Assembly (NCBI GenBank): GCA_035650475.1 | Contig: DASRHP010000014.1 | Coordinates: 1 to 64,000 of the forward strand | Origin: Candidatus Binataceae bacterium | Lineage (GTDB): Bacteria; Desulfobacterota; Binatia; Binatales; Binataceae | Direction: 5' to 3' | DNA: 64,000 nt | In this document: one piece after another, positions 1 to 64,000 of the stretch | How positions within the stretch are numbered: the stretch's first letter is position 1 | Layout of the letters: every line of letters starts with the position of its first letter | The notes under the pieces: generated by a model | Seen by the model: the letters and a program-made list of their open reading frames with translations, nothing else | Told to the model about the DNA's origin: nothing | The model's database searches: none | Program-made: the position numbers and the translations under genes

Positions 1-1002
1 CGACAGCTCGCGGCCGGAGAAGCCGTAGAAGTCGGCGATCGTATGGTCGGTGCCGAGCAGCGAGTCCGACTTCACCTGCGCCGAGATGCGCCGTACGCGC
101 CGCAGGGTCGGGATATAGGCCCAGCCGTCGTCCTCGCGATGGGGATCTTCGTAGCGATAGACGATGAAAGCGGTGCCGCGGATATCGAACGGGGTGTAGA
201 AGCCGGTGAACTCCTTGAACTCGAACTGTTTCGCATCCGGCACCGGCAGCGTATGGCTCTCGAGCTGGGCGAGGTGGGTGAAGTAGACCCGGCGATAAAA
301 AGCCGACATCGTACGCTCAAACTCGCCGCCGCCGCCATAGATCTGCTTCATCTCGTCCGCGGTCGGCACGTGGTAGTTGAGGTTCTCGATACCCGAAGCC
401 TGGAGCCAATCGCTGGGAGGATCCGACCACGTCGGGATTGTGTGCGAGCCGCCGAAACGCATCAGGGTAACCGGCGGGATCGTGAACAGTCCGAAGTTCT
501 GCCAGCGCCATTCAAAGTTCCACGCCGCCTTCCATCCCGCGTCTGGGTCGCTCTCCTTAATCGCCGAGTTGGGGAAAGGTTGACCACACACGTAGTTGGC
601 CAGGGTGTGGTCTGCGTTCAACCGCACCTGGCTCTGATACTTCTCGGTGCAGTCCAAGTAGTCCTTGCGCGGGGTGTGATCGACGTAAGGGCCGATCTTC
701 ATCTTGAACTCGGGAAAATTGAGGAACTCGATATACCCCGGCCACATGAAGGGCTTGATCTTGGTGTCCAGATCCGCCGCCGTAAGCACGTCGCCCGGTT
801 TGAAATCGGGCTTGGCGTCCTTGTACTTGTTGAACCAGTCCATGAAGGTTTGGATGGTGTAGGTCTTGACCTGGTCGGGGCTGTTCACCGCCCGGGCCGC
901 TCCCGCCGGCAAGGAAACACTGACGGCTAACGTCAGGGCAGCTACCGCCAGCCACCACGGCCTCGCGGCGGCTCTGCCATGCGGCATCGATTTGCGTCGC
1001 AC
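1..1002 (-). CDS. DUF1329 family envelope protein, C-terminus beyond window
   Basis: The reverse-strand frame is open from the left edge to a GTG at 1002 that has AAGGAGAGG nine bases upstream; an in-frame ATG at 987 has no such site. It starts with a basic stretch and a hydrophobic signal peptide (LAVAALTLAVSVSL, ending near AARA), so the product is exported. The mature part carries KDAKPDFKPGDVLTAADLD, ANYVCGQPFP and YRYEDPHREDDGWAY, which match the complete DUF1329 protein at 13032-14468 along their length. About 334 codons are visible and about 140 are missing. The family is uncharacterised; from memory it is often encoded with DUF1302 proteins and RND transporters, as here. A role in moving a hydrophobic compound through the envelope is inference. 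Confidence 0.85.
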   Translation of the reverse strand, partial: MRRKSMPHGRAAARPWWLAVAALTLAVSVSLPAGAARAVNSPDQVKTYTIQTFMDWFNKYKDAKPDFKPGDVLTAADLDTKIKPFMWPGYIEFLNFPEFKMKIGPYVDHTPRKDYLDCTEKYQSQVRLNADHTLANYVCGQPFPNSAIKESDPDAGWKAAWNFEWRWQNFGLFTIPPVTLMRFGGSHTIPTWSDPPSDWLQASGIENLNYHVPTADEMKQIYGGGGEFERTMSAFYRRVYFTHLAQLESHTLPVPDAKQFEFKEFTGFYTPFDIRGTAFIVYRYEDPHREDDGWAYIPTLRRVRRISAQVKSDSLLGTDHTIADFYGFSGRELS

Positions 1003-1122
1003 GATATTCCTCTCCTTACGTGTTTAGGCGCCCCCAAAAGTCGAGCTGGTCGAATCGACTAAAGATCGGCGCGAACCTTTAATGCCAAGCTCCCTTGCAG
1101 ACTTACACACACTCGCGCGCGC

Positions 1123-2484
1123 TCAGATTCTCCATCCGCCGTCCGCGCCGAGCAGATGCGTCGCTATGTGGTTAAGACTGTCAGCCGCCGTGTAGCGGAC
1201 CATCGGTTCCTGCTCCGGAACCATCACCAGCAGGGTTGCGATGCTGCTGGAGCTGCCGATGCGCCCCAGCGCCCAGGCGACTTCCGCGCGCACCGTCGGG
1301 TCATTGTGGTCGCGCAGGAGCCCGCTGAGGAGCGCGGCATTGCGCTCGTTGCCGGTGGTTGCCAGCGCCTTGATCGCCGCCAGCTGGACATTGGCGTATG
1401 GTGAGTTAAGGCCGCTGAGGATGACGGCGGCGCCGACGTCCTGGCCCAGGTCTTCGAATAGCTGTGAAATCTCCAGGCGCGTCACGTCGTCCGAGTTGGC
1501 GAGCGAATTCTTAAGGTACTCCGCTCCCATCGAATCGCCGTAATGCGTCAGCGCCGCGGCGGCGCCGATGCGCACCTCCAGCTTGTGATCCGTCAACGCC
1601 TGCTTGAGCAGCGGCACCGCCGACGGATCATTGGCGAAACCCAGCGCTACGGCGGCCACCGCGCGCGCGTTGGTGTCCTGCGAACGATCGAAAACGACCT
1701 GGCGCAGATACGCAACTCCGGATTGATCGCCGAGCAGCAGCAGGGAGCGCGACGCCATCACCCGATCGAAGGCGTCGTAGTCCTTTGAGTTGTTCAGCAC
1801 CTCGTGCAGCAGCGGCAGCGCCTTGCGATTGCCCAGCGAACCCAGGCTCTTGAGCGCCCCCAACCGCACCATCTTGTCCTTGGAATGGGTCGCCTCCATC
1901 AGGACCGTGACCGCGCTGGGATCGGTGGCCGCGGAAAGGCCCTCGACGATGATGCGCCGGTCGAAGGGCTGGGCGTGATAATAGAGATCGCTCAGAATTT
2001 CCACCGACTTGCGGTTGCCGTCCTGGCCCAGCCCGTCGGCCACCGCCATCTTCACGCTCAGGTCGGGATTGTTGTTGAAGGCGTCGAGCAGCAGATGGAC
2101 GCCCTCGTCCTCACCACTTCCGGCGAGCGCGCTGGCGGCGAAGCACTTCTCGAAGATGTCGTGTTCCTTCAATCCGCGGCGCAGAACGATGAGCGAAAAC
2201 TGCTGCAAGGCGATGAGGCCGGGAGTGTTGTTGAAGCGATAAGTCGCGTTGAGCCTGGCGGTCGCCTCGGACAGTTTGCCCACCTCGACCAGGTTGCGAA
2301 TCGCAACCATGGAAGGGTCCCTGATCGCCGCCGCGACCATCCGGCTGTGTTTCGCGTGCCGAACCAGCGCCACGCTTGCGACGCCTGCCACCGCCAGCAC
2401 GACCACCAGGAGCGCCCGCCGTCCCGACCCGCGCATCAGTCCCTTGCGGCCCTCCCCGCCGCCCTTGCTCACGGTCCTTGCCAT
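1123..2484 (-). CDS. HEAT-repeat protein with N-terminal membrane anchor
   Basis: The 453-residue product begins with a basic segment and one hydrophobic helix (residues about 24-42), then consists almost wholly of 30-residue helical repeats of the PBS-lyase HEAT kind, with recurring A-VR--A--AL-- patterns (for example DPTVRAEVAWALGRIG near the C-terminus). Such repeats form a protein-binding solenoid; no catalytic motif is seen. The anchor and position suggest a periplasmic scaffold for the RND/DUF1302/DUF1329 proteins, which is inference. ATG 2484 lacks a clear ribosome binding site and follows a strong hairpin at 2494-2520; ATG 2436, behind AAGGGA, is an alternative start that still keeps the helix. 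Confidence 0.8.
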   Translation of the reverse strand: MARTVSKGGGEGRKGLMRGSGRRALLVVVLAVAGVASVALVRHAKHSRMVAAAIRDPSMVAIRNLVEVGKLSEATARLNATYRFNNTPGLIALQQFSLIVLRRGLKEHDIFEKCFAASALAGSGEDEGVHLLLDAFNNNPDLSVKMAVADGLGQDGNRKSVEILSDLYYHAQPFDRRIIVEGLSAATDPSAVTVLMEATHSKDKMVRLGALKSLGSLGNRKALPLLHEVLNNSKDYDAFDRVMASRSLLLLGDQSGVAYLRQVVFDRSQDTNARAVAAVALGFANDPSAVPLLKQALTDHKLEVRIGAAAALTHYGDSMGAEYLKNSLANSDDVTRLEISQLFEDLGQDVGAAVILSGLNSPYANVQLAAIKALATTGNERNAALLSGLLRDHNDPTVRAEVAWALGRIGSSSSIATLLVMVPEQEPMVRYTAADSLNHIATHLLGADGGWRI

Positions 2485-2493
2485 CCGAATGTG

Positions 2494-2520
2494 CGGGGCC
2501 CGGCCCCGGGCCGGGCCCCG
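2494..2520. terminator. GC-rich hairpin between DUF1302 and HEAT genes
   Basis: A perfect 12-bp stem (CGGGGCCCGGCC / GGCCGGGCCCCG) with a 3-base loop lies between the DUF1302 stop and the HEAT start. It has no T-run on the minus strand, so it may act as an attenuator, an mRNA 3'-end stabiliser or a weak terminator. Confidence 0.5.
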
Positions 2521-2546
2521 TTTACCTCTGACTCCGCTCTATTCCC

Positions 2547-4613
2547 CTAGAAGCGATAACGCAACCGGGTCCAGAACTCGTCCATCACGTTACGCTCGGC
2601 GCCGCCGGCCTGCATGTGCGCAGGGCCGAAGACGCTCTCACTGTAGGGCGCATCCTGCGGCGGCTGGAGACCGCCGAAGGCCCGCTGTTGGAACAGCGCG
2701 TTGGGTCCGACGTTGTGCTGATGCGATTTGCCGAGGAAAGCGTCGACGCCGATGGTCGCCGACCAATGGTCGCTGATCAGCCATTCGGTGTTGCCGCCGA
2801 TCGTCGCGTCGGTACCCTCGGTGCCGAAGGCCGCAAAGATGAGCGGGATGATCTGATCACGGTAGTAGTGCGTCTGGGTGAACGCGGTGAAGGTGAAGTC
2901 GTTCACGCCGGTCACGATCCCGTCCTTGCCGCCATTCTCGCTCTTCTGCCCCGGATAGTAGGTCTCATAGAGCTGGAAGCTGCTGAAGAAGGTCCGGTCC
3001 GGGTTGAGGAACTTGATAAAGTGCGGACGGTCGAAACCGATGACGTACTGGAGAATGTCGCCGTTATGCGTCCAGTCGAGATAGTCGGTGTTGTTGAGCA
3101 GCGCGTTGTGCGTCCACGACGATTCCACCCGGATGACCACGCCCGTGTACGGCTCGAAGTAGTCGGCCGAAAGTCCGAGCGTGTTCGCCCGATGGTAGCG
3201 AATCTCGGCGCCGCCGCCGAACACGCAGTTGTTGAGGTAATTCTGCGGCGCAACGTTTTTGGCGAGGTGGATGCTGCTCGGGTCGGTCGCTATGAACGGC
3301 AGTCCCCCGCCGCCCGGGCCGAAGATCGCCGGATGGCCGGCGCTGATATTGGCCATCGCCGCGCATCCCGGCAGCGTCGGCACCGCGTCGAGGTTCGTCA
3401 GCACGAAGGTCGGCGTATCGCGGATACCCCAGTAGTCGGTCAACGCGAAGCGAATCGCCGGATGCGGGAGCTGGAAATCCCACTTCATGCCAAGGCCGGT
3501 GTTGCGCAGCCGCCAGTCGGGCACGCGCTCGCGAACCAGGCCGAAGTTGACGAAGTTGGGATTACAGCTTCCCGGCGTCGGGCTGCCGCCGCACAGTCCG
3601 GCGTCGAACAGGCTGTTGTCGAAAGCGAACGCCCGTTTCTGCTCGCCGAAGTTGACCGCCCACGGCTGCCCGCCCACACCCAGGCCAACCGGATTGAACT
3701 CGTCAAAGTTCCAGATCAAGTTGCCGGCCACGTCCTGCAAGCCGAGGATGTCGCCGAAGCGGTGCTGCAGCCAGGCGCTGAGCTGCGGGATACGGGTATC
3801 CTCAAACGGCTCGATGAAGAAGTGCTGGGAGAAGTCAACCGGGTTGACGATGTCCTGAAGCCGGAAGAAGTCGGCCTTACCCCAGACGATCTGTTGCTTG
3901 CCCAAACGCAGCAGGTTGGCGCCGAAGAAATCCCAGCGAAAATCCAGGTAGGCCTCGCGCACCGGGTAGTAGATCAGGTTGCTGTCGTCGCGCTCGAAGC
4001 GCAGGTTGCTGACCGTCTGCTCGACGTTGATGCAATGCCAGCATGACCACGGAACACCGTTGACGTTGTTGATGAATCTGATGTTCTGCGACACTGGCAT
4101 CAGAAAGGCGAAGTCGCGTGCGACCACCCCGTTGAAACGCCGGGGGTCGTAGCCGAACGCGTTGAGCAGCGCCACACCGCCGCTCTTGGCGAACGGCTGG
4201 GTGAAGGGCGAAAAGCCGATGCCCGAAAACCCCGTGGTGTGGTTGCCGAAGCGGTCGGTGACAATGTCGTAGGCGCCTTCATATCCCGGCCGGATGTCCA
4301 TGAAGTAGTTGACCGAGAAGCTCGAAAGCGGCGGGAGCCCTCCGAAAGTCGGGATGGCAGCGTCCTGAAGGAGCGCGCCCGAGGGCTGGAGGTCGATCCG
4401 ATTGCGGATCGACGCCACATGATAATCGGTTACGAAATTCTCGTTACGGATGATCTCCTGATTTTCCACGTAGCCGTGGAGTCCGAAAGTGCTCGTGACG
4501 GTCTCGCCAAATGACTCGGCGTAGACCGGCGCGCCGGGCCAACACTCCACCCAGGCGAACGCCGCGGCCAACATCCACAATCCCACCCAGAATCTTTTCC
4601 AGCCTGCGTCCAT
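2547..4613 (-). CDS. DUF1302 family outer-membrane protein
   Basis: The product is 688 residues with a signal peptide (WKRFWVGLWMLAAAFAWVECW, cleavage near YAES) and ends in aromatic Phe (TRLRYRF), as outer-membrane barrels do. LRLGKQQIVWGKADFFRLQD is the DUF1302-type motif and is followed by many alternating strands rich in Tyr, Trp and Asn. DUF1302 members are generally predicted beta-barrels of unknown substrate. GGGGGT precedes ATG 4613 by six bases. The RND gene ends 65 bases upstream, so the two are probably cotranscribed. It would provide the outer-membrane part of an RND-linked export or import route; substrate unknown. Confidence 0.85.
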   Translation of the reverse strand: MDAGWKRFWVGLWMLAAAFAWVECWPGAPVYAESFGETVTSTFGLHGYVENQEIIRNENFVTDYHVASIRNRIDLQPSGALLQDAAIPTFGGLPPLSSFSVNYFMDIRPGYEGAYDIVTDRFGNHTTGFSGIGFSPFTQPFAKSGGVALLNAFGYDPRRFNGVVARDFAFLMPVSQNIRFINNVNGVPWSCWHCINVEQTVSNLRFERDDSNLIYYPVREAYLDFRWDFFGANLLRLGKQQIVWGKADFFRLQDIVNPVDFSQHFFIEPFEDTRIPQLSAWLQHRFGDILGLQDVAGNLIWNFDEFNPVGLGVGGQPWAVNFGEQKRAFAFDNSLFDAGLCGGSPTPGSCNPNFVNFGLVRERVPDWRLRNTGLGMKWDFQLPHPAIRFALTDYWGIRDTPTFVLTNLDAVPTLPGCAAMANISAGHPAIFGPGGGGLPFIATDPSSIHLAKNVAPQNYLNNCVFGGGAEIRYHRANTLGLSADYFEPYTGVVIRVESSWTHNALLNNTDYLDWTHNGDILQYVIGFDRPHFIKFLNPDRTFFSSFQLYETYYPGQKSENGGKDGIVTGVNDFTFTAFTQTHYYRDQIIPLIFAAFGTEGTDATIGGNTEWLISDHWSATIGVDAFLGKSHQHNVGPNALFQQRAFGGLQPPQDAPYSESVFGPAHMQAGGAERNVMDEFWTRLRYRF

Positions 4614-4678
4614 TTAGTTACCCCCGAAGTTTAGAGACCGGCCATCCATACCCGCGACAGCCACAGACCGACCTCCTG

Positions 4679-7111
4679 TCAACTCACTCCTCCCTTTGCC
4701 TCCGCTTCCAGCTCCTTCTCGATCAACTCGAGGTCCTCGTCTGAGATCTCCGCACCGCGCTCGACGAACTTCGGCCTGAAGATCGAGAAGATCGAAGGAA
4801 CCAGGGTGATTGCCGACAGCCAGTGCGTGATCATCAGCAGAGCCAGCAGCATCGCCATTTCCGCCGAGAACCGCAAATCGGACATCCACACCCACGGGAT
4901 CACGCCGCCGACCAGCGTCGTCGCGGTGAACGTAACCGCCATCCCCGACGTCTGGATGGCGCGTTTGATCGCGCGCTCGTGATCGTGCAACCGCCCGTAC
5001 TCGCGCTTGATCCGGTCAACCACGTACAGAATGTAGTCAACACCGATTCCCATACCGACCGCAGTCACCGGCAGGGTATTGATGTTCATGCCGATGCCTT
5101 TAAGGCCGATATAGAGGAAGCTGACGATACCGGCGGCTACCAGCGTGATCATGACCATCCCGCCGGCCACGAATGACATGTAGCTGAACGCCACCAGCGC
5201 AAAGACCACCAGCACGATAAGGATGGTGCTCACACGGTCGGAGTAGGCAACCTCGTCATTGAGGGCGGCGGTGGTGCCGATGGTGCCGCCGGCGAGCACG
5301 AACTTGACGTGCTTGAGCGGATGGGCGGCCGTAAACAGCTTGGTGCGGTAGATCGCCTCGTCGATCGTAGTACCCTTGGCGTCCTTGTAGAACACTACGA
5401 ACTGGCCGTCCTTGGCGTGGTAGTCCATGTACTCGAGGATGACGCCGGGCACGGCCGCGTTGGCCTCATACATGAACGTCATGTTGCCGACGCCGTCGGA
5501 GGTCGGCGGCAGCACCGACCATTTCGGATCGTTGAAGTGGTAGAGCCGGTTGACGCTGCGGACCAGGGTTGGCAGGTCGCGCGTGTCGCCGGCCTCGGGC
5601 TGTTGCAGCATGTAATGCCGCAGGTTGTCGAGCGTTCTGAGGACGTGGACGTTCTTGAGGGCGTCGTCCTTGTCACCCTGGAGATAGATAACAAGCTGGT
5701 TGGAACCGGCGAAATCGCGGTTGATTGCGCGCGAAGAGACGTTGAAGTCGGAGTTGCGGAAGAGCAAGGGCGAGCCAGACTCGGTTTCGCCGATCTGCAC
5801 CGAGGACGCCTCGTACGCACCGGCCAACACGATGAGACCGGAGAGGATGAAGACGACCCAGCGCCCGCGCGGGCTGGTGCAGCTCTCGCCCACCCATTCC
5901 AGCATGTCGTGCATCCACTGCGGCACGTAGTGCGCGGTCTTCTTGGGCGTCGGCAGCACGTCGAGCATCAGTGGGATGAGGAGCAGAATCGCGAAGATGT
6001 TGGAAAAGCCCCAGAAGCTGGCAAAGAAGGCGAGCTTGCGCACGAGCGGAATGGTCGCCACGGCCAGGACCAGGATGCCCGCGGCGTCAGCCAGGACGCC
6101 GATTCCGCCCGGCAGCAGCAACTCACCCATCGCGATCGCGACCGCGTGATGCTTGTCGCCGGTCGCTTCCAGCTCCTCGAAGTAGCGCTCGACCATCTGC
6201 ACGCCGTGGCTGGCGGCGCGTGCCGAAACCAGCAGTGGGATGACAAGCACCAGCGGGTCAAGGTTGTAGCCGAGGATACCCAGGAAGCCGAGGCCCCAGA
6301 TAGCCTGCACGATCGCGCCAAATACGGGCAGGGCGACTCCGTAAAATCGGCGGAAATATATGATCAGGGTGGCGAAGATGAAGAGGAACGTCACCGCGAA
6401 GATCTCGGCCAGCTCGCCGGTATAGAACCACACCCAACCCTTGAGCATCGGTTCGCCCGCCGCGTAGAGGACCGTGTTGCCGTCCTCGACGTGCTTTCGA
6501 ATATCCATGATCTTGCGCTGGATATTGCCGTAGTCGAGGCGCTCCTCATTGAAGCCGGCCAGGATCAGCGCTGCCTTGCCGTCGGTAGAAAGATATTTCC
6601 CGTAGACGATGTCGTTGTTGTACATCGACTGTTTGAGCTTCTGTAGCCCTTCGGGAGTGGTTGGAATCGTCGCCGGCAAAGCGGGTTGGGATTGAATGAG
6701 GCCGCCAGAAGTCGCTACCAGGTTGCGAATCTTGGCGTGCGCGAGCGAAGCGACCTGGTAATGGTTGACTCCTTCGATTTGGTCAACCTTCTGGGTAACG
6801 TAACGAATCTTCTCAAGCGTCTCGTGGGTGAAGATGTCGCCGTTTTTCACGCGCAGCGAGAGACTGACGATATTGGCGCCGCCGAAGGTGGTGCGGAAGT
6901 GGTTATAGGCCTTGATGTACGGATGAGCCTGCGGCAATAGATCGGCAAACTGGCTGTACATCTGGACCTTCAACGCGTGATACCCGAAGAAGACCGTGAT
7001 GACCGTCAACACAATCAACGAGGGCCATCGGTGCCTCAGCGTGTAGCGCGCGATGCCGTGAGTGATACGTTCTGCCATCGGCAGCTGCGATATGTCGTGG
7101 TTGGACGGCAT
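4679..7111 (-). CDS. RND/MMPL family transporter
   Basis: The 810-residue protein has the MMPL-like plan: an N-terminal membrane helix (SLIVLTVITVFFGYHAL), a periplasmic domain of about 170 residues, a five-to-six-helix block (from ELAEIFAVTFLFIFATLIIY), a second periplasmic domain, and a second helix block containing PVTAVGMGIGVDYILYVVDR, the GxGxDY-type helix with the conserved Asp. This single-gene layout is that of predicted exporters of lipids or hydrophobic compounds, not of AcrB pumps, and no periplasmic adaptor gene is seen nearby. ATG 7111 follows AAGAGG with nine-base spacing; a TTG at 7132 is the next possible start. A paralogue begins at the far right of the window (62484-64000). 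Confidence 0.88.
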   Translation of the reverse strand: MPSNHDISQLPMAERITHGIARYTLRHRWPSLIVLTVITVFFGYHALKVQMYSQFADLLPQAHPYIKAYNHFRTTFGGANIVSLSLRVKNGDIFTHETLEKIRYVTQKVDQIEGVNHYQVASLAHAKIRNLVATSGGLIQSQPALPATIPTTPEGLQKLKQSMYNNDIVYGKYLSTDGKAALILAGFNEERLDYGNIQRKIMDIRKHVEDGNTVLYAAGEPMLKGWVWFYTGELAEIFAVTFLFIFATLIIYFRRFYGVALPVFGAIVQAIWGLGFLGILGYNLDPLVLVIPLLVSARAASHGVQMVERYFEELEATGDKHHAVAIAMGELLLPGGIGVLADAAGILVLAVATIPLVRKLAFFASFWGFSNIFAILLLIPLMLDVLPTPKKTAHYVPQWMHDMLEWVGESCTSPRGRWVVFILSGLIVLAGAYEASSVQIGETESGSPLLFRNSDFNVSSRAINRDFAGSNQLVIYLQGDKDDALKNVHVLRTLDNLRHYMLQQPEAGDTRDLPTLVRSVNRLYHFNDPKWSVLPPTSDGVGNMTFMYEANAAVPGVILEYMDYHAKDGQFVVFYKDAKGTTIDEAIYRTKLFTAAHPLKHVKFVLAGGTIGTTAALNDEVAYSDRVSTILIVLVVFALVAFSYMSFVAGGMVMITLVAAGIVSFLYIGLKGIGMNINTLPVTAVGMGIGVDYILYVVDRIKREYGRLHDHERAIKRAIQTSGMAVTFTATTLVGGVIPWVWMSDLRFSAEMAMLLALLMITHWLSAITLVPSIFSIFRPKFVERGAEISDEDLELIEKELEAEAKGGVS

Positions 7112-7192
7112 TGGTTCAGACCTCTTCAGCAACTCGACAGCGCGCTTCGAACGCTGGAGTGTGTATTCATCAACAAAGCAGCTTGTTTAATT

Positions 7193-8344
7193 CTAGCCCT
7201 TGGCATGCGGCGACTCATTGCCCGCCGCCGCGATCGTGGCCTTGTCAATCATCTGCCACGACGTCCCGCCGTCGTGTGAAACGAGTACGGTCCCCTTTCC
7301 TCCGGTCACAATCCCCAGCGAAGCGTCCGGCGAGAACTTGACGCATCGCAACCACGTATAGATGTCCGCGGAGGTTTTCTGGTCCACCGCCCACTTGCCG
7401 CCGTCCTGGCGCGCAAGCGTGCCTAGAATACCCACCACCACTGCACTATGCCCAGCGGGGGTGGCCACCGAAAACAGGGTGTTTTCGGTGCCGGTGCGTA
7501 CCGCCTTCCAATTCGCACCGCCGTCATTCGTTTCAAGAATGAGACCGCCGGTGCTCGCGATGTAGCCGTTCTGGGGGCTCGTCCACGCGCTGTTGAAAAG
7601 GTAAAGATCCTGCTCGGTCAGCTTCGGGATACCAAGTAGGTAAGCCTCTTGCGGCGTCACGTTCTGGAAGTAGGTCGGCAGGTCTGTAACCTTGTCCATT
7701 TCGGTCCAGGTCTTGCCCCCGTCGGTGGTCTTCTTGATCACGCCGAATTCGCCGACCACCCATCCAGTCGTATCGTCGAGGAAAGTAACGCCGTTGAGCG
7801 TCTCGTCCTTGTGCAGACTCTGATCGACCCAGGTCTTGCCACCGTCGGCCGAGTGAATCAGCGTGGCTTCAGGGCCCACCGCCCAAATCTGGCTGGGATC
7901 CTTTCCGCGCGCGATTGCGAGAAGGTTCTGATCAACAGCCTTTGGCACATCCGCCTTTTCCCAGGTCTTGCCGCCGTCGGTGGTGCGCAGGACCAGGCCG
8001 TCTTCGCCGACGACCACGCAATCGTTAGGCCCGGAAGCACTCGCCGCAAAGAGAGAAGAGCGAGTGGGAGTGGGCTGCATCTCAACCTTGGAGCCGTTGT
8101 CGGTGATCTTGAGGATGGTGCCGTAACTGCCGACCACCCAGGCGTTGTCCTTGTCGGCAACGGCCGCTCCGTAATAATCCTCGCGCACCGGCAAGGGATA
8201 GCCTTCCGCCTTGGTACCCACGCGCTGCTCTATTTCCCGCTTCTGCGCCTGGCCCTCACATCCGGCAGCAAGCCCCGCCAGAATCAACGCCGCAGCTACG
8301 GACAAGGCAGCTTTTCCACCCCTGGTGATAAGCTTGTGACTCAA
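7193..8344 (-). CDS. YCF48-like Asp-box beta-propeller lipoprotein
   Basis: The 383-residue protein contains five or more Asp-box repeats of the S/T-x-DGG-x-x-W type (TDGGKTWEKA, ADGGKTWVDQ, TDGGKTWTEM, NDGGANWKAV, HDGGTSWQMI), the pattern of YCF48/Hcf136 photosystem-assembly factors and sialidase propellers. I chose TTG 8344, behind AGG: it gives a compact signal peptide ending LAGLAAGC, a lipobox-like site, so it is probably a lipoprotein. In-frame starts up to 8395 exist, but ATG 8383 overlaps the -12 element of a candidate sigma-54 promoter. It is the first gene of the YCF48-RND-DUF1302-HEAT-DUF1329 operon and could be an assembly factor for that complex (inference). Confidence 0.82.
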   Translation of the reverse strand: MSHKLITRGGKAALSVAAALILAGLAAGCEGQAQKREIEQRVGTKAEGYPLPVREDYYGAAVADKDNAWVVGSYGTILKITDNGSKVEMQPTPTRSSLFAASASGPNDCVVVGEDGLVLRTTDGGKTWEKADVPKAVDQNLLAIARGKDPSQIWAVGPEATLIHSADGGKTWVDQSLHKDETLNGVTFLDDTTGWVVGEFGVIKKTTDGGKTWTEMDKVTDLPTYFQNVTPQEAYLLGIPKLTEQDLYLFNSAWTSPQNGYIASTGGLILETNDGGANWKAVRTGTENTLFSVATPAGHSAVVVGILGTLARQDGGKWAVDQKTSADIYTWLRCVKFSPDASLGIVTGGKGTVLVSHDGGTSWQMIDKATIAAAGNESPHAKG

Positions 8345-8379
8345 AATGCTACCTCGCAAATCCTCGGAGTCACCTCTGC

Positions 8380-8394
8380 GCATGAGTGATGCCA
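8380..8394 (-). promoter_or_regulatory. Candidate sigma-54 (-24/-12) promoter before YCF48/RND operon
   Basis: Read on the minus strand, TGGCATCACTCATGC has GG and GC separated by exactly ten bases and agrees with the -24/-12 core (TGGCAC-N5-TTGC) at 8 of 10 positions. A start near 8368 would give a short leader to the TTG at 8344. Seen by eye only. Confidence 0.4.
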
Positions 8395-8499
8395 CACGTG
8401 CGCGCCGACGGAGTGAGGCGGCTCCTCAATATAGTTTGCCGTATCCCTAACCGGCCTTGCTTTTTTCTGTTCCTGCTAAACTCCCGGAACCGGCGGAAC

Positions 8500-8526
8500 T
8501 TGTCCAGCATTGAGCAGGACAATGCT
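8500..8526. promoter_or_regulatory. Overlapping dyads upstream of YCF48/RND operon, possible activator site
   Basis: TTGTCC (8500-8505) and GGACAA (8517-8522) form an inverted repeat with an 11-base spacer, and AGCATTG / CAATGCT (8506-8512 / 8520-8526) form a second one overlapping it. They lie about 140 bases upstream of the predicted transcription start. The TGTCC/GGACA half-sites also occur before pqqA copy 1. The rest of the 440-base gap 8345-8784 shows no gene that I can support. Confidence 0.35.
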
Positions 8527-8784
8527 CCTCCCGGCCGGATTCCGGGTGGGACGCTTTTAAGCGCTATTCACGCCGAATGTCAAGCCTCACTCGTGCCTCA
8601 AGCATACGTTTGTTTACAGCGGCCCCGTCCGCTCAATGACCGGACCCGCTCGCCGGTTCAAATTGACCCCGACTCAGCCTCAGTCTGCGCCCGCCTGGGG
8701 CGCTCGCGTCGTCCGCATGCATCAATAAGCGCACCGGTGCGAATGCGTCGCCAACCCGAAGCCGCTGTTCAGTCATCCGTCCGC

Positions 8785-9441
8785 TTACTTGATCTCGACG
8801 CTTATCTGGCGATAGAGCCCGGGCCCCAGGTTGACCAGGCGGCGCTCGACCCCGCCCTGCTGCCAGCGCACGTCCTTGACCACGCGGTTCTCCTCGATGA
8901 CCCGCTCGGCGCCCGAGGATGCGCGCTCAACGACCTTGACCTTCCCCGGATCGACGACGAAGACGGCGGCGTCACGCTCCGCGCGCTCCATCGCAGACTC
9001 CTGGCCTGGGGCGAGGGTCGTCTCCACGACCCGCATGCGGTCGTTCTCCAGGACGCAGATGCTCCCCGGCTGAACTTCCGTCCCGACCAGGGCTTCGCAG
9101 ATGGTAAAGGAGCCGCGGCTTTGGCCCGGGCGCGCCGGCCGCTTGATTTCGATCAGAGCCTCGCGGAACGGCGTGCGATCGACATTGACGAAGCTCTCGG
9201 TGCCGCCTGCCGGAATGTAGTACACCGAGCGCTCGCGGCCAGCGAAGGTGTACGTGCCGTGGTCCTTGTCGTCGACGCGCAGCTCGGCGCCGCCGGTGAT
9301 GTAGAGCACGTAGTCATTGGAATGATGGTGGAGCCCGCAGGTCTCGCCCGGGCCCACGTCCATCTCCCACACCCGTACGTCCTGGTTCTCGAAAAGCGAC
9401 CGCGTAGCAATCTGAGTCAACGGATATTCGCTCTCAGGCAT
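8785..9441 (-). CDS. Bicupin protein
   Basis: ATG 9441 has GGAGGA seven bases upstream and gives 218 residues; a much longer upstream open frame is not supported. The N-terminal half holds a cupin core with metal-type histidines (TCGLHHHSNDYVLYITGGAE), followed by PAG and a C-terminal half with a second, degenerate cupin-like pattern (MRVVETTLAPGQESAM) that lacks the His cluster. Cupins include dioxygenases, isomerases and binding proteins; nothing fixes the reaction here. The gene is divergent from the alpha/beta hydrolase at 9615, with 173 bases between them that must carry both promoters. Confidence 0.75.
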   Translation of the reverse strand: MPESEYPLTQIATRSLFENQDVRVWEMDVGPGETCGLHHHSNDYVLYITGGAELRVDDKDHGTYTFAGRERSVYYIPAGGTESFVNVDRTPFREALIEIKRPARPGQSRGSFTICEALVGTEVQPGSICVLENDRMRVVETTLAPGQESAMERAERDAAVFVVDPGKVKVVERASSGAERVIEENRVVKDVRWQQGGVERRLVNLGPGLYRQISVEIK

Positions 9442-9614
9442 TGTCGAGTCCTCCATCTTTCCGCACGCGTGCTGGGATTGCGATGAGGCATATAGCACGG
9501 CGCGCGGCGGGCGAGAATGGCGCGAGCGTGCGGATTGCCTGCCTGCCGGTTTCGTGTTAGCGAAGGGCGCGCGTGCTGCCCGCGGCGCGCCGCTTGGCTG
9601 AGGAGGAACTGTCG

Positions 9615-10415
9615 ATGCCGTATGCGGACAACCACGGAACCAAAATCTATTACGAGCGGTGGGGAAACGGTGGCCTGCCCATCGTCTTTCTCCATCCGTG
9701 GTCAACCAACGGCTACATCTGGTACTACCCGCTCTTCCATTTCGCCCGCGGCCGAGCCTGCGTCACGCTTGACCATCGCGGCCACGGCCGCTCCGATAAG
9801 CCGCTGACGGGCTATTCGATCCAGGAGCACGCCGCCGATACGGCCGCGGTGATGGCTGCGGCGGGAATCGACAAAGCGCTGGTGGTCGGCAATTCGATCG
9901 GCGGTATGATCGCGATGCAGCTCTGCCTGGATCATCCTGAGCGTGTCGCCGGAATGCTCATCCTGAGCAGCGGCACGGCGCTGTCCGAGAGCATGCCGCG
10001 CGAGGCGATGGAGGCGATGATGCGCGACCGCGACGCTACCTTCAGCCAGCTCCTCGAAGGGACGCTCTCAGCGCGCAGCAAGCGTGAGCGCCCGGAGATC
10101 CTCGATCTGATGAAGTCGCAGTTTCAGATCGAGGCGAATTTTCCGCGCCACGTCTTCGCTTCCGCCGCCAAGGACCCTAACGGCGTTTTCAACTGGAACA
10201 TCAAGAGCAGACTGGGCGAGATCCGCCGCCCCACACTGATCATTGCTGGCGACGAGGACAACGCGACGCCGGTCGCGGCCAACAAGCTGCTCGCCGACAA
10301 CATCCCGGGCGCCAGGCTCAACGTGGTCAAAGAGGTCGGGCATTTCTACCAGCTCGAACGCCCGGCCGAGTTCAACGCCGCACTGGAGGAGTTCATCCGC
10401 AGCCTGCCGCATTAG
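9615..10415 (+). CDS. Alpha/beta-fold hydrolase
   Basis: The product is 266 residues from ATG 9615, which follows GAGGAGG. It has the oxyanion-hole segment FLHPWSTNGYIW, a strand ending in DHRGHGRSDKP, the nucleophile elbow VVGNSIGGM (Ser), the acid region LIIAGDEDNATP (Asp) and the C-terminal VGHFYQLERP (His). The full Ser-Asp-His triad is therefore present. The overall plan fits the MhpC/3-oxoadipate enol-lactonase/epoxide-hydrolase-like group, but the substrate cannot be read from the sequence. It leads a plus-strand set with an LLM, an unrecognised protein, DUF1329 and SDR. Confidence 0.85.
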   Translation: MPYADNHGTKIYYERWGNGGLPIVFLHPWSTNGYIWYYPLFHFARGRACVTLDHRGHGRSDKPLTGYSIQEHAADTAAVMAAAGIDKALVVGNSIGGMIAMQLCLDHPERVAGMLILSSGTALSESMPREAMEAMMRDRDATFSQLLEGTLSARSKRERPEILDLMKSQFQIEANFPRHVFASAAKDPNGVFNWNIKSRLGEIRRPTLIIAGDEDNATPVAANKLLADNIPGARLNVVKEVGHFYQLERPAEFNAALEEFIRSLPH

Positions 10416-10542
10416 ACGCGGCGCTCGACGGCAAGCCCCAGACCGCACCAGCGGCGCTGAGGCATGACGCGCACGAGGAGGATCGTTTACAGCGAAACGT
10501 GGGCCCGCCATTTTGGCCCGCGTCACGGAAGGAACCGAACCT

Positions 10543-11634
10543 ATGGCAATGGATTTTGGCATTTTTTACGAAATCGAGATGGCGAAGCCCTACGGGCCAC
10601 GCGCCGAGTATGAACTGTTTCAGCAGGTCATCGCGCAAGTGATAGAGGCCGAACGGGTGGGCTTCTCCCATTTCTGGACCGTCGAGCATCACTTCCTCTC
10701 CGAGTTCGCCTACAGCTCGGCGCCCGAGGTGCTCTACGGCGCGATTTCCCAGCGCACCAGCAAGATCAAGATCGGCCACGGCGTGCGCCTGCTGCCTTTC
10801 CCCTACAACCATCCGATCCGGGTGGCGGAGATGGGCGCGACGCTCGACCTCCTGTGCGAGGGCAGAATGGAGTTCGGCACCGGGCGCTCGGTGACGCGCG
10901 ACGAGCTCGAGGGCTTCGGCATCAACCCCAGCGAAACCCGTGCGCTATGGGACGAAGCGCTCGACATCGTGGTCGGTGCCTGGACCAACGAGGTCTTCTC
11001 GTGGGAGGGACGTTACTTCAAGATTCCTCCGCGCGAGGTCATCCCCAAGCCGTTCCAAAAGCCCCATCCGCCGCTGTGGTGCGCCTCGACCGGGCCCGAA
11101 ACCCATGAGATCGCCGGACGCAAAGGACTCGGCCTGCTTTCGTTCACGCTGCTGGTCGATCCGGAGGAACTGAAGCGGCGTATCGGGATCTATCGCGCGG
11201 GGCTCGCCCAGGCCAAGCCGGCTGGCAAGTTCATCAACGACCGCGCCGCCACCTTCACCATGGTGCATTGTGCCGAAACCAACAAGGAAGCGCGCGAAAA
11301 CGCCAGGGCGGCAATGGAATGGTACGCGCGCAAGGCCTTCGAGGCGGTCGCCTCGGTCGGCATCTGGCAGTCGGGCAAGACCGACATGGGCACCTACGAC
11401 TACCTCAAGCAGATGCTCAATGTGGATCCGGCCACGATCAACTTCGACCACATGGAGCAGAACGACATGATCATCTGCGGCGACCCCGACACTTGCATCA
11501 AGAAGGTCAAACGCTACCAGGAGGCGGGCTGCCAGCAACTACTGTGCTTCATGCAGATTTACAACATCCCGCACCAGAAGATCATGGATTCGATCAAACT
11601 GTGGGGCCAGCACGTCATTCCGTATTTCAAGTGA
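10543..11634 (+). CDS. LLM class flavin-dependent oxidoreductase
   Basis: ATG 10543 behind GGAAGGA yields 363 residues. It starts with the LLM first strand (MDFGIFYEIEM) and has VEHHFLSEFAYSSAPEVL, IKIGHGVRLLPFPYNHP and GRMEFGTGRSVTRDE, which follow the bacterial-luciferase TIM-barrel order; FRRVE-like and KPFQKPHPPLWCAST motifs support this. Such enzymes use reduced FMN or F420 to oxygenate or reduce alkanes, sulfonates, terpenes or ketones. It is one of four LLM genes in the window. The neighbouring hydrolase and the SDR downstream suggest a catabolic route. Cofactor and substrate are unknown. Confidence 0.88.
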   Translation: MAMDFGIFYEIEMAKPYGPRAEYELFQQVIAQVIEAERVGFSHFWTVEHHFLSEFAYSSAPEVLYGAISQRTSKIKIGHGVRLLPFPYNHPIRVAEMGATLDLLCEGRMEFGTGRSVTRDELEGFGINPSETRALWDEALDIVVGAWTNEVFSWEGRYFKIPPREVIPKPFQKPHPPLWCASTGPETHEIAGRKGLGLLSFTLLVDPEELKRRIGIYRAGLAQAKPAGKFINDRAATFTMVHCAETNKEARENARAAMEWYARKAFEAVASVGIWQSGKTDMGTYDYLKQMLNVDPATINFDHMEQNDMIICGDPDTCIKKVKRYQEAGCQQLLCFMQIYNIPHQKIMDSIKLWGQHVIPYFK

Positions 11635-11685
11635 GTCGTTCGCGCCGGGCGCGTCGGCGCGGGGCCCTGACACGAGGCAATCGTC

Positions 11686-12999
11686 ATGGCGGGAGATAAA
11701 TCCGCTCCTCCTCCGGAGTCCCTGATCCGTGAGCTTTCCTCCTTTCCGCTGCTCAGCGCGATGTTCGGGCGGCGCGCGCGGCGCTTCGGGCTGGGGATGA
11801 CGATCCCCGATGGCCCGCTCGCCTACCAGTCGTCGCATCCCCCGCTCGCGCTGAGCGAAACCGAGCGGATGCTGCTGGTGCTGTGCGGCGCCGGGATCAA
11901 TGGGTGGAACACCGGAATGGAGCATACCGCGGCCGGCGAGCCGGACACCGGATGCAACTATCCCGTGCGGCTGCTCGGCCGTACCTTTCCCAGTGGCGCG
12001 GCGATCTACGCCTCCGAACTGATCTTCAGCGACGACGACGGCACCTGGCTTACCCGCCTGCGCGACCTTGACGCCGACGACCTGCTCGGCGGTCAGGCGC
12101 CGACCGACTTCGCCGCGCTGCTTAACCGGGTCAAGCAGCACTGCGTCCAGCTCGCCCCCGGGCGCGTCACCGTGCCCGCCCAGCCGCCGCATACCAGCGC
12201 GCACAACCTGTGGAACGCCAACAAGCCGGGCACCACGCTCTTTGCGCCAGTGATCGATCTGACGCAGCAGATGATGGACCTGATGGCGGTCTATCTGGGG
12301 ATGGGGTTTACGCCGTTCGATCCGCAAAACGGCCGGGTCTGCGGCAACCTCGACCGCTTCATCCGCGCCGGCCTGCTCGACGGTGCAAAGCGCTTCTCGA
12401 TCTTCGAGTTCGACCAGTATTGCCTCGCAACCGGCGCGATGGAGCTGGCGCTCATCTGCTACAACATCGTGCTCGCAATGCAGGCGATGGGCCTGGGCGG
12501 ATGGATGTACACGGGGATCAATCCGGCCAGCCTGATGGGCGCGTTCGCCGCCAACGGGATTTCCGGGCTCGGTTTCCGCTTCGTCCGCGACGAGCGCTGG
12601 GCGCTACCCAACCCGGTCGGGATCGACAAGCATTTCGAGGGGCTATGCCCGCCTTACTGCGCCGACATGCGCGAGGCGGTGCGAAAATTCGTCGATCTGA
12701 AGTTCGGGCCCGGCGGCGCCTTCGACCCCGAACGCGCAGGCCCATATCGGGAGAACTCGCGGGTCAAGGCGCGCGTGGAGCGCTACAGCTCCGACTTCAT
12801 CGAACTGATGGGCGAGGTCGCCCAGTATATCCACGACACCTTCGGTCGCTTTCCCGCCTCGGTGCCGAGCTTTTACATGCGGGTGTACACGCAGGCTCAG
12901 CACTGCGAGCTCGAATTTTATGACAAGTTTTTCGCCGGTGACTTCTACCTCGATACCCATGCCGCTCACATGACCAAGTGGCATGGCGGCGAGAAGTAG
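11686..12999 (+). CDS. Uncharacterised protein, 437 residues
   Basis: I do not recognise this family with confidence. The frame has strong coding character and starts at ATG 11686 with GAGG eight bases upstream. It has no signal peptide. Visible features are RFGLGMTIPDGPLAYQS, then LSETERMLLVLCGAGINGWN, a central AMELALICYNIVLAMQAMG helix and the Gly-rich GGWMYTGINPASLMGAF, with a Cys/His-containing tail. The LSETE-helix followed by a GxxGWM-type segment is vaguely reminiscent of flavin-binding nitroreductase-like folds, but I would not assign that. It sits 51 bases after an LLM gene and 32 bases before a DUF1329 gene, so it may work with them. Confidence 0.7.
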   Translation: MAGDKSAPPPESLIRELSSFPLLSAMFGRRARRFGLGMTIPDGPLAYQSSHPPLALSETERMLLVLCGAGINGWNTGMEHTAAGEPDTGCNYPVRLLGRTFPSGAAIYASELIFSDDDGTWLTRLRDLDADDLLGGQAPTDFAALLNRVKQHCVQLAPGRVTVPAQPPHTSAHNLWNANKPGTTLFAPVIDLTQQMMDLMAVYLGMGFTPFDPQNGRVCGNLDRFIRAGLLDGAKRFSIFEFDQYCLATGAMELALICYNIVLAMQAMGLGGWMYTGINPASLMGAFAANGISGLGFRFVRDERWALPNPVGIDKHFEGLCPPYCADMREAVRKFVDLKFGPGGAFDPERAGPYRENSRVKARVERYSSDFIELMGEVAQYIHDTFGRFPASVPSFYMRVYTQAQHCELEFYDKFFAGDFYLDTHAAHMTKWHGGEK

Positions 13000-13031
13000 C
13001 GGAGCCGAGCCCGATCGCCAGGAGTAGAGAG

Positions 13032-14468
13032 TTGGCAGCCAGTTCACGAAGAGGCAGAAAATGGACCGCGCTCGCGTCAGCCTTCGCCGTTCTGTTCGCG
13101 CTCGGCGCCTCGCGCGCCGCCGCGCAGGACGTTAAGAGCTACAATCGGGCGACCGTCGATCAGTGGCTGAGCAAATACGCAAACGCCAAACCCGACTTCA
13201 AGCCGGGCGACGTCCTCACCAGCAAGGACCTCGAACGCATCCGCCCTTTCATCCCGCCCGGATGGCTGGAGCAGCTTAATTTCCCCGAGTTCAGGATGGA
13301 GATCATGGCGACGGCCGATCATACGCCGCGCAAGGATTTCCAGGAGTGCACCGAGAGATACCAGGCGCAGGTGCGCCTCAATGCTGACGGCTCGCTGGCC
13401 AACTACGTCTGCGGACAGCCGTTCCCGAATTCGGCGCTGAGCGTCTCCGATCCCGCCTCCGGCATCAAGGCCGCCTGGAATTTCGAGTACCGATGGCAGA
13501 ACTACGGCCCGTTCTCGCTCAACTTCCTCTTCATCTCCGACACCTTCGGCGGGAACCACACCGGCCAGGCGCCCAACGTTATCGAGGGACCGCCCCAAAG
13601 CTGGATCGGCGGAATCAAGTATGCGGGCAAACTCCCGACTGACGCGGCCAAGTACTACGGCGGAGGCGGCTCGTTTAGCCGCATCCTGAGCAGTTTCTAC
13701 CGCCGCGTTTACTTCAGCCATCTCGCGCCGCGCGCCGACCACGGCGGCCTGCTCGACACCGAGAACGCCAAGGAATTCCTATGGAAGGAGTTCAGCGGCT
13801 TCTTCTCGCCCTACGACGTCCGCGGCCAGGTCTTTGTCACCTACCGTTACGCCGACCCCCATCGCGCCGACGACGCCTGGGCCTACGACCCCCAGTTGCG
13901 CCGCGTGCGGCGCATCTCGGTCGAGGTCAAGTCGGACTCGGTCGAGGGCACCGATACCACCCAGGAGGACTTCTATAGTTTCTCCGGCCGCCCGCTCCAC
14001 TGGCACTGGAAGTTCCTTGGCTTCAAGGACCTCCTTGCGGTGCTCGACGCACGCGAGGATTACGCCCATCTGTTCGGCCCCAACGGCGAAATCCCCAACG
14101 ACCGCTGGTCGTTGCGCCGCTTTGCGGTGATTGAGCGCACCCCGGTCGAGGCGCACCATCCCTACTCCGGCGTCGTGATGTTCTGGGACGCCCAGAACTG
14201 GCATCCCTGGATGTCAATGGCATTCGACCAGCACGGCAAGCTCTGGAAGCTGTGGGAATTCACCTCGCGCTGGAGCGAAGACTTCACCGACTTCGCCGAC
14301 ATCAACCACGGCGTGCGTTCGGTGATGCTGATTGAGGAGAGCGTGGTTGACGTGCAAAACAGCCGCGCCACAATCTTCACCGGCTACGGCAGCGGCTATC
14401 CGACCGCCCACGCGGCCAACGTCGATCAGCTCTTTGACATCAGCAAGCTTGAGCAGATGCATCGTTGA
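13032..14468 (+). CDS. DUF1329 family envelope protein
   Basis: I chose TTG 13032, which follows AGGAG by seven bases; it gives 478 residues with a clean signal peptide (basic SSRRGRKW, then ALASAFAVLFALGASRAAAQ). A longer frame back to 12978 would overlap the previous gene and bury the signal peptide. Motifs shared with the partial protein at 1-1002 are ANAKPDFKPGDVLTSKDL, LANYVCGQPFP, ILSSFYRRVYFSHLAP and YRYADPHRADDAWAYDP. It is periplasmic or outer-membrane associated by its signal. Unlike the copy at the left edge it has no RND or DUF1302 partner next to it, lying among an LLM, an unrecognised protein and an SDR. Confidence 0.86.
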   Translation: MAASSRRGRKWTALASAFAVLFALGASRAAAQDVKSYNRATVDQWLSKYANAKPDFKPGDVLTSKDLERIRPFIPPGWLEQLNFPEFRMEIMATADHTPRKDFQECTERYQAQVRLNADGSLANYVCGQPFPNSALSVSDPASGIKAAWNFEYRWQNYGPFSLNFLFISDTFGGNHTGQAPNVIEGPPQSWIGGIKYAGKLPTDAAKYYGGGGSFSRILSSFYRRVYFSHLAPRADHGGLLDTENAKEFLWKEFSGFFSPYDVRGQVFVTYRYADPHRADDAWAYDPQLRRVRRISVEVKSDSVEGTDTTQEDFYSFSGRPLHWHWKFLGFKDLLAVLDAREDYAHLFGPNGEIPNDRWSLRRFAVIERTPVEAHHPYSGVVMFWDAQNWHPWMSMAFDQHGKLWKLWEFTSRWSEDFTDFADINHGVRSVMLIEESVVDVQNSRATIFTGYGSGYPTAHAANVDQLFDISKLEQMHR

Positions 14469-14539
14469 TGCTTGTCGCACGGCCCAGCCGTGCCCTTCGG
14501 CGCGGCGGGCGATAGCAAGGCTGTCAGGAGGTGGCTCCA

Positions 14540-15304
14540 ATGGCGCTTAATCTCAAGGGCAAGGTGGCGCTCGTGACCGGCGCCAGCTCGGGTATCGGGC
14601 GGGCGACGGCGCTGGCATTTGCACGCGAAGGCGCGCGGGTTGCAGTGGCCGACTACGCCGCCGAGGGCGGCGAGCGCACGGTCAAGGAGATCGCAGCGGC
14701 AGGCGGCGAGGCGATTTTCATCAACGCCGACGTCTCGAAGACCGCCCAGGTCCAAGCGATGGTCAACCAGGTCGTCCAAACCTGGGGCCGGCTGGACTGC
14801 GCGCACAATAACGCCGGGATCGAGGGGCGCGCGGCGTCGCTGGTCGATTGCACGGAGGAAAACTTCGACCGCACGATCGCGATCAACCTCAAAGGCGTGT
14901 GGCTCTGCATGAAGTACGAGATCATGCAGATGCTCAAACAGGGCGGCGGCGCGATCGTGAACACCGCCTCGGTTGCCGGACTGGTCGGTTTCCGCAACCT
15001 CTCCGCCTACAATGCCTCCAAGGGCGGCGTTGTGATGCTCACCAAGACCGCAGCGCTCGAGTACGCGCAATCGGGAATCCGGGTCAACGCGGTATGCCCG
15101 GGCGTGATTCGCACGCCAATGGTGGCGCGGCTTATCGATTCCAGCCCGGCCTACAACGAGAAGGACCTCGAACAGGGCGAGCCCGTGGGCCGGATGGGCA
15201 AGCCGGAGGAAATAGCCGAAGCGGTGGTGTGGCTGTGCTCGGACGCGGCGTCGTTCGTCACGGGACTGCCGATGGCGGTGGACGGCGGCTGGGTCGCACA
15301 GTAG
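14540..15304 (+). CDS. SDR family NAD(P)-dependent oxidoreductase
   Basis: ATG 14540 with AGGAGG eight bases upstream gives 254 residues, the usual length of a classical SDR. The cofactor site TGASSGIGRA, the NNAGIEG segment, the catalytic Ser/Tyr/Lys in NTASVAG and AYNASKGGV, and the PG-IRTPM segment after it are all present, and the protein ends LPMAVDGGWVAQ. A DY after the second strand (VAVADYAAEG) suggests NAD rather than NADP preference, which is inference. It probably oxidises or reduces a hydroxyl or keto group of the compound handled by the neighbouring LLM and hydrolase. Confidence 0.92.
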   Translation: MALNLKGKVALVTGASSGIGRATALAFAREGARVAVADYAAEGGERTVKEIAAAGGEAIFINADVSKTAQVQAMVNQVVQTWGRLDCAHNNAGIEGRAASLVDCTEENFDRTIAINLKGVWLCMKYEIMQMLKQGGGAIVNTASVAGLVGFRNLSAYNASKGGVVMLTKTAALEYAQSGIRVNAVCPGVIRTPMVARLIDSSPAYNEKDLEQGEPVGRMGKPEEIAEAVVWLCSDAASFVTGLPMAVDGGWVAQ

Positions 15305-15392
15305 GCCGCCCGCGCGTCAAGGACTTCTTCCTTCCCCCTTCCCGTTCAGGGGAACCGGGGGCCAGGTTGGACCGGTCGCCATCGCGAGGTCC

Positions 15393-16178
15393 TCACCGTA
15401 CGCTGAGCGCGACCCGCCCCAGCGACCCGAAATCGGCGACCACCTCCGCCGAGCCGGAGACGAAGTGGAGCCCGGTCCAGGTGCCGGTCGCCACGATGTC
15501 GCCCGGGCGCAACGCGCGACCGCGCCGGGCGAGATCGTTGGCGATCCAGGCGAGCCCGTCGAATGGGTCGCCGAGCGTAGCCGCGCTCGCGCCTTTTGCG
15601 CGCACTGCTCCGTTGACCGAAATCGCAACCTCGTGAGCGGCTAAATCCAGTCGCCGCCAATCCGCTATTCCGCGCCCCACGACCAGCCCGCCGTGGAAGC
15701 CGTTGTCGGCGATGATCTCCTCGATCCGCGCCGCCTTCCATCGCGCGATGCGCGTGTCGCAAATCTCGATCGCGGGCCACAAAGCGGCAACCGCAGCGGC
15801 GACCTCGGCACGTTCATAAGGGGCGGCGCGCGCCGGCAGCCCCGAGCGCATCGTGAAGGCGAATTCCGCCTCCACGCCCAGCGTGAAAAAATCTTGCGAC
15901 GGCACTTCCGCAGGCGAATCGAGGCGTCCGGGGGCGAAGATCAGCGCGGTAAACGGCCCTTGGGCTTTGACCAGCGCCTGCGACTCCTTCGAGGCGCATC
16001 CAATCTTGTAACCGACCACCGGCAGGCCGCATCGGCGCGCGAAGGCCTCCTGGATCGCGTAGGCATCGTCCACCGAAAGCGACGCGCCGCTCGGCGGCAA
16101 TCGCTCAAGCAACAGGCGACGCGCACGCGCCGCAACGAGCACCTCAACCGAAGCCTGGACATCCGGGGGGCTGATCAT
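15393..16178 (-). CDS. 2-keto-4-pentenoate hydratase / FAH-family enzyme
   Basis: ATG 16178 gives 261 residues. The sequence shows VDDAYAIQEAFARR, VVGYKIGCASKESQ, a metal-ligand region GVEAEFAFTM (Glu-x-Glu), EICDTRIARWKA, ADNGFHGGLVVG and RPGDIVATGTWTG, the ordered signatures of the MhpD/DmpE/DmpH hydratase-decarboxylase branch of the fumarylacetoacetate hydrolase fold. Members hydrate or decarboxylate 2-oxo-pentenoates formed by meta-cleavage of aromatic or steroid rings. It is alone on the minus strand here, divergent from a hydrolase at 16274 of the MhpC kind; the pair would suit a ring-fission pathway, but no extradiol dioxygenase is in the window. Confidence 0.85.
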   Translation of the reverse strand: MISPPDVQASVEVLVAARARRLLLERLPPSGASLSVDDAYAIQEAFARRCGLPVVGYKIGCASKESQALVKAQGPFTALIFAPGRLDSPAEVPSQDFFTLGVEAEFAFTMRSGLPARAAPYERAEVAAAVAALWPAIEICDTRIARWKAARIEEIIADNGFHGGLVVGRGIADWRRLDLAAHEVAISVNGAVRAKGASAATLGDPFDGLAWIANDLARRGRALRPGDIVATGTWTGLHFVSGSAEVVADFGSLGRVALSVR

Positions 16179-16273
16179 CTTCGAACAGTACTGATAGCAC
16201 CGCGCGTCGGTCCCTGCACAGCTTGCCCGGCGCGGCGGCTTCGTGCCAACGTCGCGCAGGGGATGGGGCGCGC

Positions 16274-17080
16274 TTGAACCACCGCGAAGAACGCATCGAC
16301 GTCCGCGGATGCACGGTGCCGACACTGATCGGGGGCGGCGGCCCGGCGCTGGTCTTACTGCATGGCGCCGGCGGAGCGGGACAGTGGTTCGAATTTCACG
16401 AACGGCTCGCTCAGCGCTTCACCGTGTACGCCCCGCTTCATCCGGGATTCGGCGGTACGCCTCTGCCCTCCTGGGTCAAGGAGGCCGAGGACCTTGCACT
16501 CCACTATGTTGACTTCATCCGCGCAATCGCAGCGGACAAGCCGCTGGTCATCGGGCTCTCGCTCGGCGGGTGGATCGCGACGGAGCTTGCCGTCTTTCGC
16601 TCTGATCTGATGAGTGGCCTTGTCCTGGCAGGCGCGCTTGGGGTACGTCCCGAACGTCCGACTCCCGACCTGTTCATCATGGATCCGATGGAAGCAGTGG
16701 GCTACCTGTTCGCCGATCCGGCCAAGGCCATCGCTCTGATGCCGCAGGGCGCGGCGGTGGACGGAATTGTGCGGATGTGGGAGGAGCAAGCGGCTGTCGC
16801 ACGCCTGACCTGGAGACGGCCGTACAATCCGCAGCTGCACCGCCGGCTCCATCACGTGCGCGTGCCGACGCTCGTAGTCTGGGGCGGCAAGGATCGGCTG
16901 ATCTCGCCCGAGCACGGGCGGATGCTGGCGCGCGAGATCAAGGGCGCGTGTTTCGAGCTGATAGAAAGCTCGGGCCACGCCGTCGCGATCGAGCAGCCGA
17001 CCATGCTGGCCGACACGATTGCGCGCTTCGCCGACGGTATCGCGCTTGCGCCGCCGCAGCCGGCGGGCGATCGCCGCTGA
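16274..17080 (+). CDS. Alpha/beta-fold hydrolase
   Basis: The product is 268 residues from TTG 16274, with GGATGGGG close upstream; the frame is open further back but the homologous part begins here. Oxyanion region LLHGAGGAGQWFEF, nucleophile elbow VIGLSLGGWIA (Ser), acid region LVVWGGKDRLISPEHG (Asp) and IESSGHAVAIEQP (His) form a full triad. Together with the divergent FAH-family hydratase this resembles meta-cleavage product handling. It is followed after 25 bases by an LLM gene, so they are likely cotranscribed. Confidence 0.85.
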   Translation: MNHREERIDVRGCTVPTLIGGGGPALVLLHGAGGAGQWFEFHERLAQRFTVYAPLHPGFGGTPLPSWVKEAEDLALHYVDFIRAIAADKPLVIGLSLGGWIATELAVFRSDLMSGLVLAGALGVRPERPTPDLFIMDPMEAVGYLFADPAKAIALMPQGAAVDGIVRMWEEQAAVARLTWRRPYNPQLHRRLHHVRVPTLVVWGGKDRLISPEHGRMLAREIKGACFELIESSGHAVAIEQPTMLADTIARFADGIALAPPQPAGDRR

Positions 17081-17105
17081 GTACCGCGCGCGCCGGGAGG
17101 CAAGG

Positions 17106-18305
17106 ATGAAGCTGTTCTTTTTCCACTTGATGCCGTGGCCGTTCATCCCCGATGACTTCCAGAAAACCTGGCGCAGCTCGTGGGTCGTACTGCCCAACTC
17201 GCTCTACGACCCCGCGATCGGCCATCGCGTGTACGGCGAGTATCTCGACCAACTCCAGTTCGCCGACGAGGTCGGCTTCGACGCGGTCTGCGTCAACGAG
17301 CATCACCAGAACGCCTACGGCACGATGCCCGCGCCGAACATCATCGCCGCGATGCTCGCGCAGCGGACCAAACGCGCGCAGATCGCGATCCTCGGCAACG
17401 GGATCTGCCTGCGTGAGAATCCGCTGCGGGTGGCAGAGGAAGTCGCGATGATCGACGTTATCAGCGGCGGACGCGTCATCTCGGGCTTCGTGCGCGGGAT
17501 CGGATGCGAGTATTACTCGCTCGGCCTCGACCCCACCTTCTCGCGCGAGCGCTTTTTCGAAGCCCACGATCTCATTATCAAGGCGTGGACCGAGCCAGGG
17601 CCGTTCGAATGGGACGGCGAGCATTACCGCTTCCGCTACGTCAACGTGTGGCCGCGGCCTCTCCAGAAGCCGCATCCGCCGATCTACTGCCCTTCGCAGG
17701 GCTCGACCGAGACGATCGCGTGGGCCGCCGAACATCGCTACCCCTACATCATGACCTTCACTCCGCTCGACGTGCTGGTGCGTTTCTACGACATGTACCG
17801 CGAACTCGCCGCGCGCAAGTTCGGCTACGAGGCCGGCCCCGAACTGTTCGGTTGGACCTCGCAGGTGTACGTCGCCAAGGACGAAAAGACCGCGCTCGCC
17901 GAGGCGCGGCCGCATCTGAAGTACTTCGCCGAGCGATGCTTCGCGATACCCCCGCAGATGCTGATGCCGCCGGGCTACACTTCGGCGGCCTCGCTCCGGC
18001 GCTTCATCGAGGCGCGCGGCACTGCGGGCTCGTTCTTCGACGTTGACAACCTGCTGGCGAGCGGCGAGACGCTGATCGGCACGCCCGAGCAGGTCGGCGA
18101 GCGACTGGTGCGCAACATGGGACGCGCGGGCGCGGGCATCTTCATGGGCGCTTTCCAGGTCGGCGACATGCCGCACGACAAGGTGATGCGCAACGTCGAG
18201 CTGTTCGCCGACAAAGTGATGCCGTACCTGCCCGGCGCCAGCGCCGCGCCGCCGCGCCCGGAGCAAGCTTCAACGGGATCTAAACGGATGGAGACCAGCA
18301 AATGA
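17106..18305 (+). CDS. LLM class flavin-dependent oxidoreductase
   Basis: ATG 17106 follows GGGAGG and gives 399 residues. It carries the LLM strand order: MKLFFFHLMPWPF, VGFDAVCVNEHHQNAYG, IAILGNGICLRENPLRVAEE, GGRVISGFVRGIG and WPRPLQKPHPPIYCPSQGS. Length and the NEHHQ segment place it with the longer LLM monooxygenases. The stop overlaps the next start by four bases (ATGA), so it is translationally coupled with a NIPSNAP protein, which suggests the two act in one reaction or complex. Confidence 0.88.
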   Translation: MKLFFFHLMPWPFIPDDFQKTWRSSWVVLPNSLYDPAIGHRVYGEYLDQLQFADEVGFDAVCVNEHHQNAYGTMPAPNIIAAMLAQRTKRAQIAILGNGICLRENPLRVAEEVAMIDVISGGRVISGFVRGIGCEYYSLGLDPTFSRERFFEAHDLIIKAWTEPGPFEWDGEHYRFRYVNVWPRPLQKPHPPIYCPSQGSTETIAWAAEHRYPYIMTFTPLDVLVRFYDMYRELAARKFGYEAGPELFGWTSQVYVAKDEKTALAEARPHLKYFAERCFAIPPQMLMPPGYTSAASLRRFIEARGTAGSFFDVDNLLASGETLIGTPEQVGERLVRNMGRAGAGIFMGAFQVGDMPHDKVMRNVELFADKVMPYLPGASAAPPRPEQASTGSKRMETSK

Positions 18306-18628
18306 TCTACGAGTTGCGCGTGTATCATTGCCTGCCGGGACGCCTACCCGATCTGCTCAGGCGCTTCGAAACCGTAACAATCCGCCTGTTCGAGAAGCAC
18401 GGGATCCAGCAGCTCGGCTTCTGGACGGTGGCTATCGGCGAATCCAACGCCGACCTGGTTTATATCCTGAAGTGGGATTCGCTTGCCGATCGCGACGCGC
18501 GCTTCGGCGCCTTTCTGCGCGATCCCGAATGGATCGAGGCGCGCCGCCTGAGCGAGGCCAACGGCCCGCTGCTCTCGTCGGTTTCCAACTCGATCCTGAC
18601 ACCGACTTCGTTCTCGGCCGCGCGATGA
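18302..18628 (+). CDS. NIPSNAP family protein
   Basis: A 108-residue ferredoxin-like dimeric alpha/beta-barrel protein. It opens with MIYELRVYHCLPGRLPDLL and has FETVTIRLFEKHGIQQLGFW followed by LVYILKWDSLADRD, the NIPSNAP signature. The family has unknown or varied roles; in catabolic operons members often accompany monooxygenases. It overlaps the LLM gene by four bases, so its dose is tied to that enzyme. No cofactor residues are evident. Confidence 0.85.
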   Translation: MIYELRVYHCLPGRLPDLLRRFETVTIRLFEKHGIQQLGFWTVAIGESNADLVYILKWDSLADRDARFGAFLRDPEWIEARRLSEANGPLLSSVSNSILTPTSFSAAR

Positions 18629-18689
18629 CGATGCGCGTTCAGAGGCCGGGCCCGCGCGCGCCGCGCGTTGCCCGCCGGATCATTGAACC

Positions 18690-19730
18690 ATGATGAAGGA
18701 CATCCTGCTGCCGACCACGGTGGTCGGGAGTTACCCGCAGCCGGACTGGCTAATCGACCGCGACAACCTGCGCAAGCGGGTGCCGGTGCGATGGCGCGCG
18801 CGCGAGATGTGGCGCGTCCCCGATCAATGGCTAGAACAGGCACAGGACGACGCGACCGTCGTCGCCATCCACGACATGGAACGCGCCGGCGTCGATATCA
18901 TTTCCGACGGCGAAATCCGGCGCGAGAGTTATTCCAACCGCTTCGCCAACGCGCTCGGCGGCGTCGATCCCGACCGCCCCGGCCAAGGGCTCAACCGTCG
19001 GGGCAAACCCGACGTAGTGCCGTTGGTCAACGGGAAGATCCGGCGAATCGCGCCGGTCGAGGTGCGTGACCTCGTTTTTCTGCGCGCACATACGTCGCGA
19101 ATGACCAAGATCACTATTCCTGGCCCCTTCACGATGTCCCAGCAGGCGCAGAATGCCTATTACCCCGACGACGAAGCGCTGGCGATCGACTATGCGGCGG
19201 CGGTCAACGAGGAGATAAAGGATCTGTTCGCGGCCGGCGCCGACATCGTGCAGCTCGACGAGCCCTACATGCAGGCGTGGCCGGACAAGGCGCGCAAGTT
19301 TGCCGTGCGCGCACTCAATCGCGCACTCGAGGGAGTTCGCGGCACCACCGCCGTCCACCTCTGCTTCGGCTATGGCCATTACGTCAAGGACAAACACGAG
19401 ACCGGCTACGCGTTCCTGCGCGAGCTCGAGGAATGCACCGCCGACCAGGTGTCGATCGAGGCGGCGCAGCCGAAACTCGACTTCTCCATCCTGAACGAGC
19501 TGCCCTCGAAGACGATCATGCTCGGCGTGCTCGACCTCGGCGACCCGCGGGTCGAGAGCGCGGAGACCGTCGCCGAGCGGATTCGCGCGGCGCTCAAATT
19601 TGTGCCATCCAGGCGGCTCGTTATCGCGCCCGATTGCGGGATGAAGTATCTCGAGCGTGGCGTCGCGTTCGCCAAGCTCAAGGCGATGGTGGACGGCACG
19701 CGGATCGTGCGCGCCGAACTCGGCCGCTGA
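18690..19730 (+). CDS. MetE-like cobalamin-independent methyltransferase, catalytic domain only
   Basis: The 346-residue product matches the catalytic C-terminal barrel of methionine synthase II, starting LPTTVVGSYPQPDWLI; the N-terminal half of true MetE is absent. Candidate zinc ligands are kept: His and Cys in TAVHLCFGYGHY, Glu in DQVSIEAAQP and Cys in IAPDCGMKYLERG. IVQLDEPYM is the substrate-side Asp-Glu motif. Short MetE-like proteins often transfer methyl groups in one-carbon or corrinoid-linked degradation rather than in methionine synthesis. It follows the LLM/NIPSNAP pair after 61 bases and may deal with a methyl group from that route. The ATG 18690 or the adjacent 18693 may be used. 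Confidence 0.85.
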   Translation: MMKDILLPTTVVGSYPQPDWLIDRDNLRKRVPVRWRAREMWRVPDQWLEQAQDDATVVAIHDMERAGVDIISDGEIRRESYSNRFANALGGVDPDRPGQGLNRRGKPDVVPLVNGKIRRIAPVEVRDLVFLRAHTSRMTKITIPGPFTMSQQAQNAYYPDDEALAIDYAAAVNEEIKDLFAAGADIVQLDEPYMQAWPDKARKFAVRALNRALEGVRGTTAVHLCFGYGHYVKDKHETGYAFLRELEECTADQVSIEAAQPKLDFSILNELPSKTIMLGVLDLGDPRVESAETVAERIRAALKFVPSRRLVIAPDCGMKYLERGVAFAKLKAMVDGTRIVRAELGR

Positions 19731-19777
19731 TCGCGCGCAGGCAGCCCCGCATCTGACCGCTCAAAGGCGCGCCCCGG

Positions 19778-20569
19778 CTATTCGACGACAACCGGAATGC
19801 GCACTTCGAAGTTCGACGCGACCGGCTTGCCGTCCTTCAACGCCGGAGAGAAGCGCCACCGCCTGAGAGTCCGCAGCAGGAGATCGTTCAGCTCCGGATA
19901 CGGCGTCGCCTTGACCAGTGCCACCGTCGCGCTGCCGTCTGACGCTACGGTAAAGCGCGCAACCGCGATCGTATTGAGCGGGTTGCTGCGCAGGTCCGCG
20001 GGAATCTCTGGCAGCGGAGTGTACAGCGCCTGCGCGCCCTCGCTCGCGGCGCCAAGCCCGCCTGCCGCGCCGGTGCCGCCTGGCGCTGACCGTTCGGCCG
20101 GGGGCGTTGACGGTGCGGCCGAAGGAGCGGATGGAACGCCGCTTGGCGGCCCGGCCGCAGCGGGAGTTCGCGCGGCGAACGACTTCCGCTCCTCCCTGAG
20201 TTTCGGGTGATGCGCGGCACGGAGATGGCGCGGTTTTACGGCTTTCGCGCCTCGCGCGACGCTTGAAGCATGCGTCATCCGCACGGGGCTCGCTGCGGGC
20301 GGGCCAGGCGCCGACGGCGGCATCGCGATCGGCGGGATAACGCGGATCTCAACATACGAAGCCCTTGGAATGATCGTGCGGCCGACCCAGCGGTCGAGCA
20401 CAAAAATCATCAGGGCTACCAGCGCCGCTGCGGGAACGCTCCACGGAAGCAAACGCCAGGGATTTGCGGGCGGAGGCGGCGCGAGGGCAGGCAGCGACGG
20501 GCGTCCGGCGAGCCGTACGGTGGCGCCGTCTTCCCGTTCCCTCATCGCGTATGCGAGCGGATTTCGCAT
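19778..20569 (-). CDS. TonB-family energy transducer
   Basis: From ATG 20569 the product is 263 residues: a basic N-terminus, a single membrane helix (LPWSVPAAALVALMIFVL), a long Pro/Ala-rich linker, and a C-terminal TonB domain with IAVARFTVASDGSATVALV, LLRTLRRWRFSPALKDGKPV and the final VRIPVVVE. This is the standard TonB order. A much longer open frame upstream lies antisense to the receptor gene and is rejected. No exbB or exbD gene is present in the window. It is divergent from the TonB-dependent receptor at 20702, with 132 bases between, so the two are probably partners. Confidence 0.85.
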   Translation of the reverse strand: MRNPLAYAMREREDGATVRLAGRPSLPALAPPPPANPWRLLPWSVPAAALVALMIFVLDRWVGRTIIPRASYVEIRVIPPIAMPPSAPGPPAASPVRMTHASSVARGAKAVKPRHLRAAHHPKLREERKSFAARTPAAAGPPSGVPSAPSAAPSTPPAERSAPGGTGAAGGLGAASEGAQALYTPLPEIPADLRSNPLNTIAVARFTVASDGSATVALVKATPYPELNDLLLRTLRRWRFSPALKDGKPVASNFEVRIPVVVE

Positions 20570-20701
20570 CGGAGCCGTAACTGACCTATGCTTGCGTGGC
20601 GACGCGCCGCTCACGGCACCCGAGCGCGAGCTTATCAAATCGAGGCGCGTCCGGCGCGGTGCCTGCGCGCGCGCAAAGCCGCACGCGGGCGGCGAGCCCA
20701 C

Positions 20702-23104
20702 ATGAAGAAGACGTGCAGATGGCGATTGCAGGTGGCCGCGCTGGCCGTCCTTGTTTTTGCCCTCGCGCATGTCAGCGCCGTGCATGCCCAAGCCACCGGT
20801 GGACGCCCTGCGCTGATGGGCATGGTCAAGGATTCGCTTGGCCGTCCGCTCGAGGGCGTGCTGGTCCAACTCGATGCGCGCAGCGGCGCGCGCGTAGCTA
20901 CGACGCGCAGCGAGGCTTCCGGCGCCTTTTCGTTCGAAGCACTGCCGCCGGGAACTTACGCGGTAGTGGCGCACGCGCGCGGCTTCAAACCGGCGATCGC
21001 AATTGCCACGGTCGTGGCCGGTCGCGCCGCACGGGTGCAACTCTCGATGGAGTCTCAAGAGCCGCTCAGCCTGAAACTGAGCGCTCCACGCCTGCGCCCC
21101 GCGCGCAACGCGGTCGCGCCAGGCGGCGTTACCGCCTATCACTTCAGCCAGCAGGCGATTCGCGAACTGCCGCTGGGCGAAAACGGCACCGTGAACCAGG
21201 TCCTCCTCCAGGCGCCGGGAATGATCCAGGACTCGACCGGTCAGCCGCTGCCGCGCGAGATGGACGACGCCCTGCAATACCGGATCAACGGCGTAATGAT
21301 TCCCAACGTCCAGGTGCTCGACCTGGGACAGCTCTCGCCGCGCTTCGCCGAGAGCATCGACGTCCTCACCGGCGCGCTCCCGGCTGAATACGGCTACCGC
21401 ACCGGCGCGGTGGTCGACATCCATACCCGCAGGGGCGAGATTGCCAACGGCGGCAGCGTCGGATACTTCGGTGGCCAGCGCGAAACGGTCCAGCCGAGCT
21501 TCGAATACGGCGGCTCACGAGGCGGCCTCGACTATTACGCAACCGGCTACTTCCTCCACAACGTTCGCGGCGTGAATCCGCCTACGCCTGGGCCCGATCC
21601 ACTCAACGACTTCACCAATCAGGGCGGGAGTTTCTTGTATCTCTCGGATTTGCTCAACACCGACACCTCGATCAGCCTTATCGGCGCAAGCTTCGTGCAC
21701 GATTTCGGATGGCCGGCGACACCCGACCAGCCGCAGGTCTTCGAGCTCTCCAATGTCCCGGTGTACCCCTCGGCCCACGTTTCCGACACCGAACTCGAAC
21801 AGACCCATTTCGGTATCCTTGCGCTGAAAGGGGTGGCGCCCGGCGGCATCGATTATCAGCTCTCGCTCTTCAGCCAGTACTCGTCGTTGAGCTTCCACCC
21901 CGATTTTGCCGGGGAGTTGATATTCAACGGTCTGGCCGCGCGCGTCTTCCGCAGCAGCTTCGTCAACGGTTCGCAGGGCGATGCAAGCTGGCACCTCGGC
22001 ACCCAACACACGCTGGGTTTTGGTTACTACTTCGATGTCGAGAACGCCGAGATTGACGACCACGCCTATACCTTCCCAGCGATCGACGGCGTTCAGACCA
22101 GCACCCTGCCCTTTCTCATCGTCGACAACCACAACCTGATGCAGTCGATGTACGGACTGTACGTCCAGGATCGATGGCAGCCGCTGGCCGGGCTGACCGT
22201 CGATTGTGGCGTGCGTTGGGACGAACTTGTGGGATTCATCGGCGGCGGGCAGGTCAGTCCGCGGCTGGGCGCGAGCTACCAGCTCGATCGAGCTACTACG
22301 TTGCACGCAGGCGCGGCGGTGTATTTCGTTCCTCCACCGACCGAATTTCTCGCCACTGAAGACATCGACCGCTTCGTCAATACCACCGCCGAGCCCGGGA
22401 TTTTGAGGAACTCGCCGCCCAAGCCAATGGCCGACTACTTTTTCGATCTTGGGATGCGCCACCGCTTCTCATTCGGACTTCAGCTTGGGGTTGACGGATT
22501 TTTCGAGCTTGAACGCGACGTTCTCGACGAGGGACAGTTCGGTAGCTCCCTCATCTTCGCTCCGATTAACTATCGGCTCGGGCGAATCTACGGCGCCGAG
22601 GCGACCGGCTCGTGGCAACTGCGGGACAGCCTCTCAGCCTATGTCAATTTCACTTATACCGTGGCGCAGGCGAGCCAGGTGGTCAGCGGCCAGTTCAATT
22701 TCGACCCCCAAGAGTTTTCCTACATCGCCAGCCACTATATCGCCCTCGACCAGGGCCAGCTCTTCACCACGTCGGCCGGGCTAGCCTACCGATGGCACGG
22801 CTTCGTGGCGACCAGCGCCATAACCTTCGGCAGCGGATTACGCACCGGCTTTGCGAACACGGCGATGATGCCGTCGTACACGCAGGTGGACGCGAGTATC
22901 GGGCGAACCTTCGATGGGGTTCCGATGGTCGGCCGGGTCGACGCCCGCGTAAGCGTTGTCAACCTCCTCGACCGCATCTACCAATTCCACAACGGTTCCG
23001 GAATCGGAGTGGGCAGCGTCCCGCAGTACATGTCGCGACGCGCGCTCTACTTCAATTTCAAGGTACCGCTGCCGGGCGCAAGCCAGGGAGCGCCGACGCC
23101 CTAA
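20702..23104 (+). CDS. TonB-dependent receptor with N-terminal carboxypeptidase-regulatory-like domain
   Basis: The 800-residue product has a signal peptide (VAALAVLVFALAHVSAVHAQ), then a beta-sandwich of the CarboxypepD_reg type (GMVKDSLGRPLEGVLVQLDA ... PPGTYAVVAHARGF), a plug domain with VNQVLLQAPGMIQDSTGQPL and SIDVLTGALPAEYGYRTGAV, and a long barrel rich in Tyr, Phe and Asn. ATG 20702 is chosen because the signal peptide begins there; 38 further open codons upstream are not needed. The ligand is unknown. Its place 3.8 kb from a XoxF operon makes lanthanide or metallophore uptake possible, but this is inference. Confidence 0.85.
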   Translation: MKKTCRWRLQVAALAVLVFALAHVSAVHAQATGGRPALMGMVKDSLGRPLEGVLVQLDARSGARVATTRSEASGAFSFEALPPGTYAVVAHARGFKPAIAIATVVAGRAARVQLSMESQEPLSLKLSAPRLRPARNAVAPGGVTAYHFSQQAIRELPLGENGTVNQVLLQAPGMIQDSTGQPLPREMDDALQYRINGVMIPNVQVLDLGQLSPRFAESIDVLTGALPAEYGYRTGAVVDIHTRRGEIANGGSVGYFGGQRETVQPSFEYGGSRGGLDYYATGYFLHNVRGVNPPTPGPDPLNDFTNQGGSFLYLSDLLNTDTSISLIGASFVHDFGWPATPDQPQVFELSNVPVYPSAHVSDTELEQTHFGILALKGVAPGGIDYQLSLFSQYSSLSFHPDFAGELIFNGLAARVFRSSFVNGSQGDASWHLGTQHTLGFGYYFDVENAEIDDHAYTFPAIDGVQTSTLPFLIVDNHNLMQSMYGLYVQDRWQPLAGLTVDCGVRWDELVGFIGGGQVSPRLGASYQLDRATTLHAGAAVYFVPPPTEFLATEDIDRFVNTTAEPGILRNSPPKPMADYFFDLGMRHRFSFGLQLGVDGFFELERDVLDEGQFGSSLIFAPINYRLGRIYGAEATGSWQLRDSLSAYVNFTYTVAQASQVVSGQFNFDPQEFSYIASHYIALDQGQLFTTSAGLAYRWHGFVATSAITFGSGLRTGFANTAMMPSYTQVDASIGRTFDGVPMVGRVDARVSVVNLLDRIYQFHNGSGIGVGSVPQYMSRRALYFNFKVPLPGASQGAPTP

Positions 23105-23109
23105 CCCCG

Positions 23110-23137
23110 GAGCGCCGGAGCTTAAGCTCCGGCGCTC
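23110..23137. terminator. Bidirectional hairpin between convergent genes
   Basis: A perfect 12-bp stem (GAGCGCCGGAGC / GCTCCGGCGCTC) with loop TTAA begins six bases after the TonB-receptor stop and lies before the stop of the convergent outer-membrane gene. No T-run follows on either strand. Confidence 0.6.
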
Positions 23138-23192
23138 GCCCCTTGGTCCACGGCGCCCGGACAGTCCGGCGAGCCGTCGGGCGCCCGCGCCC

Positions 23193-24287
23193 CTACTTCA
23201 TCCACGACGGCAACTCGTCCTTCAACAGCGCCATCGTCGGGAATGCATAGTCGCCGGTCAGATAGAATCCGTACTGCCGGAACACGTTCTTCGTCATGAT
23301 GTCGGTCGCGAAGGACAGCCACAGATTGACCGGCCCGACGTGGGTCATAAAAGCCGGCCCCACTCCGAGCTCCTGAACCTCGGAGCCATGGACCGTCAGT
23401 CCGCCGATATCCGGCGCAGACAGCGACTGGGTGTAGGTTACATGGAAGCCCGCCTTCAGGTCCTTCAGCACCGGAAACAGAAACGCGTTGTTGAACACGA
23501 TCGAATCCCCCGGCGAGAAGGTCGTAAAAGCGCCCAGGGTTTTCACCAGCGGGGCGGGCGTCGGAAACTGATCGTTGGCGCTGAATACGTGGCTATAAAT
23601 CAGATCTTCCTGCCATTCTGAACCTGCCAGCGGCCCGAAATTCTTGCCGAGATAGGTCCATCCGATGAAAGCCGGCGTGATCGACCATGCGTTTCCCCCG
23701 GTATTGAAGGCGTCGCCCTTGTCGTAAGCACCGGAGGGAAATCCGATCAACGGCGATATATAGGCGGTCGGCTTGACCCAGTCCTCATACTTCCAATGCT
23801 GGTAGGAGATACCGATTCCGAGCGGAGTCCACGAGATATCGCCGAATCCGCCGCCGCCGACTCCGATACCGACCGGTTCACCCGAGTCGACGTGCACGGT
23901 CTGGTAGTTGAAGAACATGTCCGAACTCAGGGTGATGTGGTTGCTGAACGGCTGCCAGGGGTAGAAATACACCCACTGGAACAACATCACTAAAGCGTCC
24001 AGCTGATGGTTTCCTGGTACCTTTTTACGATTGGTTCCCGACAGCGATTTTCCGACGTTGTAGATTGGCGCGACCTGGAAAGCCTGCACATCCTCGGCGC
24101 TCTCCGGAAAACCGCCATCGAAGAATGGATAATCATAGAAGTTGTACAGGCCGCTGTTCGCTCCGAGCGAAGGGCCGATATCGAGGCCATTCACCGTCAG
24201 GTCAGCGTGCCCGTAGGCTGGCCACAAGCAGAGAAGGACGCAGCCCGTCGCTATACTTAGCCATCTGAGCAACGATGATCGTTTCAT
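23193..24287 (-). CDS. Outer-membrane protein, phenol-MetA-degradation transporter-like
   Basis: ATG 24287 follows GGAGGGG by six bases; 364 residues. A signal peptide (LSIATGCVLLCLWPAYGHA) precedes a sequence of alternating aromatic strands with FQVAPIYNVGKS, DISWTPLGIGISYQHWKY and SPLIGFPSGAYDKGD, which resembles the predicted barrel family named for the MetA pathway of phenol degradation (PF13557-like). Such proteins are thought to admit hydrophobic substrates. It is on the same strand as the XoxF operon but separated from it by 235 bases and a hairpin, so it may be an independent unit. Confidence 0.72.
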   Translation of the reverse strand: MKRSSLLRWLSIATGCVLLCLWPAYGHADLTVNGLDIGPSLGANSGLYNFYDYPFFDGGFPESAEDVQAFQVAPIYNVGKSLSGTNRKKVPGNHQLDALVMLFQWVYFYPWQPFSNHITLSSDMFFNYQTVHVDSGEPVGIGVGGGGFGDISWTPLGIGISYQHWKYEDWVKPTAYISPLIGFPSGAYDKGDAFNTGGNAWSITPAFIGWTYLGKNFGPLAGSEWQEDLIYSHVFSANDQFPTPAPLVKTLGAFTTFSPGDSIVFNNAFLFPVLKDLKAGFHVTYTQSLSAPDIGGLTVHGSEVQELGVGPAFMTHVGPVNLWLSFATDIMTKNVFRQYGFYLTGDYAFPTMALLKDELPSWMK

Positions 24288-24490
24288 AAGTCACCCCTCC
24301 GAAATGTGATTACGCACTGCGCGTGTTCAATGTACTCTGCGCATCTGTCACCTCCGTGTCGCCCGGCTTTGCGGAACTGTGCTTCTTCCGTCGACACGTT
24401 CCAGATTGAAGAACCCGACGGCCGGAGCCGGCGTGTGAACAAGCTCCCTCCTGGGCCTGGCGACCCTGTGATTTAGTGTTCTGGAATCCA

Positions 24491-24510
24491 CAACCGGCCG
24501 CCGCCGGTTG
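24491..24510 (-). terminator. Hairpin after the XoxF operon
   Basis: CAACCGGC / GCCGGTTG forms an 8-bp stem with loop CGCC thirteen bases past the last stop of the operon. It has no T-run, so termination is only possible. I see no gene in the rest of 24288-24522. Confidence 0.4.
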
Positions 24511-24522
24511 CTCAGTTCCCCG

Positions 24523-25158
24523 TCAGAGATAAATCTTCAGCCGCGAGCTTTGCGCCACATCGTCAACGGAATCGCGCAAATGCCGGGAGACGGCCGAGCG
24601 GTGCGGTATCGCCGACAGAATTTGTCTTGTCAGAGCGCTCGCCGCAGCCTTCCACATCTCGTCGGTGTCGTCACGGATCGAAAGCGAGGACTCGCTCATC
24701 ACCGACTGCCGCGCGACGTCCAACAGCGACATCTGCGCCCACAGGATGAGTCGGCTCTCCTTCTCCACCGCGCCGACGATGACGAACGCAGCGCCCCGCG
24801 CCTTTGCCCAGTCCCAGATACAGGCCGGACAGGAGCGGAAGTCCAATGGCGGCGCCTCGTCGGTGCGTCCGCGGTCGAGCAGTGTGAAGGCTCCGCTGTT
24901 CGCGACCAGTCGGCGAACCTCCCGGCTTATCAATCGGGCACGCGCTTTATCCTGCTCGACGTCGTAGCGTTCCCCCTCGGGCGCCAGGTCCACCAGGTCA
25001 AAATCGGCGACCACCACGGTGGGCGATCGGGCCGTGCCCGGCTGCGGCGCCGCAAGCGCGCGTCTTGCGGGAACCGTCAGCGCAAGCACACAGGCCGCAG
25101 CCGCCGTTGTCGGCATCAGGCAGAAGGTTCGCTGGCGAGTTCGGTTCGAGCGATTCAC
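24523..25158 (-). CDS. DUF2380/DUF3280-like periplasmic protein of the methanol-oxidation operon
   Basis: GTG 25158 with GAGG eight bases upstream gives 211 residues; further upstream the frame overlaps the cytochrome gene. A signal peptide (TTAAAACVLALTVPARRALA) is followed by TVVVADFDLVDLAPEGE, LISREVRRLVANSGAFTLLD and an AKARGAAFVIVGAVEKESRLI stretch. I recall this ADFDLVD/SGAF-LLD pattern from small proteins of PQQ-dependent dehydrogenase loci, usually labelled DUF2380 or DUF3280, but cannot check it. It begins 23 bases after the cytochrome stop and is the last gene of the operon. A periplasmic accessory role is inference. Confidence 0.68.
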   Translation of the reverse strand: MNRSNRTRQRTFCLMPTTAAAACVLALTVPARRALAAPQPGTARSPTVVVADFDLVDLAPEGERYDVEQDKARARLISREVRRLVANSGAFTLLDRGRTDEAPPLDFRSCPACIWDWAKARGAAFVIVGAVEKESRLILWAQMSLLDVARQSVMSESSLSIRDDTDEMWKAAASALTRQILSAIPHRSAVSRHLRDSVDDVAQSSRLKIYL

Positions 25159-25181
25159 TGCGCAAGCCTCGCGCGGTGCGT

Positions 25182-25967
25182 TCAGTCTTCCTTCGACGGT
25201 GGACGCCCGGTCCCGATGAGATCGAGCGAGCGCGCCTTGACATATTCGTAGACCTGTTCGAGCTCGTCGGCGGTGAAGAAGCCGTTCCATCCCGGCATCC
25301 CCTTCGCCTCTCGCCCCTCCATCGCCACCGTGAAAAATTCGCGTCTGGTCATTCCATTAATAAGGGACTGGCGAAGATCAGGTGCATACTCACCGCCAGC
25401 GGCGTCAAAGCCATGGCAACGGAAGCAGTAGGAATTGTATTTTTCGAACCCGCCAAAGATATCGTCGGTGACAATTTTCTTGCCGTTTGACTGTTGGAAG
25501 ACCTGGAAATCGACGGTAACCATCTTGCCGGCGAGGTTCTTGTACCGGTAGTGCTTGCTCGGCCCTTCCTCGAGTTTACCTTTGAGCGTGAGAATGTAGG
25601 TTGCAAGCTGCTTGGCGAGCTTGGGGCTCATGTCCTTATGCGCGGGCATCGGCACTTTTCCAAAGTCACCCACGCTGCCATTGATAATCTTGTTGGCAAG
25701 GTAGTCGGCCTTGGAGGGGTCGTGATTGTAGCGATTCGCGATCCTGATCCAGGCCGGACCCACGATGTCGCGCTTGATCGCGTGGCAAGAAAAGCAATCA
25801 AACCCGTGCGCCATAACTTCGTCAGGGCTGGCCGCTTCCTGCGCGGCCCCTCGACCCCAGCCCACGCTCGCGCAAATCGCCAGAAGAATAAAAAAAAACC
25901 GGCACCATCCCGCGGACAACATGCGACTCTCGCTCCAGCTCGCATATTGCCGCCGCCCCATTCTCAC
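25182..25967 (-). CDS. Di-haem cytochrome c, c551-like domain joined to XoxG/cL-like domain
   Basis: The 261-residue protein starts at GTG 25967, overlapping the xoxJ stop by four bases (GTGA). After a signal region it has two haem sites: CFSCH (58-62), followed by the VGPAW and VPMPAH (Met107) features of small c551-type cytochromes, and CFRCH (181-185), followed by GGEYAPDLRQS and KGMPGW (Met224), which resemble the methanol-dehydrogenase acceptor cytochrome cL/XoxG. A usual XoxG has a single haem, so this looks like a fusion with its own second electron carrier. It probably takes electrons from XoxF and passes them to an oxidase or another carrier. Confidence 0.82.
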   Translation of the reverse strand: MRMGRRQYASWSESRMLSAGWCRFFFILLAICASVGWGRGAAQEAASPDEVMAHGFDCFSCHAIKRDIVGPAWIRIANRYNHDPSKADYLANKIINGSVGDFGKVPMPAHKDMSPKLAKQLATYILTLKGKLEEGPSKHYRYKNLAGKMVTVDFQVFQQSNGKKIVTDDIFGGFEKYNSYCFRCHGFDAAGGEYAPDLRQSLINGMTRREFFTVAMEGREAKGMPGWNGFFTADELEQVYEYVKARSLDLIGTGRPPSKED

Positions 25968-26773
25968 AAAGCTTCTCCCTCGACCGGATACAGGCGTACG
26001 TTGTAGCGGCGAAGAATGTCCTGAAGGGCACGTTTGTGCCGTGCGATTACCGCGTTCAACTTCTTCGCCAGCGCCTGGTCATTTTTCCGCACCCCCATCG
26101 CCATCGAAAACATGTACTGCTCGGGCGACCCGGTCACCCGCTCATTGGGAACCCGGGCCACCGTCAGGTCCGGATAATTTTTTAGGAAATATCCAATCGC
26201 GGGCTCCCAGGTGATCATCACATCGATCTTTCCGTCCTCAACCGCTTGCAGCATCGAGGCCGGCGACACTCCCTCCTGATCGCCCACCGAAAATGGAGTC
26301 GCATCAATGATCAGATCGCGGATCTTTAGTCCGTCCTCGGGCGGAGTGTCACGCTCGAATCCTATCTTGACCTTGCGCAGGATTGGTGAATCCATGCTCT
26401 CGAGATCGTAGTTTCTGGCTTTCTTCGAAACGAACACGTAGGACGACGCATAGTAGGGATCGGTCGTCAGTTCGTCCTGGTTTCCGTAGGGGATATCCAT
26501 CACCGCGTCGCACTTGCCGCTATCGAGGTTGCGCGCGAGAAACTCCGAAAAGCCGCCGTGCTGGCGGTAGCTCGCCCAGGTGTAGACCAGCCGCTCGCCC
26601 AGCTCCCTGGCCACCAGTTCCGCTACCTTGTTCTCAAAGCCCTCGCCGGCGCGATTGGAGAACGGCATATAGTCCGGGTCGGTGCAGACGCGAAAATCGG
26701 CGGCCCGGGCCGAGGTCGCGGCGACGCACAGGAGGGTCAACGCAAGCGTAAGGAGAAGGGGTTGGCGCGGCAT
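25964..26773 (-). CDS. xoxJ: XoxJ-like periplasmic binding protein
   Basis: The 269-residue protein has a signal peptide (LLLTLALTLLCVAATSARA) and starts its mature part ADFRVCTDPDYMPFSN, the typical opening of the quinoprotein-associated solute-binding family to which MxaJ and XoxJ belong. DAVMDIPYGNQDELTTDPYY, KIGFERDTPPEDGL and DGKIDVMITWEPAIGYFL follow in order. XoxJ is thought to help activate or mature XoxF rather than transport a solute. It lies 88 bases after xoxF and overlaps the cytochrome gene, so the order xoxF-xoxJ-cytochrome is as in other Xox loci, with the last two genes swapped relative to xoxFGJ. Confidence 0.88.
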   Translation of the reverse strand: MPRQPLLLTLALTLLCVAATSARAADFRVCTDPDYMPFSNRAGEGFENKVAELVARELGERLVYTWASYRQHGGFSEFLARNLDSGKCDAVMDIPYGNQDELTTDPYYASSYVFVSKKARNYDLESMDSPILRKVKIGFERDTPPEDGLKIRDLIIDATPFSVGDQEGVSPASMLQAVEDGKIDVMITWEPAIGYFLKNYPDLTVARVPNERVTGSPEQYMFSMAMGVRKNDQALAKKLNAVIARHKRALQDILRRYNVRLYPVEGEAL

Positions 26774-26861
26774 GTTCCAGGGATCCGATTGATGCGTGCG
26801 AGTTGGAAAGGAGCCGGCGGACCGTCCGTGGCCGCCGGCTCCGCATTGCCGAAGCTGCGGC

Positions 26862-28655
26862 TTAGAGGCTGAAAACCATCAGCGTGCCGCCGAGGTTGGT
26901 GTACTCGCCCAGCGACGCGGTCAAGCCGACCGCACCGAGGCCTTCGCTCGGCTTGGTCAGACCAGCCGCGAGCCCGATTCCGGCCCAGCCGCCGACGCCC
27001 GTGAGCACGGCGACGTACTGCTTGCCGTCATGCATATACGTGATCGGGTTGCCGATAATCCCCGAGGGGCAATGGAACTGATAAAGTATCTTGCCGCTGC
27101 GCACGTCAACGGCGCGGAACCATCCGTCGAGCGTGCCGTAGAAAGCGACGCCGCCGGCGGTGGTAAGCGCGCCGCTCCAGTCCTGAAAGGTGTCGTTGAT
27201 AGCCCACTTGGTATCGCCGGTGACCGGGTCGAAGGCGATGAAACGGCCGCGTACGTTGGGCGACGCAGGGTACATATTGAGGATCGCACCGACGAACGGG
27301 AAGCCGGCCTTATATTTTACGTCGAACGCCTGGTAATCCATGCAGATGTGGTTGGTCGGGATGTAGAACAGGTGTGTTGTCGGATCGTAGGAAGACGGCT
27401 GTTCGTCCTTGTCGCCCTCGGCCGCGGGACAAATGCCCTTCACGTTCACCCCGGCCTTGGTCATTTTGGACGGATCGACGGTCGGCTTGCCGGTGGTGGA
27501 ATCGATACTCGTCGCCCAGTTCACCGTAGGATCGTACTTGTGGACGGCAAGCAGCTTGCCGTTGCTGCGTTCGAGCACGTAGGCGTAACCGTTGCGGTCG
27601 AAGTGCGCGAGCGCCGGCACGGTCTGGCCGTTGACGTCGGCGTCGAACAGCACGTTCTCGTTGACCCCGTCGTAGTCCCATCCGTCGTGCGGAGTCATCT
27701 GGAACGCCCACGCGGCCACGCCCGTGTCGGGATTGCGCGCGATGAGGCTCATCGACCAGCGGTTATCACCCGGTCGCTGGGTCGGATTCCAGGTTCCCGG
27801 ATTGCCGGTGCCGTAAAAAATCAGGTCGAGCTTGGGGTCGTATGAATACCAGCCCCAGGTGGTTCCGCCGCCCAGCTTCCACTCGTCGCCGCGCCAGGTC
27901 TCCAGGCTGGAGTTTTTGCCCACCGGCTTCTGGAGATTGGCGTTGATGGTCTTCTCGGGATCGAAGAGCATGCCCTCGTCGGAGCCGGCGCTGTACGCGC
28001 GCCAGACCAGCTTGCCGCTGTTGAGATCGAATGCGCTGAGGTAGCCGAGCACGCCGAATTCGCCGCCCGATACGCCGATGAGCACCTTGTCCTTGACCAC
28101 CAGCGGCGCGGCGGTGACAGTCTGGCCCTTGAGCGGGTCTGCGTTGTTGGCCTTCCACAGCACCTTACCGGTCTTGGCATCAAGCGCGTAGATGTGGCCG
28201 TCGAGCGCGCTGGCGATAATCTTGCCGTCGGCGTAGGCAACGCCGCGGTTGACGACGTCGCAGCAGGCGACCGGCGGCGCGGCGGGATTCTTGGGCGGCT
28301 CGAATTTCCAGACAATCTTGCCAATGTTGTTGAGGTTTACGGCGTATACATAGTTCGGGTAGGCGCTCTCGAAAAACATCATGTCGCCGATCACCAGCGG
28401 CTGGCCCTCATGCCCGCGCAAGGTGCCGGACGACATCGTCCATGCGACGTGCAGGTCCTTCGCGTTCTGGGCGTTAATCTGATCCAACTTGCTGTAGCGG
28501 GTGATGCTGTAATTGGCGCCCGGCATCACCCACTGATTGGGATCCGTGGACATCTTCTCGAGCGCCTCGTTGGCCTGCGCGATCGAAACCGTCGCGAACA
28601 AGCCGGCCAGCACGAAACAAGCTATCCATCCGGTATGCCTTGAGCCAATTTTCAT
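26862..28655 (-). CDS. xoxF: Lanthanide-dependent methanol dehydrogenase XoxF
   Basis: The 597-residue quinoprotein has a signal peptide (IACFVLAGLFATVSIAQA), a vicinal disulfide pair (ACCDVV, Cys131-Cys132), propeller Trp motifs and the active-site region HDGWDYDGVNEN. The catalytic Asp327 is followed two residues later by Asp329; this extra Asp marks lanthanide-binding XoxF, where calcium enzymes (MxaF) have Ala. Glu199 (GGEFG) and Asn285 (GTGNPG) complete the metal site. It oxidises methanol, and in many XoxF also formaldehyde, with PQQ in the periplasm. GGGAGGGGA precedes ATG 28655. The adjacent PQQ, formaldehyde and cytochrome genes support the function; no mxaI small-subunit gene is seen. 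Confidence 0.96.
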   Translation of the reverse strand: MKIGSRHTGWIACFVLAGLFATVSIAQANEALEKMSTDPNQWVMPGANYSITRYSKLDQINAQNAKDLHVAWTMSSGTLRGHEGQPLVIGDMMFFESAYPNYVYAVNLNNIGKIVWKFEPPKNPAAPPVACCDVVNRGVAYADGKIIASALDGHIYALDAKTGKVLWKANNADPLKGQTVTAAPLVVKDKVLIGVSGGEFGVLGYLSAFDLNSGKLVWRAYSAGSDEGMLFDPEKTINANLQKPVGKNSSLETWRGDEWKLGGGTTWGWYSYDPKLDLIFYGTGNPGTWNPTQRPGDNRWSMSLIARNPDTGVAAWAFQMTPHDGWDYDGVNENVLFDADVNGQTVPALAHFDRNGYAYVLERSNGKLLAVHKYDPTVNWATSIDSTTGKPTVDPSKMTKAGVNVKGICPAAEGDKDEQPSSYDPTTHLFYIPTNHICMDYQAFDVKYKAGFPFVGAILNMYPASPNVRGRFIAFDPVTGDTKWAINDTFQDWSGALTTAGGVAFYGTLDGWFRAVDVRSGKILYQFHCPSGIIGNPITYMHDGKQYVAVLTGVGGWAGIGLAAGLTKPSEGLGAVGLTASLGEYTNLGGTLMVFSL

Positions 28656-28731
28656 CTCGGTCCCCTCCCTGATCCAGTCAGTCGGTCATGCCCTACTCGC
28701 CGGGTGTCCTATACAGCCTGAGGCCCTGGGG

Positions 28732-29148
28732 CTAATTGAACCCTTCCTTTTGCGGCAGATCGTCTTTGATCTCGTACCACGGAACCTTCGAGGTGACGAA
28801 AGCGTGCCGGTAGGTATTCGCGGGATGGCCCGGGAAGGCGCCCTCGTCGATGGTGCCGGTGGCGACCGCGATAAGGTCCGGATGGTCGTCGAGGTCGAGC
28901 GTCACCGGGCAACCGCATTTCTGACAGAAGTGGCGATGCACCTTGGCGGAAGTGCTGTAGGTGCTCAGCCCTTCCTGCTTGTCGAACTTGAAGGCCGAAC
29001 GGGGAAAGATCGAGAGCGTAACGAAAATAGCACCGTGGATCTTACGGCAGATCGAGCAGTGGCAGTGATGGGTGTCGACCGCAGGCGCGGAGATGGTGTA
29101 GCGCACGTTGCCGCAGTGGCATCCGCCGGTGAGCTTGAAATCCGCCAT
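28732..29148 (-). CDS. GFA family protein (glutathione-dependent formaldehyde-activating-like)
   Basis: The 138-residue protein has the zinc-site cysteines of the GFA fold in order: GGCHCGNVRYTI, HHCHCSICRKIHGA and FCQKCGCPVTLDL. Members bind zinc and were named after a proposed glutathione-formaldehyde condensing enzyme, a role that is not well supported for many of them. GAGGAGGG stands seven bases before ATG 29148. It lies between the formaldehyde dehydrogenase and xoxF genes on the same strand, so a formaldehyde-related role is likely from context. Confidence 0.85.
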   Translation of the reverse strand: MADFKLTGGCHCGNVRYTISAPAVDTHHCHCSICRKIHGAIFVTLSIFPRSAFKFDKQEGLSTYSTSAKVHRHFCQKCGCPVTLDLDDHPDLIAVATGTIDEGAFPGHPANTYRHAFVTSKVPWYEIKDDLPQKEGFN

Positions 29149-29209
29149 GATTCAACCCTCCTCGCGGCCGTCGAGCGGCCGATTCGTTGCCGGCTCGAGT
29201 TGTCGACCC

Positions 29210-30319
29210 TCAGTACTTGATCACGCTCCGAATCGAGGCGCCCTGATGCATCAGCTCGAAAGCCTTGTTGATCTCGCTCAGCGGCATGGTATGGGTGATC
29301 AGATCGTCGATATTGATTTTGCCCTGCATGTACCACTCGACGATCCTCGGCACGTCGCGCCGGCTGTGCCATCCGCCGAACGCTGTCCCCTTCCAAGTGC
29401 GGCCGGTGACGAGCTGGAACGGCCGGGTCGCGATTTCCTGCCCGGCCCCGGCGACCCCGATTATCACACTGGTGCCCCACCCGCGCCGACAGCACTCCAG
29501 CGCCTGCCGCATCAGCGTAACATTGCCGACGCACTCGAAGCTGAAATCGGCCCCGCCGCCGGTAAGGTCGACGAGATATTTGACCAGGTCGCCACCGACC
29601 TCCTTAGGATTGACGAAATGCGTCATTCCGAACTTCTCGGCGACCGCGCGCCGCGCCGGATTGATATCGACGCCGACGATCATCTCGGCGCCGACCATGC
29701 GTGCGCCCTGGATGACGTTGAGGCCGATTCCGCCGAGACCGAAAACTACTACCCGGTCGCCCACCTGGACCTTTGCGGTGTTGATTACGGCGCCCAGCCC
29801 GGTACTCACGCCGCAGCCGATGTAGCAGATTTTGTCAAACGGAGCGTCCTCGCGAACCTTGGTCACTGCAATTTCGGGAACGACCGTATAATTCGAAAAG
29901 GTCGAGGTCCCCATGTAGTGCAGCAGCGTCTGGTTGCCGAGCGAGAAGCGGCTGGTGCCGTCCGGCATCAAGCCGCGCCCCTGCGTATCACGAATCGCGG
30001 TGCACAAATTGGTCTTGCCCGACAGGCATGACGGACACTGGCGGCACTCGGGAATGTAAAGCGGAATTACATGGTCGCCCTTCTTGACCGAGGTCACCGC
30101 CTTCCCAGCTTCGACCACCACACCGGCGCCCTCATGGCCCAGGATGCACGGGAACAGGCCCTCGGGATCCGCGCCCGACAGAGTATAGGCGTCGGTATGG
30201 CAGACGCCGGTCGCCTTGAGCTCGATCAGGACCTCGTTGTCTTTGGGCGCAGCGAGGTCAACCGTCTCGAGCTTGAGCGGTTCGCCCGCTTTGAAAGCCA
30301 CAGCGGCTTTGACTTTCAT
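29210..30319 (-). CDS. frmA: S-(hydroxymethyl)glutathione dehydrogenase (class III alcohol dehydrogenase)
   Basis: The 369-residue product is a zinc-type medium-chain dehydrogenase: catalytic zinc site with CHTDAY and GHEGAGVV, structural zinc loop with [15 protein letters not shown], cofactor motif [13 protein letters not shown], and the class III-specific [17 protein letters not shown] and [10 protein letters not shown] segments. It oxidises the adduct of formaldehyde and glutathione with NAD+, giving S-formylglutathione; no S-formylglutathione hydrolase is in the window. It lies between pqqA copy 1 and the GFA gene, so the operon couples methanol oxidation to formaldehyde removal. Confidence 0.95.
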
Positions 30320-30476
30320 GGCCGTCCGTCCAATTCGCAGGGGAGTTGTGTGCGCCCGCCGCGGGTCCGAGCGCGCTCATGGGTCGCCGCGCCACGGCAT
30401 CTTTGGCGGCGACGTCGTCGAGTGTATTCGGCGGCACGCGTCTCCCCAGGCCCGCGAGCGCCGACGCTGAGCGGTT

Positions 30477-30551
30477 TCAGCGAGTAGAGATATACATCGT
30501 GACCTCGAAGCCGTAACGGAGATCCTCGAACGTCGGCTTTGTCCATGCCAT
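30477..30551 (-). CDS. pqqA: PqqA precursor peptide, copy 1
   Basis: A 24-residue peptide beginning MAWTKPTFEDLR with the conserved Glu16 and Tyr20 in EVTMY; PqqE joins these two residues and they end up in PQQ. GGAGGA precedes ATG 30551 by eight bases. It is separate from the other pqq genes and lies 157 bases upstream of the formaldehyde dehydrogenase gene, downstream of a sigma-54 promoter candidate. A second, different copy at 38761-38835 heads the pqqBCDE operon. Both keep the Glu-x-x-x-Tyr pair. Confidence 0.93.
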   Translation of the reverse strand: MAWTKPTFEDLRYGFEVTMYISTR

Positions 30552-30613
30552 CTTGGTATTCCTCCAACAGCGGCGCCCGGTGCGCAGCGCCGCGATAAGC
30601 CGGCATCGCCACT

Positions 30614-30630
30614 TGCAAACGACGTACCCG
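30614..30630 (-). promoter_or_regulatory. Sigma-54 (-24/-12) promoter candidate before pqqA copy 1
   Basis: On the minus strand the sequence CGGGTACGTCGTTTGCA has GG (30628-30627) and GC (30616-30615) separated by ten bases and fits YTGGCACGRNNNTTGCW except at three positions. The predicted start is near 30603, about 52 bases before the pqqA ATG. The sigma-54 activator gene ends just upstream at 30827, which supports the call. Confidence 0.6.
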
Positions 30631-30706
30631 GCAGGCATCACTGGAATCTGTAGCCATGAGTCGTTCAGACACACGCATTAGCGCTATATTGGATCGGTCT
30701 ATCAGG

Positions 30707-30725
30707 CTGTCCGCTTTCTGGACAG
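30707..30725. promoter_or_regulatory. Palindrome upstream of the pqqA/xoxF operon, candidate activator site
   Basis: CTGTCC (30707-30712) and GGACAG (30720-30725) form a perfect inverted repeat around GCTTTCT. Its centre lies about 113 bases upstream of the predicted start, a normal place for an enhancer-binding-protein site. The rest of 30552-30826 shows no other gene. Confidence 0.55.
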
Positions 30726-30826
30726 TTAGTGAAAATTGACAGCGTTCAAACTCTTAACAAGCTATTCGTGTCCGCACGCTCGTTAACTCGGTCGGCCAAT
30801 ATTCCACATCCAGGCCGGGCCAATAG

Positions 30827-32851
30827 TCAGGTCGCGTGTCCGATGCGGCGCAGCTTCTGATACAGCGTCGTGCGCGAGACTCCAAGCCGGCGCGCCGCCG
30901 CGCTGATATTGTTTCCGCATTCCTCCATCGCGGTCAAAATCATCTGATCCTCCATCGCCCGCAGCGAGCGCTCGGCCCCCCGATGGCTGCCGCCGAGGTC
31001 AAGCGCTCCAGGCGCGCCGCGCATCTCGCCCGGCAGATCGTCCAGGCGGACCAGCGCGCCCAGGCACGCCTCGGCCCAGCGCGCACACAGGTTCTGCAGC
31101 TCGCGCACGTTGCCCGGCCATGAATAGGCGCGCAGGGCGGACTCGACCTCGGGCGAGAGCGTTAGCGCGGCGCGTCCGCTGGCGCCGCACTCGCGGGCGA
31201 GAAAGGCCTTGGCCAGCAGGACGACGTCCTCGTCGCGCTCGCGCAGCGGCGGGCACCGCACCTGCAACACGTCGAGGCGATAGTAAAGGTCGAGGCGGAA
31301 TTTCCCCCGCGCCGCCAGGGCGCGGAGGTCCTCGTTGGAAGCCGCGATAATCCGCACGTCGAGCGGCTGCGGCAGCGCGCCGCCGAGCTTGGTCAAGGTG
31401 CGGGTCTCGACCACCCGCAGCAGCTTGGCCTGCAGGTCGACCGGCATCAGGGCGATTTCGTCCAGGAAGATCGTTCCGCCCTGCGCCTGCTCGAACTTGC
31501 CCCGCCCGCCTTCGCGCCGCGCGCCGGTGAACGCGCCCGGAGCGTAGCCGAACAGCTCGCTCTCGACCAGCTCGCCGGGCAAAGCGGCGCAGTTGACGGC
31601 GACGAAAGGCCCGCCTGCGCGGGCGCTCGCGTCGTGGATCGCCTGGGCGAAGAGCTCCTTGCCGGTGCCGGTTTCGCCGGTCAGCAGGACGGTACGCTCG
31701 CTGCGGGCCGCGGATTGCGCGGCGCGCACCGCCTGGCGGATGGCGCTGCTGGTGCCGAGGACGTCATCGAAGCGGGCCAGGCGCGCTGGTTCGCGCCCCG
31801 GCGCCTGCAATTCGTAGCGCTGCGCGGCGCGCGGACGCGCGTCGGCCGGACGCATGACCAGCAACGCTCCGAGCATCCGCTCGCGCGCGATCACCGGCCA
31901 GTAGTGCAGCGCCATCTCTTCGCTTTCCCACTGACCCGGCTCGTGGCGCAGCACGCCAAGGTCGGCCTTTACCCCGAGCCTCGCGAGCAGCGCTTCGAGC
32001 GGCCGATTGATCCACTCGCCGCCCCGCGCTCCGTCTTGGCCGCCGGCCAGCCGCGCCGCCTCGGTACTGAAGTGCACGATCCGGCCCTCCTCGTCCACGG
32101 CAACGATCCCCTCTCCGGGCCAGCGCCGGATCGCGCGCAGGAACTCCTCGAGCAGCGCATGGCGCCGCTCGAGCGCGACGTTGGCGAGCGCGCGTTCGAT
32201 CGAGCGCGCGAGCGAGAGCGTGAAGTTGAAGGCCGAGCGATCGAGCTGGAGCGCGGGCCCCGAGATATCGACCGCGCCCAGCGCGCGCCCGCTCACCGGA
32301 TCCCGCACCGGGCTGCCGTAGCAGACCCACGGATGCCAGCCCTCGCAAAAATGCTCCGGTCCGAACACGTAACAGGGACGCCCGCGCAGGAGCGCGCTAC
32401 CGATACCGTTGGGCCCGACCGCGCGCTCGCACCAAAGCCCGCCCGGCGAGAGGTTGACTTCTTCCAAGCCGAGCATGGTTTTGGGATTGCCGATTTCAAG
32501 GAAAATACGCCCCTGCGCGTCCGCCAGCACGATCACGTGGCCGCTCGCCTCGACCACGTGAGCAAAATCGCCCAGCACCTGGCGGCCGGCAATCGCAAAG
32601 TCGTCGTGTTCGAAGAGCTGCGCTATCTGGTCGGGCTCGAGGCCGCGCGGCGCCCGGCGCGCGTGCGGGTCAAGATGCGCCCGTAAACACTGGCGCCAGC
32701 TCTCGAGAATGTCGCGGCGCACTCCATAGCCGCGGTCCGAGCCGCCGTTGCTGATGAATTTCTCCCATGCGCCTCGGAGCCCTGAGTACAGCTCGGCGGG
32801 GTCGCCGGAGAGCAGCGATGCCTCCGGCAGTGCGGTGGCCTTGAAGTCCAC
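30827..32851 (-). CDS. Sigma-54-dependent activator with GAF domain (AcoR-like)
   Basis: GTG 32851, behind GGGGG, gives 674 residues; the frame extends to 33004 but that part lies over the protease gene. After an N-terminal region and a GAF-like sensor domain ([35 protein letters not shown]) comes the AAA+ domain with Walker [16 protein letters not shown], the GAFTGA loop that contacts sigma-54, and a Fis-type helix-turn-helix ([17 protein letters not shown]) at the C-terminus. It lacks a receiver domain, so it senses a ligand directly. As the last gene of the pqq operon and immediately upstream of pqqA copy 1, it probably activates the -24/-12 promoter there. Confidence 0.9.
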
Positions 32852-32915
32852 AGGCTGCCCCCTGCCCGTCGAATAGAAGAAGTACGCGCCGGCGTCAAGC
32901 CGAGGAGTGGGCCGC

Positions 32916-34310
32916 TCACGGCAATGCGTCGGCTGCAAGCGCGGCGTTTGTGGTGATACCGGCCTCGCGCAACTGGCGTGCGGCGTCTGCCGCGTCGGCG
33001 ACAATCACCCAGCGCGGCACCGCCTGCGCGCGAATCTGTCGGCAGGCTTCGGTGATCGCGTCGGGTCCAAGCCCGCGCAAACGGCGGTTGAGCTGGCGCC
33101 GATAATCCATAGGAAGGCCGCAGACCGTGTCGCGCGCGAGCAAGTCGGCGATCTGCGCGCAGCTCTCATACGTGCCCGGCGTCCGTGCGACGAGGTAATC
33201 AACCGCGTGCCGCAACTCCTCCTCCGAACACGGCCGTGGGCCCGCGATATCGCCGACTTCGGCCGCGATCTCGGCCATCGCGGCCGCGGCGCGGTCGCGA
33301 CGCACGAAGCTGCTGATCAACCACGTTCCACATTCCCGCGCGTCAATCAGCGCCGAGCGCACGCCGTAGGTCCATCCGCGCTCCTCGCGCAGTTTCAGGT
33401 TGAGCCGCGAGGCAAAGGTTCCGGCGACCACCGCGTCGGCGACCATCAACGCCTCCGCCGCAGTGCAGGCGCGCGCCACCGTTGGCAAACCCATCACGAT
33501 CGCCGCCTGCTCCATCCGCGGGCGATCAACGAGCACAACGCTTTCCGGCACGCGGCTGAATTTCGAATCCGCCGCCTTTGTTGGTGGTCGATCGTCCGCG
33601 GCAGGCATGGCCACCCGCCATCGGCCCAGCGTACGCTCGAGCAGCGGCGCTGCATCCAGCGGACGCAGCGGCCCCGCCATCACCATCGTGACGCGCTCCG
33701 GCCGCAGGTTGGCGGCGTAATACTCGCGTACCTCGTTTGCCGTAAGCGCGCCGACACTTTGAGCGTTGCCCGAGCCGCTCATGGGACGCGCATATGGATG
33801 TCCTTCTCCGTACAGCGCAGGAGGCAACAGACGCGTCGCGAGCCCCAGCGGACTCTGGCGCTCATACGCGATCAACGCGAGACGCTTCTCGCGCACCCGC
33901 TCGAGGTCATCGTCGTCAAATTCCGGATTGGCGAGCAGCGCGGCGCATAGCGAGAGCACTTCGGTGACATTGGCGGCCAGTGCCGACACCTCAATCAAGG
34001 CGCCGTCGGCAAACACGCGGCCGCCGAACGAGGCCCCGAGCGACTCCTGCATGGCGTCGAGCCGTGCGCCGCCGACGCGCAGCGCTCCTTCGGCGAACAT
34101 CGCCGTCGCGAGTCCGGCAAGACCGACACGCTCGCGCGTCTCCCCCGCAAAACCCCGCGCCAGGATGAATCTCAACTCGACCAGAAGCGAAGCGCTGCGC
34201 TCGGCGGCGATTACGTGCAAGCCATTGTCGAGCACGAAGTCCTTCGGCGCGGCCAACCACGACCAAGGCGAATCGGGCACCGGCGGCGGAACGATAGCGG
34301 GGCGCATCAT
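32916..34310 (-). CDS. M16 peptidase-like protein without the zinc motif (PqqG-like partner)
   Basis: ATG 34310 gives 464 residues, starting 11 bases after the stop of the active M16 gene. The M16 framework is clear ([49 protein letters not shown]) but where HxxEH should stand the sequence reads [13 protein letters not shown], with no histidine and no zinc pair. In M16B heterodimers one chain is catalytic and the other is not; the two adjacent genes fit that arrangement. In methylotrophs such a pair (PqqF/PqqG) is known to cut PqqA after cross-linking. Confidence 0.85.
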
Positions 34311-34321
34311 GCCGTTTTTCT

Positions 34322-35605
34322 CTACGCCGCCCCGCGCAGCTCGACTACGGCGCGGTTGCGGCCGAGCCACCTGCGCGCCGCGGCGGCGACCGCTTCAGGC
34401 TCGGCTGCGGCGAAGGCGGTGATCCACGCATCAAAGGCCTGGGGTTCTCCAACAAGCATCGCAGCAAGGCCGAGCACGTCAGACTTGCTCTCCGGCCCGC
34501 CGACGCGCTCGAGACCGCGAACGAGCCGGGCGAAGATTCGCAGCCGCGCCGCGTCGACCTCGGCAGGATCCGCGCCGTCCCGAGCAAATTCCTCCAGCGC
34601 TCGCTCCGCCGCCGCTTCGATAGCGGCTAGCGGAACGCCCGCGCGCGCGGTTGTCGCAAGCACTGCCTGCGATCCGAACTCGCGCGGCCGCGTCTCGAAC
34701 GTCACATCGACAGCAAGCCGCTGCCTCTCAAGAGCGCGCCACAGACGCGATGCCTTGCCGCTGGCGAACACCTCGCATGCGAGCTGGTACGCAGCCAGGT
34801 CGGACGAAGCGAAGCGCGGCCCGTTCCAAGCCAGATACAGGCGACTTTGCCCGCCTTGCTCAATTATTGTTCGCCGCCGGCTGCCTTCGATCGCAGGGTT
34901 CGCGCCATCGGCGCGATCAACCAATCCGCTTCCGCCGGGAAGCGATTCGAAATGGCGCCGCACCAGATCGATCGCGGAGCCCGGCTCGACGGCGCCGGCG
35001 ATCACGACCGCGGCGTTGCCCGCGCAATGGCGCGTCTCGATCCAATTACGCACGTCGTCCGTGGAAATGTTGTCGAGTTGTTCCAGAACGCCATCGGGCG
35101 GATGCGCGTAGGGATGGCCTGGGCGATGCGCCAGGCTGGCGATTGCCGCGGGCACGCGCCCGTAGCGATCGCCGGCACGCTGGCGCAGCTCGTTGCGGAC
35201 GACCTCGCGCTGGCGCGCGATCTTCTCATCGTCGAGCGCGGCGGCCAGATGTCCCATCCGGTCGGCCTCCATCCGCAGCGCGAATTCCAAGGCCCATGCG
35301 GGCACGGTCGCAAAATACGCGCTGTAATCCTCCCTCACGTACGCATTCATCCAAGTCGCGCCGATCCGCTCGAACGGCGCGAAGTACGAACCGGGAGCGG
35401 CGGACGTGCCCGTGAACATCAGGTGCTCGCACAGATGGGCGAGGCCGGCACGGGATTCGGGTTCCTCGCGCGAACCCGCGCGGTAAGCAACATGGATGGC
35501 GACGAGCGGCGAGCGCGCATCGCGATGGGTGACGACGGCAAGGCCGTTGGAAAGCCGCGCCGCGCGCGCGGGAACGCACGCGGCTTTCCAATCGATCGGT
35601 GCCAT
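34322..35605 (-). CDS. M16 zinc peptidase (PqqF-like)
   Basis: The 427-residue protein holds the inverted zinc motif HLCEH (57-61) in GLAHLCEHLMFTGT, with a downstream Glu in REVVRNELRQRAGD as third ligand candidate, so it is predicted to be active. It starts 12 bases after pqqE and is followed after 11 bases by an inactive M16 partner. In PQQ synthesis a PqqF/PqqG-type heterodimer frees the Glu-Tyr cross-link from the PqqA backbone. Assignment to PQQ rests on position and pairing; M16 proteases in general have other substrates. Confidence 0.85.
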   Translation of the reverse strand: MAPIDWKAACVPARAARLSNGLAVVTHRDARSPLVAIHVAYRAGSREEPESRAGLAHLCEHLMFTGTSAAPGSYFAPFERIGATWMNAYVREDYSAYFATVPAWALEFALRMEADRMGHLAAALDDEKIARQREVVRNELRQRAGDRYGRVPAAIASLAHRPGHPYAHPPDGVLEQLDNISTDDVRNWIETRHCAGNAAVVIAGAVEPGSAIDLVRRHFESLPGGSGLVDRADGANPAIEGSRRRTIIEQGGQSRLYLAWNGPRFASSDLAAYQLACEVFASGKASRLWRALERQRLAVDVTFETRPREFGSQAVLATTARAGVPLAAIEAAAERALEEFARDGADPAEVDAARLRIFARLVRGLERVGGPESKSDVLGLAAMLVGEPQAFDAWITAFAAAEPEAVAAAARRWLGRNRAVVELRGAA

Positions 35606-35617
35606 GCGAAACGTGGC

Positions 35618-36766
35618 TCAGCGCGAGCTCAACTCGCGCGAGTTGCGGTCGTCGCGGAACGTCAGCGGCCTCTCCGCCGTCGCGCCGCCCGAGTGGCCCT
35701 GCGCGCGCTCCACCGCCTCAGCGACGCGGTAGTGCTCCGGCGAGAGATCGCACACCGGATCGGTATCGGCCGGATCTCCCGTCAGCAGGAAAGCCTGGCA
35801 GCGGCAGCCGCCGAAGTCCTTGAAACGCTCGGCGCAGGTGCGGCACGGTTCGCGCATCCAGTCGAAGCCGCGAAAGCGGTTGAAGGCGGGCGACTCGTAC
35901 CAGATCCAGCGCATGTCATGTTCGGCCACGCGCGGAAACTCGAAGCCGGGCAGCATGCGCGCCTGATGGCACGGCAGGGCGATACCGTCGGCCGTCACCA
36001 CCATGAATACCGAGCCCCATCCGTTCATGCACGGCTTGGGTCGGCGCTCGAAGTAGTCGGGCACCACGAAATACACCTTGACCGACGAGCCCGCGCGCTC
36101 GCGGAAGCGGCGCGTCGCCTCCTCGGCACGCCGAAGCTGTTCGCGCGTCGGCAGCAGATGGTGCCGATTGAGAAACGCCCATCCGTAGTACTGGGTATTC
36201 GCAAGTTCGAGATACTCCACGCCCAGCCGTTCGGCCATGTCGAGAATCTGTTCAATGTGATCGAGGTTCTGGCGATGGAGTACGACGTTGAGCACCATCG
36301 GGTAGCCGTGCCGCTTGATGAGCCGCGCCAGGTTCAGCTTGAGGTCGAAAGTGCGCGTGTGGCTGAGGAAATCATTGAGCTCGCGGGTCGAGTCCTGGAA
36401 GCTGAGCTGGATATGGTCGAGGCCGGCCTCGCGCAGCCGCGCGATCCGGCCTTCGTCGAGGCCCACGCCGGAAGTTATGAGGTTGGTGTAGTAGCCGAGC
36501 GTATGCGCCTGGCCAACCAGGGTTTCGAGATCCTCGCGCGTAAGCGGCTCGCCGCCTGAGAATCCCAACTGCACCGCGCCCAGTTCGCGCGCCTCGCGCA
36601 AGACCTTGAGCCACGCCGCGGTCGGCAGTTCGGCGCCGTGGCGGATGTAGTCGACCGGGTTGGAGCAGAATACGCAGTGCAGGGGACAGCGGTAGGTGAG
36701 CTCCGCGAGCAACCACAGCGGACTACCTGCCCGGGACTTCGATCCATCCTCTTGCATAGGCGGCAT
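35618..36766 (-). CDS. pqqE: PQQ biosynthesis radical SAM protein PqqE
   Basis: The product is 382 residues with the radical-SAM cluster motif CPLHCVFC (Cys27, 31, 34) in LAELTYRCPLHCVFC, and a C-terminal SPASM region with CRTCAERFKDFGGCRCQAF binding additional clusters. PqqE forms the carbon-carbon bond between Glu and Tyr of PqqA held by PqqD. The start at 36766, or ATG 36757, lies within the last 44 bases of pqqD, read in another frame; both proteins look complete across the overlap, so translation is probably coupled. Confidence 0.96.
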   Translation of the reverse strand: MPPMQEDGSKSRAGSPLWLLAELTYRCPLHCVFCSNPVDYIRHGAELPTAAWLKVLREARELGAVQLGFSGGEPLTREDLETLVGQAHTLGYYTNLITSGVGLDEGRIARLREAGLDHIQLSFQDSTRELNDFLSHTRTFDLKLNLARLIKRHGYPMVLNVVLHRQNLDHIEQILDMAERLGVEYLELANTQYYGWAFLNRHHLLPTREQLRRAEEATRRFRERAGSSVKVYFVVPDYFERRPKPCMNGWGSVFMVVTADGIALPCHQARMLPGFEFPRVAEHDMRWIWYESPAFNRFRGFDWMREPCRTCAERFKDFGGCRCQAFLLTGDPADTDPVCDLSPEHYRVAEAVERAQGHSGGATAERPLTFRDDRNSRELSSR

Positions 36767-37007
36767 TGAGAAATTCGATCACGTCGGCGCGCAAGTCGGC
36801 GCCGGGAAACGCCTGCTCGAGGCTCCGGATGACCTCGGCAATCGACGCGCGGCCGTCAATCCGTTTCATGATCTCGCCCGCGCTCGCCGACAGCTTCACC
36901 ATCCCCTCGGGATACAATATCACATACGCCTGCTGCGCCGCCTCCCACTGGAGCCGGCAGCGCGCCGGAATCACCGGAACGTCCGCGGACACAAGTCTCA
37001 CAGCCAT
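36723..37007 (-). CDS. pqqD: PqqD, PqqA-binding chaperone
   Basis: The 94-residue protein contains ARCRLQWEAAQQAYVILYPEG, then LSASAGEIMKRIDGRASIAEVI, matching the PqqD winged-helix peptide-recognition fold (RRE). It binds the PqqA peptide and presents it to PqqE. ATG 37007 lies 18 bases after the pqqC stop, and its 3' end overlaps pqqE by 44 bases. A second PqqD-family protein in this window, at 58192, belongs to the lasso-peptide cluster. Confidence 0.95.
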   Translation of the reverse strand: MAVRLVSADVPVIPARCRLQWEAAQQAYVILYPEGMVKLSASAGEIMKRIDGRASIAEVIRSLEQAFPGADLRADVIEFLNAAYARGWIEVPGR

Positions 37008-37025
37008 CGTCGAAGCCCGCCTTGC

Positions 37026-37724
37026 CTAATACGCCGCCTGGACCGCGTCGAGCAGCGCCCACAGCACGTCGAGCTTGAACTGAAGGATCTCCAGCGCCCG
37101 CTCCTGCTGCGCGCGGGTTTTGAAATAGTCGAGCGTGACCGCGAGCCCGTGCTCGACGTCGCGCCGGGCCTGGGAAAGCCGCGAGCGGAAATACTCCAAG
37201 CCCTCGGGCTTGATCCACGGATAATGCCGGGGCCAGGTCGCCAGGCGATCGCGATGGGCCTGCGGAGCAAACATCTCGGTCAGCGACGAGCAGACCGCTT
37301 CCTGCCACGGGCGGGTGCGCGCGAAGTTGACGTAGGCGTCAACCGCGAAGCGCACCGCGGGCAGCACCAGGCGCAGCGAAGTCAACTCAGTGCGCTCGAT
37401 GCCGCACGCCTCGCCGAGCCGGATCCAGGCCTCGATACCGCCCTCCTCGTCGACCGTGCCGTCCTGGTCGAGGATGCGCTGGATCCACAGGCGGCGCACC
37501 TCGCGGTCGGGACAGTTGGAGAGGATCGCGCCGTCCTTCATCGGGATATTGAACTGGTAGTAGAAGCGATTGGCGACCCATCCGCGGATCTGCGCGGGCG
37601 TCAGTTGGCCCTCGTTCATCCTGATGTGGAACGGATGGTGGATGTGGTAGCGCGACTCCTTTGCGCGCAGCTTGTGCTCGAATTCCTCCCGGCTCCACGG
37701 CCTGTCGTCCGCTTGCGCGCTCAC
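37026..37724 (-). CDS. pqqC: Pyrroloquinoline-quinone synthase PqqC
   Basis: The 232-residue enzyme has the PqqC helical-bundle motifs [48 protein letters not shown] and [17 protein letters not shown]. It performs the last step, an oxygen-dependent eight-electron ring closure to PQQ, without a metal. It starts at a GTG at 37724 that overlaps the pqqB stop by four bases (GTGA). Confidence 0.97.
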
Positions 37725-38635
37725 AGCGAGATCTCCATCCCATCAAAGGCGACCTCGATACCGGCCCGTTCGAGTTCGCGCCGCTGCGCGGAATCCTCGT
37801 CGAGAATCGGGTTGGTGTTGTTGATATGGATCAGCACCTTGCGTGCGTGTGGCAGCTTCTTCAGCCATGAGAGCATTCCGTCCTCGCCCGACTGCGCCAG
37901 ATGCCCCATCTCGAGCGCGCGTTTGCGTCCCGCGCCGAGCCGGATCATCTCGTCATCGGTCCAGAAGGTCCCGTCAACCATTACGCAGTCGGCGCGGCTC
38001 ATGCACCGCCATACCTCCGGCTCGATCTCCGCGAGTCCTGGCGCGTAAAAGACCGACCTGCCGCTTACCGCGTTGACCATCATCAGCGCGATATTGTCGC
38101 CCGGCTGCGGGGTCTCGCGATGGGGCGAATACGGCGGCGCCTTGCTCTTGACCGCGACGGCGGTGAACTCGACGCCCTCGACGCCCGGGACGCCAAAGGG
38201 CGCGCCGCCGACGGGGCGGATTTCGTGCCAGGTGACGCCGCAGTAGCTCTCGAGCATGCGCAAGAGCGGATTGCCGGTCGTCAGGTCTTCGCGCACGCTC
38301 GCCGTGCAATAGACCTCGAGCCGCGCGCCCTCGCGCAGCATTGCCAACCCCAGCGTGTGATCGATCTGGCTGTCGACCAGGATTACGGCGCGGATCCCGG
38401 TGTCGCGCATCGCGCGCGCCGGCTGGAGCTGCGGCAGAGACTTGAGCTGCGTCAGCAGGTCGGGCGAGGCATTGATTAACGCCCAATTGGCGGAATCGGA
38501 GCTGACGGCGATCGAGGACTGGGTGCGCGGCCTCGCGCGTACGGTTCCCGAGCGTACTCCGCGGCAATTGCGGCAGTTACAGTTCCATTGGGGAAACCCG
38601 CCGCCCGCGCCGGCGCCGAGAACCAGGATTGTCAT
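37721..38635 (-). CDS. pqqB: PQQ biosynthesis protein PqqB, MBL-fold
   Basis: The 304-residue protein begins [20 protein letters not shown], the PqqB opening, and carries a metallo-beta-lactamase fold with [28 protein letters not shown] and a C-terminal [13 protein letters not shown]. PqqB is thought to hydroxylate the Glu-Tyr product before PqqC. It lies 125 bases downstream of pqqA copy 2. Confidence 0.96.
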
Positions 38636-38760
38636 TTAAAGCGCTCGCGCGCAGCGTATCCGCGCGGAGCTCGCGCCCCCGCCGCGCAACAACTCGGGAG
38701 GGGCTGCGAGTAGGTGAGAAAGCGCCGAGACGCTGTCGCGCTTCGGCGCTTCACCACAGC

Positions 38761-38835
38761 CTAACGGTTCCAGATGTACATCGTGACTTCGAAACCGAAC
38801 CGCAGCTCTGTAAATTCGGGTTTGCTCCAGACCAT
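38761..38835 (-). CDS. pqqA: PqqA precursor peptide, copy 2
   Basis: This 24-residue peptide reads MVWSKPEFTELRFGF and ends EVTMYIWNR, with Glu16 and Tyr20 as in copy 1. AGGAGG stands before ATG 38835. It differs from copy 1 at several positions, and its Trp-Asn-Arg end replaces the Ser-Thr-Arg end of copy 1. It heads pqqBCDE and the M16 genes. Confidence 0.95.
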   Translation of the reverse strand: MVWSKPEFTELRFGFEVTMYIWNR

Positions 38836-38890
38836 CGCAATCCCTCCTGACGCTAATAACGACGGCGGCAGGCTCGCCGCCTCACGACCC

Positions 38891-38921
38891 CAAATTGATC
38901 ACAATTTGTCCAAAACGTCAA
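38891..38921 (-). promoter_or_regulatory. Candidate promoter and operator before pqqA copy 2
   Basis: The palindrome CAAATTG-ATCA-CAATTTG (38891-38908) is perfect over seven bases each side. On the minus strand a TTGACG box (38921-38916) is followed after 17 bases by TCAATT (38898-38893), a weak -10, so the palindrome overlaps the -10 area and could be a repressor site. The match is modest. Confidence 0.35.
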
Positions 38922-38964
38922 ATCAGCCTCCGGCAAAGCCCAGAGCGATTCACCCTGCGAGCGC

Positions 38965-40299
38965 TCATCGCCCCGCCTCGCCGCGGCCCGGCGTGCGCGC
39001 TTCGGCCGGCGCTTGTCGCTCCTCGGGAGCCGGAATCGCGCGGAAAAAGCCCCAGTACATTGCGGCGGTCGAGCCTTGGAGGATCGCCGCCAGCGCGATC
39101 GGACTTGCCAGCCATAGCGTGGCCATCATCAGCCCGGCGAAGTACGGGCTCACCAGCGAGGTAATCTGCAACGGAACGTTGGTCAGGCCGGCCGCGGTCG
39201 CCCGCTCACGCGGCTCAATCAGGCCCATCAGATATGACTGGCGCACCGGAATCCACAGCGCGCCGCTGACCGCGCGCAGCGTGTACATGCACGCGGCACC
39301 GAGGAAGCTCGGCATCAGGACGGTGGCAAGCAAAAAGGCCGCCGAAATTGCGCGCGCCCATACCACGGTGCTGACCGCGCCAAGCAGACGGCTGATACGC
39401 CCGACGAGCAGGTTGGGCACGCCCGCCGCCAGATTGATCACGAAAAAGAGCTGTCCGAGCTGCGCCGCGTTCACCGCGAAGCGCCGATAGAACCAGTACA
39501 CCACGAACGGCCCGAGCATCCCGACCGCGAGCCCGTTGACTCCGTTGATCGCCGCAAAGCGCAGGACCAACCACCACGACTCGCGCGACAGTCCCAGCCT
39601 GCGTCCGCTCCCTGGGGCGTCGGACGTCGCAGCCGACAGGTTGCGGGTATTCGCGGGCGGCACGGCGAGCGTCTGTGTGCGCGCGGCTTCGTGGACCGGC
39701 ATCGTTACCGCCGCCATCACGACGCCCAGCACGGCAACGATCCAGAAAACGGCTCTGAACCCGCCCAATACCGACGCTCCGAAGTGGACGCGCGCCAGCA
39801 TCGGCAACGCCGCCATCAGGCTGCCGAAGGCTCCCGCGACAACTCCGACGAAAGCCAGCGCGCCGAAGGCCGTGGTCCGCGCCCGGTCGCTGCTATGCTC
39901 GGCGACCAGCGCCTGCTCGGCCGGATAGTACGGTCCAACCGACGCGCCGGCCCCGGCCGGTCCCGTGCGACCGACCGTGCCCATCGCTGCCGCCAGCATC
40001 AACAGCGCGAAGCTGTGCGCGAGCGCGAACGCGACTCCAGCGGCGGTCGTGAGAAGCGACATCGCGATCAGCAGATTGCGCCGGCCGAAGCGGTCGGAGA
40101 GAAAGCCGACGGCCGCCGCCAGCGCAGCGCTCGCCAGCGCCGCCGCGGTGAACAAGTAGCCCAGGTCGAGCGCGCCGAAGCCGAGAAAGGCGACGTAGAT
40201 CGGCACCACGATCGTCAGGCAGCTCTGGGTCAGGCTGCGCAGCGCGCGGCCTACGAAGAGCAGCGCCAGGTCGCGATTGAGCCATGCAGGCAACGACAT
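38965..40299 (-). CDS. MFS transporter
   Basis: A 444-residue protein with about twelve hydrophobic helices. The MFS loop motif occurs as GFLSDRFGRRNLLIAMSLL after the second helix, and the C-terminal half repeats the pattern (VGRISRLLGAVSTVVWARA). There is no sign of substrate specificity. It lies 129 bases before pqqA copy 2 on the same strand, with the presumed pqqA promoter in between. A role in exporting or importing a metabolite of the methanol module cannot be excluded. Confidence 0.88.
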   Translation of the reverse strand: MSLPAWLNRDLALLFVGRALRSLTQSCLTIVVPIYVAFLGFGALDLGYLFTAAALASAALAAAVGFLSDRFGRRNLLIAMSLLTTAAGVAFALAHSFALLMLAAAMGTVGRTGPAGAGASVGPYYPAEQALVAEHSSDRARTTAFGALAFVGVVAGAFGSLMAALPMLARVHFGASVLGGFRAVFWIVAVLGVVMAAVTMPVHEAARTQTLAVPPANTRNLSAATSDAPGSGRRLGLSRESWWLVLRFAAINGVNGLAVGMLGPFVVYWFYRRFAVNAAQLGQLFFVINLAAGVPNLLVGRISRLLGAVSTVVWARAISAAFLLATVLMPSFLGAACMYTLRAVSGALWIPVRQSYLMGLIEPRERATAAGLTNVPLQITSLVSPYFAGLMMATLWLASPIALAAILQGSTAAMYWGFFRAIPAPEERQAPAEARTPGRGEAGR

Positions 40300-40362
40300 C
40301 GCTCGCCCCCGCGCAGCGCAGTATCACACAGGGCGGCGCATCGCGGCTATCTGCGCGCGCTC

Positions 40363-41463
40363 TCAGCGCTCGCGATGGTCGCGCGGCTGGTCGGGCGTCT
40401 TCGGATGCGCGTAGGGATGGTGGCGCTCGGGCGGTGGGACCGCCAGCTCCGCCATCCGGCGCAGGCTGTCGCGACAGATCGCGGCGAGCTTGTCCTCGGT
40501 CACATAATCGAACGGATCGTGCAGGCGACGCTCGATGTCGCCGCCGCGTTCGGGCTGATGTTCGACGTACCAGCGCACGGTGCGCGCGAGCGCCTCGGTA
40601 ACCGACACGGGATCGCGATAGCCCAGTTCGCTCCTGATCTTGTGGAGGTCCATCAGTTGATGATGCGAGGTATGCTGCAGCGTGAGAGCGCGCGCGGCCG
40701 AACCCGCCGCGTCGGGCACTGCGATTATCTCCAGCTCGCGGCCCATCGCGCGCGCTATCACCTCGACGATCTGCGCGAGCGTGAGCTGCTGTTCGTCGCC
40801 GCAGTTGTAGATCTGCCCTGCGGACGCTTGCGGCCGCTCCACCGCCAGCATCACCGCGTGCGCGAGGTTCTCGGCGTAGCCATGCGTCATCAGGGTCAAT
40901 CCACCGTCGGGTAGGAGGATGAAGCGGCGGCCGTCGAGGATGCGCCGGATGACACACCATTCGCGCGGCACGAGTTGGTAGGGGCCGTACACGTAGGGGT
41001 AGCGTAGGAGCGCGGCGTTGGGATGCGCGCGCAGCACCGCCCGCTCGGTTTCGGCGATGAGCCACGAGAAGCGCTGTTCCTGCTCGCTTTCAACCAGCGG
41101 ACCGCTCTCGGCAGTTGGAACTTTCATCCCGACCGGGAACAGCGCCTCCGGATGGAAGTGGCCGCGATAGCAGGCGACGCCGCCGACCCCGATGAAGCGC
41201 CCCGTCTTGCCTTTCAAAGCCTCGGCGACGAAGCGCAGGCGCCCGTACGTAGCAACGACGAGGTCAAAAATCCGTCCCTTGAGTGCTGTGTCGAGCGTAT
41301 CGCGAAAGTGAGGGTCGGCGTGGATGTGTTCGACCTGGGACGGAATCTCGGGCACCTCGTGGGTGCCGCGATGCAGGATCGTTACCGCGTACTTGCGCGC
41401 GAGCAGGGCCTTGACCAGAAATGGCCCCGTAGGGCCGGTGCCGCCGACTACCAGTGCTTTCAT
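40363..41463 (-). CDS. NAD-dependent epimerase/dehydratase-like protein
   Basis: ATG 41463 gives 366 residues. The Rossmann motif is VVGGTGPTGPFLVKAL, then ILHRGTHEVP, VGGVACYRG and RYPYVYGPYQL, in the extended-SDR order. The catalytic YxxxK is not clear, since the region around YVYGPYQL has no Lys at the expected place, so it may be a reductase of the atypical extended SDR kind or a non-enzymatic NAD-binding protein. NCGDEQQLTLAQIVEVIARA is the usual C-terminal half marker. Neighbours do not explain it: the MFS gene follows and an MBL gene precedes it. Confidence 0.78.
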   Translation of the reverse strand: MKALVVGGTGPTGPFLVKALLARKYAVTILHRGTHEVPEIPSQVEHIHADPHFRDTLDTALKGRIFDLVVATYGRLRFVAEALKGKTGRFIGVGGVACYRGHFHPEALFPVGMKVPTAESGPLVESEQEQRFSWLIAETERAVLRAHPNAALLRYPYVYGPYQLVPREWCVIRRILDGRRFILLPDGGLTLMTHGYAENLAHAVMLAVERPQASAGQIYNCGDEQQLTLAQIVEVIARAMGRELEIIAVPDAAGSAARALTLQHTSHHQLMDLHKIRSELGYRDPVSVTEALARTVRWYVEHQPERGGDIERRLHDPFDYVTEDKLAAICRDSLRRMAELAVPPPERHHPYAHPKTPDQPRDHRER

Positions 41464-41532
41464 CTCGTTCCGTGCGCGCCGTGCCAATATGAATGTCGGC
41501 GTGTACCAGACGGCGTGCCGCGGCGCAAACGA

Positions 41533-42261
41533 TCAGGCGAGCGAGCTCCGCAGCCGCTGTTCGTAAAAACGTGCGAGTCCTTCGAGCATCGCCGCCGCGT
41601 CGCCCGCGAATGATGGGCCATGCATGATCGCGAGCGTGCGCGGCCTAAGCCGCGCCAGCCGGCGCACGGTCGGCGCCGTGTTCGGCGTGAGGCTGGTAAA
41701 CGGAAGCACCTTTTCCAGCTCCAGTGCGGGGCCCAGAACGTCGCCCTCGGTAAGCGCAGCACCTTCGCCGGCCTGGGTGAACAGGTCGGAGCAAAACAGG
41801 GTGCCGGTGGTCTCCTCGAAGAGCAGGCCCGCGTCCCAGCAATGCGGGAGATGCGGGGTGTCGAGGCGGCGCACCTTCTTCCCGCCCAAATCGAGCACCT
41901 CGCCGTCGCGAAGCTCGCGCGGCGGGCGGAGCGCGATGTCGTTGAGCCAGATGTTGCAGCCGACGCGGCCGTGAGCGGCGGTCGCATTCGACGCGGCGGC
42001 GAGCCACTCATTCATCGCGCCGCACTCGTCGGATTCGACGTGGCTGAAGGTGACCCAGCGCAGGCGCGATAGGTCGATGACGCGCGAGACCGCCGCCGAG
42101 ACCAGGGGGAACATCCTGCGCGGGCCGCAATGGAAAAGCAGCGGCTCATCGGCGTCAACCAGAAACTGGTTGAAGGTCAAGCCGGCGGGCCCGGCGACGC
42201 CCGGGACAAAGGTCGAGAGCCGGTAGATTTTGTCCGCAATCTGATCGACCTTGGTTTCCAT
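41533..42261 (-). CDS. MBL-fold di-iron (ODP-like) protein
   Basis: ATG 42261 behind GAGGTGG gives 242 residues. TFSHVESDECGAMNEWL carries the His-x-Glu-x-Asp motif of flavodiiron-type oxygen-binding (ODP) domains, in place of the HxHxDH of hydrolases. DTPHLPHCWDAGLLFEE and LFCSDLFTQAGEG give further ligand regions, and AIMHGPSFAG the last His. It has no flavodoxin domain, so it would need a separate electron donor if it reduces oxygen or NO; oxygen sensing is also possible. Confidence 0.78.
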   Translation of the reverse strand: METKVDQIADKIYRLSTFVPGVAGPAGLTFNQFLVDADEPLLFHCGPRRMFPLVSAAVSRVIDLSRLRWVTFSHVESDECGAMNEWLAAASNATAAHGRVGCNIWLNDIALRPPRELRDGEVLDLGGKKVRRLDTPHLPHCWDAGLLFEETTGTLFCSDLFTQAGEGAALTEGDVLGPALELEKVLPFTSLTPNTAPTVRRLARLRPRTLAIMHGPSFAGDAAAMLEGLARFYEQRLRSSLA

Positions 42262-42454
42262 GACTGACCACCTCGCTCGGCAGTTTGGCGTGCTCCACTC
42301 GCCCAGAATGCCCTCGCTCGACGCAATCTTCCAACCACACCGATCGCCTGCAGGCAAATAGCGCTGGCCCGAACGGAGGAACAGCGGATGACAAAGTCGC
42401 AGCTCGTCGCCCCGATCCACCGCCCGCCGCTTGCGTGAATTGCCGCGCGCGCCT

Positions 42455-43342
42455 TCAGCCGTGCAGCATCACCAGGCCGTCGCGGATTGCGCGCCCGCCC
42501 TGCGCGGACAGCGCCTCAAAGAACACTGCTTCGCCGCCGTCCTGCCGTTCGCGCGCGAGTAGCCGCAGCGTTACCTGCGACGGCATGAAAACCATCGCGC
42601 CGAAGCGCCCGTACACCCGCGTCACCCGCTCCGGGTCGCCCTGCGCCTCGCTATCGACGATCCGCGAAACGCACATTGCAAGTGTCGCGACGCCCATCAG
42701 GATCGGCGCCGATAATCCCGAGCGCCGCGCTTCCGTGGTGTCGGTATGGAAATTGATCGAATGGCCGGGGCGTGCGCAGGCGGTGTAAACGATCGCGGCG
42801 GTAGCGGCGATTGGAATCGCCATCTCGGCCCGCGGCGCGCCCGGCCGCGTAGCCGGGGCGGGCACGCGGGGGATTTCGCCGACTGATCTGTCCGGCCCCA
42901 TCATCTGGACTCCCCTGAAAATCCGCCCCCAATGAATCGTCGCGACCGCCGCGCCGTTGGTCTCCGCGATGTCGTAGCGGGTGACCACGTAGGTGCCCGG
43001 CCTGCGGCGCTCCATCGCGGCGAGCGTCGTGCTCACGACCAGCTTCGCGGGCGGCCGGATTGACCGGTAAAAGACCATGTCCTGGGTGGCATGCACGCGC
43101 CGAATCGATTCCTCCTCGGTCAGCCCGGCTTCGAAGAACACCCGATCCATCGGCGTCATCGCGCGCAGCGCCAGGCCCACCGGGAACACCGGGTGTGCGA
43201 CAAGCGGGCCGCAGTTGAGCGAATCGAGATAGCGCGGGTTGGCATCGCCCAGCCCCGCCGCATACGCCATCGTCCAGAACCGGTCCACCTCGTATTCGAA
43301 CGGTCCGAGCGTGGTTCCTACCAAGCGAGAATCACACGGCAT
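42455..43342 (-). CDS. Double hotdog protein, MaoC/hydratase-2-like
   Basis: The 295-residue protein has two hotdog halves: the N-terminal one with FWTMAYAAGLGDANPRYLD and the C-terminal one with SINFHTDTTEARRSGL, the hydratase-2 type motif with Asp and His. Such proteins hydrate enoyl-CoA in fatty-acid or sterol side-chain degradation. A nearby acyl-CoA dehydrogenase (46586) and SDR (45792) could supply the steps before and after. No CoA ligase or thiolase is in the window. Confidence 0.78.
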   Translation of the reverse strand: MPCDSRLVGTTLGPFEYEVDRFWTMAYAAGLGDANPRYLDSLNCGPLVAHPVFPVGLALRAMTPMDRVFFEAGLTEEESIRRVHATQDMVFYRSIRPPAKLVVSTTLAAMERRRPGTYVVTRYDIAETNGAAVATIHWGRIFRGVQMMGPDRSVGEIPRVPAPATRPGAPRAEMAIPIAATAAIVYTACARPGHSINFHTDTTEARRSGLSAPILMGVATLAMCVSRIVDSEAQGDPERVTRVYGRFGAMVFMPSQVTLRLLARERQDGGEAVFFEALSAQGGRAIRDGLVMLHG

Positions 43343-43431
43343 CGCACTGCTCCTCGACGGCGGAATAATGGCATATTTGGCACTCCCGCGGGTCTGCTCG
43401 GAAATCTCGGCCCGCGGGTGCGAGCCATCGC

Positions 43432-44619
43432 ATGCCGGACGACGTAAGCTTCGTCATCACTTCGATGCCCCCGTATGAGCGCTCGCGTGCGCAGCTCGAA
43501 ATCTGCGAGCACAAGGGCATTGGCCACCCCGACAGCATCTGTGACGGCGCTGCCGAGGCGGTTTCGCGCGCGCTCAGCCAGGCCTACCTGCGCGCGGCCG
43601 GTGAAGTGCTGCATCACAACGTGGACAAGGCTCTGCTGGTCGGCGGGCAGAGCCGTCCGCGCTTCGGCGGCGGCGAGGTCAACACCCCGGTGCGGCTGAT
43701 AATCGGCGGACGCGCGACGCCGGTCGCCGGCCTCGACCTGGAGCAACTCGTGCGCGGCGCTGCGCGCGAATATCTCGTGGCGGCGCTGCACTGCGATCCG
43801 GGTTTATTCGTCGTCGAACCGGCGACTCGGACTGGCAGCCCGAACCTGGTGCGGATTTTCGCGCGCGGCCCGTCGGCGCGGATCGCCAATGACACCAGCT
43901 TTGGCGCGGGCTACGCGCCGCTCTCGCACCTGGAACGCGCGGTCCTCAAGCTGGCGGAGATATTGCGCTCCCCATCGTTCCGCGCCGCATTTCCAGCCGC
44001 TGGCGACGACTTCAAGCTTATGGGAGTGCGTACCGGACGCAATGTCCGCTTCACGGTCGCGCTGGCGTTCATCGATCGCACCATCCGCAGCGCGTCCGAA
44101 TATTTCGCGACCAAGTCGAAAGCCCGGCGCTATCTCACGGACGCAATCGACATCGACTGCGAGATTGACATCAATATGCTCGACGACCCACAGGCGACTG
44201 ATGAAACCGGGCTCTACCTGACGGTAACGGGTCTTAGTGCGGAGAACGGCGACGACGGCGAGGTGGGCAGGGGCAATCGCGTCAACGGCCTGATCACACC
44301 GTACCGGCGGATGTCGCTCGAAGCCGCGGCGGGCAAGAACCCGGTCGCCCACATCGGCAAGCTCTACAACGTGTTGGCGGCGGAGATCGCCGCCGCCATC
44401 TGCGCCGAGGTGGAAGGCGTCACGGAGGCCTCGGTGCAGATCCTCTCGACCATCGGGCGTCCAGTGGCCGAGCCGCAACTTATCGCGATCGAGCTGGCAA
44501 CTGCGCATGGCCTCAGCGCGCGCTTCCGCGGAAGCGCGGAGGGAGTCGCCAGAAGCTGCCTCGGGCGCATCGATCGACTCTCCGAGCGGTTGATCCGCGG
44601 CGAGCTGCGCGTGCTCTGA
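43432..44619 (+). CDS. S-adenosylmethionine synthetase, archaeal type
   Basis: The 395-residue protein has [59 protein letters not shown] and [15 protein letters not shown], the ordered motifs of the archaeal-type methionine adenosyltransferase (MJ1208 family, PF01941), rather than of the bacterial MetK. It makes S-adenosylmethionine from methionine and ATP. In bacteria this type is unusual. It is alone on the plus strand between an MaoC gene and an LLM gene, so context does not tell whether it is the housekeeping enzyme or serves a special pathway. Confidence 0.9.
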
Positions 44620-44719
44620 CCTCTGCCAGCCGCAATATCAAAAATTCTGGCCATCGTCCTGAGTGCGAAGAAGAATGCCCGAACCTTGACGTGGCGGCGG
44701 CGCGTCGCGTCGAGCCGCG

Positions 44720-45727
44720 TCAACGGTGCAGCGCCGGCAGGACTTCGGTGGCGAAGCGCTCGAGCGAGCGCATCGCCTTGGCCGGCGCAAGGCCCGGCAA
44801 TTGCATGGCGACGATTAGCTCGCTCATCTGGCCCGTGCCGACAATCGCGGCGAGCTGCGCGGTCACTTCCTTTGCGGTTCCGAGCACGCAGGTGCGCCGC
44901 ACCTTCTCCGGCTCCGGCTTGATCCACGTCTGCCTGCCACCGGTCGCCTCCGACAGCCACTTGGCGTACAGCTCGGCCTGGTACAGAGCGGGGCGCTCGA
45001 TATCGGCCCACGCCTGGTCGGCACTGTCGGCGATGTACACGGTACGGCTGTTCACGATGTCGTAGGCGGCGGGGTCCTTGCCACGCTTGCGCAAAGCTGC
45101 GCGGTAGAGCGCGGCCTCGCGCTGGCCAAGATTGCAGGCGAAGGAGAGATCGAGCTCGGCGCCGCGCTCTATCGCTTTGGGCGCCATTCCGCCCCACAGC
45201 AGTTGCGGATGCGGCCGGCTGAGCGGGCGCGGCAGCACGCGCACGTCGCGGAACTGGAAGTATTTGCCCGCGAAGCTGAAGCGTTCGCCGGTCCACGCGC
45301 GCTTGAGAATCTCGATCGTCTCCAGCGTACGCCCGAGCCGCTCGGCGCGCGGCACCTGGAACCCGCCGAATTCCTCCGCGCGGTAGCCGAGTCCGATTCC
45401 GAGCCGCAACCGCCCGCCCGAGATGACGTCGATCGCTGCGGTGTCCTCGGCCAGGCGCAGCGGGTGGTAAAACGGCGCGAGCAGCACATAGGTGCCGAGC
45501 GCGACGCGGATGGTGCGCGCAGCGAGCGCGCCCAGTGTCGGCATGAGCGCGGCGAGATAACCATCGTCGGTGAAGTGATGCTCGGTCAGCCAGATCGAAT
45601 CGAATCCCGCGCGGTCGGCGAACTCGGCCTGACGGAACAGCTCGGAATAAAGCGTATGGAAGTCGAGATTTGCGCCCGGCGGATTGCGGAAGCCGAGCAG
45701 GTAGCCGAACTTGATCGCCTCTGCCAT
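44720..45727 (-). CDS. LLM class flavin-dependent oxidoreductase
   Basis: The 335-residue protein starts MAEAIKFGYLLGFRNPP and shows FDSIWLTEHHFTDDGYLAAL, RVALGTYVLLAPFYHPLRLAE, SGGRLRLGIGLGYRAEEF and RPLSRPHPQLLWGG, the LLM TIM-barrel order. It is on the same strand as the SDR and acyl-CoA dehydrogenase genes, and its start is 64 bases from the SDR stop. Substrate and flavin or F420 use are unknown. Confidence 0.9.
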   Translation of the reverse strand: MAEAIKFGYLLGFRNPPGANLDFHTLYSELFRQAEFADRAGFDSIWLTEHHFTDDGYLAALMPTLGALAARTIRVALGTYVLLAPFYHPLRLAEDTAAIDVISGGRLRLGIGLGYRAEEFGGFQVPRAERLGRTLETIEILKRAWTGERFSFAGKYFQFRDVRVLPRPLSRPHPQLLWGGMAPKAIERGAELDLSFACNLGQREAALYRAALRKRGKDPAAYDIVNSRTVYIADSADQAWADIERPALYQAELYAKWLSEATGGRQTWIKPEPEKVRRTCVLGTAKEVTAQLAAIVGTGQMSELIVAMQLPGLAPAKAMRSLERFATEVLPALHR

Positions 45728-45791
45728 CGATCTCGCAGCCTCCGACGGGCCGCCCTGGCTCCCGCCCGTACTCGCCTCCAGTTGCGGGGCG

Positions 45792-46589
45792 CTAGCGCCC
45801 CGCGTACACCGTGCGCACGAGCGGATGGGTTTCGCCGCCGTCGATCGTGAGCACCGCGCCGGTGGTGAAGCTGGCGGCGGGGCTGGCGAAGTATAGCGCC
45901 GCGCCGACCACCTCCTCGGGCTCGCCCGCGCGCTGGAGCGGAAAGGTCTCGCGCGCGCGGCGCGTGAAATCCTCGGTTCGCGACCATCCCTTGCTGATAT
46001 CGGTATGAAACGGGCCGCACATGATGCAGTTGACGCGCACCCTGGGGCCGTACTCCTTGGCCAGCGCGACGGTCAGGATATTCAGTCCGGCCTTGGCCGC
46101 GGCGTAAGGCGCGGTCTCCGGGCTCGGCGCAACCGACGCGGTGGACGAAATATTGATGATGGCACCGCCCTCGCCCGCCGCCATCCGCGAGCCGAAGAGC
46201 GCCGAGAGCCGAAACGGCCCCTTGAGATTTACCCCGATTATCTTGTCGAAGAGCTCCTCGCTGGTCTCGAGCGACGACGGCGCGAGCGGCGAGAGCCCGG
46301 CGTTGTTGATGAGCACGTCGGCGCGGCCCCATCGCGCATAAACCTCTTCGGCAAGGCGGTCGCAATCCGCCCATTTGCCGACGTGCGCCGCGTGCGCCGA
46401 GCCGTCGGAGCCAAGCGCGCGAATCTCCTTGACGGTGGCCTCGCACGCTTCGAGCTTGCGGCTGGCGATCGCCAATCTCGCGCCGGCGGCGGCGAAGCCC
46501 AGCGCCATCGCATGGCCCAGCCCGCGGCTGCCGCCGGTGATCACCACCACCTTGCCGCTGAAATCGTATTGCACGGCGCGCGTCGTCAT
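45792..46589 (-). CDS. SDR family NAD(P)-dependent oxidoreductase
   Basis: ATG 46589 overlaps the acyl-CoA dehydrogenase stop by four bases (ATGA) and gives 265 residues; frames further upstream belong to that gene. The cofactor motif ITGGSRGLGHAMA, NNAGLSP, the catalytic SSTASVAPSPETAPYAAAKA with Tyr and Lys, and the terminal LTIDGGETHPLV are those of a classical SDR. Coupling to an acyl-CoA dehydrogenase suggests that it acts on a beta-hydroxyacyl or alcohol intermediate, with the MaoC-like protein as a possible hydratase. Confidence 0.92.
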   Translation of the reverse strand: MTTRAVQYDFSGKVVVITGGSRGLGHAMALGFAAAGARLAIASRKLEACEATVKEIRALGSDGSAHAAHVGKWADCDRLAEEVYARWGRADVLINNAGLSPLAPSSLETSEELFDKIIGVNLKGPFRLSALFGSRMAAGEGGAIINISSTASVAPSPETAPYAAAKAGLNILTVALAKEYGPRVRVNCIMCGPFHTDISKGWSRTEDFTRRARETFPLQRAGEPEEVVGAALYFASPAASFTTGAVLTIDGGETHPLVRTVYAGR

Positions 46590-47878
46590 TGCGCTGCCAC
46601 CTCCAGCTCGATTCGCCCGGCGAACTTTCGAAGCGCCGCCTCGCGCAGCGCCGGGATGTGCCCTGTGGGGAACAACCCGTTCGTCCCGCGGTACTCGCGC
46701 AGCACCTGGCGCGCGAGCGTGATCTTGTGGACCTCGGTCGGCCCGTCGGCCAGACCCATCACGAAACTCTCCATCACCTGGTCCACGAAGGGCATCTCGG
46801 GCGTCACGCCGAGCGAGCCATGGATCTGGAGCGCGCGCACGGCGACGTCGTGGAACACCTTGGGCATCTGCGCTTTCACCGCCGCGATGTCCTTGCGGAC
46901 CTTGAGATAGTCCTTGTACTTGTCGATGCGCCAGGCGGTGCGCAGAACGAGCAGGCGGAACTGCTCGATGTCGATCCACGAGTCCGCGATCTTCTCCTGC
47001 ACCATCTGCTTGTCCGCGAGCAGCGAGCCCTGGGTGGTGCGGGACAGCGCGCGCTCGCACATCATGTCGAACGCCTTGCGCACCTGCCCGATAGTGCGCA
47101 TCGCGTGATGAATACGGCCGCCGCCCAGGCGCGTCTGCGCGACCACGAAGCCGCCTCCGCGCCCGCCCAACAGATGGTCCTTGGGCACCTGCACGTCCTG
47201 ATAGTTGACGTAGGCGTGGGTGCCCTCGTCCTCATGGCCAACGCCGAGGTTGCGCACGATATTCACGCCGGGCGCATCGGTTGGAACGATGAAGGTGGAG
47301 AGCCGCTTGTAGGGCGGCGCGTCGGGATCGGTGACCGCGAGCAGGATCAGGAACGAGGAGTAGCGCGCGTTGGAAGAAAACCACTTCTGTCCGTTGATTA
47401 CCCAGTTATCGCCGCGCAGTTCGGCGCGGGTCGTAAAAACCTTGGGATCGGCGCCGCCCTGCGGCTCGGTCATCGAGAAGCACGACACGATCTCGTTGCG
47501 CAGCAGCGGCTCGAGGTACTGCTTCTTCTGTTCCGGCGTGCCGTACTTGGCGAGGATCTCGGCGTTGCCGGAGTCCGGCGCCTGGCATCCGAAAACCGTC
47601 GGCGCAAAGCGCGAGCGGCCGAGGATCTCGTTCATCAGCGCGAGCTTGAGCTGGCCGTAGCCCTGGCCGCCGAGCTCGGGTTCGAGATGGCAGGCCCAGA
47701 GCCTGCGCTTGCGGACCTCGGCCTGAAGCGGGCGCACCAGTGCATTGCGTTTTGGATCCCGCACATCGTAGGGCGAGCCGAGCACGTAGTCGAGCGGCTC
47801 GACTTCCTCCCGCACGAATTTCTCCATCCAGTCGAGTTCCTTCTGGAAGTCGGGTTCGGTTTCAAAATCCCAGCTCAT
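46586..47878 (-). CDS. Acyl-CoA dehydrogenase
   Basis: The 430-residue flavoprotein has the domain order of the family: N-terminal helices, the FAD-side motif CFSMTEPQGGADPKVFTTRA, NGQKWFSSNARYS, then GGGRIHHAMRTIGQVRKAFD and ALQIHGSLGVTPEMPFVDQV at the C-terminus. It resembles the ACAD10/11 and FadE-like group in its long N-terminal segment. It oxidises an acyl-CoA to the 2-enoyl-CoA. The four-base overlap with the SDR indicates a coupled pair. Confidence 0.92.
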   Translation of the reverse strand: MSWDFETEPDFQKELDWMEKFVREEVEPLDYVLGSPYDVRDPKRNALVRPLQAEVRKRRLWACHLEPELGGQGYGQLKLALMNEILGRSRFAPTVFGCQAPDSGNAEILAKYGTPEQKKQYLEPLLRNEIVSCFSMTEPQGGADPKVFTTRAELRGDNWVINGQKWFSSNARYSSFLILLAVTDPDAPPYKRLSTFIVPTDAPGVNIVRNLGVGHEDEGTHAYVNYQDVQVPKDHLLGGRGGGFVVAQTRLGGGRIHHAMRTIGQVRKAFDMMCERALSRTTQGSLLADKQMVQEKIADSWIDIEQFRLLVLRTAWRIDKYKDYLKVRKDIAAVKAQMPKVFHDVAVRALQIHGSLGVTPEMPFVDQVMESFVMGLADGPTEVHKITLARQVLREYRGTNGLFPTGHIPALREAALRKFAGRIELEVAAQ

Positions 47879-48043
47879 GGCGATCTCCTCAAAGATTCGG
47901 CTATGTGGGTTGAATCAACGGCCTCAAAGCTGTCCGCAATGGGCTCCGGGAGTCTCTGCGCACGTCAGACACGCGCGCGGAAATGACAGCGCAGGGGGCC
48001 GCGGAACGGAAGCCTGTTCATTACCGAGTCCAGTACTCAATAG

Positions 48044-49498
48044 CTATGCGAGCGACTTCTTCACGGCGTCCTCGATCACGGTACCGCGGAAGAAATCGGG
48101 ATTGGCCGCGGTCCAGAAGCTGACCGGATTGTCGAATACCAACTCGCGGAAGGCTTGCTCGTCGATGAGGCCGTGCTCGACCAGCTCGTATGCCTCCTCG
48201 GCCGCCCGCGCCATCTCGGGAACGTCCCAGTGGCTCAGGTCCGAGCCGTAGAGCGGATGCAGCCGGGAGCCGGGCGGCGCGGTGCGCCGGTCGAAGGCGA
48301 GCGCGGTCAGCGGATCGTCGCCCTCGCATCCGAAGTAGAACTGCCTGCTGAAGATCGCGCTTATCTCCTCGGCGCTTTCTATTCCGCTCGGCTCCCATTC
48401 GTCGAGCAGCGCGGGGTCCTCGCCGCGCGTCATGGCACGGGCGTAGGCGTTCAAAAGCTCGCCCGCGCGATCCGACAGCCCGGGGCCACCGTAGCGGCGG
48501 CACAGATCCGCGAGGCTCTCGCGATCGATGTGCGCGGGATTGTAGTTCTGGACCGCGCCCCAGTTGCGCTTGTGCCAGTGCGAGATCAGGTCGCAGTGCA
48601 GGTTGTGCGCCCAGGCGACTCCGCCCTCCATGAAGGCGAAGCGCATCTGCGCAAAGCGCTTCGGCACGCCGCCCATCACAAGTCCGCGGCAGACCGCGTC
48701 CGCGCTCGCCGCGAAGTTGCCGAGATGGTTGTGCACGTAATTCGACGGCGTCGCTCGGCTGCCCCATCCGTAGCCCACCGAATGGAAGGTCGGCGACACT
48801 CTGAGTTCGGCGCACTTCGCCCACACCGGGTCGTAGTCGTATTCGCTGTCGAGGCCGTAGGTGTCGAGCCAGTAGGTGTAACGGGCGGCCTCGGGCGAGA
48901 TGCGCTCAGCGGCCTTGACCGGCCGGCGCACGTAGCTCGCCATCATGATCGCGCGCATCCCGAGCCGGCCGACGGCGAACTCCAACTCCTCGATCGCCTC
49001 GCGCGGCGTGTGCATCGCGATAATCGCGACCGGCAACAGGCGGTCGGCGAACTCGGCGTACATTTCGGCGCGCATCCTGTTGAGCGCACGCACCGCGGCG
49101 CGCCGGACCTCCTCGTCGCCGATCTGCACCGCCATCAGCCCGACGCTCGGATAGATGATCGAGACGTCGAGTCCCATCTCGTTCATCCGCTCGTGGAAAA
49201 GCCTCGGGAAAAGGGCGGTGGCGAGGTCGCGGGTGTTGCGCGCAGGGCTCGCCCACCACGTCGGGCGCATCGCGCGCCGTTCATGGCGCTCCTCGCGCGT
49301 CAGCGTGCGCCAGCCGGCGCCGAGAAAGCCGTCGAAGCTCGCCTTGCCGAAGCGCTCGACCGCCGACGGGCCGGCCTCCGCGCGCAGATAGTCGAAGAAC
49401 AGCGGCCCGGCCTCGTACTGATGGCCGTCGGAGTCAATTATCGGATGGCTCAGCCGCGCGCGCAGCGCGGCCGAGGGCGAGACGGGCTTGGCGGACAT
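48044..49498 (-). CDS. Amidohydrolase-family protein (amidohydrolase 2)
   Basis: ATG 49498 with GGAG seven bases upstream gives 484 residues. HPIIDSDGHQYEAGPLFF is the first metal region of this family, with His replacing the usual His-x-His partly (DSDGH), followed by FHSVGYGWGSRAT with a His and YGSDLSHWDVPEM with the late Asp. AMRPTWWASPARNTRDLATA is the segment typical of the uncharacterised, long amidohydrolases common in bacteria with LLM-rich genomes. Members decarboxylate or hydrolyse aromatic or lactone substrates, but no reaction is known for this branch. It lies 165 bases from the acyl-CoA dehydrogenase gene. Confidence 0.85.
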   Translation of the reverse strand: MSAKPVSPSAALRARLSHPIIDSDGHQYEAGPLFFDYLRAEAGPSAVERFGKASFDGFLGAGWRTLTREERHERRAMRPTWWASPARNTRDLATALFPRLFHERMNEMGLDVSIIYPSVGLMAVQIGDEEVRRAAVRALNRMRAEMYAEFADRLLPVAIIAMHTPREAIEELEFAVGRLGMRAIMMASYVRRPVKAAERISPEAARYTYWLDTYGLDSEYDYDPVWAKCAELRVSPTFHSVGYGWGSRATPSNYVHNHLGNFAASADAVCRGLVMGGVPKRFAQMRFAFMEGGVAWAHNLHCDLISHWHKRNWGAVQNYNPAHIDRESLADLCRRYGGPGLSDRAGELLNAYARAMTRGEDPALLDEWEPSGIESAEEISAIFSRQFYFGCEGDDPLTALAFDRRTAPPGSRLHPLYGSDLSHWDVPEMARAAEEAYELVEHGLIDEQAFRELVFDNPVSFWTAANPDFFRGTVIEDAVKKSLA

Positions 49499-49639
49499 GA
49501 TTTTGCTCCGGCCCAAGGTTTTAGCCCACCCGCGCGGCCCGCGCCAACCCCGGGCGCGGGCGTTACACGCGCGGCGAGGCAAAAGAAAAGCCGCCGGCCC
49601 AGGGCGCCGGCGGCTCGAGGCGGTCAAGCCGCGAAGCGA

Positions 49640-50725
49640 TCAGTTCGCCGCCGCCGTCTTCTTGGTCCCGTGGTTGCCGGCCTGCGCGAGCTCCTCGTCG
49701 ATGATCTGCTGAAACTGCGGCAGCGGCTGCGCGCCCACCAGCTGGCGACCGTCGATGAAGAAGGTCGGGGTGCCGCTGACATTGAGCTTGCGCCCTTCGG
49801 CGAGGTCTTTCTTGATCGCCTCTTCGTATTTGCCCTTGTCTAGACAGCCGTCGAACTTCGCGGTGTCGAGCCCGAGCTTCTTGGCGGTAGCTTTGAGGTC
49901 GGCGGGCGCGAGCTTGGACTGATCGGCGAACAGCGCGTCATGGTACTGCCAGAACTTGTTCTGCTCGCCCGCGCAACGCGCCGCGTTGGCCGCCGCCATC
50001 GCGTGATCGTGGAAGCTCAGCGGGAAATCCATGAACACGATCTCGACCTTGTCGCCGTATTTTTCCCGCACCTGCTTGACCGTGTCCTCGGCGCGCTTGC
50101 AGAAGGGGCACTGGAAGTCGCCGAACTCGATCAGCTTGACCGGCGCGTCCTTGGGGCCGAGCGTGGGATGGCCGGTGCTGGAGACCTCGACCCGCGGCGG
50201 CTGGAGCAAAACCTTGACCCCGTACTGCTGGCGCAGGCGCTCCAGCAGCGCCTCGCGCTGCTGCTGGGCGTCGCGCTGGCGCAAGGCCGCGATCAGGCGA
50301 TCCTTGACCTTGTCGTAGGGGGTCGCCTTAAGCGCCGCGATCCTGTCCTTGTTCTGGTCGTAGAACTTTTTGGCCGAGGCGTCGTTCACATCGGCCGCGA
50401 CCTTGTCGTCGATTTCGCGCTTGAGGAAATCGGCGACGCTGAGGTGGTCCTTGCGGGCCGCCTGTTGGAGCACGTAGTCATCGACGATATCATCAAGCGC
50501 GCCCTTGCGGGCGTCGTAAAGCTGGACCTTTATCTTGGCGTCCACCTCCTGCTGGGTAATCTTGTGGCTGCCGACGGTTGCGAGCACCGGGCTCACGTCC
50601 GCCGCCGCGGCCGCGGACGCGCCGATGAGGAAAGCCGCGGCGCCGGCCGCGATCGCCCCCGCCAGCAGGGAGCGGCCGTCGAGGCGCACCGCCAGCTTCC
50701 GAATCGCACTAAGTTCTTTACGCAC
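49640..50725 (-). CDS. DsbA-like thioredoxin-fold oxidoreductase with SurA-like N-terminal domain
   Basis: The 361-residue protein has a signal anchor (LLAGAIAAGAAAFLIGASAAAA), an N-terminal region resembling SurA-type chaperone domains (VGSHKITQQEVDAKI, then a long charged helical part), and a DsbA-like domain with CPFC (Cys206, Cys209) in EFGDFQCPFCKRAE, FMDFPLSFHDHAM and the cis-Pro VSGTPTFFIDG. Such fusions are seen as periplasmic disulfide oxidoreductases or isomerases. Given two di-Cys or haem proteins in the periplasm (XoxF, cytochrome c), a redox-folding role is plausible but not specific. Confidence 0.85.
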   Translation of the reverse strand: MRKELSAIRKLAVRLDGRSLLAGAIAAGAAAFLIGASAAAAADVSPVLATVGSHKITQQEVDAKIKVQLYDARKGALDDIVDDYVLQQAARKDHLSVADFLKREIDDKVAADVNDASAKKFYDQNKDRIAALKATPYDKVKDRLIAALRQRDAQQQREALLERLRQQYGVKVLLQPPRVEVSSTGHPTLGPKDAPVKLIEFGDFQCPFCKRAEDTVKQVREKYGDKVEIVFMDFPLSFHDHAMAAANAARCAGEQNKFWQYHDALFADQSKLAPADLKATAKKLGLDTAKFDGCLDKGKYEEAIKKDLAEGRKLNVSGTPTFFIDGRQLVGAQPLPQFQQIIDEELAQAGNHGTKKTAAAN

Positions 50726-50973
50726 TGATTTTTCGTCCTTACGGGCAGAATTGGGTTAAGGCCCTAAGCCGCATCAAGCCTATCATTACGGCAACCCCGC
50801 CGCGACCGGGGTTTGGCGCGCCGCCGCGCCCGTGGCATGTTCGCGCTCTAACGAGCTGCCGCGGCGGCGGATCGGGTTCCCAACCCGCTTAACCGAAGGC
50901 CGCCGCGGCTATATACAATGGAGCACTGGGGCGGTCACCTGGAAGCTTGGTCCGCGGCAAAGGAGGTCGAACC

Positions 50974-51414
50974 ATGGCAAGCACGGTTTCGGCAGTCCTC
51001 CAGCAGAAGGGCAGCGAGGTCATAAGCGTAACCCCCGGCCAGAGCGTTACGTCGCTCGCCGGCCTGCTCACCGCGAGGCGTATCGGGGCCGCGCCCGTGG
51101 TTGACGAATCCGGTCGGCTGGTCGGTATCGTCTCCGAGCGCGACATCGTTCACGGCATCGCCGAGCACGGCGAGGCGGTGATGGCGATGCCGGTCGAGCG
51201 GCTGATGACGCGCGAGGTGAGAACCTGCGCGCCCCACGACGCGATCGTCGAGCTGATGGAAGTGATGACGATGCAGCGCATCCGCCACCTGCCGGTCATC
51301 CGCGACGGCAGGCTGGCCGGGATCGTCAGCATCGGCGACGTCGTCAAGCAGCGTCTGCACGAGGCGCAGTTCGAGCTCGAGTCGCTGCGCAATTACATCT
51401 GCTCGGCGTCGTAG
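50974..51414 (+). CDS. CBS-domain protein
   Basis: ATG 50974 behind AAAGGAGGTC gives 146 residues. It has two CBS motifs: VTPGQSVTSLAGLLTARRIG with APVVDESGRLVGIVSERDI, and EVRTCAPHDAIVELMEVM with RHLPVIRDGRLAGIVSIGDV. CBS pairs bind adenine nucleotides and regulate partners. No fused catalytic domain is present, and the neighbours are unrelated. Confidence 0.92.
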   Translation: MASTVSAVLQQKGSEVISVTPGQSVTSLAGLLTARRIGAAPVVDESGRLVGIVSERDIVHGIAEHGEAVMAMPVERLMTREVRTCAPHDAIVELMEVMTMQRIRHLPVIRDGRLAGIVSIGDVVKQRLHEAQFELESLRNYICSAS

Positions 51415-51459
51415 CGCGTCGCCGCCAGCGGGAGCGGCGCGAATCCGAGGCGGCGCGCC

Positions 51460-53244
51460 TCAGCGCTCCGGCGCGCCGGCGAGGACCATCCGCTGGACAC
51501 CCCAGGCCGCGCCGCTCAGGGCCAGCGTCAAAAGCGGCGCCCCCACCGCCATGACCAGCGCGAGCATGAAGGGCAGCCAATTCTCATCAGGCGAGTAATG
51601 CTGCATCGCGAGGCTGATGCCCCAGGCGTCGAGCAGGGCGGGGATCAACCACCAGGCCGCTTCGCCCACCAGCAGTGCGCCTGGGACCAGCCATCGGCGC
51701 CCGAGCGCAAGCGTAACCGCCTCCGCCACCAGCAACGTCGCCGCGACTGAGCCCAAGGCGGTCGCCGGCCACAACCTGAGCGGCGGCCAAACCATCGCGT
51801 CCATCATCGAACCCGAACTGAACTGGAGCATCGCGGCGGGAACGAGGACCAGCAACCAGGCCACGCCGATCGCGAAGGTTCGCGCGCCGCGGCGCACGAA
51901 GCCGGTTAACACCGTTAGCGCCGCCACGAGCAAGGCGACCGCAAACGCGATTCCGTACTGGCGGCGGCGATGGGCGAAGTAGGGCGCCCCGACCGTGGTC
52001 GAGACGTCGTGCGAGGCTTCGAGCGCAAGCGGCCCGTCGAGGCGGTCGGTGGCACCAAGGATTTGCCCTAACGCCACGCATCCGCCCTTGCCGCATCGGT
52101 TGACCGCCAGCGCGCACTGGATCGCGCCGCGCGCCGCGTCTTCGCGCATGTCCCTGCTGGCGGCGAACTGCGCGAGCGCGGCATTCGTGATACGTGCGCG
52201 GCGCAGGTAGAGCGCCTTCTGCAACCCGCTCTCCGGCGGCTCGACCGCAGGAACGGGCAGCGGCCGCATCGCAGCGGCGCGCGCGCCCGGCCACGGCGCG
52301 CCCATCGTCGCTGCAGGAGGCGGCGGCGATACAGCCAGTGCGACCAGCGCGCGCGGCGGCGGCTCCAAGGTGCGCACGATCTCCGACAATGCGCCGCTTG
52401 CTTCGGCGCTGCCGCTACGCTCGGCAATACGGGTCAGCGTCTCAGCCTTCTCGTCGTCCGTGGACTTTTCCGCGCGCAGCCAGCGTCCCAAGAAGCGGCC
52501 GATACTCGCGGCCTCGGTCTGGGCGCGGCTGGCGGCGAGGAAATCGTCCGCCGTATGCAACTGGCCGAAGCGATCGAGCGTCTGGTAGGCCTGCGCGCGC
52601 ACGGCGCCGTCGGGGTCATTTTTGGCGGCGCGCCACAGCGCCGCAAAGTCGGGCGGCGTTTTGCAGTTGCGCAGAGCGACGGCGGCAGCCGCGCGCACCT
52701 TGGGCGCGGGGTCGGCGCCCAGGAGCCGATTGAGCGCCGGCGCATCGTCGCGCCATCCCAACAGATAGGTCAGCGACGCCCTCGTGGCGGGATAGTTCAC
52801 GGCGGCGAGGCGCGCGGCGAACAACTGCGTCGCCTCCGCGTCATGGACCAGCGCGGGTGCGGCGAGCGCCGCCTCCACCGCGCTCGCCAACTCGAACGGC
52901 TCACGCACGGCAGCGGGTTTGGCGAGCGCGTCAAGCAGCGCTCCGAGCGCAGGTTTATCCGCGCACTGCCTGAGCAGCGCGAAGAACTGGTTTTCATTGA
53001 CCGGTTCTGCCGAGCCGACGAACCGCGTCAGCATCGGCTGGAGTTGCGCGTTGCAGGCCACATCGGCCGCGCCGGCGCGCTTTGGCGCGAGCGCCGCGAG
53101 AGCAAGGGCGATTATCGATGCAAGTACAAACCGCAGCGCGAGCGCTGGGGCCGGTGGGCGCACGACGCAAGTATAGACATCGCCGGGCGCAAAAGCAGCC
53201 CACCAGGCGGCTCGCAGGCGCGCCGGGTGCGCGGCCGTTCTCAT
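51460..53244 (-). CDS. HEAT-like repeat protein with C-terminal membrane helices
   Basis: The 594-residue protein has a signal-like helix near residues 36-53 (ALRFVLASIIALALAALA), a long helical solenoid with A-VR-A-A repeats (DPAPKVRAAAAVALRNC, DPDGAVRAQAYQTLDRFG), then at least four membrane helices in the last 180 residues (YGIAFAVALLVAALTVLTGF, GVAWLLVLVPAAMLQF and others). No enzymatic motif is seen. The N-terminal start is uncertain: a GTG at 53163 would fit the helix better than the ATG at 53244. Function unknown; an envelope scaffold is possible. Confidence 0.75.
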   Translation of the reverse strand: MRTAAHPARLRAAWWAAFAPGDVYTCVVRPPAPALALRFVLASIIALALAALAPKRAGAADVACNAQLQPMLTRFVGSAEPVNENQFFALLRQCADKPALGALLDALAKPAAVREPFELASAVEAALAAPALVHDAEATQLFAARLAAVNYPATRASLTYLLGWRDDAPALNRLLGADPAPKVRAAAAVALRNCKTPPDFAALWRAAKNDPDGAVRAQAYQTLDRFGQLHTADDFLAASRAQTEAASIGRFLGRWLRAEKSTDDEKAETLTRIAERSGSAEASGALSEIVRTLEPPPRALVALAVSPPPPAATMGAPWPGARAAAMRPLPVPAVEPPESGLQKALYLRRARITNAALAQFAASRDMREDAARGAIQCALAVNRCGKGGCVALGQILGATDRLDGPLALEASHDVSTTVGAPYFAHRRRQYGIAFAVALLVAALTVLTGFVRRGARTFAIGVAWLLVLVPAAMLQFSSGSMMDAMVWPPLRLWPATALGSVAATLLVAEAVTLALGRRWLVPGALLVGEAAWWLIPALLDAWGISLAMQHYSPDENWLPFMLALVMAVGAPLLTLALSGAAWGVQRMVLAGAPER

Positions 53245-53533
53245 GTCCGCCGGCGATAGCGGGCTGGCCGAGCAGTGCGGCGAGCCGCGCCTGCTTCTGC
53301 TTCAGCCGCACTACCAGCACGCACGCCGATCACGTTCATCCTCGAGCGAGCGGGCACGGAAATTGAATCGAGCAAGCCACCGCGGCAGCGGCACAGGATC
53401 TTCCGTATGGCGCAGGAACCGGCGGAGGGCACGGTCAGTGGGATTGGCCGGCCGCGCGCCGGCGGCCCCGCAGCGCCGCGTCCGTCGTCGGCCTTCTACC
53501 GTCCCGACTTTTTCAATAAGGTTTTCCCCTGAC

Positions 53534-53617
53534 GCGAGAGTGGCGGAACGGCAGACGCGCCGGACTTAGGATCCGGTGCCGCAAGGCATGGGGGTTCGAG
53601 TCCCCCCTCTCGCACCA
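53534..53617 (+). tRNA. tRNA-Leu (anticodon UAG)
   Basis: A complete class II cloverleaf: acceptor stem GCGAGAG pairs with CTCTCGC, D-arm with GGCGGAACGGCA, anticodon stem CCGGA/TCCGG with loop CTTAGGA (anticodon TAG), a long variable arm, T-arm with GGTTCGAGTCC and the encoded CCA at 53615-53617. Residue identity is by anticodon. The 289 bases before it, from 53245, show no gene that I can support. Confidence 0.95.
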
Positions 53618-53679
53618 TCCGCCGCCGCGGCATTCACCTTGCCTAATCGAACGTTGACCACCGGGGCGGGCTGCGCGCG

Positions 53680-53940
53680 ATGTGGATAAGCACGCTGCGC
53701 CAGGCGCGGCGCGTCGCCGCCGCCGTCATCGGCTTTACCCTGATCGCGGCCGGCGTCGTGATGCTGGTGACGCCGGGTCCGGGATGGCTCGCGATCTTCC
53801 TGGGCTTGAGCGTGCTCGGCGCAGAATTCGTTTGGGCGCGCCGCCTACTCAACCGGCTCAAGGAACAGGGAACCGAGCTGGGCAACAAGGTCCGCGGCCG
53901 AGCGGATTCCGCGGAGCGCCGCAAATCGCCTCCGCAGTGA
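53680..53940 (+). CDS. PGPGW-motif small membrane protein
   Basis: An 86-residue protein with two hydrophobic helices (VAAAVIGFTLIAAGVVML and WLAIFLGLSVLGAEFVW) joined by the VTPGPGW motif that names the family (TIGR02611-like). A charged tail follows. Function unknown. It lies next to tRNA-Leu and is convergent with the ABC exporter gene of the lasso cluster. Confidence 0.85.
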   Translation: MWISTLRQARRVAAAVIGFTLIAAGVVMLVTPGPGWLAIFLGLSVLGAEFVWARRLLNRLKEQGTELGNKVRGRADSAERRKSPPQ

Positions 53941-53982
53941 GGAAATTGCCGCGCTCGACGCGCGTCGCGCCCGGCGCGCGGG

Positions 53983-55896
53983 TCAGGCGCGGCGCAACGC
54001 CACCTGGGGAGGCGGCGCGGCAAGCGGCGCCGGCGCGATCCCCTGGCTCAGGCACATCGCGTGCAATCGCCCGTGTTCGCGCGCGCACAGCTCGTCCCAG
54101 TTTCCCGACTCGGCCACCGCGCCGCCCTCGATGACGTAGATCAGACCCGCATAGCGCACGGCGGCGATGCGATGGGCGATCATCACGATCGTCGTCTCGC
54201 CGCGCAGCGCGTCGACGGTGGTAAGGATACGCTGCTCGGTATGCGCGTCGAGACTGTTGGTCGCCTCGTCAAGGATCAGCAGGCGCGGACGGCGCAGCAG
54301 CGCGCGCGCGAGCGCAAGCCGCTGGCGCTCGCCCTGCGAGATGGTCGCGCCGCGCTCGCCAATCGGGGTATCGAGCCCCTGCGGCAGGGCGTCAACGAAG
54401 GCGGCCGCCTCGGCTAGGGCGAGCGCCGCGCGCAACTCCGCCTCGCCCGCATCGGGCCGCGCCCACAACAGGTTGTCGCGCACGGTGCCGCGGAAGAGAT
54501 GGGTGTCCTGGGCGACGTAGCCGACCTGCGCGCGCCACGCGCGGGCGCGCTCTTGGTCGAGCACCGCGCCGTCGATCGTCACTCGGCCGGCGGCAGGCAC
54601 GAGCAGCCCGCACATCAGGTCGGCGATGGTGCTCTTGCCGGCGCCCGAGGTGCCGACCAACGCGACGAATTCGCCCGCCGGAACGACGAGATCGAGCTCA
54701 CGTACGGCGGGCGGCTTGTCGGGCTGGTAGGAGAAAGAGACTCGCTCCAGGCGCAGCGCGCCTGCGAACTCGAGCGCCGCCGGCGGCGCGCCCGCCGGCT
54801 CGGCCTCGGCTGCGCATCGCGCGGTCAGCCCCATAACGTTTTCGAACGCGGGCATCGCCTGCACCAGCTCGCGGTACAGGTGATGGCAGAGCATCACGCT
54901 CGGGGTGACCCGCACAAACATCCCGAGCAGGAGGAGCACGGCGAACGGGGCAACCTCGAGCATGCGGAGCGCGACGTAAATCAAGACGGCGAGGATCGCC
55001 ACCGAGCCGAGCTCGAACAGCGTGCCCACGGCCGTCCCTTGGCGCATGATCTCGACGCCGCTGCGCGCGACCTCAGCGCTGACGTTGGCGAAAGACTCGA
55101 AGTTGCGCTCCTGCGCGCTGTACATCCGCGCGGCCTTGAGGCCCTGGAGATGCTCGACGGCGGCGGCGTAGAGGTCGCGCGTGCGGCGGGAAAAATCGGC
55201 GCCCGCGTCATGGAGCAGCCGCGTGCGCCGACGCAACATCAGGACCAGCAGAATTCCGCAGCCGACCACCAGCGCCGTCGTCGGCGCCGAGACCACCAGC
55301 GCGACCGCCAGGTAGAGCGCAAGCAGGAGCAGCCGCGAGACCAGCCCCAACAGTTGCGAACCTGCGACTTCCGCCCGTTCGACCTCGGCGGTCAGCGCAT
55401 GGGTGAGGTCGGCCGAATGCAGCCGCGAAACGAACAGCCATCGCGCGTTCGCGATCGCATGGTACAGCCGGCGGCGGAGCAACAGTCCGAAGCTCTGCTG
55501 GATCGAGTAGAAGGTGACGTTCTGCCATTGGCCTAGCACAGCGCGCGCTCCGACCAGCCCCGCAAACACAATCAGCAGAACGAGCAGGCTCGGATGCAGG
55601 CCGAGGGCCTGGATGGCCCCCGCAATCGTGCGTTCGTAGCGGCCAAGCGAACCTTGGGCGCCAAGGTCAAGCCCCGCGACCTGCAATAGCGGGAGCAGCA
55701 GCGCAAGGCCGACACCCTCAGTCAGCGACAGCAGAAGCATCAGGGCGAGCGCGCCGGCGAGCCGGAGGCGTCCGACTTCGAGCAGCGTCCTGATATAGGC
55801 AACGAGGGTCTTTGTCACGAGGGATTCACGCTGCCTGACGGCCGAATCGGCGTGGTCAGCGTCGCGGAACCCGGGCAGGGAGCTGGCTGCCGTCAT
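53983..55896 (-). CDS. ABC exporter of the lasso-peptide cluster
   Basis: The 637-residue half-transporter has a six-helix membrane domain (from LRLAGALALMLLLSLTEGV) and a C-terminal ATPase with Walker A GTSGAGKST, the signature ISQGERQRLALARAL and Walker B LLILDEATNSLD. The start overlaps a small upstream ORF by four bases. It lacks a C39 peptidase domain, as expected, because the B2 protease cuts the leader. As the last gene of the minus-strand arm it probably exports the mature lasso peptide. Confidence 0.9.
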   Translation of the reverse strand: MTAASSLPGFRDADHADSAVRQRESLVTKTLVAYIRTLLEVGRLRLAGALALMLLLSLTEGVGLALLLPLLQVAGLDLGAQGSLGRYERTIAGAIQALGLHPSLLVLLIVFAGLVGARAVLGQWQNVTFYSIQQSFGLLLRRRLYHAIANARWLFVSRLHSADLTHALTAEVERAEVAGSQLLGLVSRLLLLALYLAVALVVSAPTTALVVGCGILLVLMLRRRTRLLHDAGADFSRRTRDLYAAAVEHLQGLKAARMYSAQERNFESFANVSAEVARSGVEIMRQGTAVGTLFELGSVAILAVLIYVALRMLEVAPFAVLLLLGMFVRVTPSVMLCHHLYRELVQAMPAFENVMGLTARCAAEAEPAGAPPAALEFAGALRLERVSFSYQPDKPPAVRELDLVVPAGEFVALVGTSGAGKSTIADLMCGLLVPAAGRVTIDGAVLDQERARAWRAQVGYVAQDTHLFRGTVRDNLLWARPDAGEAELRAALALAEAAAFVDALPQGLDTPIGERGATISQGERQRLALARALLRRPRLLILDEATNSLDAHTEQRILTTVDALRGETTIVMIAHRIAAVRYAGLIYVIEGGAVAESGNWDELCAREHGRLHAMCLSQGIAPAPLAAPPPQVALRRA

Positions 55897-55997
55897 TCCA
55901 GCAATTCAGCGTATTTAGTTTCTCTTAGATAATCAATGCATGCATAGCCGAGCCAAATCGAGTCATGCCTAAGCGCGACCTCCGCAGCAGCGCTCAT
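55893..55997 (-). CDS. 34-residue small ORF coupled between lasso B2 and exporter genes
   Basis: The frame begins at ATG 55997-55995, overlapping the B2 stop (TGATG), and ends in a TGA that overlaps the exporter ATG (ATGA). Such perfect joints on both sides favour translation. The peptide starts MSAAAEVALRHDSIWLGYAC and is acidic at the end (KYAELLE), without a signal peptide or membrane helix. Local DNA is more AT-rich than its neighbours, and codons such as CTA, AGA and AAA are used. I know no family for it; it could be a chaperone or anchor for the exporter, or a chance frame. Confidence 0.5.
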   Translation of the reverse strand: MSAAAEVALRHDSIWLGYACIDYLRETKYAELLE

Positions 55998-56449
55998 CAC
56001 GGCCTTCCGGTCGAGGCCATCGGACGGTAGCGGTCGAGGTCGAAATCGCCGATCAGCACCTTGCCGTCGGGAGCGACCAACCATGCATGGGCCGCCATGT
56101 TGCGGGCGCCGTCCCTGGCGACGCCGATTCGCAGGTCGCACGCATAACCCGCACGCAGCATCAGCGCCTCCGCCGCGAGCGCCTGCACAAGACAGTTGCC
56201 GCCGCCTGGAATCGCACGTCCGGCGGCCTCGACCGCCCAGATGATGCGCTCGGCAGGGGGCCGTAAACAGGCAATATTCGATGGCGCCGCGCGCAGGCGC
56301 CGTTGACTGCCGACAAGGGCGCCGCGGGCGGTTCGCAGCGGCATCAGCTTGACCATCACGCGGGCGGCGGCGACCGCCGTCGCCGCGCGCATCAATAGGC
56401 GGCGATCGGAGGAAGGGAGGCTAAGAAAGGTGGCGAGCCGGCGCCGCAT
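55997..56449 (-). CDS. Lasso-peptide leader protease B2 (transglutaminase-like)
   Basis: From ATG 56449 (an upstream TTG at 56506 is possible) the protein has 150 residues. It begins MRRRLATFLSLPSSDRRLLM, as lasso B2 proteins do, and has the papain-like triad in PGGGNCLVQALAAEAL (Cys86), NMAAHAWL (His121) and IGDFD (Asp135). It removes the leader of the precursor with the help of B1. It is in the minus-strand arm between the nucleotidyltransferase and the small ORF. Confidence 0.9.
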   Translation of the reverse strand: MRRRLATFLSLPSSDRRLLMRAATAVAAARVMVKLMPLRTARGALVGSQRRLRAAPSNIACLRPPAERIIWAVEAAGRAIPGGGNCLVQALAAEALMLRAGYACDLRIGVARDGARNMAAHAWLVAPDGKVLIGDFDLDRYRPMASTGRP

Positions 56450-56540
56450 CACGTGCTCGATGATCTCCGATCGCCGATCGCCCGGCAAGCCACGCGCTGC
56501 CGCCAAAACGGAATCGGACCAACCATGATGCCGCCGCGCA

Positions 56541-57833
56541 TCAGCGTGCCCTGCGCTGCGTCACTGAATCCGCGCGCCAGAGCCCGCGCATGGCGGCGCT
56601 GCTCCCTTTCAGAGCAATCCGCAATGGACGCAGCAGGTAGTACAACGGTGCCAGGGCGCGCGGCAGGCGTGCGAGTTCGCGATCGTCGGCGCCCGGGGTA
56701 AGCGCGCGGGCGGCGAGGTAGCGGATTCGCGCGCGAGGCTGTTCAATCATCCGCAGCGGAATCGACCATCGCTGATAAAGCCGTGGCCCGCGCGCATCCG
56801 GATCGGCCGCATGCGCGATGAAGGTGCGCGCGGCGCGAATTACCGCGGGTTCGCTGCGCGCCTCCACAAGCGCTTCCTCGGGCACCTCAGCTTCGAGCAG
56901 GTCGTGAACGAGCACGACTCCCAGCAAAAGCATCCGGCGCGCCCCGACGCGCGCGGCGCGCTCGCGCAGCGGCTGCCAATCAACGGGCGCGGCGCGCATC
57001 AACTGCGCGACGTCGCATACGCCGCTTAGCGTTTCCCATCCGTGCCGGGCACCGTGCGCGCAGAGGTAGAGCAGATGATCGTCGGGGGCAAGCGTGCGCA
57101 CGCCGCCGCCTTCCAATTCGACCGTTATCGCGCGCTGCCAAAGCTCGTCGCCGCCCAATGCCAGCGGAAAATATGGCTCGGCGAGCCGCCAATGGAGATC
57201 GATCGCCGCAAACGATCCCGGCTTCGCGAGCGAGGTTTCAAAGACGCCACTTCGCCCGATTTCCCCGACTCCGTATCCAGCAGGCGCGACGTAGCCGTCG
57301 GCGGTCAGGAGCCTGACCGCCTCGGCCGCCTGGTCCTCGCGCACCAGAAGGTCCAAATCGATAAACTGCCGGAGATTGGAGCTGCCATAAGCATGGACGG
57401 CCAGTGCGGGCCCCTTGAACGCGAGCGCCCGGATGCCGGCCGTCGCCATCAGCGCGTTGACGCGGACCAGCTCGCGCGCCAACGACGCGTTGCGCAGGGC
57501 ATTGGCCTGGAACTGCCGGCGCATCGGCTGAATCGCCTCAGCCGCCGCTACCCCGTCGAGCGTCTGGCTCAGGCTCTTGTACACGAGCGGCAGGATCGCG
57601 TGGCGCGAGGCAAACGCCGCAAGCGCGAGCCAGTCGATTGCCCCGCCGCCAAGGAGCTCCCGCGCTCGGGCCGCGCGATGTCCCGTCACGGCCAGCGCCG
57701 CACAACAGAGCGCTAGCTCCGCCTCGCGCCCGGGGCCAATCGCATGGGATGACCGACGAGCCTGAACTTCGCTCGGCGCATCCAAGCTGCGCGTCCTTGC
57801 GGTCAGTTCCGTGTCGTTCGCGACAGCAGGCAC
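56541..57833 (-). CDS. Nucleotidyltransferase-fold protein of the lasso cluster
   Basis: The 430-residue protein carries the NTP_transf_5 type core: ALAFKGPALAVHAYGSSNLR and FIDLDLLVREDQ with the Asp-x-Asp metal pair, then IDLHWRLAEPYFPL. Members occur in some lasso-peptide clusters, possibly as tailoring enzymes, but their product is not established. It is the first gene of the minus-strand arm and starts back-to-back with the B1 gene across about 360 bases. Confidence 0.85.
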   Translation of the reverse strand: MPAVANDTELTARTRSLDAPSEVQARRSSHAIGPGREAELALCCAALAVTGHRAARARELLGGGAIDWLALAAFASRHAILPLVYKSLSQTLDGVAAAEAIQPMRRQFQANALRNASLARELVRVNALMATAGIRALAFKGPALAVHAYGSSNLRQFIDLDLLVREDQAAEAVRLLTADGYVAPAGYGVGEIGRSGVFETSLAKPGSFAAIDLHWRLAEPYFPLALGGDELWQRAITVELEGGGVRTLAPDDHLLYLCAHGARHGWETLSGVCDVAQLMRAAPVDWQPLRERAARVGARRMLLLGVVLVHDLLEAEVPEEALVEARSEPAVIRAARTFIAHAADPDARGPRLYQRWSIPLRMIEQPRARIRYLAARALTPGADDRELARLPRALAPLYYLLRPLRIALKGSSAAMRGLWRADSVTQRRAR

Positions 57834-58070
57834 ATCGCGCCTCTTTGCCCATTGTGCCTGAAACTCTGCTCCAAAGCTTGCGCTGACGGATCAGGAGCGC
57901 CGATTCGGCGATGCGAAACGGGATTCAGGCATCTAGACAGCGAAAGCATAAGTCGGCACACTCAGCCGTTAGATGCCGAGTCTAGCGAAGGACCGGAAGG
58001 AGAGCTCGAAGGGGGACCGAGAAGTCGGAAGTCGAGAATTTGGCGTTCAGTTTAGCTCAAAACCGTCAAT

Positions 58071-58099
58071 TTGACTAAACGTGTTCTATACGATATTAA
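58071..58099 (+). promoter_or_regulatory. Candidate sigma-70 promoter of the lasso BCAK arm
   Basis: TTGACT (58071-58076) and TATTAA (58094-58099) are separated by 17 bases; the surrounding DNA is more AT-rich than its flanks. A start near 58106 gives a leader of about 85 bases to B1. The remainder of the divergent gap 57834-58191 should also hold the promoter of the other arm; I cannot pick it out. Confidence 0.45.
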
Positions 58100-58191
58100 G
58101 ATAACGGATACTCCTCGTCACCTCTAAGTGCTCGGCGCAACCGCGGGAGGAGTCAGGAGCTCGGAGGCCGATTAACACCGGCTTAGACGCA

Positions 58192-58479
58192 GTGAGCACA
58201 GGCAACCACACTATCCGCGCGCGGTTATCTGCCGACGTGATGAGCGAGCGCTTCGGCGACGAGATCGTATTGCTCAACCTTAAGACCAACCGCTTTTTTT
58301 CGCTCAATCGCACCGGCGCCAGACTCTGGGAACTGCTGGCGGCGGGGGAGCGGCTCGAGGCAATCGAAGAGCAGCTCTGCCGAGAATTCGAAGTTGACCG
58401 GGCGCAAGTCACGGTGGAGGTCGAGCGGATGGTGGCCTCGCTCAACAAAGAGCAGCTATTGGAGCTGGAGGAAGGCTGA
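58192..58479 (+). CDS. Lasso-peptide B1 (PqqD-family RiPP recognition element)
   Basis: A 95-residue protein from GTG 58192 with SERFGDEIVLLNLKTNRFFS and LNRTGARLWELLAAGERLEA, the PqqD-like winged fold used as RRE. It binds the precursor leader and delivers it to B2 and the cyclase. The start lacks a strong ribosome-binding site; ATG 58240 is too late for the fold. It ends five bases before the cyclase gene. Confidence 0.92.
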   Translation: MSTGNHTIRARLSADVMSERFGDEIVLLNLKTNRFFSLNRTGARLWELLAAGERLEAIEEQLCREFEVDRAQVTVEVERMVASLNKEQLLELEEG

Positions 58480-58484
58480 CGCCG

Positions 58485-60398
58485 ATGGCAGTAAGGGCAG
58501 CCGCGCTCCGACCGGAGTTGAAAGAGCATGGGTGGCCGCGATGGGTCGCGGCGCTCAGCCGCGGCATCGCCAGCGAGGTTCCGGGCCATCGGCGGATGGC
58601 CTTGGGTCCCGCGCGCGCCGAACGACGGCTCAACCTGTTTTGCCAGCTCGGAGAACCCGAACCGCTGGTCGCGGCCACGGGCAGCTGCGCCGTTGTGCTG
58701 GAAGGCTTCCTTTACAACGGGGCCGACCTCGCTGGCGAACTCGGCACCGACGAGGCCGACGATGCCGAGACTATACTGCGGGCATATGAACGCTGGGGCG
58801 AAGACCTGCTTAACAGGCTACGCGGGATCTTCGCCCTCGTGGTCTGGGATGCGAGTCGCGACCTGCTGTTGTGCGCGCGCGACGCGATGGGCAATCATCC
58901 GTTGTTCTTCTCCAGCGGCGCAGGCGACCTGATCGTTTCGACCTCGCTCGAAGCCGTGGTGCGCCATCCGTCTGTCTCCCGGGCGATTAATCGAGCTGCG
59001 GTCACCAGCTATTTCCTGGATTTCTTCCCCAAGCTCGGGGAGACCTTTTACGCCGAGGCGGAAAGGGTTCCGCCTGGACACGCCCTCGCAGTGAGCCGCG
59101 GAGAGCGGCGGGTTTATCGTTATTGGAATCCGCAAGCGCCAAAGCTCGGCTCAGGCTGGGTGACCGAAGACGAGGTCGAGCGGTTCAACGAGCTATTGTC
59201 GCGTGCGGTCGAGCGGTCTTTGGAGTTCGGCCCGTTGGGAATTTATCTCAGCGGCGGACTTGATTCCGTCAGTATCGCCGCCGTCGCCACCGACCTCAGC
59301 CGCGAGCGCGGGGTTCCGGCGCCGCGTGCTCTTTCGCTGATTTTTTCGACCCCTGAAGCGAATGAAGAGCGGGTGCAAAAGGCGGTGGGAGAACGGCTCG
59401 GCCTGGAGCATGACCTCGTGCCTTTCAGCGTCGCGGTCGGATCGCGGGGGATTTTGGGACCGGCCGTCGAGATGAGCGCGCACTCACCTCATCCGCTGCA
59501 GAACTACCTGCTGAGCGCGTACAACTATCTCGCGAGTCTGGGCCAACAGAACGGATGCCGGGCGATCCTGACTGGCACCGGTGGCGACGAGTGGCTGGGC
59601 GTCTCGCCCTTTCTGGCCGCTGATCTGATCGGCTCATTGGATGTTGTCGGGCTTTACCGTTTGTGGAATCAAACCCGTCGTTCGTTCAGGGTTGGACAGT
59701 GCGCCTATGCATTCCGCCTGCTGTGGAGCTTCGGGCTGCGCACCCTGCTGCGCGACACGACGCTGCGGACGCTCGAGCGGCGCAGTCCGTCAACTTTCGC
59801 TCGGATCAAGCGGAATCGGTTACGCAGGTTATTGCAGCCTTGGCAAAGGGTCGATGCGGAACTGTGGAGCAGCGTCAGCTCGCGCGTCGAGGCGGTGGAA
59901 ACCGATCGGATCAGGGGGCTCGCCGAATGCGGAACCTATTTTGCGGAGGTGCACCGCGCGCTCGACCATCCGCTGGTCTCGTGGGAGATGGAAGAGTTGT
60001 TCGAAAACGGCAAGCGCTTGGGCCTGAGGTTTCTGCACCCCTATTTTGACCGCGACCTGGTCGAGCTGCTCTACCGCACGCCCCCCGCGCTGCTCAACCG
60101 TGGCGGACTGACCAAGGGTCTGGTGCGCCAGACGGTAGCCAAGCGGTTTCCTGGCCTTGGTTTCGACCAGCAAAAGAAGGTGCAGCTCACAAAGTTTTTT
60201 CCGTCGGTGATACGCGCCGAGGGGGCCGAGGTATGGAAGAGATTAGGTGGCGCAAAGGCCCTCATCGCCCTAGGGCTCGCCGAGCCGCAGCAGGTTGACT
60301 CTTGGGTGAGTACCGTGTTCCAGTCCGACCATCATCCAAAGGCCTTTCGGGTGTGGCAAATGATGAGTATGGAGTCGTGGCTAAGGGCGCGATTGTAG
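58485..60398 (+). CDS. Lasso-peptide cyclase (asparagine-synthetase-like, C)
   Basis: The 637-residue protein has an N-terminal glutaminase-type fold without the nucleophilic Cys at position 2 (MAVRAA), then an AsnB synthetase domain with the ATP-binding SGGLDS (256-261) in GIYLSGGLDSVSIAAV. GTGGDEWLGVSPFLAADL and ELLYRTPPALLNRGGLTKGL follow. It activates a Glu or Asp side chain with ATP and lets the N-terminal amine close the macrolactam ring. It lies between B1 and the precursor gene in the usual arrangement. Confidence 0.93.
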   Translation: MAVRAAALRPELKEHGWPRWVAALSRGIASEVPGHRRMALGPARAERRLNLFCQLGEPEPLVAATGSCAVVLEGFLYNGADLAGELGTDEADDAETILRAYERWGEDLLNRLRGIFALVVWDASRDLLLCARDAMGNHPLFFSSGAGDLIVSTSLEAVVRHPSVSRAINRAAVTSYFLDFFPKLGETFYAEAERVPPGHALAVSRGERRVYRYWNPQAPKLGSGWVTEDEVERFNELLSRAVERSLEFGPLGIYLSGGLDSVSIAAVATDLSRERGVPAPRALSLIFSTPEANEERVQKAVGERLGLEHDLVPFSVAVGSRGILGPAVEMSAHSPHPLQNYLLSAYNYLASLGQQNGCRAILTGTGGDEWLGVSPFLAADLIGSLDVVGLYRLWNQTRRSFRVGQCAYAFRLLWSFGLRTLLRDTTLRTLERRSPSTFARIKRNRLRRLLQPWQRVDAELWSSVSSRVEAVETDRIRGLAECGTYFAEVHRALDHPLVSWEMEELFENGKRLGLRFLHPYFDRDLVELLYRTPPALLNRGGLTKGLVRQTVAKRFPGLGFDQQKKVQLTKFFPSVIRAEGAEVWKRLGGAKALIALGLAEPQQVDSWVSTVFQSDHHPKAFRVWQMMSMESWLRARL

Positions 60399-60441
60399 CG
60401 GCGGATTTCGGATTTTGATCCAGATGGGTAAGGAGCTACTT

Positions 60442-60627
60442 ATGGCAAAGGGTCAAGGCAGAGGGTCGGGAGCCACACAGGCCGAGGCTGAGAAACAGCC
60501 TTGGCAGAAGATGGAACTGACCTACGTCGGCGATGCGGCCGAGCTGATCCAGGGTGGTGGAGGCAAGCTCAGTATTCAGGCTGATGATACCGGAGATGCT
60601 CCCCGCAAGCCGAAGGGGCTGGGCTAA
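60442..60627 (+). CDS. Lasso-peptide precursor (A)
   Basis: ATG 60442 follows AAGGAG by six bases and gives 61 residues; a TTG at 60415 is a longer but weaker start. It opens MAKGQGRGSG and the leader holds WQKMELTYVGDAAELIQ, close to the YxxPxLxxxG recognition motif of lasso leaders, with Trp for Tyr and Met for Pro. The rest is GGGGKLSIQADDTGDAPRKP and a short KGLG end. Asp48 is the ninth residue if the core starts at Gly40 and the eighth if it starts at Gly41; Asp49 is the ninth from Gly41. No Thr stands before the presumed cleavage site, where the known leaders have one. Confidence 0.82.
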   Translation: MAKGQGRGSGATQAEAEKQPWQKMELTYVGDAAELIQGGGGKLSIQADDTGDAPRKPKGLG

Positions 60628-60645
60628 GGCTGCCTGAGGGCTTTC

Positions 60646-61530
60646 ATGCCCCCCGGACCAGCGTTTATCGCGCGGCGAGTGGAGTTTGCAATCGCCGCAG
60701 CGACGCCTGTCCGCGCACGCCCGCCCGACAGCGCCGCCGTCGAGGTCTGGCGCGACGTGCGCGGAATCGCGTGCGCCTTCAGCTACACCGCCGGCGGCTA
60801 CGCCTGGATGGAGATGCCGGGCGCGGCCACGTTCCGCTTCGATGCGCGCCGCCTGAGCGTGACCGCGTATCCGGAACCGGGCGTCCAGTGCGGGCTCGTC
60901 GAAGCGGCCTATCGCCACGCCGCGCTGCCGGTGGCGCTGCATTACTTCGGAGCCGAAGTTCTGCACGCAAGCGCGATCCGCGCGTCCACCGGCGTGGTCG
61001 TGTTCTGCGCGGTTTCCGAAACCGGCAAATCAACGATGGCGGCGGCCTTCGGCGCGCGCGGCTATCCGCTATGGGCCGACGACGCGGTCGCGATCGAGGC
61101 CGAGGATGGCGCGCCGAACAAAACGATCAGGCTGCCGTTCGACCTGCGGTTGCGCGCGGCCTCGGCGGCTCATCTGGGTCGCGCGCCGGCGCGCGCCGGC
61201 GCCGCGCATGAGTTCGCCACCAGCCCGCTGGCGGCGCTGTGCGTTCTGGAACGCGCGGAGCCGGTGCGAGGCGACGTGAGCGTCGAGCGGCTTTCCGCGG
61301 GCCGCGCGCTCGCCGCGTTGCTCCCGCATGCCTTCTCTTTCAGCCTTAAGGACGAGGCGCGCAAGCGCCTCACGCTGCGCCGCTACCTTCATCTGGCCGC
61401 GCGCACACCCGTCTTCCGCGTCGCGTTCGCGGCGGGATTCGAGCGGCTGCCCGCGGTGCTCGACGCAATCGAGCAAACCGTCGCCGGCTTCGCGCCCGAC
61501 GAATCCGCGCGCGAAGCCGCCGCCCTCTGA
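60646..61530 (+). CDS. HprK-like kinase of the lasso cluster (K)
   Basis: The 294-residue protein matches HPr-kinase-like tailoring enzymes of lasso clusters: LHASAIRASTG, a P-loop FCAVSETGKST (Lys128) in which the usual first Gly is Ala, and YPLWADDAVAI with two Asp (145-146) of the catalytic site. The related paeninodin enzyme phosphorylates a C-terminal Ser of its precursor. Here the precursor ends in Gly, so the target would have to be Ser44, Thr50 or another group. It begins 18 bases after the precursor gene. Confidence 0.85.
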   Translation: MPPGPAFIARRVEFAIAAATPVRARPPDSAAVEVWRDVRGIACAFSYTAGGYAWMEMPGAATFRFDARRLSVTAYPEPGVQCGLVEAAYRHAALPVALHYFGAEVLHASAIRASTGVVVFCAVSETGKSTMAAAFGARGYPLWADDAVAIEAEDGAPNKTIRLPFDLRLRAASAAHLGRAPARAGAAHEFATSPLAALCVLERAEPVRGDVSVERLSAGRALAALLPHAFSFSLKDEARKRLTLRRYLHLAARTPVFRVAFAAGFERLPAVLDAIEQTVAGFAPDESAREAAAL

Positions 61531-61575
61531 GATTCCGGACCAATACAAGGGGACCTGCCCGCCGTTCGGCGAGCG

Positions 61576-62459
61576 CTAGCGCAGCCGCGGGCGGACTTCG
61601 CGCTCGAAGCGCTCGAAGAAACCGTCGAAACCGGTGCGCTCGAGCGCGATCGGCGTCACCAGCACTTCACCGACTCCCAGTTCGGCGAACTCGCTGAGAT
61701 AGGCGGCGAGTTCGGCGGGCGGCGCAAGGATTCCGCGCAGGTAGCCGCCCGTTTCGGTCCATCGCTCGGCGAAGCCGACATAGACGCGATGGCTCAGGGC
61801 GAAGCCGTCGAGCGAGCGGCCGCGGGCGGCGGCGAAATCGCGAAGCCACTTCAGCCGCTCGGCCAGCTCTGGCGCGCGCATCCGCGTCCCGTGCCACCCG
61901 TCGCCCAGCTCGACCGCGCGCCTTAGCGCGCGCCGGCTGAGCCCACCGACCCAGAGCGGGATCCGCCCCGCGGCCGGCGCCGGCGCGCAGCGCATCGCGT
62001 CGAAGTTGAAGAACTCGCCATGGAACGAGGAAAGGTCGCTGGCCCACATCGTGCGCATCAGGCGGATCGCTTCGTCGCAGAACGCGCCGCGCCGCTCGTA
62101 CGGCGCGCCCAGCGCGCGGAACTCCTCGACCATCCATCCGCCGCCCACTCCGACCACGAGCCGCCCGCCGCACAGACGGTCGAGCGTCGCGAGCTCCTTG
62201 GCGAGAACGATCGGATTGCGATAGGGCAGCACCAGCACGCTGGTGGCGAGCCGGATTCGGCTCGTCACCGCCGCGGCGTAAGCGAGGTCGCAATCGGCTC
62301 CAGCAGCGTGCCGACCTGAACCGTCGGATGCTGCGCGGGAGTCAGGACGTGGTCGCTGACCCACAGCGAGGCATAGCCGGCTTCCTCGGCGCGGCGCGCG
62401 ACGCGCGCTAGCAGCCGCGGATCGTCCTGAAACTGCGGCAGATGCAGCCCGATTTCCAC
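61576..62459 (-). pseudogene. LLM class oxidoreductase gene with a one-base frameshift
   Basis: The N-terminal part (GTG 62459, MEIGLHLPQFQDD, SLWVSDHVLTP) and the rest (AYAAAVTSRIRLATSVLVLP, GGRLVVGVGGGWMVEEFRAL, IPLWVGGLSRRALRR) are in different frames of the minus strand. The switch is near 62282-62290, where the minus strand reads GCGACCTCGC; one more C would join LEPIAT to LAYAAAV as in the family. The restored product would be 294 residues. It may be a true mutation or an assembly error in a C run. Confidence 0.82.
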
Positions 62460-62483
62460 CGCGCTCCCCGCCGCCCCCGTCGG

Positions 62484-64000
62484 TCAGCTCGAGGCACCGG
62501 CGGCGGCGCGCTGCACCTCGGCGCCCGCCGGGCGCTCGTACTTGCAGATGAAGCGCGGGCGGCGCCAGGCGATGAAGCAGGGCAGGATGAGCACGCCGGC
62601 AATCATGTTGGTCGCCATCAGGAAGATCAGCAGCACGCTCATCTCGTTATGGAACAGCAGCGGCGAGAACGCCCACGGCAAGATGCCGCCGATCATCACC
62701 GCGAACGTGCTGAACACCGCCGAGCCGGTGGTCCTCAGCGCCGTCGTGATCGCCTCCTCCAGCCGCCGCCCGCCGATCACCTCGTCGCGGATGCGCGCCA
62801 CGGTGTAGATGCCGTAGTCCACGCCGAGCCCGATGCCGAGCGAGATCACCGGGATGGTGTCGATGGTGAGCCCGATGCCGCGCGCGCCCATGTAAACGAA
62901 GGCGCCGAAGTTCGCCATCACGCACGACACGATAAAGAGCGCGCCGGCCACCACTGAGCGGAATGAAATGACGCAAAACACGTAGATCGCGGCGAGCACG
63001 AACGTGATGTTGATCAGGTCGAGCCTGTAGAGCACGTCGTTGGCCGCCGCGTAAAGCCCCGCTTCACCGCCGAGGTAGCGCACGGCGACGCCTTTGAGCT
63101 GCGGATCGGTCCTGACGCGCAGGTTGACGAAATCCTGGATCTCGCTGCGCAGCGTGTTGAGCCGGTCGTAGGTATGGTCGGGCAGCAGCACGCGGATGCA
63201 GGTGCTGGTGACATGCGGGTTGTGGGCGAAAAAGCGCTCCATCTCGCCCGGCGCCGTGCCCGCGAAGAACATCCACCAGATGTTGCCGTTGAGCGCCGAG
63301 ATCCGCGGCTGCGCGTAGTATTTCGGCTGGCCATTATGCAGCAGGCGATTCATCCCCTTGACCACCGTGTTGGAAAAGGAAACCACCGCCGCCACCTGCC
63401 CGTGCGCCTGGAGATAGGCGGCAAGATCGTCCTCCATCCGCAGCACCGGCGAGCCCAGCGACGACTGCGGCGAGGGCCAGTCTGGGGTTTCGAGCACGAT
63501 CCAGCCCTCGTCCAGCGGGACGTACCTGCCGATCTCGGCCATATCGCGGTTGACCTTGGAGTCGGGACGGTAGAGCGGCGTGCCCGAGCTCGTATAACCG
63601 ATCTTGGCGCGCTGGCCCGAGGCCACGCCCCATACGATAAAGGCGGCGCCGGCGACCAGAATCGTCGTACGCAGCGCGCCCGGCGTCACCGGCACCTGCA
63701 CCAACCAATCGATGAAGCTGCCCATCCGCGAGCCGCCGGCGCCCAGCGCGCGCTCGGCCCAGCTGCGCGGCTTGATCCGCGGGCGCGGCAGATAGCTCAT
63801 GAAAATCGGCTGGAAGACGAACACCATGGTCAGGCTGCCTGCGAGCCATACCGCGCCGGCAAAGCCGATCTCTTTGAGCACCGGGATACCGCCGAGCGAG
63901 ATGAAGATGATCCCCGCGATGTCGGCGATGATCGACAGGAAGCCCGGCGGCAGCATCACGTTGGTGGTCGCCGCGCACGCCGCGTACTTGTCGTCGAGCG
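62484..64000 (-). CDS. RND/MMPL family transporter, N-terminus beyond window
   Basis: The frame is open to the right edge. It covers the second half of the fold: the first helix block (FLSIIADIAGIIFISLGGIPV), a membrane helix at TTILVAGAAFIVWGVASGQR, a large periplasmic domain with LGGEAGLYAAANDVL, and the second helix block with TIPVISLGIGLGVDYGIYTV, the conserved GxGxDY helix. C-terminal segments match the transporter at 4679-7111 (GGILPWAFSPLLF against GGVIPWVWMSDLRF). The start lies outside the window. Its position next to the lasso cluster and an LLM pseudogene gives no substrate hint. Confidence 0.88.
   Translation of the reverse strand, partial: LDDKYAACAATTNVMLPPGFLSIIADIAGIIFISLGGIPVLKEIGFAGAVWLAGSLTMVFVFQPIFMSYLPRPRIKPRSWAERALGAGGSRMGSFIDWLVQVPVTPGALRTTILVAGAAFIVWGVASGQRAKIGYTSSGTPLYRPDSKVNRDMAEIGRYVPLDEGWIVLETPDWPSPQSSLGSPVLRMEDDLAAYLQAHGQVAAVVSFSNTVVKGMNRLLHNGQPKYYAQPRISALNGNIWWMFFAGTAPGEMERFFAHNPHVTSTCIRVLLPDHTYDRLNTLRSEIQDFVNLRVRTDPQLKGVAVRYLGGEAGLYAAANDVLYRLDLINITFVLAAIYVFCVISFRSVVAGALFIVSCVMANFGAFVYMGARGIGLTIDTIPVISLGIGLGVDYGIYTVARIRDEVIGGRRLEEAITTALRTTGSAVFSTFAVMIGGILPWAFSPLLFHNEMSVLLIFLMATNMIAGVLILPCFIAWRRPRFICKYERPAGAEVQRAAAGASS

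Follow-up and report, generated by a model that had tools for sequence, protein, structure and literature searches.

Relation to described systems

Among the closest described systems is the bsf cluster of Bradymonadales, for which cutting at Ile(-2) and phosphorylation of the internal Ser3 of the precursor BsfA have been proven (PMC10368454). The locus studied here lies in a 64,000-nucleotide stretch of DNA from a Candidatus Binataceae bacterium (contig DASRHP010000014.1), hereafter called the window, and shares with the bsf cluster separate B1 and B2 proteins, a kinase accompanied by a nucleotidyltransferase, and, if the cut is between Gln37 and Gly38, an Ile(-2) in place of Thr. BsfK acts on a residue of the ring, Ser3, rather than on the C-terminus, and in this it resembles the kinase of the window if Ser44 is its target, as proposed below. 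By its description, BsfA carries a YxxPxL motif and an Asp8 in the usual ring position, whereas the precursor of the window has no acid at positions 7 to 9 and a WxxMxL motif. The combination Ile(-2), Ser/Thr3, and Asp8 that defines BsfA is not found in the window, where this geometry fits only a core starting at Lys42. Lasso precursors of Acidobacteriota with Ile or Val at -2 and Asp8 are mentioned in the same paper (PMC10368454). Three such precursors (L130, L143, and L144) have the same leader end as the window, with IIQ or IVQ before a Gly-rich core, but, unlike the window, they have Asp8 and cyclases of another clade.

The paeninodin-type phosphorylated lasso peptides (PadeK, ThcoK, PsmK/PsmN) have HprK-like kinases with a His-Lys-Asp-Asp set, as in the window, and pseudomycoidin involves a nucleotidyltransferase, as in the window. 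These kinases use a C-terminal Ser, while the precursor of the window ends in Gly, and the peptides retain Thr(-2) as well as a ring of ordinary size, while the window has no Thr(-2). The WxxPxL leader motif of PbaA is similar to the motif found here. The clusters for linear polyphosphorylated peptides (LPP; PMC13381572) have an RRE, an HprK-like kinase, a nucleotidyltransferase, and an exporter in common with the window, which differs from them because they contain a signal-peptidase-like leader peptidase and no cyclase. Finally, the closest relatives of the B2, nucleotidyltransferase, and exporter of the window belong to ordinary lasso clusters of the Thr(-2) kind from the same bacterial family as the window, where 24 of 41 genomes contain a B2; the precursors of these clusters carry Thr(-2) together with an acid at 8 or 9, and their cyclases, B1s, and kinases fall in other clades. 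Several points treated as atypical in the first-pass annotation have precedents: the Trp of the motif (PMC13381572), Ile/Val(-2) combined with an internal phospho-Ser (PMC10368454), and a kinase accompanied by a nucleotidyltransferase (PMC9266682).

Gene content of the cluster

The window contains a complete lasso-type cluster, with all genes predicted earlier found at their places in two divergent arms. The left arm, on the minus strand, comprises an ABC exporter (D gene; 53983..55896; Pfam ABC_tran 8.7e-34, ABC_membrane 6.7e-09) devoid of a C39 peptidase domain, the B2 leader peptidase, a transglutaminase-like Cys protease (55997..56506; NF033537, 80.6 bits for a cut-off of 33), and an NTP_transf_5 nucleotidyltransferase (N gene; 56541..57833; PF14907, 1.8e-60, 205 bits). 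As judged from gene orientation, an intergenic region (57834..58191) separates it from the right arm; a promoter and terminator scan remained at chance level, and this region showed no sigma-70 consensus above chance. The right arm, on the plus strand, encodes the PqqD-like RiPP recognition element B1 (58192..58479; PF05402, above its cut-off, 2.1e-16; nearest solved structure TbiB1, 5v1u, 3.4e-14), an Asn-synthase-type macrolactam cyclase C that belongs to a separate clade (58485..60398; PF00733, 3.5e-25, and PF13537), precursor A, and the HprK-like kinase K (60646..61530).

All of these genes are intact and the catalytic residues of the four enzymes are conserved. Cys105 and His140 of B2 are invariant in 13 B2s, and D159xD161 and K140 are conserved in the nucleotidyltransferase. 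The cyclase retains its SGGLDS PP-loop (256-261) and scores 166 of 525 bits, under the NCBIfam family cut-off; its AlphaFold2 model (pLDDT 86.8) matches TsnB9 and beta-lactam synthetase. The kinase had no Pfam match, and a PDB sequence search returned nothing for it or for B2. It contains an HprK_rel_A P-loop region, with H107, GKST127-130 (including K128), and D145-D146, the His-Lys-Asp-Asp set, invariant in 19 kinases, and the best PDB matches of its AlphaFold2 model (pLDDT 88.4) were HprK/P (1kkl, 2qmh).

A family of GGGGK-type precursors

Precursor A (60442..60627, plus strand, 61 aa) starts with an ATG preceded by AAGGAG. It fits the description given in the first-pass annotation: the leader motif reads WQKMEL, the junction GGGGKLS has no Thr ahead of it, Asp48 and Asp49 are present, and the C-terminal residue is Gly. 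We found eight homologous clusters with a GGGGK-type precursor, all reached via Acidobacteriota, and the precursor occupies the identical B1-C-A-K position in them, which indicates that precursor A is not a chance reading frame. With the precursor model, the closest homologs had E-values of 1e-18 to 1e-31 and two others of 1e-10 to 1e-13. The most distant one, L149, scored only 1.8e-4 by itself and was retained on account of its cyclase, B1, and kinase, which belong to the same clades. The precursor of the window is a member of a small unrecognised family, which occurred once among the sampled genomes (395 of the phylum, 148 of the class); none of the papers searched mentions GGGGK in a lasso context.

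The nine precursors, i.e., that of the window and its eight homologs, which are not phylogenetically independent, all have Trp at -17 and Ile, Val, or Leu, never Thr, at -2. A search for homologs that combine a cut at Thr(-2) with a known core gave none. The proposed core starts with a (G/S/A)GGGK-type sequence, its position 2 being an invariant Gly. Position 7 (Ser44 in the window; codon 60571..60573, plus strand) is Ser or Thr in 9/9, and the cores of L004 and L120 contain no other Ser/Thr. The first-pass annotation had named Asp48 or Asp49 as the ring acid: Asp49 (codon 60586..60588, plus strand; core position 12) is invariant in all nine, while Asp48 is not. All nine cores likewise have a conserved Lys, which in L149 comes one position earlier. 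Met replaces Pro in the leader motif of the window and L003, the other seven having Pro, and a single precursor (L142) ends in Ser.

Position of the acid and cut site

We numbered the cores with a leader ruler, in which the motif at -17 to -12 sets the expected cut. For the window this gives a proposed leader at 60442-60552 and a proposed core at 60553-60624 (GGGGKLSIQADDTGDAPRKPKGLG), both on the plus strand, with WxxMxL at -17 to -12, Ile at -2, and Gln at -1. Asp was found at core position 11-12 in 9/9 GGGGK-type precursors and an acid at 7-9 in none, while 22 of 24 ordinary comparison precursors, collected likewise, had an acid at position 8 or 9 (Fisher p 1.4e-6, uncorrected for relatedness). 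An acid at this distance from the expected cut implies either a ring beyond the known sizes or an unusual cut. Structurally characterised lasso rings all have 7, 8, or 9 residues (PMC13352647, June 2026), and altering ring size by one residue leads to poorer processing, both of which speak against a larger ring.

The leader ruler together with the Ile(-2) signature points to a cut between Gln37 and Gly38. All nine precursors display the signature (I/V/L)(Q/K/R/H)-(G/S/A), where the hyphen marks the cut. It is shared by I/V(-2) precursors in which Asp8 stands in its normal place, such as DIIQ-GGGGMMND (L144) and DIVQ-GGGNRAND (L143), and a Thr(-2) precursor, L119, has the same core start with Glu8 (LTT-GGTGKANE). 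Only with this cut does the window agree with the Ile/Val(-2) type; in this register, Gly occupies core position 3 and Ile position 8. WQKMEL counts as a match to the leader consensus [Y/W]xxPx[L/V/I..], and the spacing between motif and cut varies, as in the paeninodin-like PbaA, where the Trp carries the number -15 (PMC13381572). Alignment of the homologs, as suggested earlier, singled out Asp49 and Ser44 and narrowed the choice of cut site.

Different origins of the two arms

In phylogenetic trees, the B1 of the window and the GGGGK-type B1s formed a single clade (support 99/99), its cyclase in a clade with GGGGK-type cyclases (support 100), and its kinase grouped with GGGGK-type kinases. 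These three proteins therefore track the precursor type, i.e., they are co-inherited with the precursor. Two insertions, of +4 aa between E294 and P337 and of +8 to +12 aa between W414 and P435 (window numbering), were present in 8/8 GGGGK-type cyclases and in 0/12 others.

In contrast, the B2 of the window grouped with own-family B2s serving Thr(-2) precursors, and a single clade uniting it with GGGGK-type B2s was rejected (p-AU 0.0016); the B2s of L003 and L153 also fell outside the main GGGGK-type B2 clade. The nearest relatives of the nucleotidyltransferase are in own-family clusters, as are those of the exporter (46-52% identical). The cluster is therefore a mosaic, a feature that the first-pass annotation had missed. 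Since B2 does not follow the precursor type and resembles Thr(-2)-serving B2s, the peculiarity of the system seems to reside in the cyclase rather than in the protease. That the arms differ in origin is also a hint that the parts binding the precursor (B1, C, and kinase) travel together, the peptidase and exporter being interchangeable.

A recent insertion was rejected on composition, as the right arm has GC and GC3 values within or near the spread of the window, and so was integration at the neighbouring tRNA-Leu, the end of which is not repeated anywhere in the window. No synteny marking an empty site was found in genomes of the same genus, no close relative in viral contigs and plasmids, and nothing in PHROGs.

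Proposed pathway and alternatives

The best explanation, to which we assign a probability of about 0.48, is that the cluster represents a new clade and makes a phosphorylated RiPP of the lasso type, with a cut between Gln37 and Gly38, a 12-residue macrolactam from Gly38 to Asp49, and a kinase acting on Ser44. B1 would bind the WxxMxL motif of the leader and the kinase would phosphorylate Ser44 while it is still part of the precursor, this residue being its likely target as an invariant hydroxyl and the only core Ser/Thr of two relatives; the phosphate might be extended by the nucleotidyltransferase. B2 would then leave Ile36 at -2, in the usual place of Thr, and the cyclase would activate Asp49 and join it to the amine of Gly38. 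In relatives with AGQN or AGSN, the ring would have 11 residues. The exporter would remove the finished product, which is probably phosphorylated. That a cyclase clade with matching insertions makes 11- to 12-residue rings bearing the phosphate is a tentative proposal, somewhat short of even odds. With a tail that carries no aromatic plugs, a 12-residue ring may give a lariat that is not threaded.

No other constraint on lasso peptides is as tight as ring size. Precursors that lack an acid at 7-9 and are served by a natural clade of cyclases would mean either that larger rings can be closed by the fold, which would be useful for engineering, or that the cut of a leader peptidase can lie far from the expected site. 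This family would escape mining rules that demand Thr(-2) and an acid at 7-9. The view of the first-pass annotation that the locus is lasso-type and may yield a new product is borne out, as is its caution on core start, ring, and kinase target. The 8- or 9-residue ring also put forward would need a cut within or just after the Gly run, whereas the ruler and Ile(-2) favour the 12-residue ring.

Such a shifted cut is the main rival, though an unlikely one. The Gly run would be a leader spacer, and the product a lasso of ordinary size whose leader ends in an unprecedented way. Its first residue would be Gly41, with a ring of 9 residues closed on Asp49 (8 in the AGQN/AGSN relatives, where Asn comes first), or Lys42, with a ring of 8, and it would be released by B2 itself or by a trimming aminopeptidase acting after a first cut between Gln37 and Gly38. 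The ring would stay within the known 7-9 residues, and a start one residue ahead of the conserved Lys allows rings of 8 or 9 in 9/9 precursors, L149 fitting only via Asp10 and not Asp12; this start is, however, picked post hoc to suit ring size. The Lys42 start reproduces the Ser3/Asp8 geometry of BsfA, but Lys is absent from the published list of first residues, whereas Asn has one precedent there, metanodin (PMC12670498). The shifted cut leaves the Ile/Val/Leu at ruler -2 in 9/9 unexplained, and the position of the window, L003, and L153 B2s outside the main clade also speaks against it. The invariant Gly of core position 2 would become the -2 residue with a cut between Gly40 and Gly41, an observation that favours this cut over the 12-residue ring; we know, however, of no precedent for Gly(-2).

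With the cut kept between Gln37 and Gly38, the cyclase might instead link Asp49 to the side chain of Lys42 or to some other nucleophile, so that the GGGG N-terminus would stay free. All nine precursors have the Lys, and Lys42-Asp49 spans 8 residues, but lasso cyclases act on the alpha-amine, no lasso-type cyclase using a side-chain amine is known to us, and the Gly run would be unexplained, so that we consider this improbable. We give equally little credence to the absence of a cyclic product, the cluster being a non-functional recombinant of own-family B2, N, and exporter with a foreign B1-C-A-K, or giving nothing but a linear phosphopeptide in the manner of LPP clusters, which have the kinase, nucleotidyltransferase, RRE, and exporter in common with it. 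The different affinities of the arms and the single occurrence among the sampled genomes are consistent with it, but the genes are intact with their catalytic residues, LPP clusters are without cyclase, and L003 and L153 likewise pair GGGGK-type A and C with B2s from outside the main clade. Double-glycine cutting by the exporter was ruled out by its lack of a C39 domain, and metanodin was rejected as a published match, because its novelty is Asn1 rather than ring size (PMC12670498).

A lasso-type cluster with two arms of different affinity

The window contains a lasso-type cluster that is complete and divided into two divergent arms. The left arm (minus strand) encodes an ABC exporter, the leader peptidase B2 and an NTP_transf_5 nucleotidyltransferase (N), and the right arm (plus strand) the recognition protein B1, the cyclase (C), the precursor (A) and an HprK-like kinase (K). 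The preferred precursor start is the ATG at 60442, preceded by AAGGAG, and the encoded peptide, MAKGQGRGSGATQAEAEKQPWQKMELTYVGDAAELIQGGGGKLSIQADDTGDAPRKPKGLG, matched no Pfam, NCBIfam or PHROGs model. A tRNA-Leu gene (53534-53617, plus strand) is separated from the end of the exporter gene by about 370 bases; an att-like repeat of the tRNA 3' end was looked for in the window and not found. A luciferase-like monooxygenase (61576-62459, minus strand) seems to be broken across two frames, with its N-terminal part at 62265-62459 and the remainder at 61576-62364, which appears to be a frameshift or an assembly error.

Scanning genome contigs with the window cyclase yielded two Acidobacteriota contigs, L003 and L004 (41-42% identity), both with a GGGGK precursor directly after the cyclase. 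Alignment models of the precursor provided further members (precursor locus/cluster locus): L118/L131, L120/L132 and L124/L133 from the phylum of L004's genome, L141/L150 and L142/L151 from the class that L004's genome shares with one of those genomes, and L149/L153 from the class of L003's genome. L149 scored only 1.8e-4 and was included because its cyclase, B1 and kinase fall in GGGGK-type clades. Gene order is B1-C-A-K wherever the contig permits; B2 adjoins K in seven of the eight relatives and precedes B1 in L153. No other case appeared among 395 sampled genomes of the window's phylum, 148 of its class or 41 of its family. The samples of this phylum and of L004's phylum have no genome in common, so the window's genome is presumably not Acidobacteriota. 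Earlier bioinformatic work, such as large RODEO surveys, may have listed such precursors. Two of these clusters have HAD-like hydrolase genes nearby that resemble each other (L004:5292-6062 and L132:10358-11074); none lies beside the window cluster.

By BLAST, the window cyclase was nearest to the GGGGK-type clusters (417 bits, versus at most 165 for ordinary clusters), as were B1 and K, while the exporter, B2 and N were nearest to ordinary clusters of the window's own bacterial family. In trees, the GGGGK-type proteins including those of the window formed one clade for cyclases (support 100) and for B1s (99/99), and one group for the nine kinases (SH-aLRT 92). A single clade uniting the GGGGK-type B2s with that of the window was rejected (p-AU 0.0016), more weakly when restricted to the six core B2s (p-AU 0.043). 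Thus the precursor type tracks B1, C and K but not B2.

The E294-P337 spacing is 44 residues in all eight GGGGK-linked cyclases (40-41 in 12 others), and W414-P435 is 18-22 (10-13 in the others). They also lack the usual N-terminal MSG..HRGPDG part, a point on which L003 and L150, ending at a contig edge, are uninformative. The predicted model of the window cyclase, confident apart from residues 1-56, resembles enzymes of the asparagine-synthetase type, with the amidotransferase TsnB9 as its best match.

Cut site, ring and phosphosite

Core positions were counted from the leader motif at -17 to -12, a ruler that varies between families (the PbaA Trp is numbered -15; PMC13381572), and the nine GGGGK-type precursors, themselves related, were compared with 24 further lasso precursors that these searches had also returned. 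An acid occupies core 8 or 9 in 22 of the 24; L093 and L095, the two exceptions, also lack Thr(-2). None of the nine has an acid at core 7-9 (Fisher p 1.4e-6, only a rough guide given the relatedness of the sequences); the acid they conserve falls at core 12, or at core 11 in the two AGQN/AGSN members. Throughout the nine, position -17 is Trp, -2 is I/V/L, -1 is Q/K/R/H and +1 is G/S/A, and Trp21, Gly30, Gly39 and Asp49 (window numbering) are invariant. Similar junctions (slash) occur with a normal ring acid in L144 (DIIQ/GGGGMMND8), L143 (DIVQ/GGGNRAND8) and L119 (LTT/GGTGKANE8).

Genes, conservation and clades are what the analysis shows; the steps that follow are inferred. B1 would present the leader, K would phosphorylate Ser44, B2 would cleave after Gln37, and C would link Gly38 to Asp49 in a 12-residue ring; N may lengthen the phosphate, by analogy with PsmN, which adds hexoses in pseudomycoidin (PMC9266682), and the exporter would carry the product away. 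We give this reading a probability of about 0.48. A shifted cut would keep the ring at 9 residues, within the 7-9 characterised so far (PMC13352647), but it requires Gly(-2) and gives no reason for the conserved I/V/L at ruler -2, and we consider it rather unlikely.

Core 7, the position of Ser44, is Ser or Thr in 9/9, and the cores of L004 and L120 have no other Ser or Thr. As a kinase gene adjoins, core 7 is therefore probably where phosphorylation occurs. Phosphorylation of an internal residue has precedents in BsfA (Ser3; PMC10368454) and LppA (Ser3; PMC13381572). The tails of the L141 and L142 cores share a Cys pair (RCEKPHAEKC and RCEKPHASEC; clusters L150 and L151), so their products could possibly carry a tail disulfide.

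Lasso clusters in the same family

Of the 41 genomes sampled from the window's family, 24 contain lasso B2 genes, and the loci of this family (genomes G003-G040) are a rich set: many carry a kinase and a nucleotidyltransferase, with precursors ending in varied residues. L071, L082 and L086 have two B1-like genes apiece, and L082 also two precursors. The precursor at L095:10504 (minus strand, genome G019), ATDLLQ/GPMVSAPYRDLHNDWYTNWPQP, has Leu at -2 and its first acid at core 10 by the ruler; its cyclase sits on a long branch close to the GGGGK clade. This may be a second instance of an unusual ring or cleavage site.
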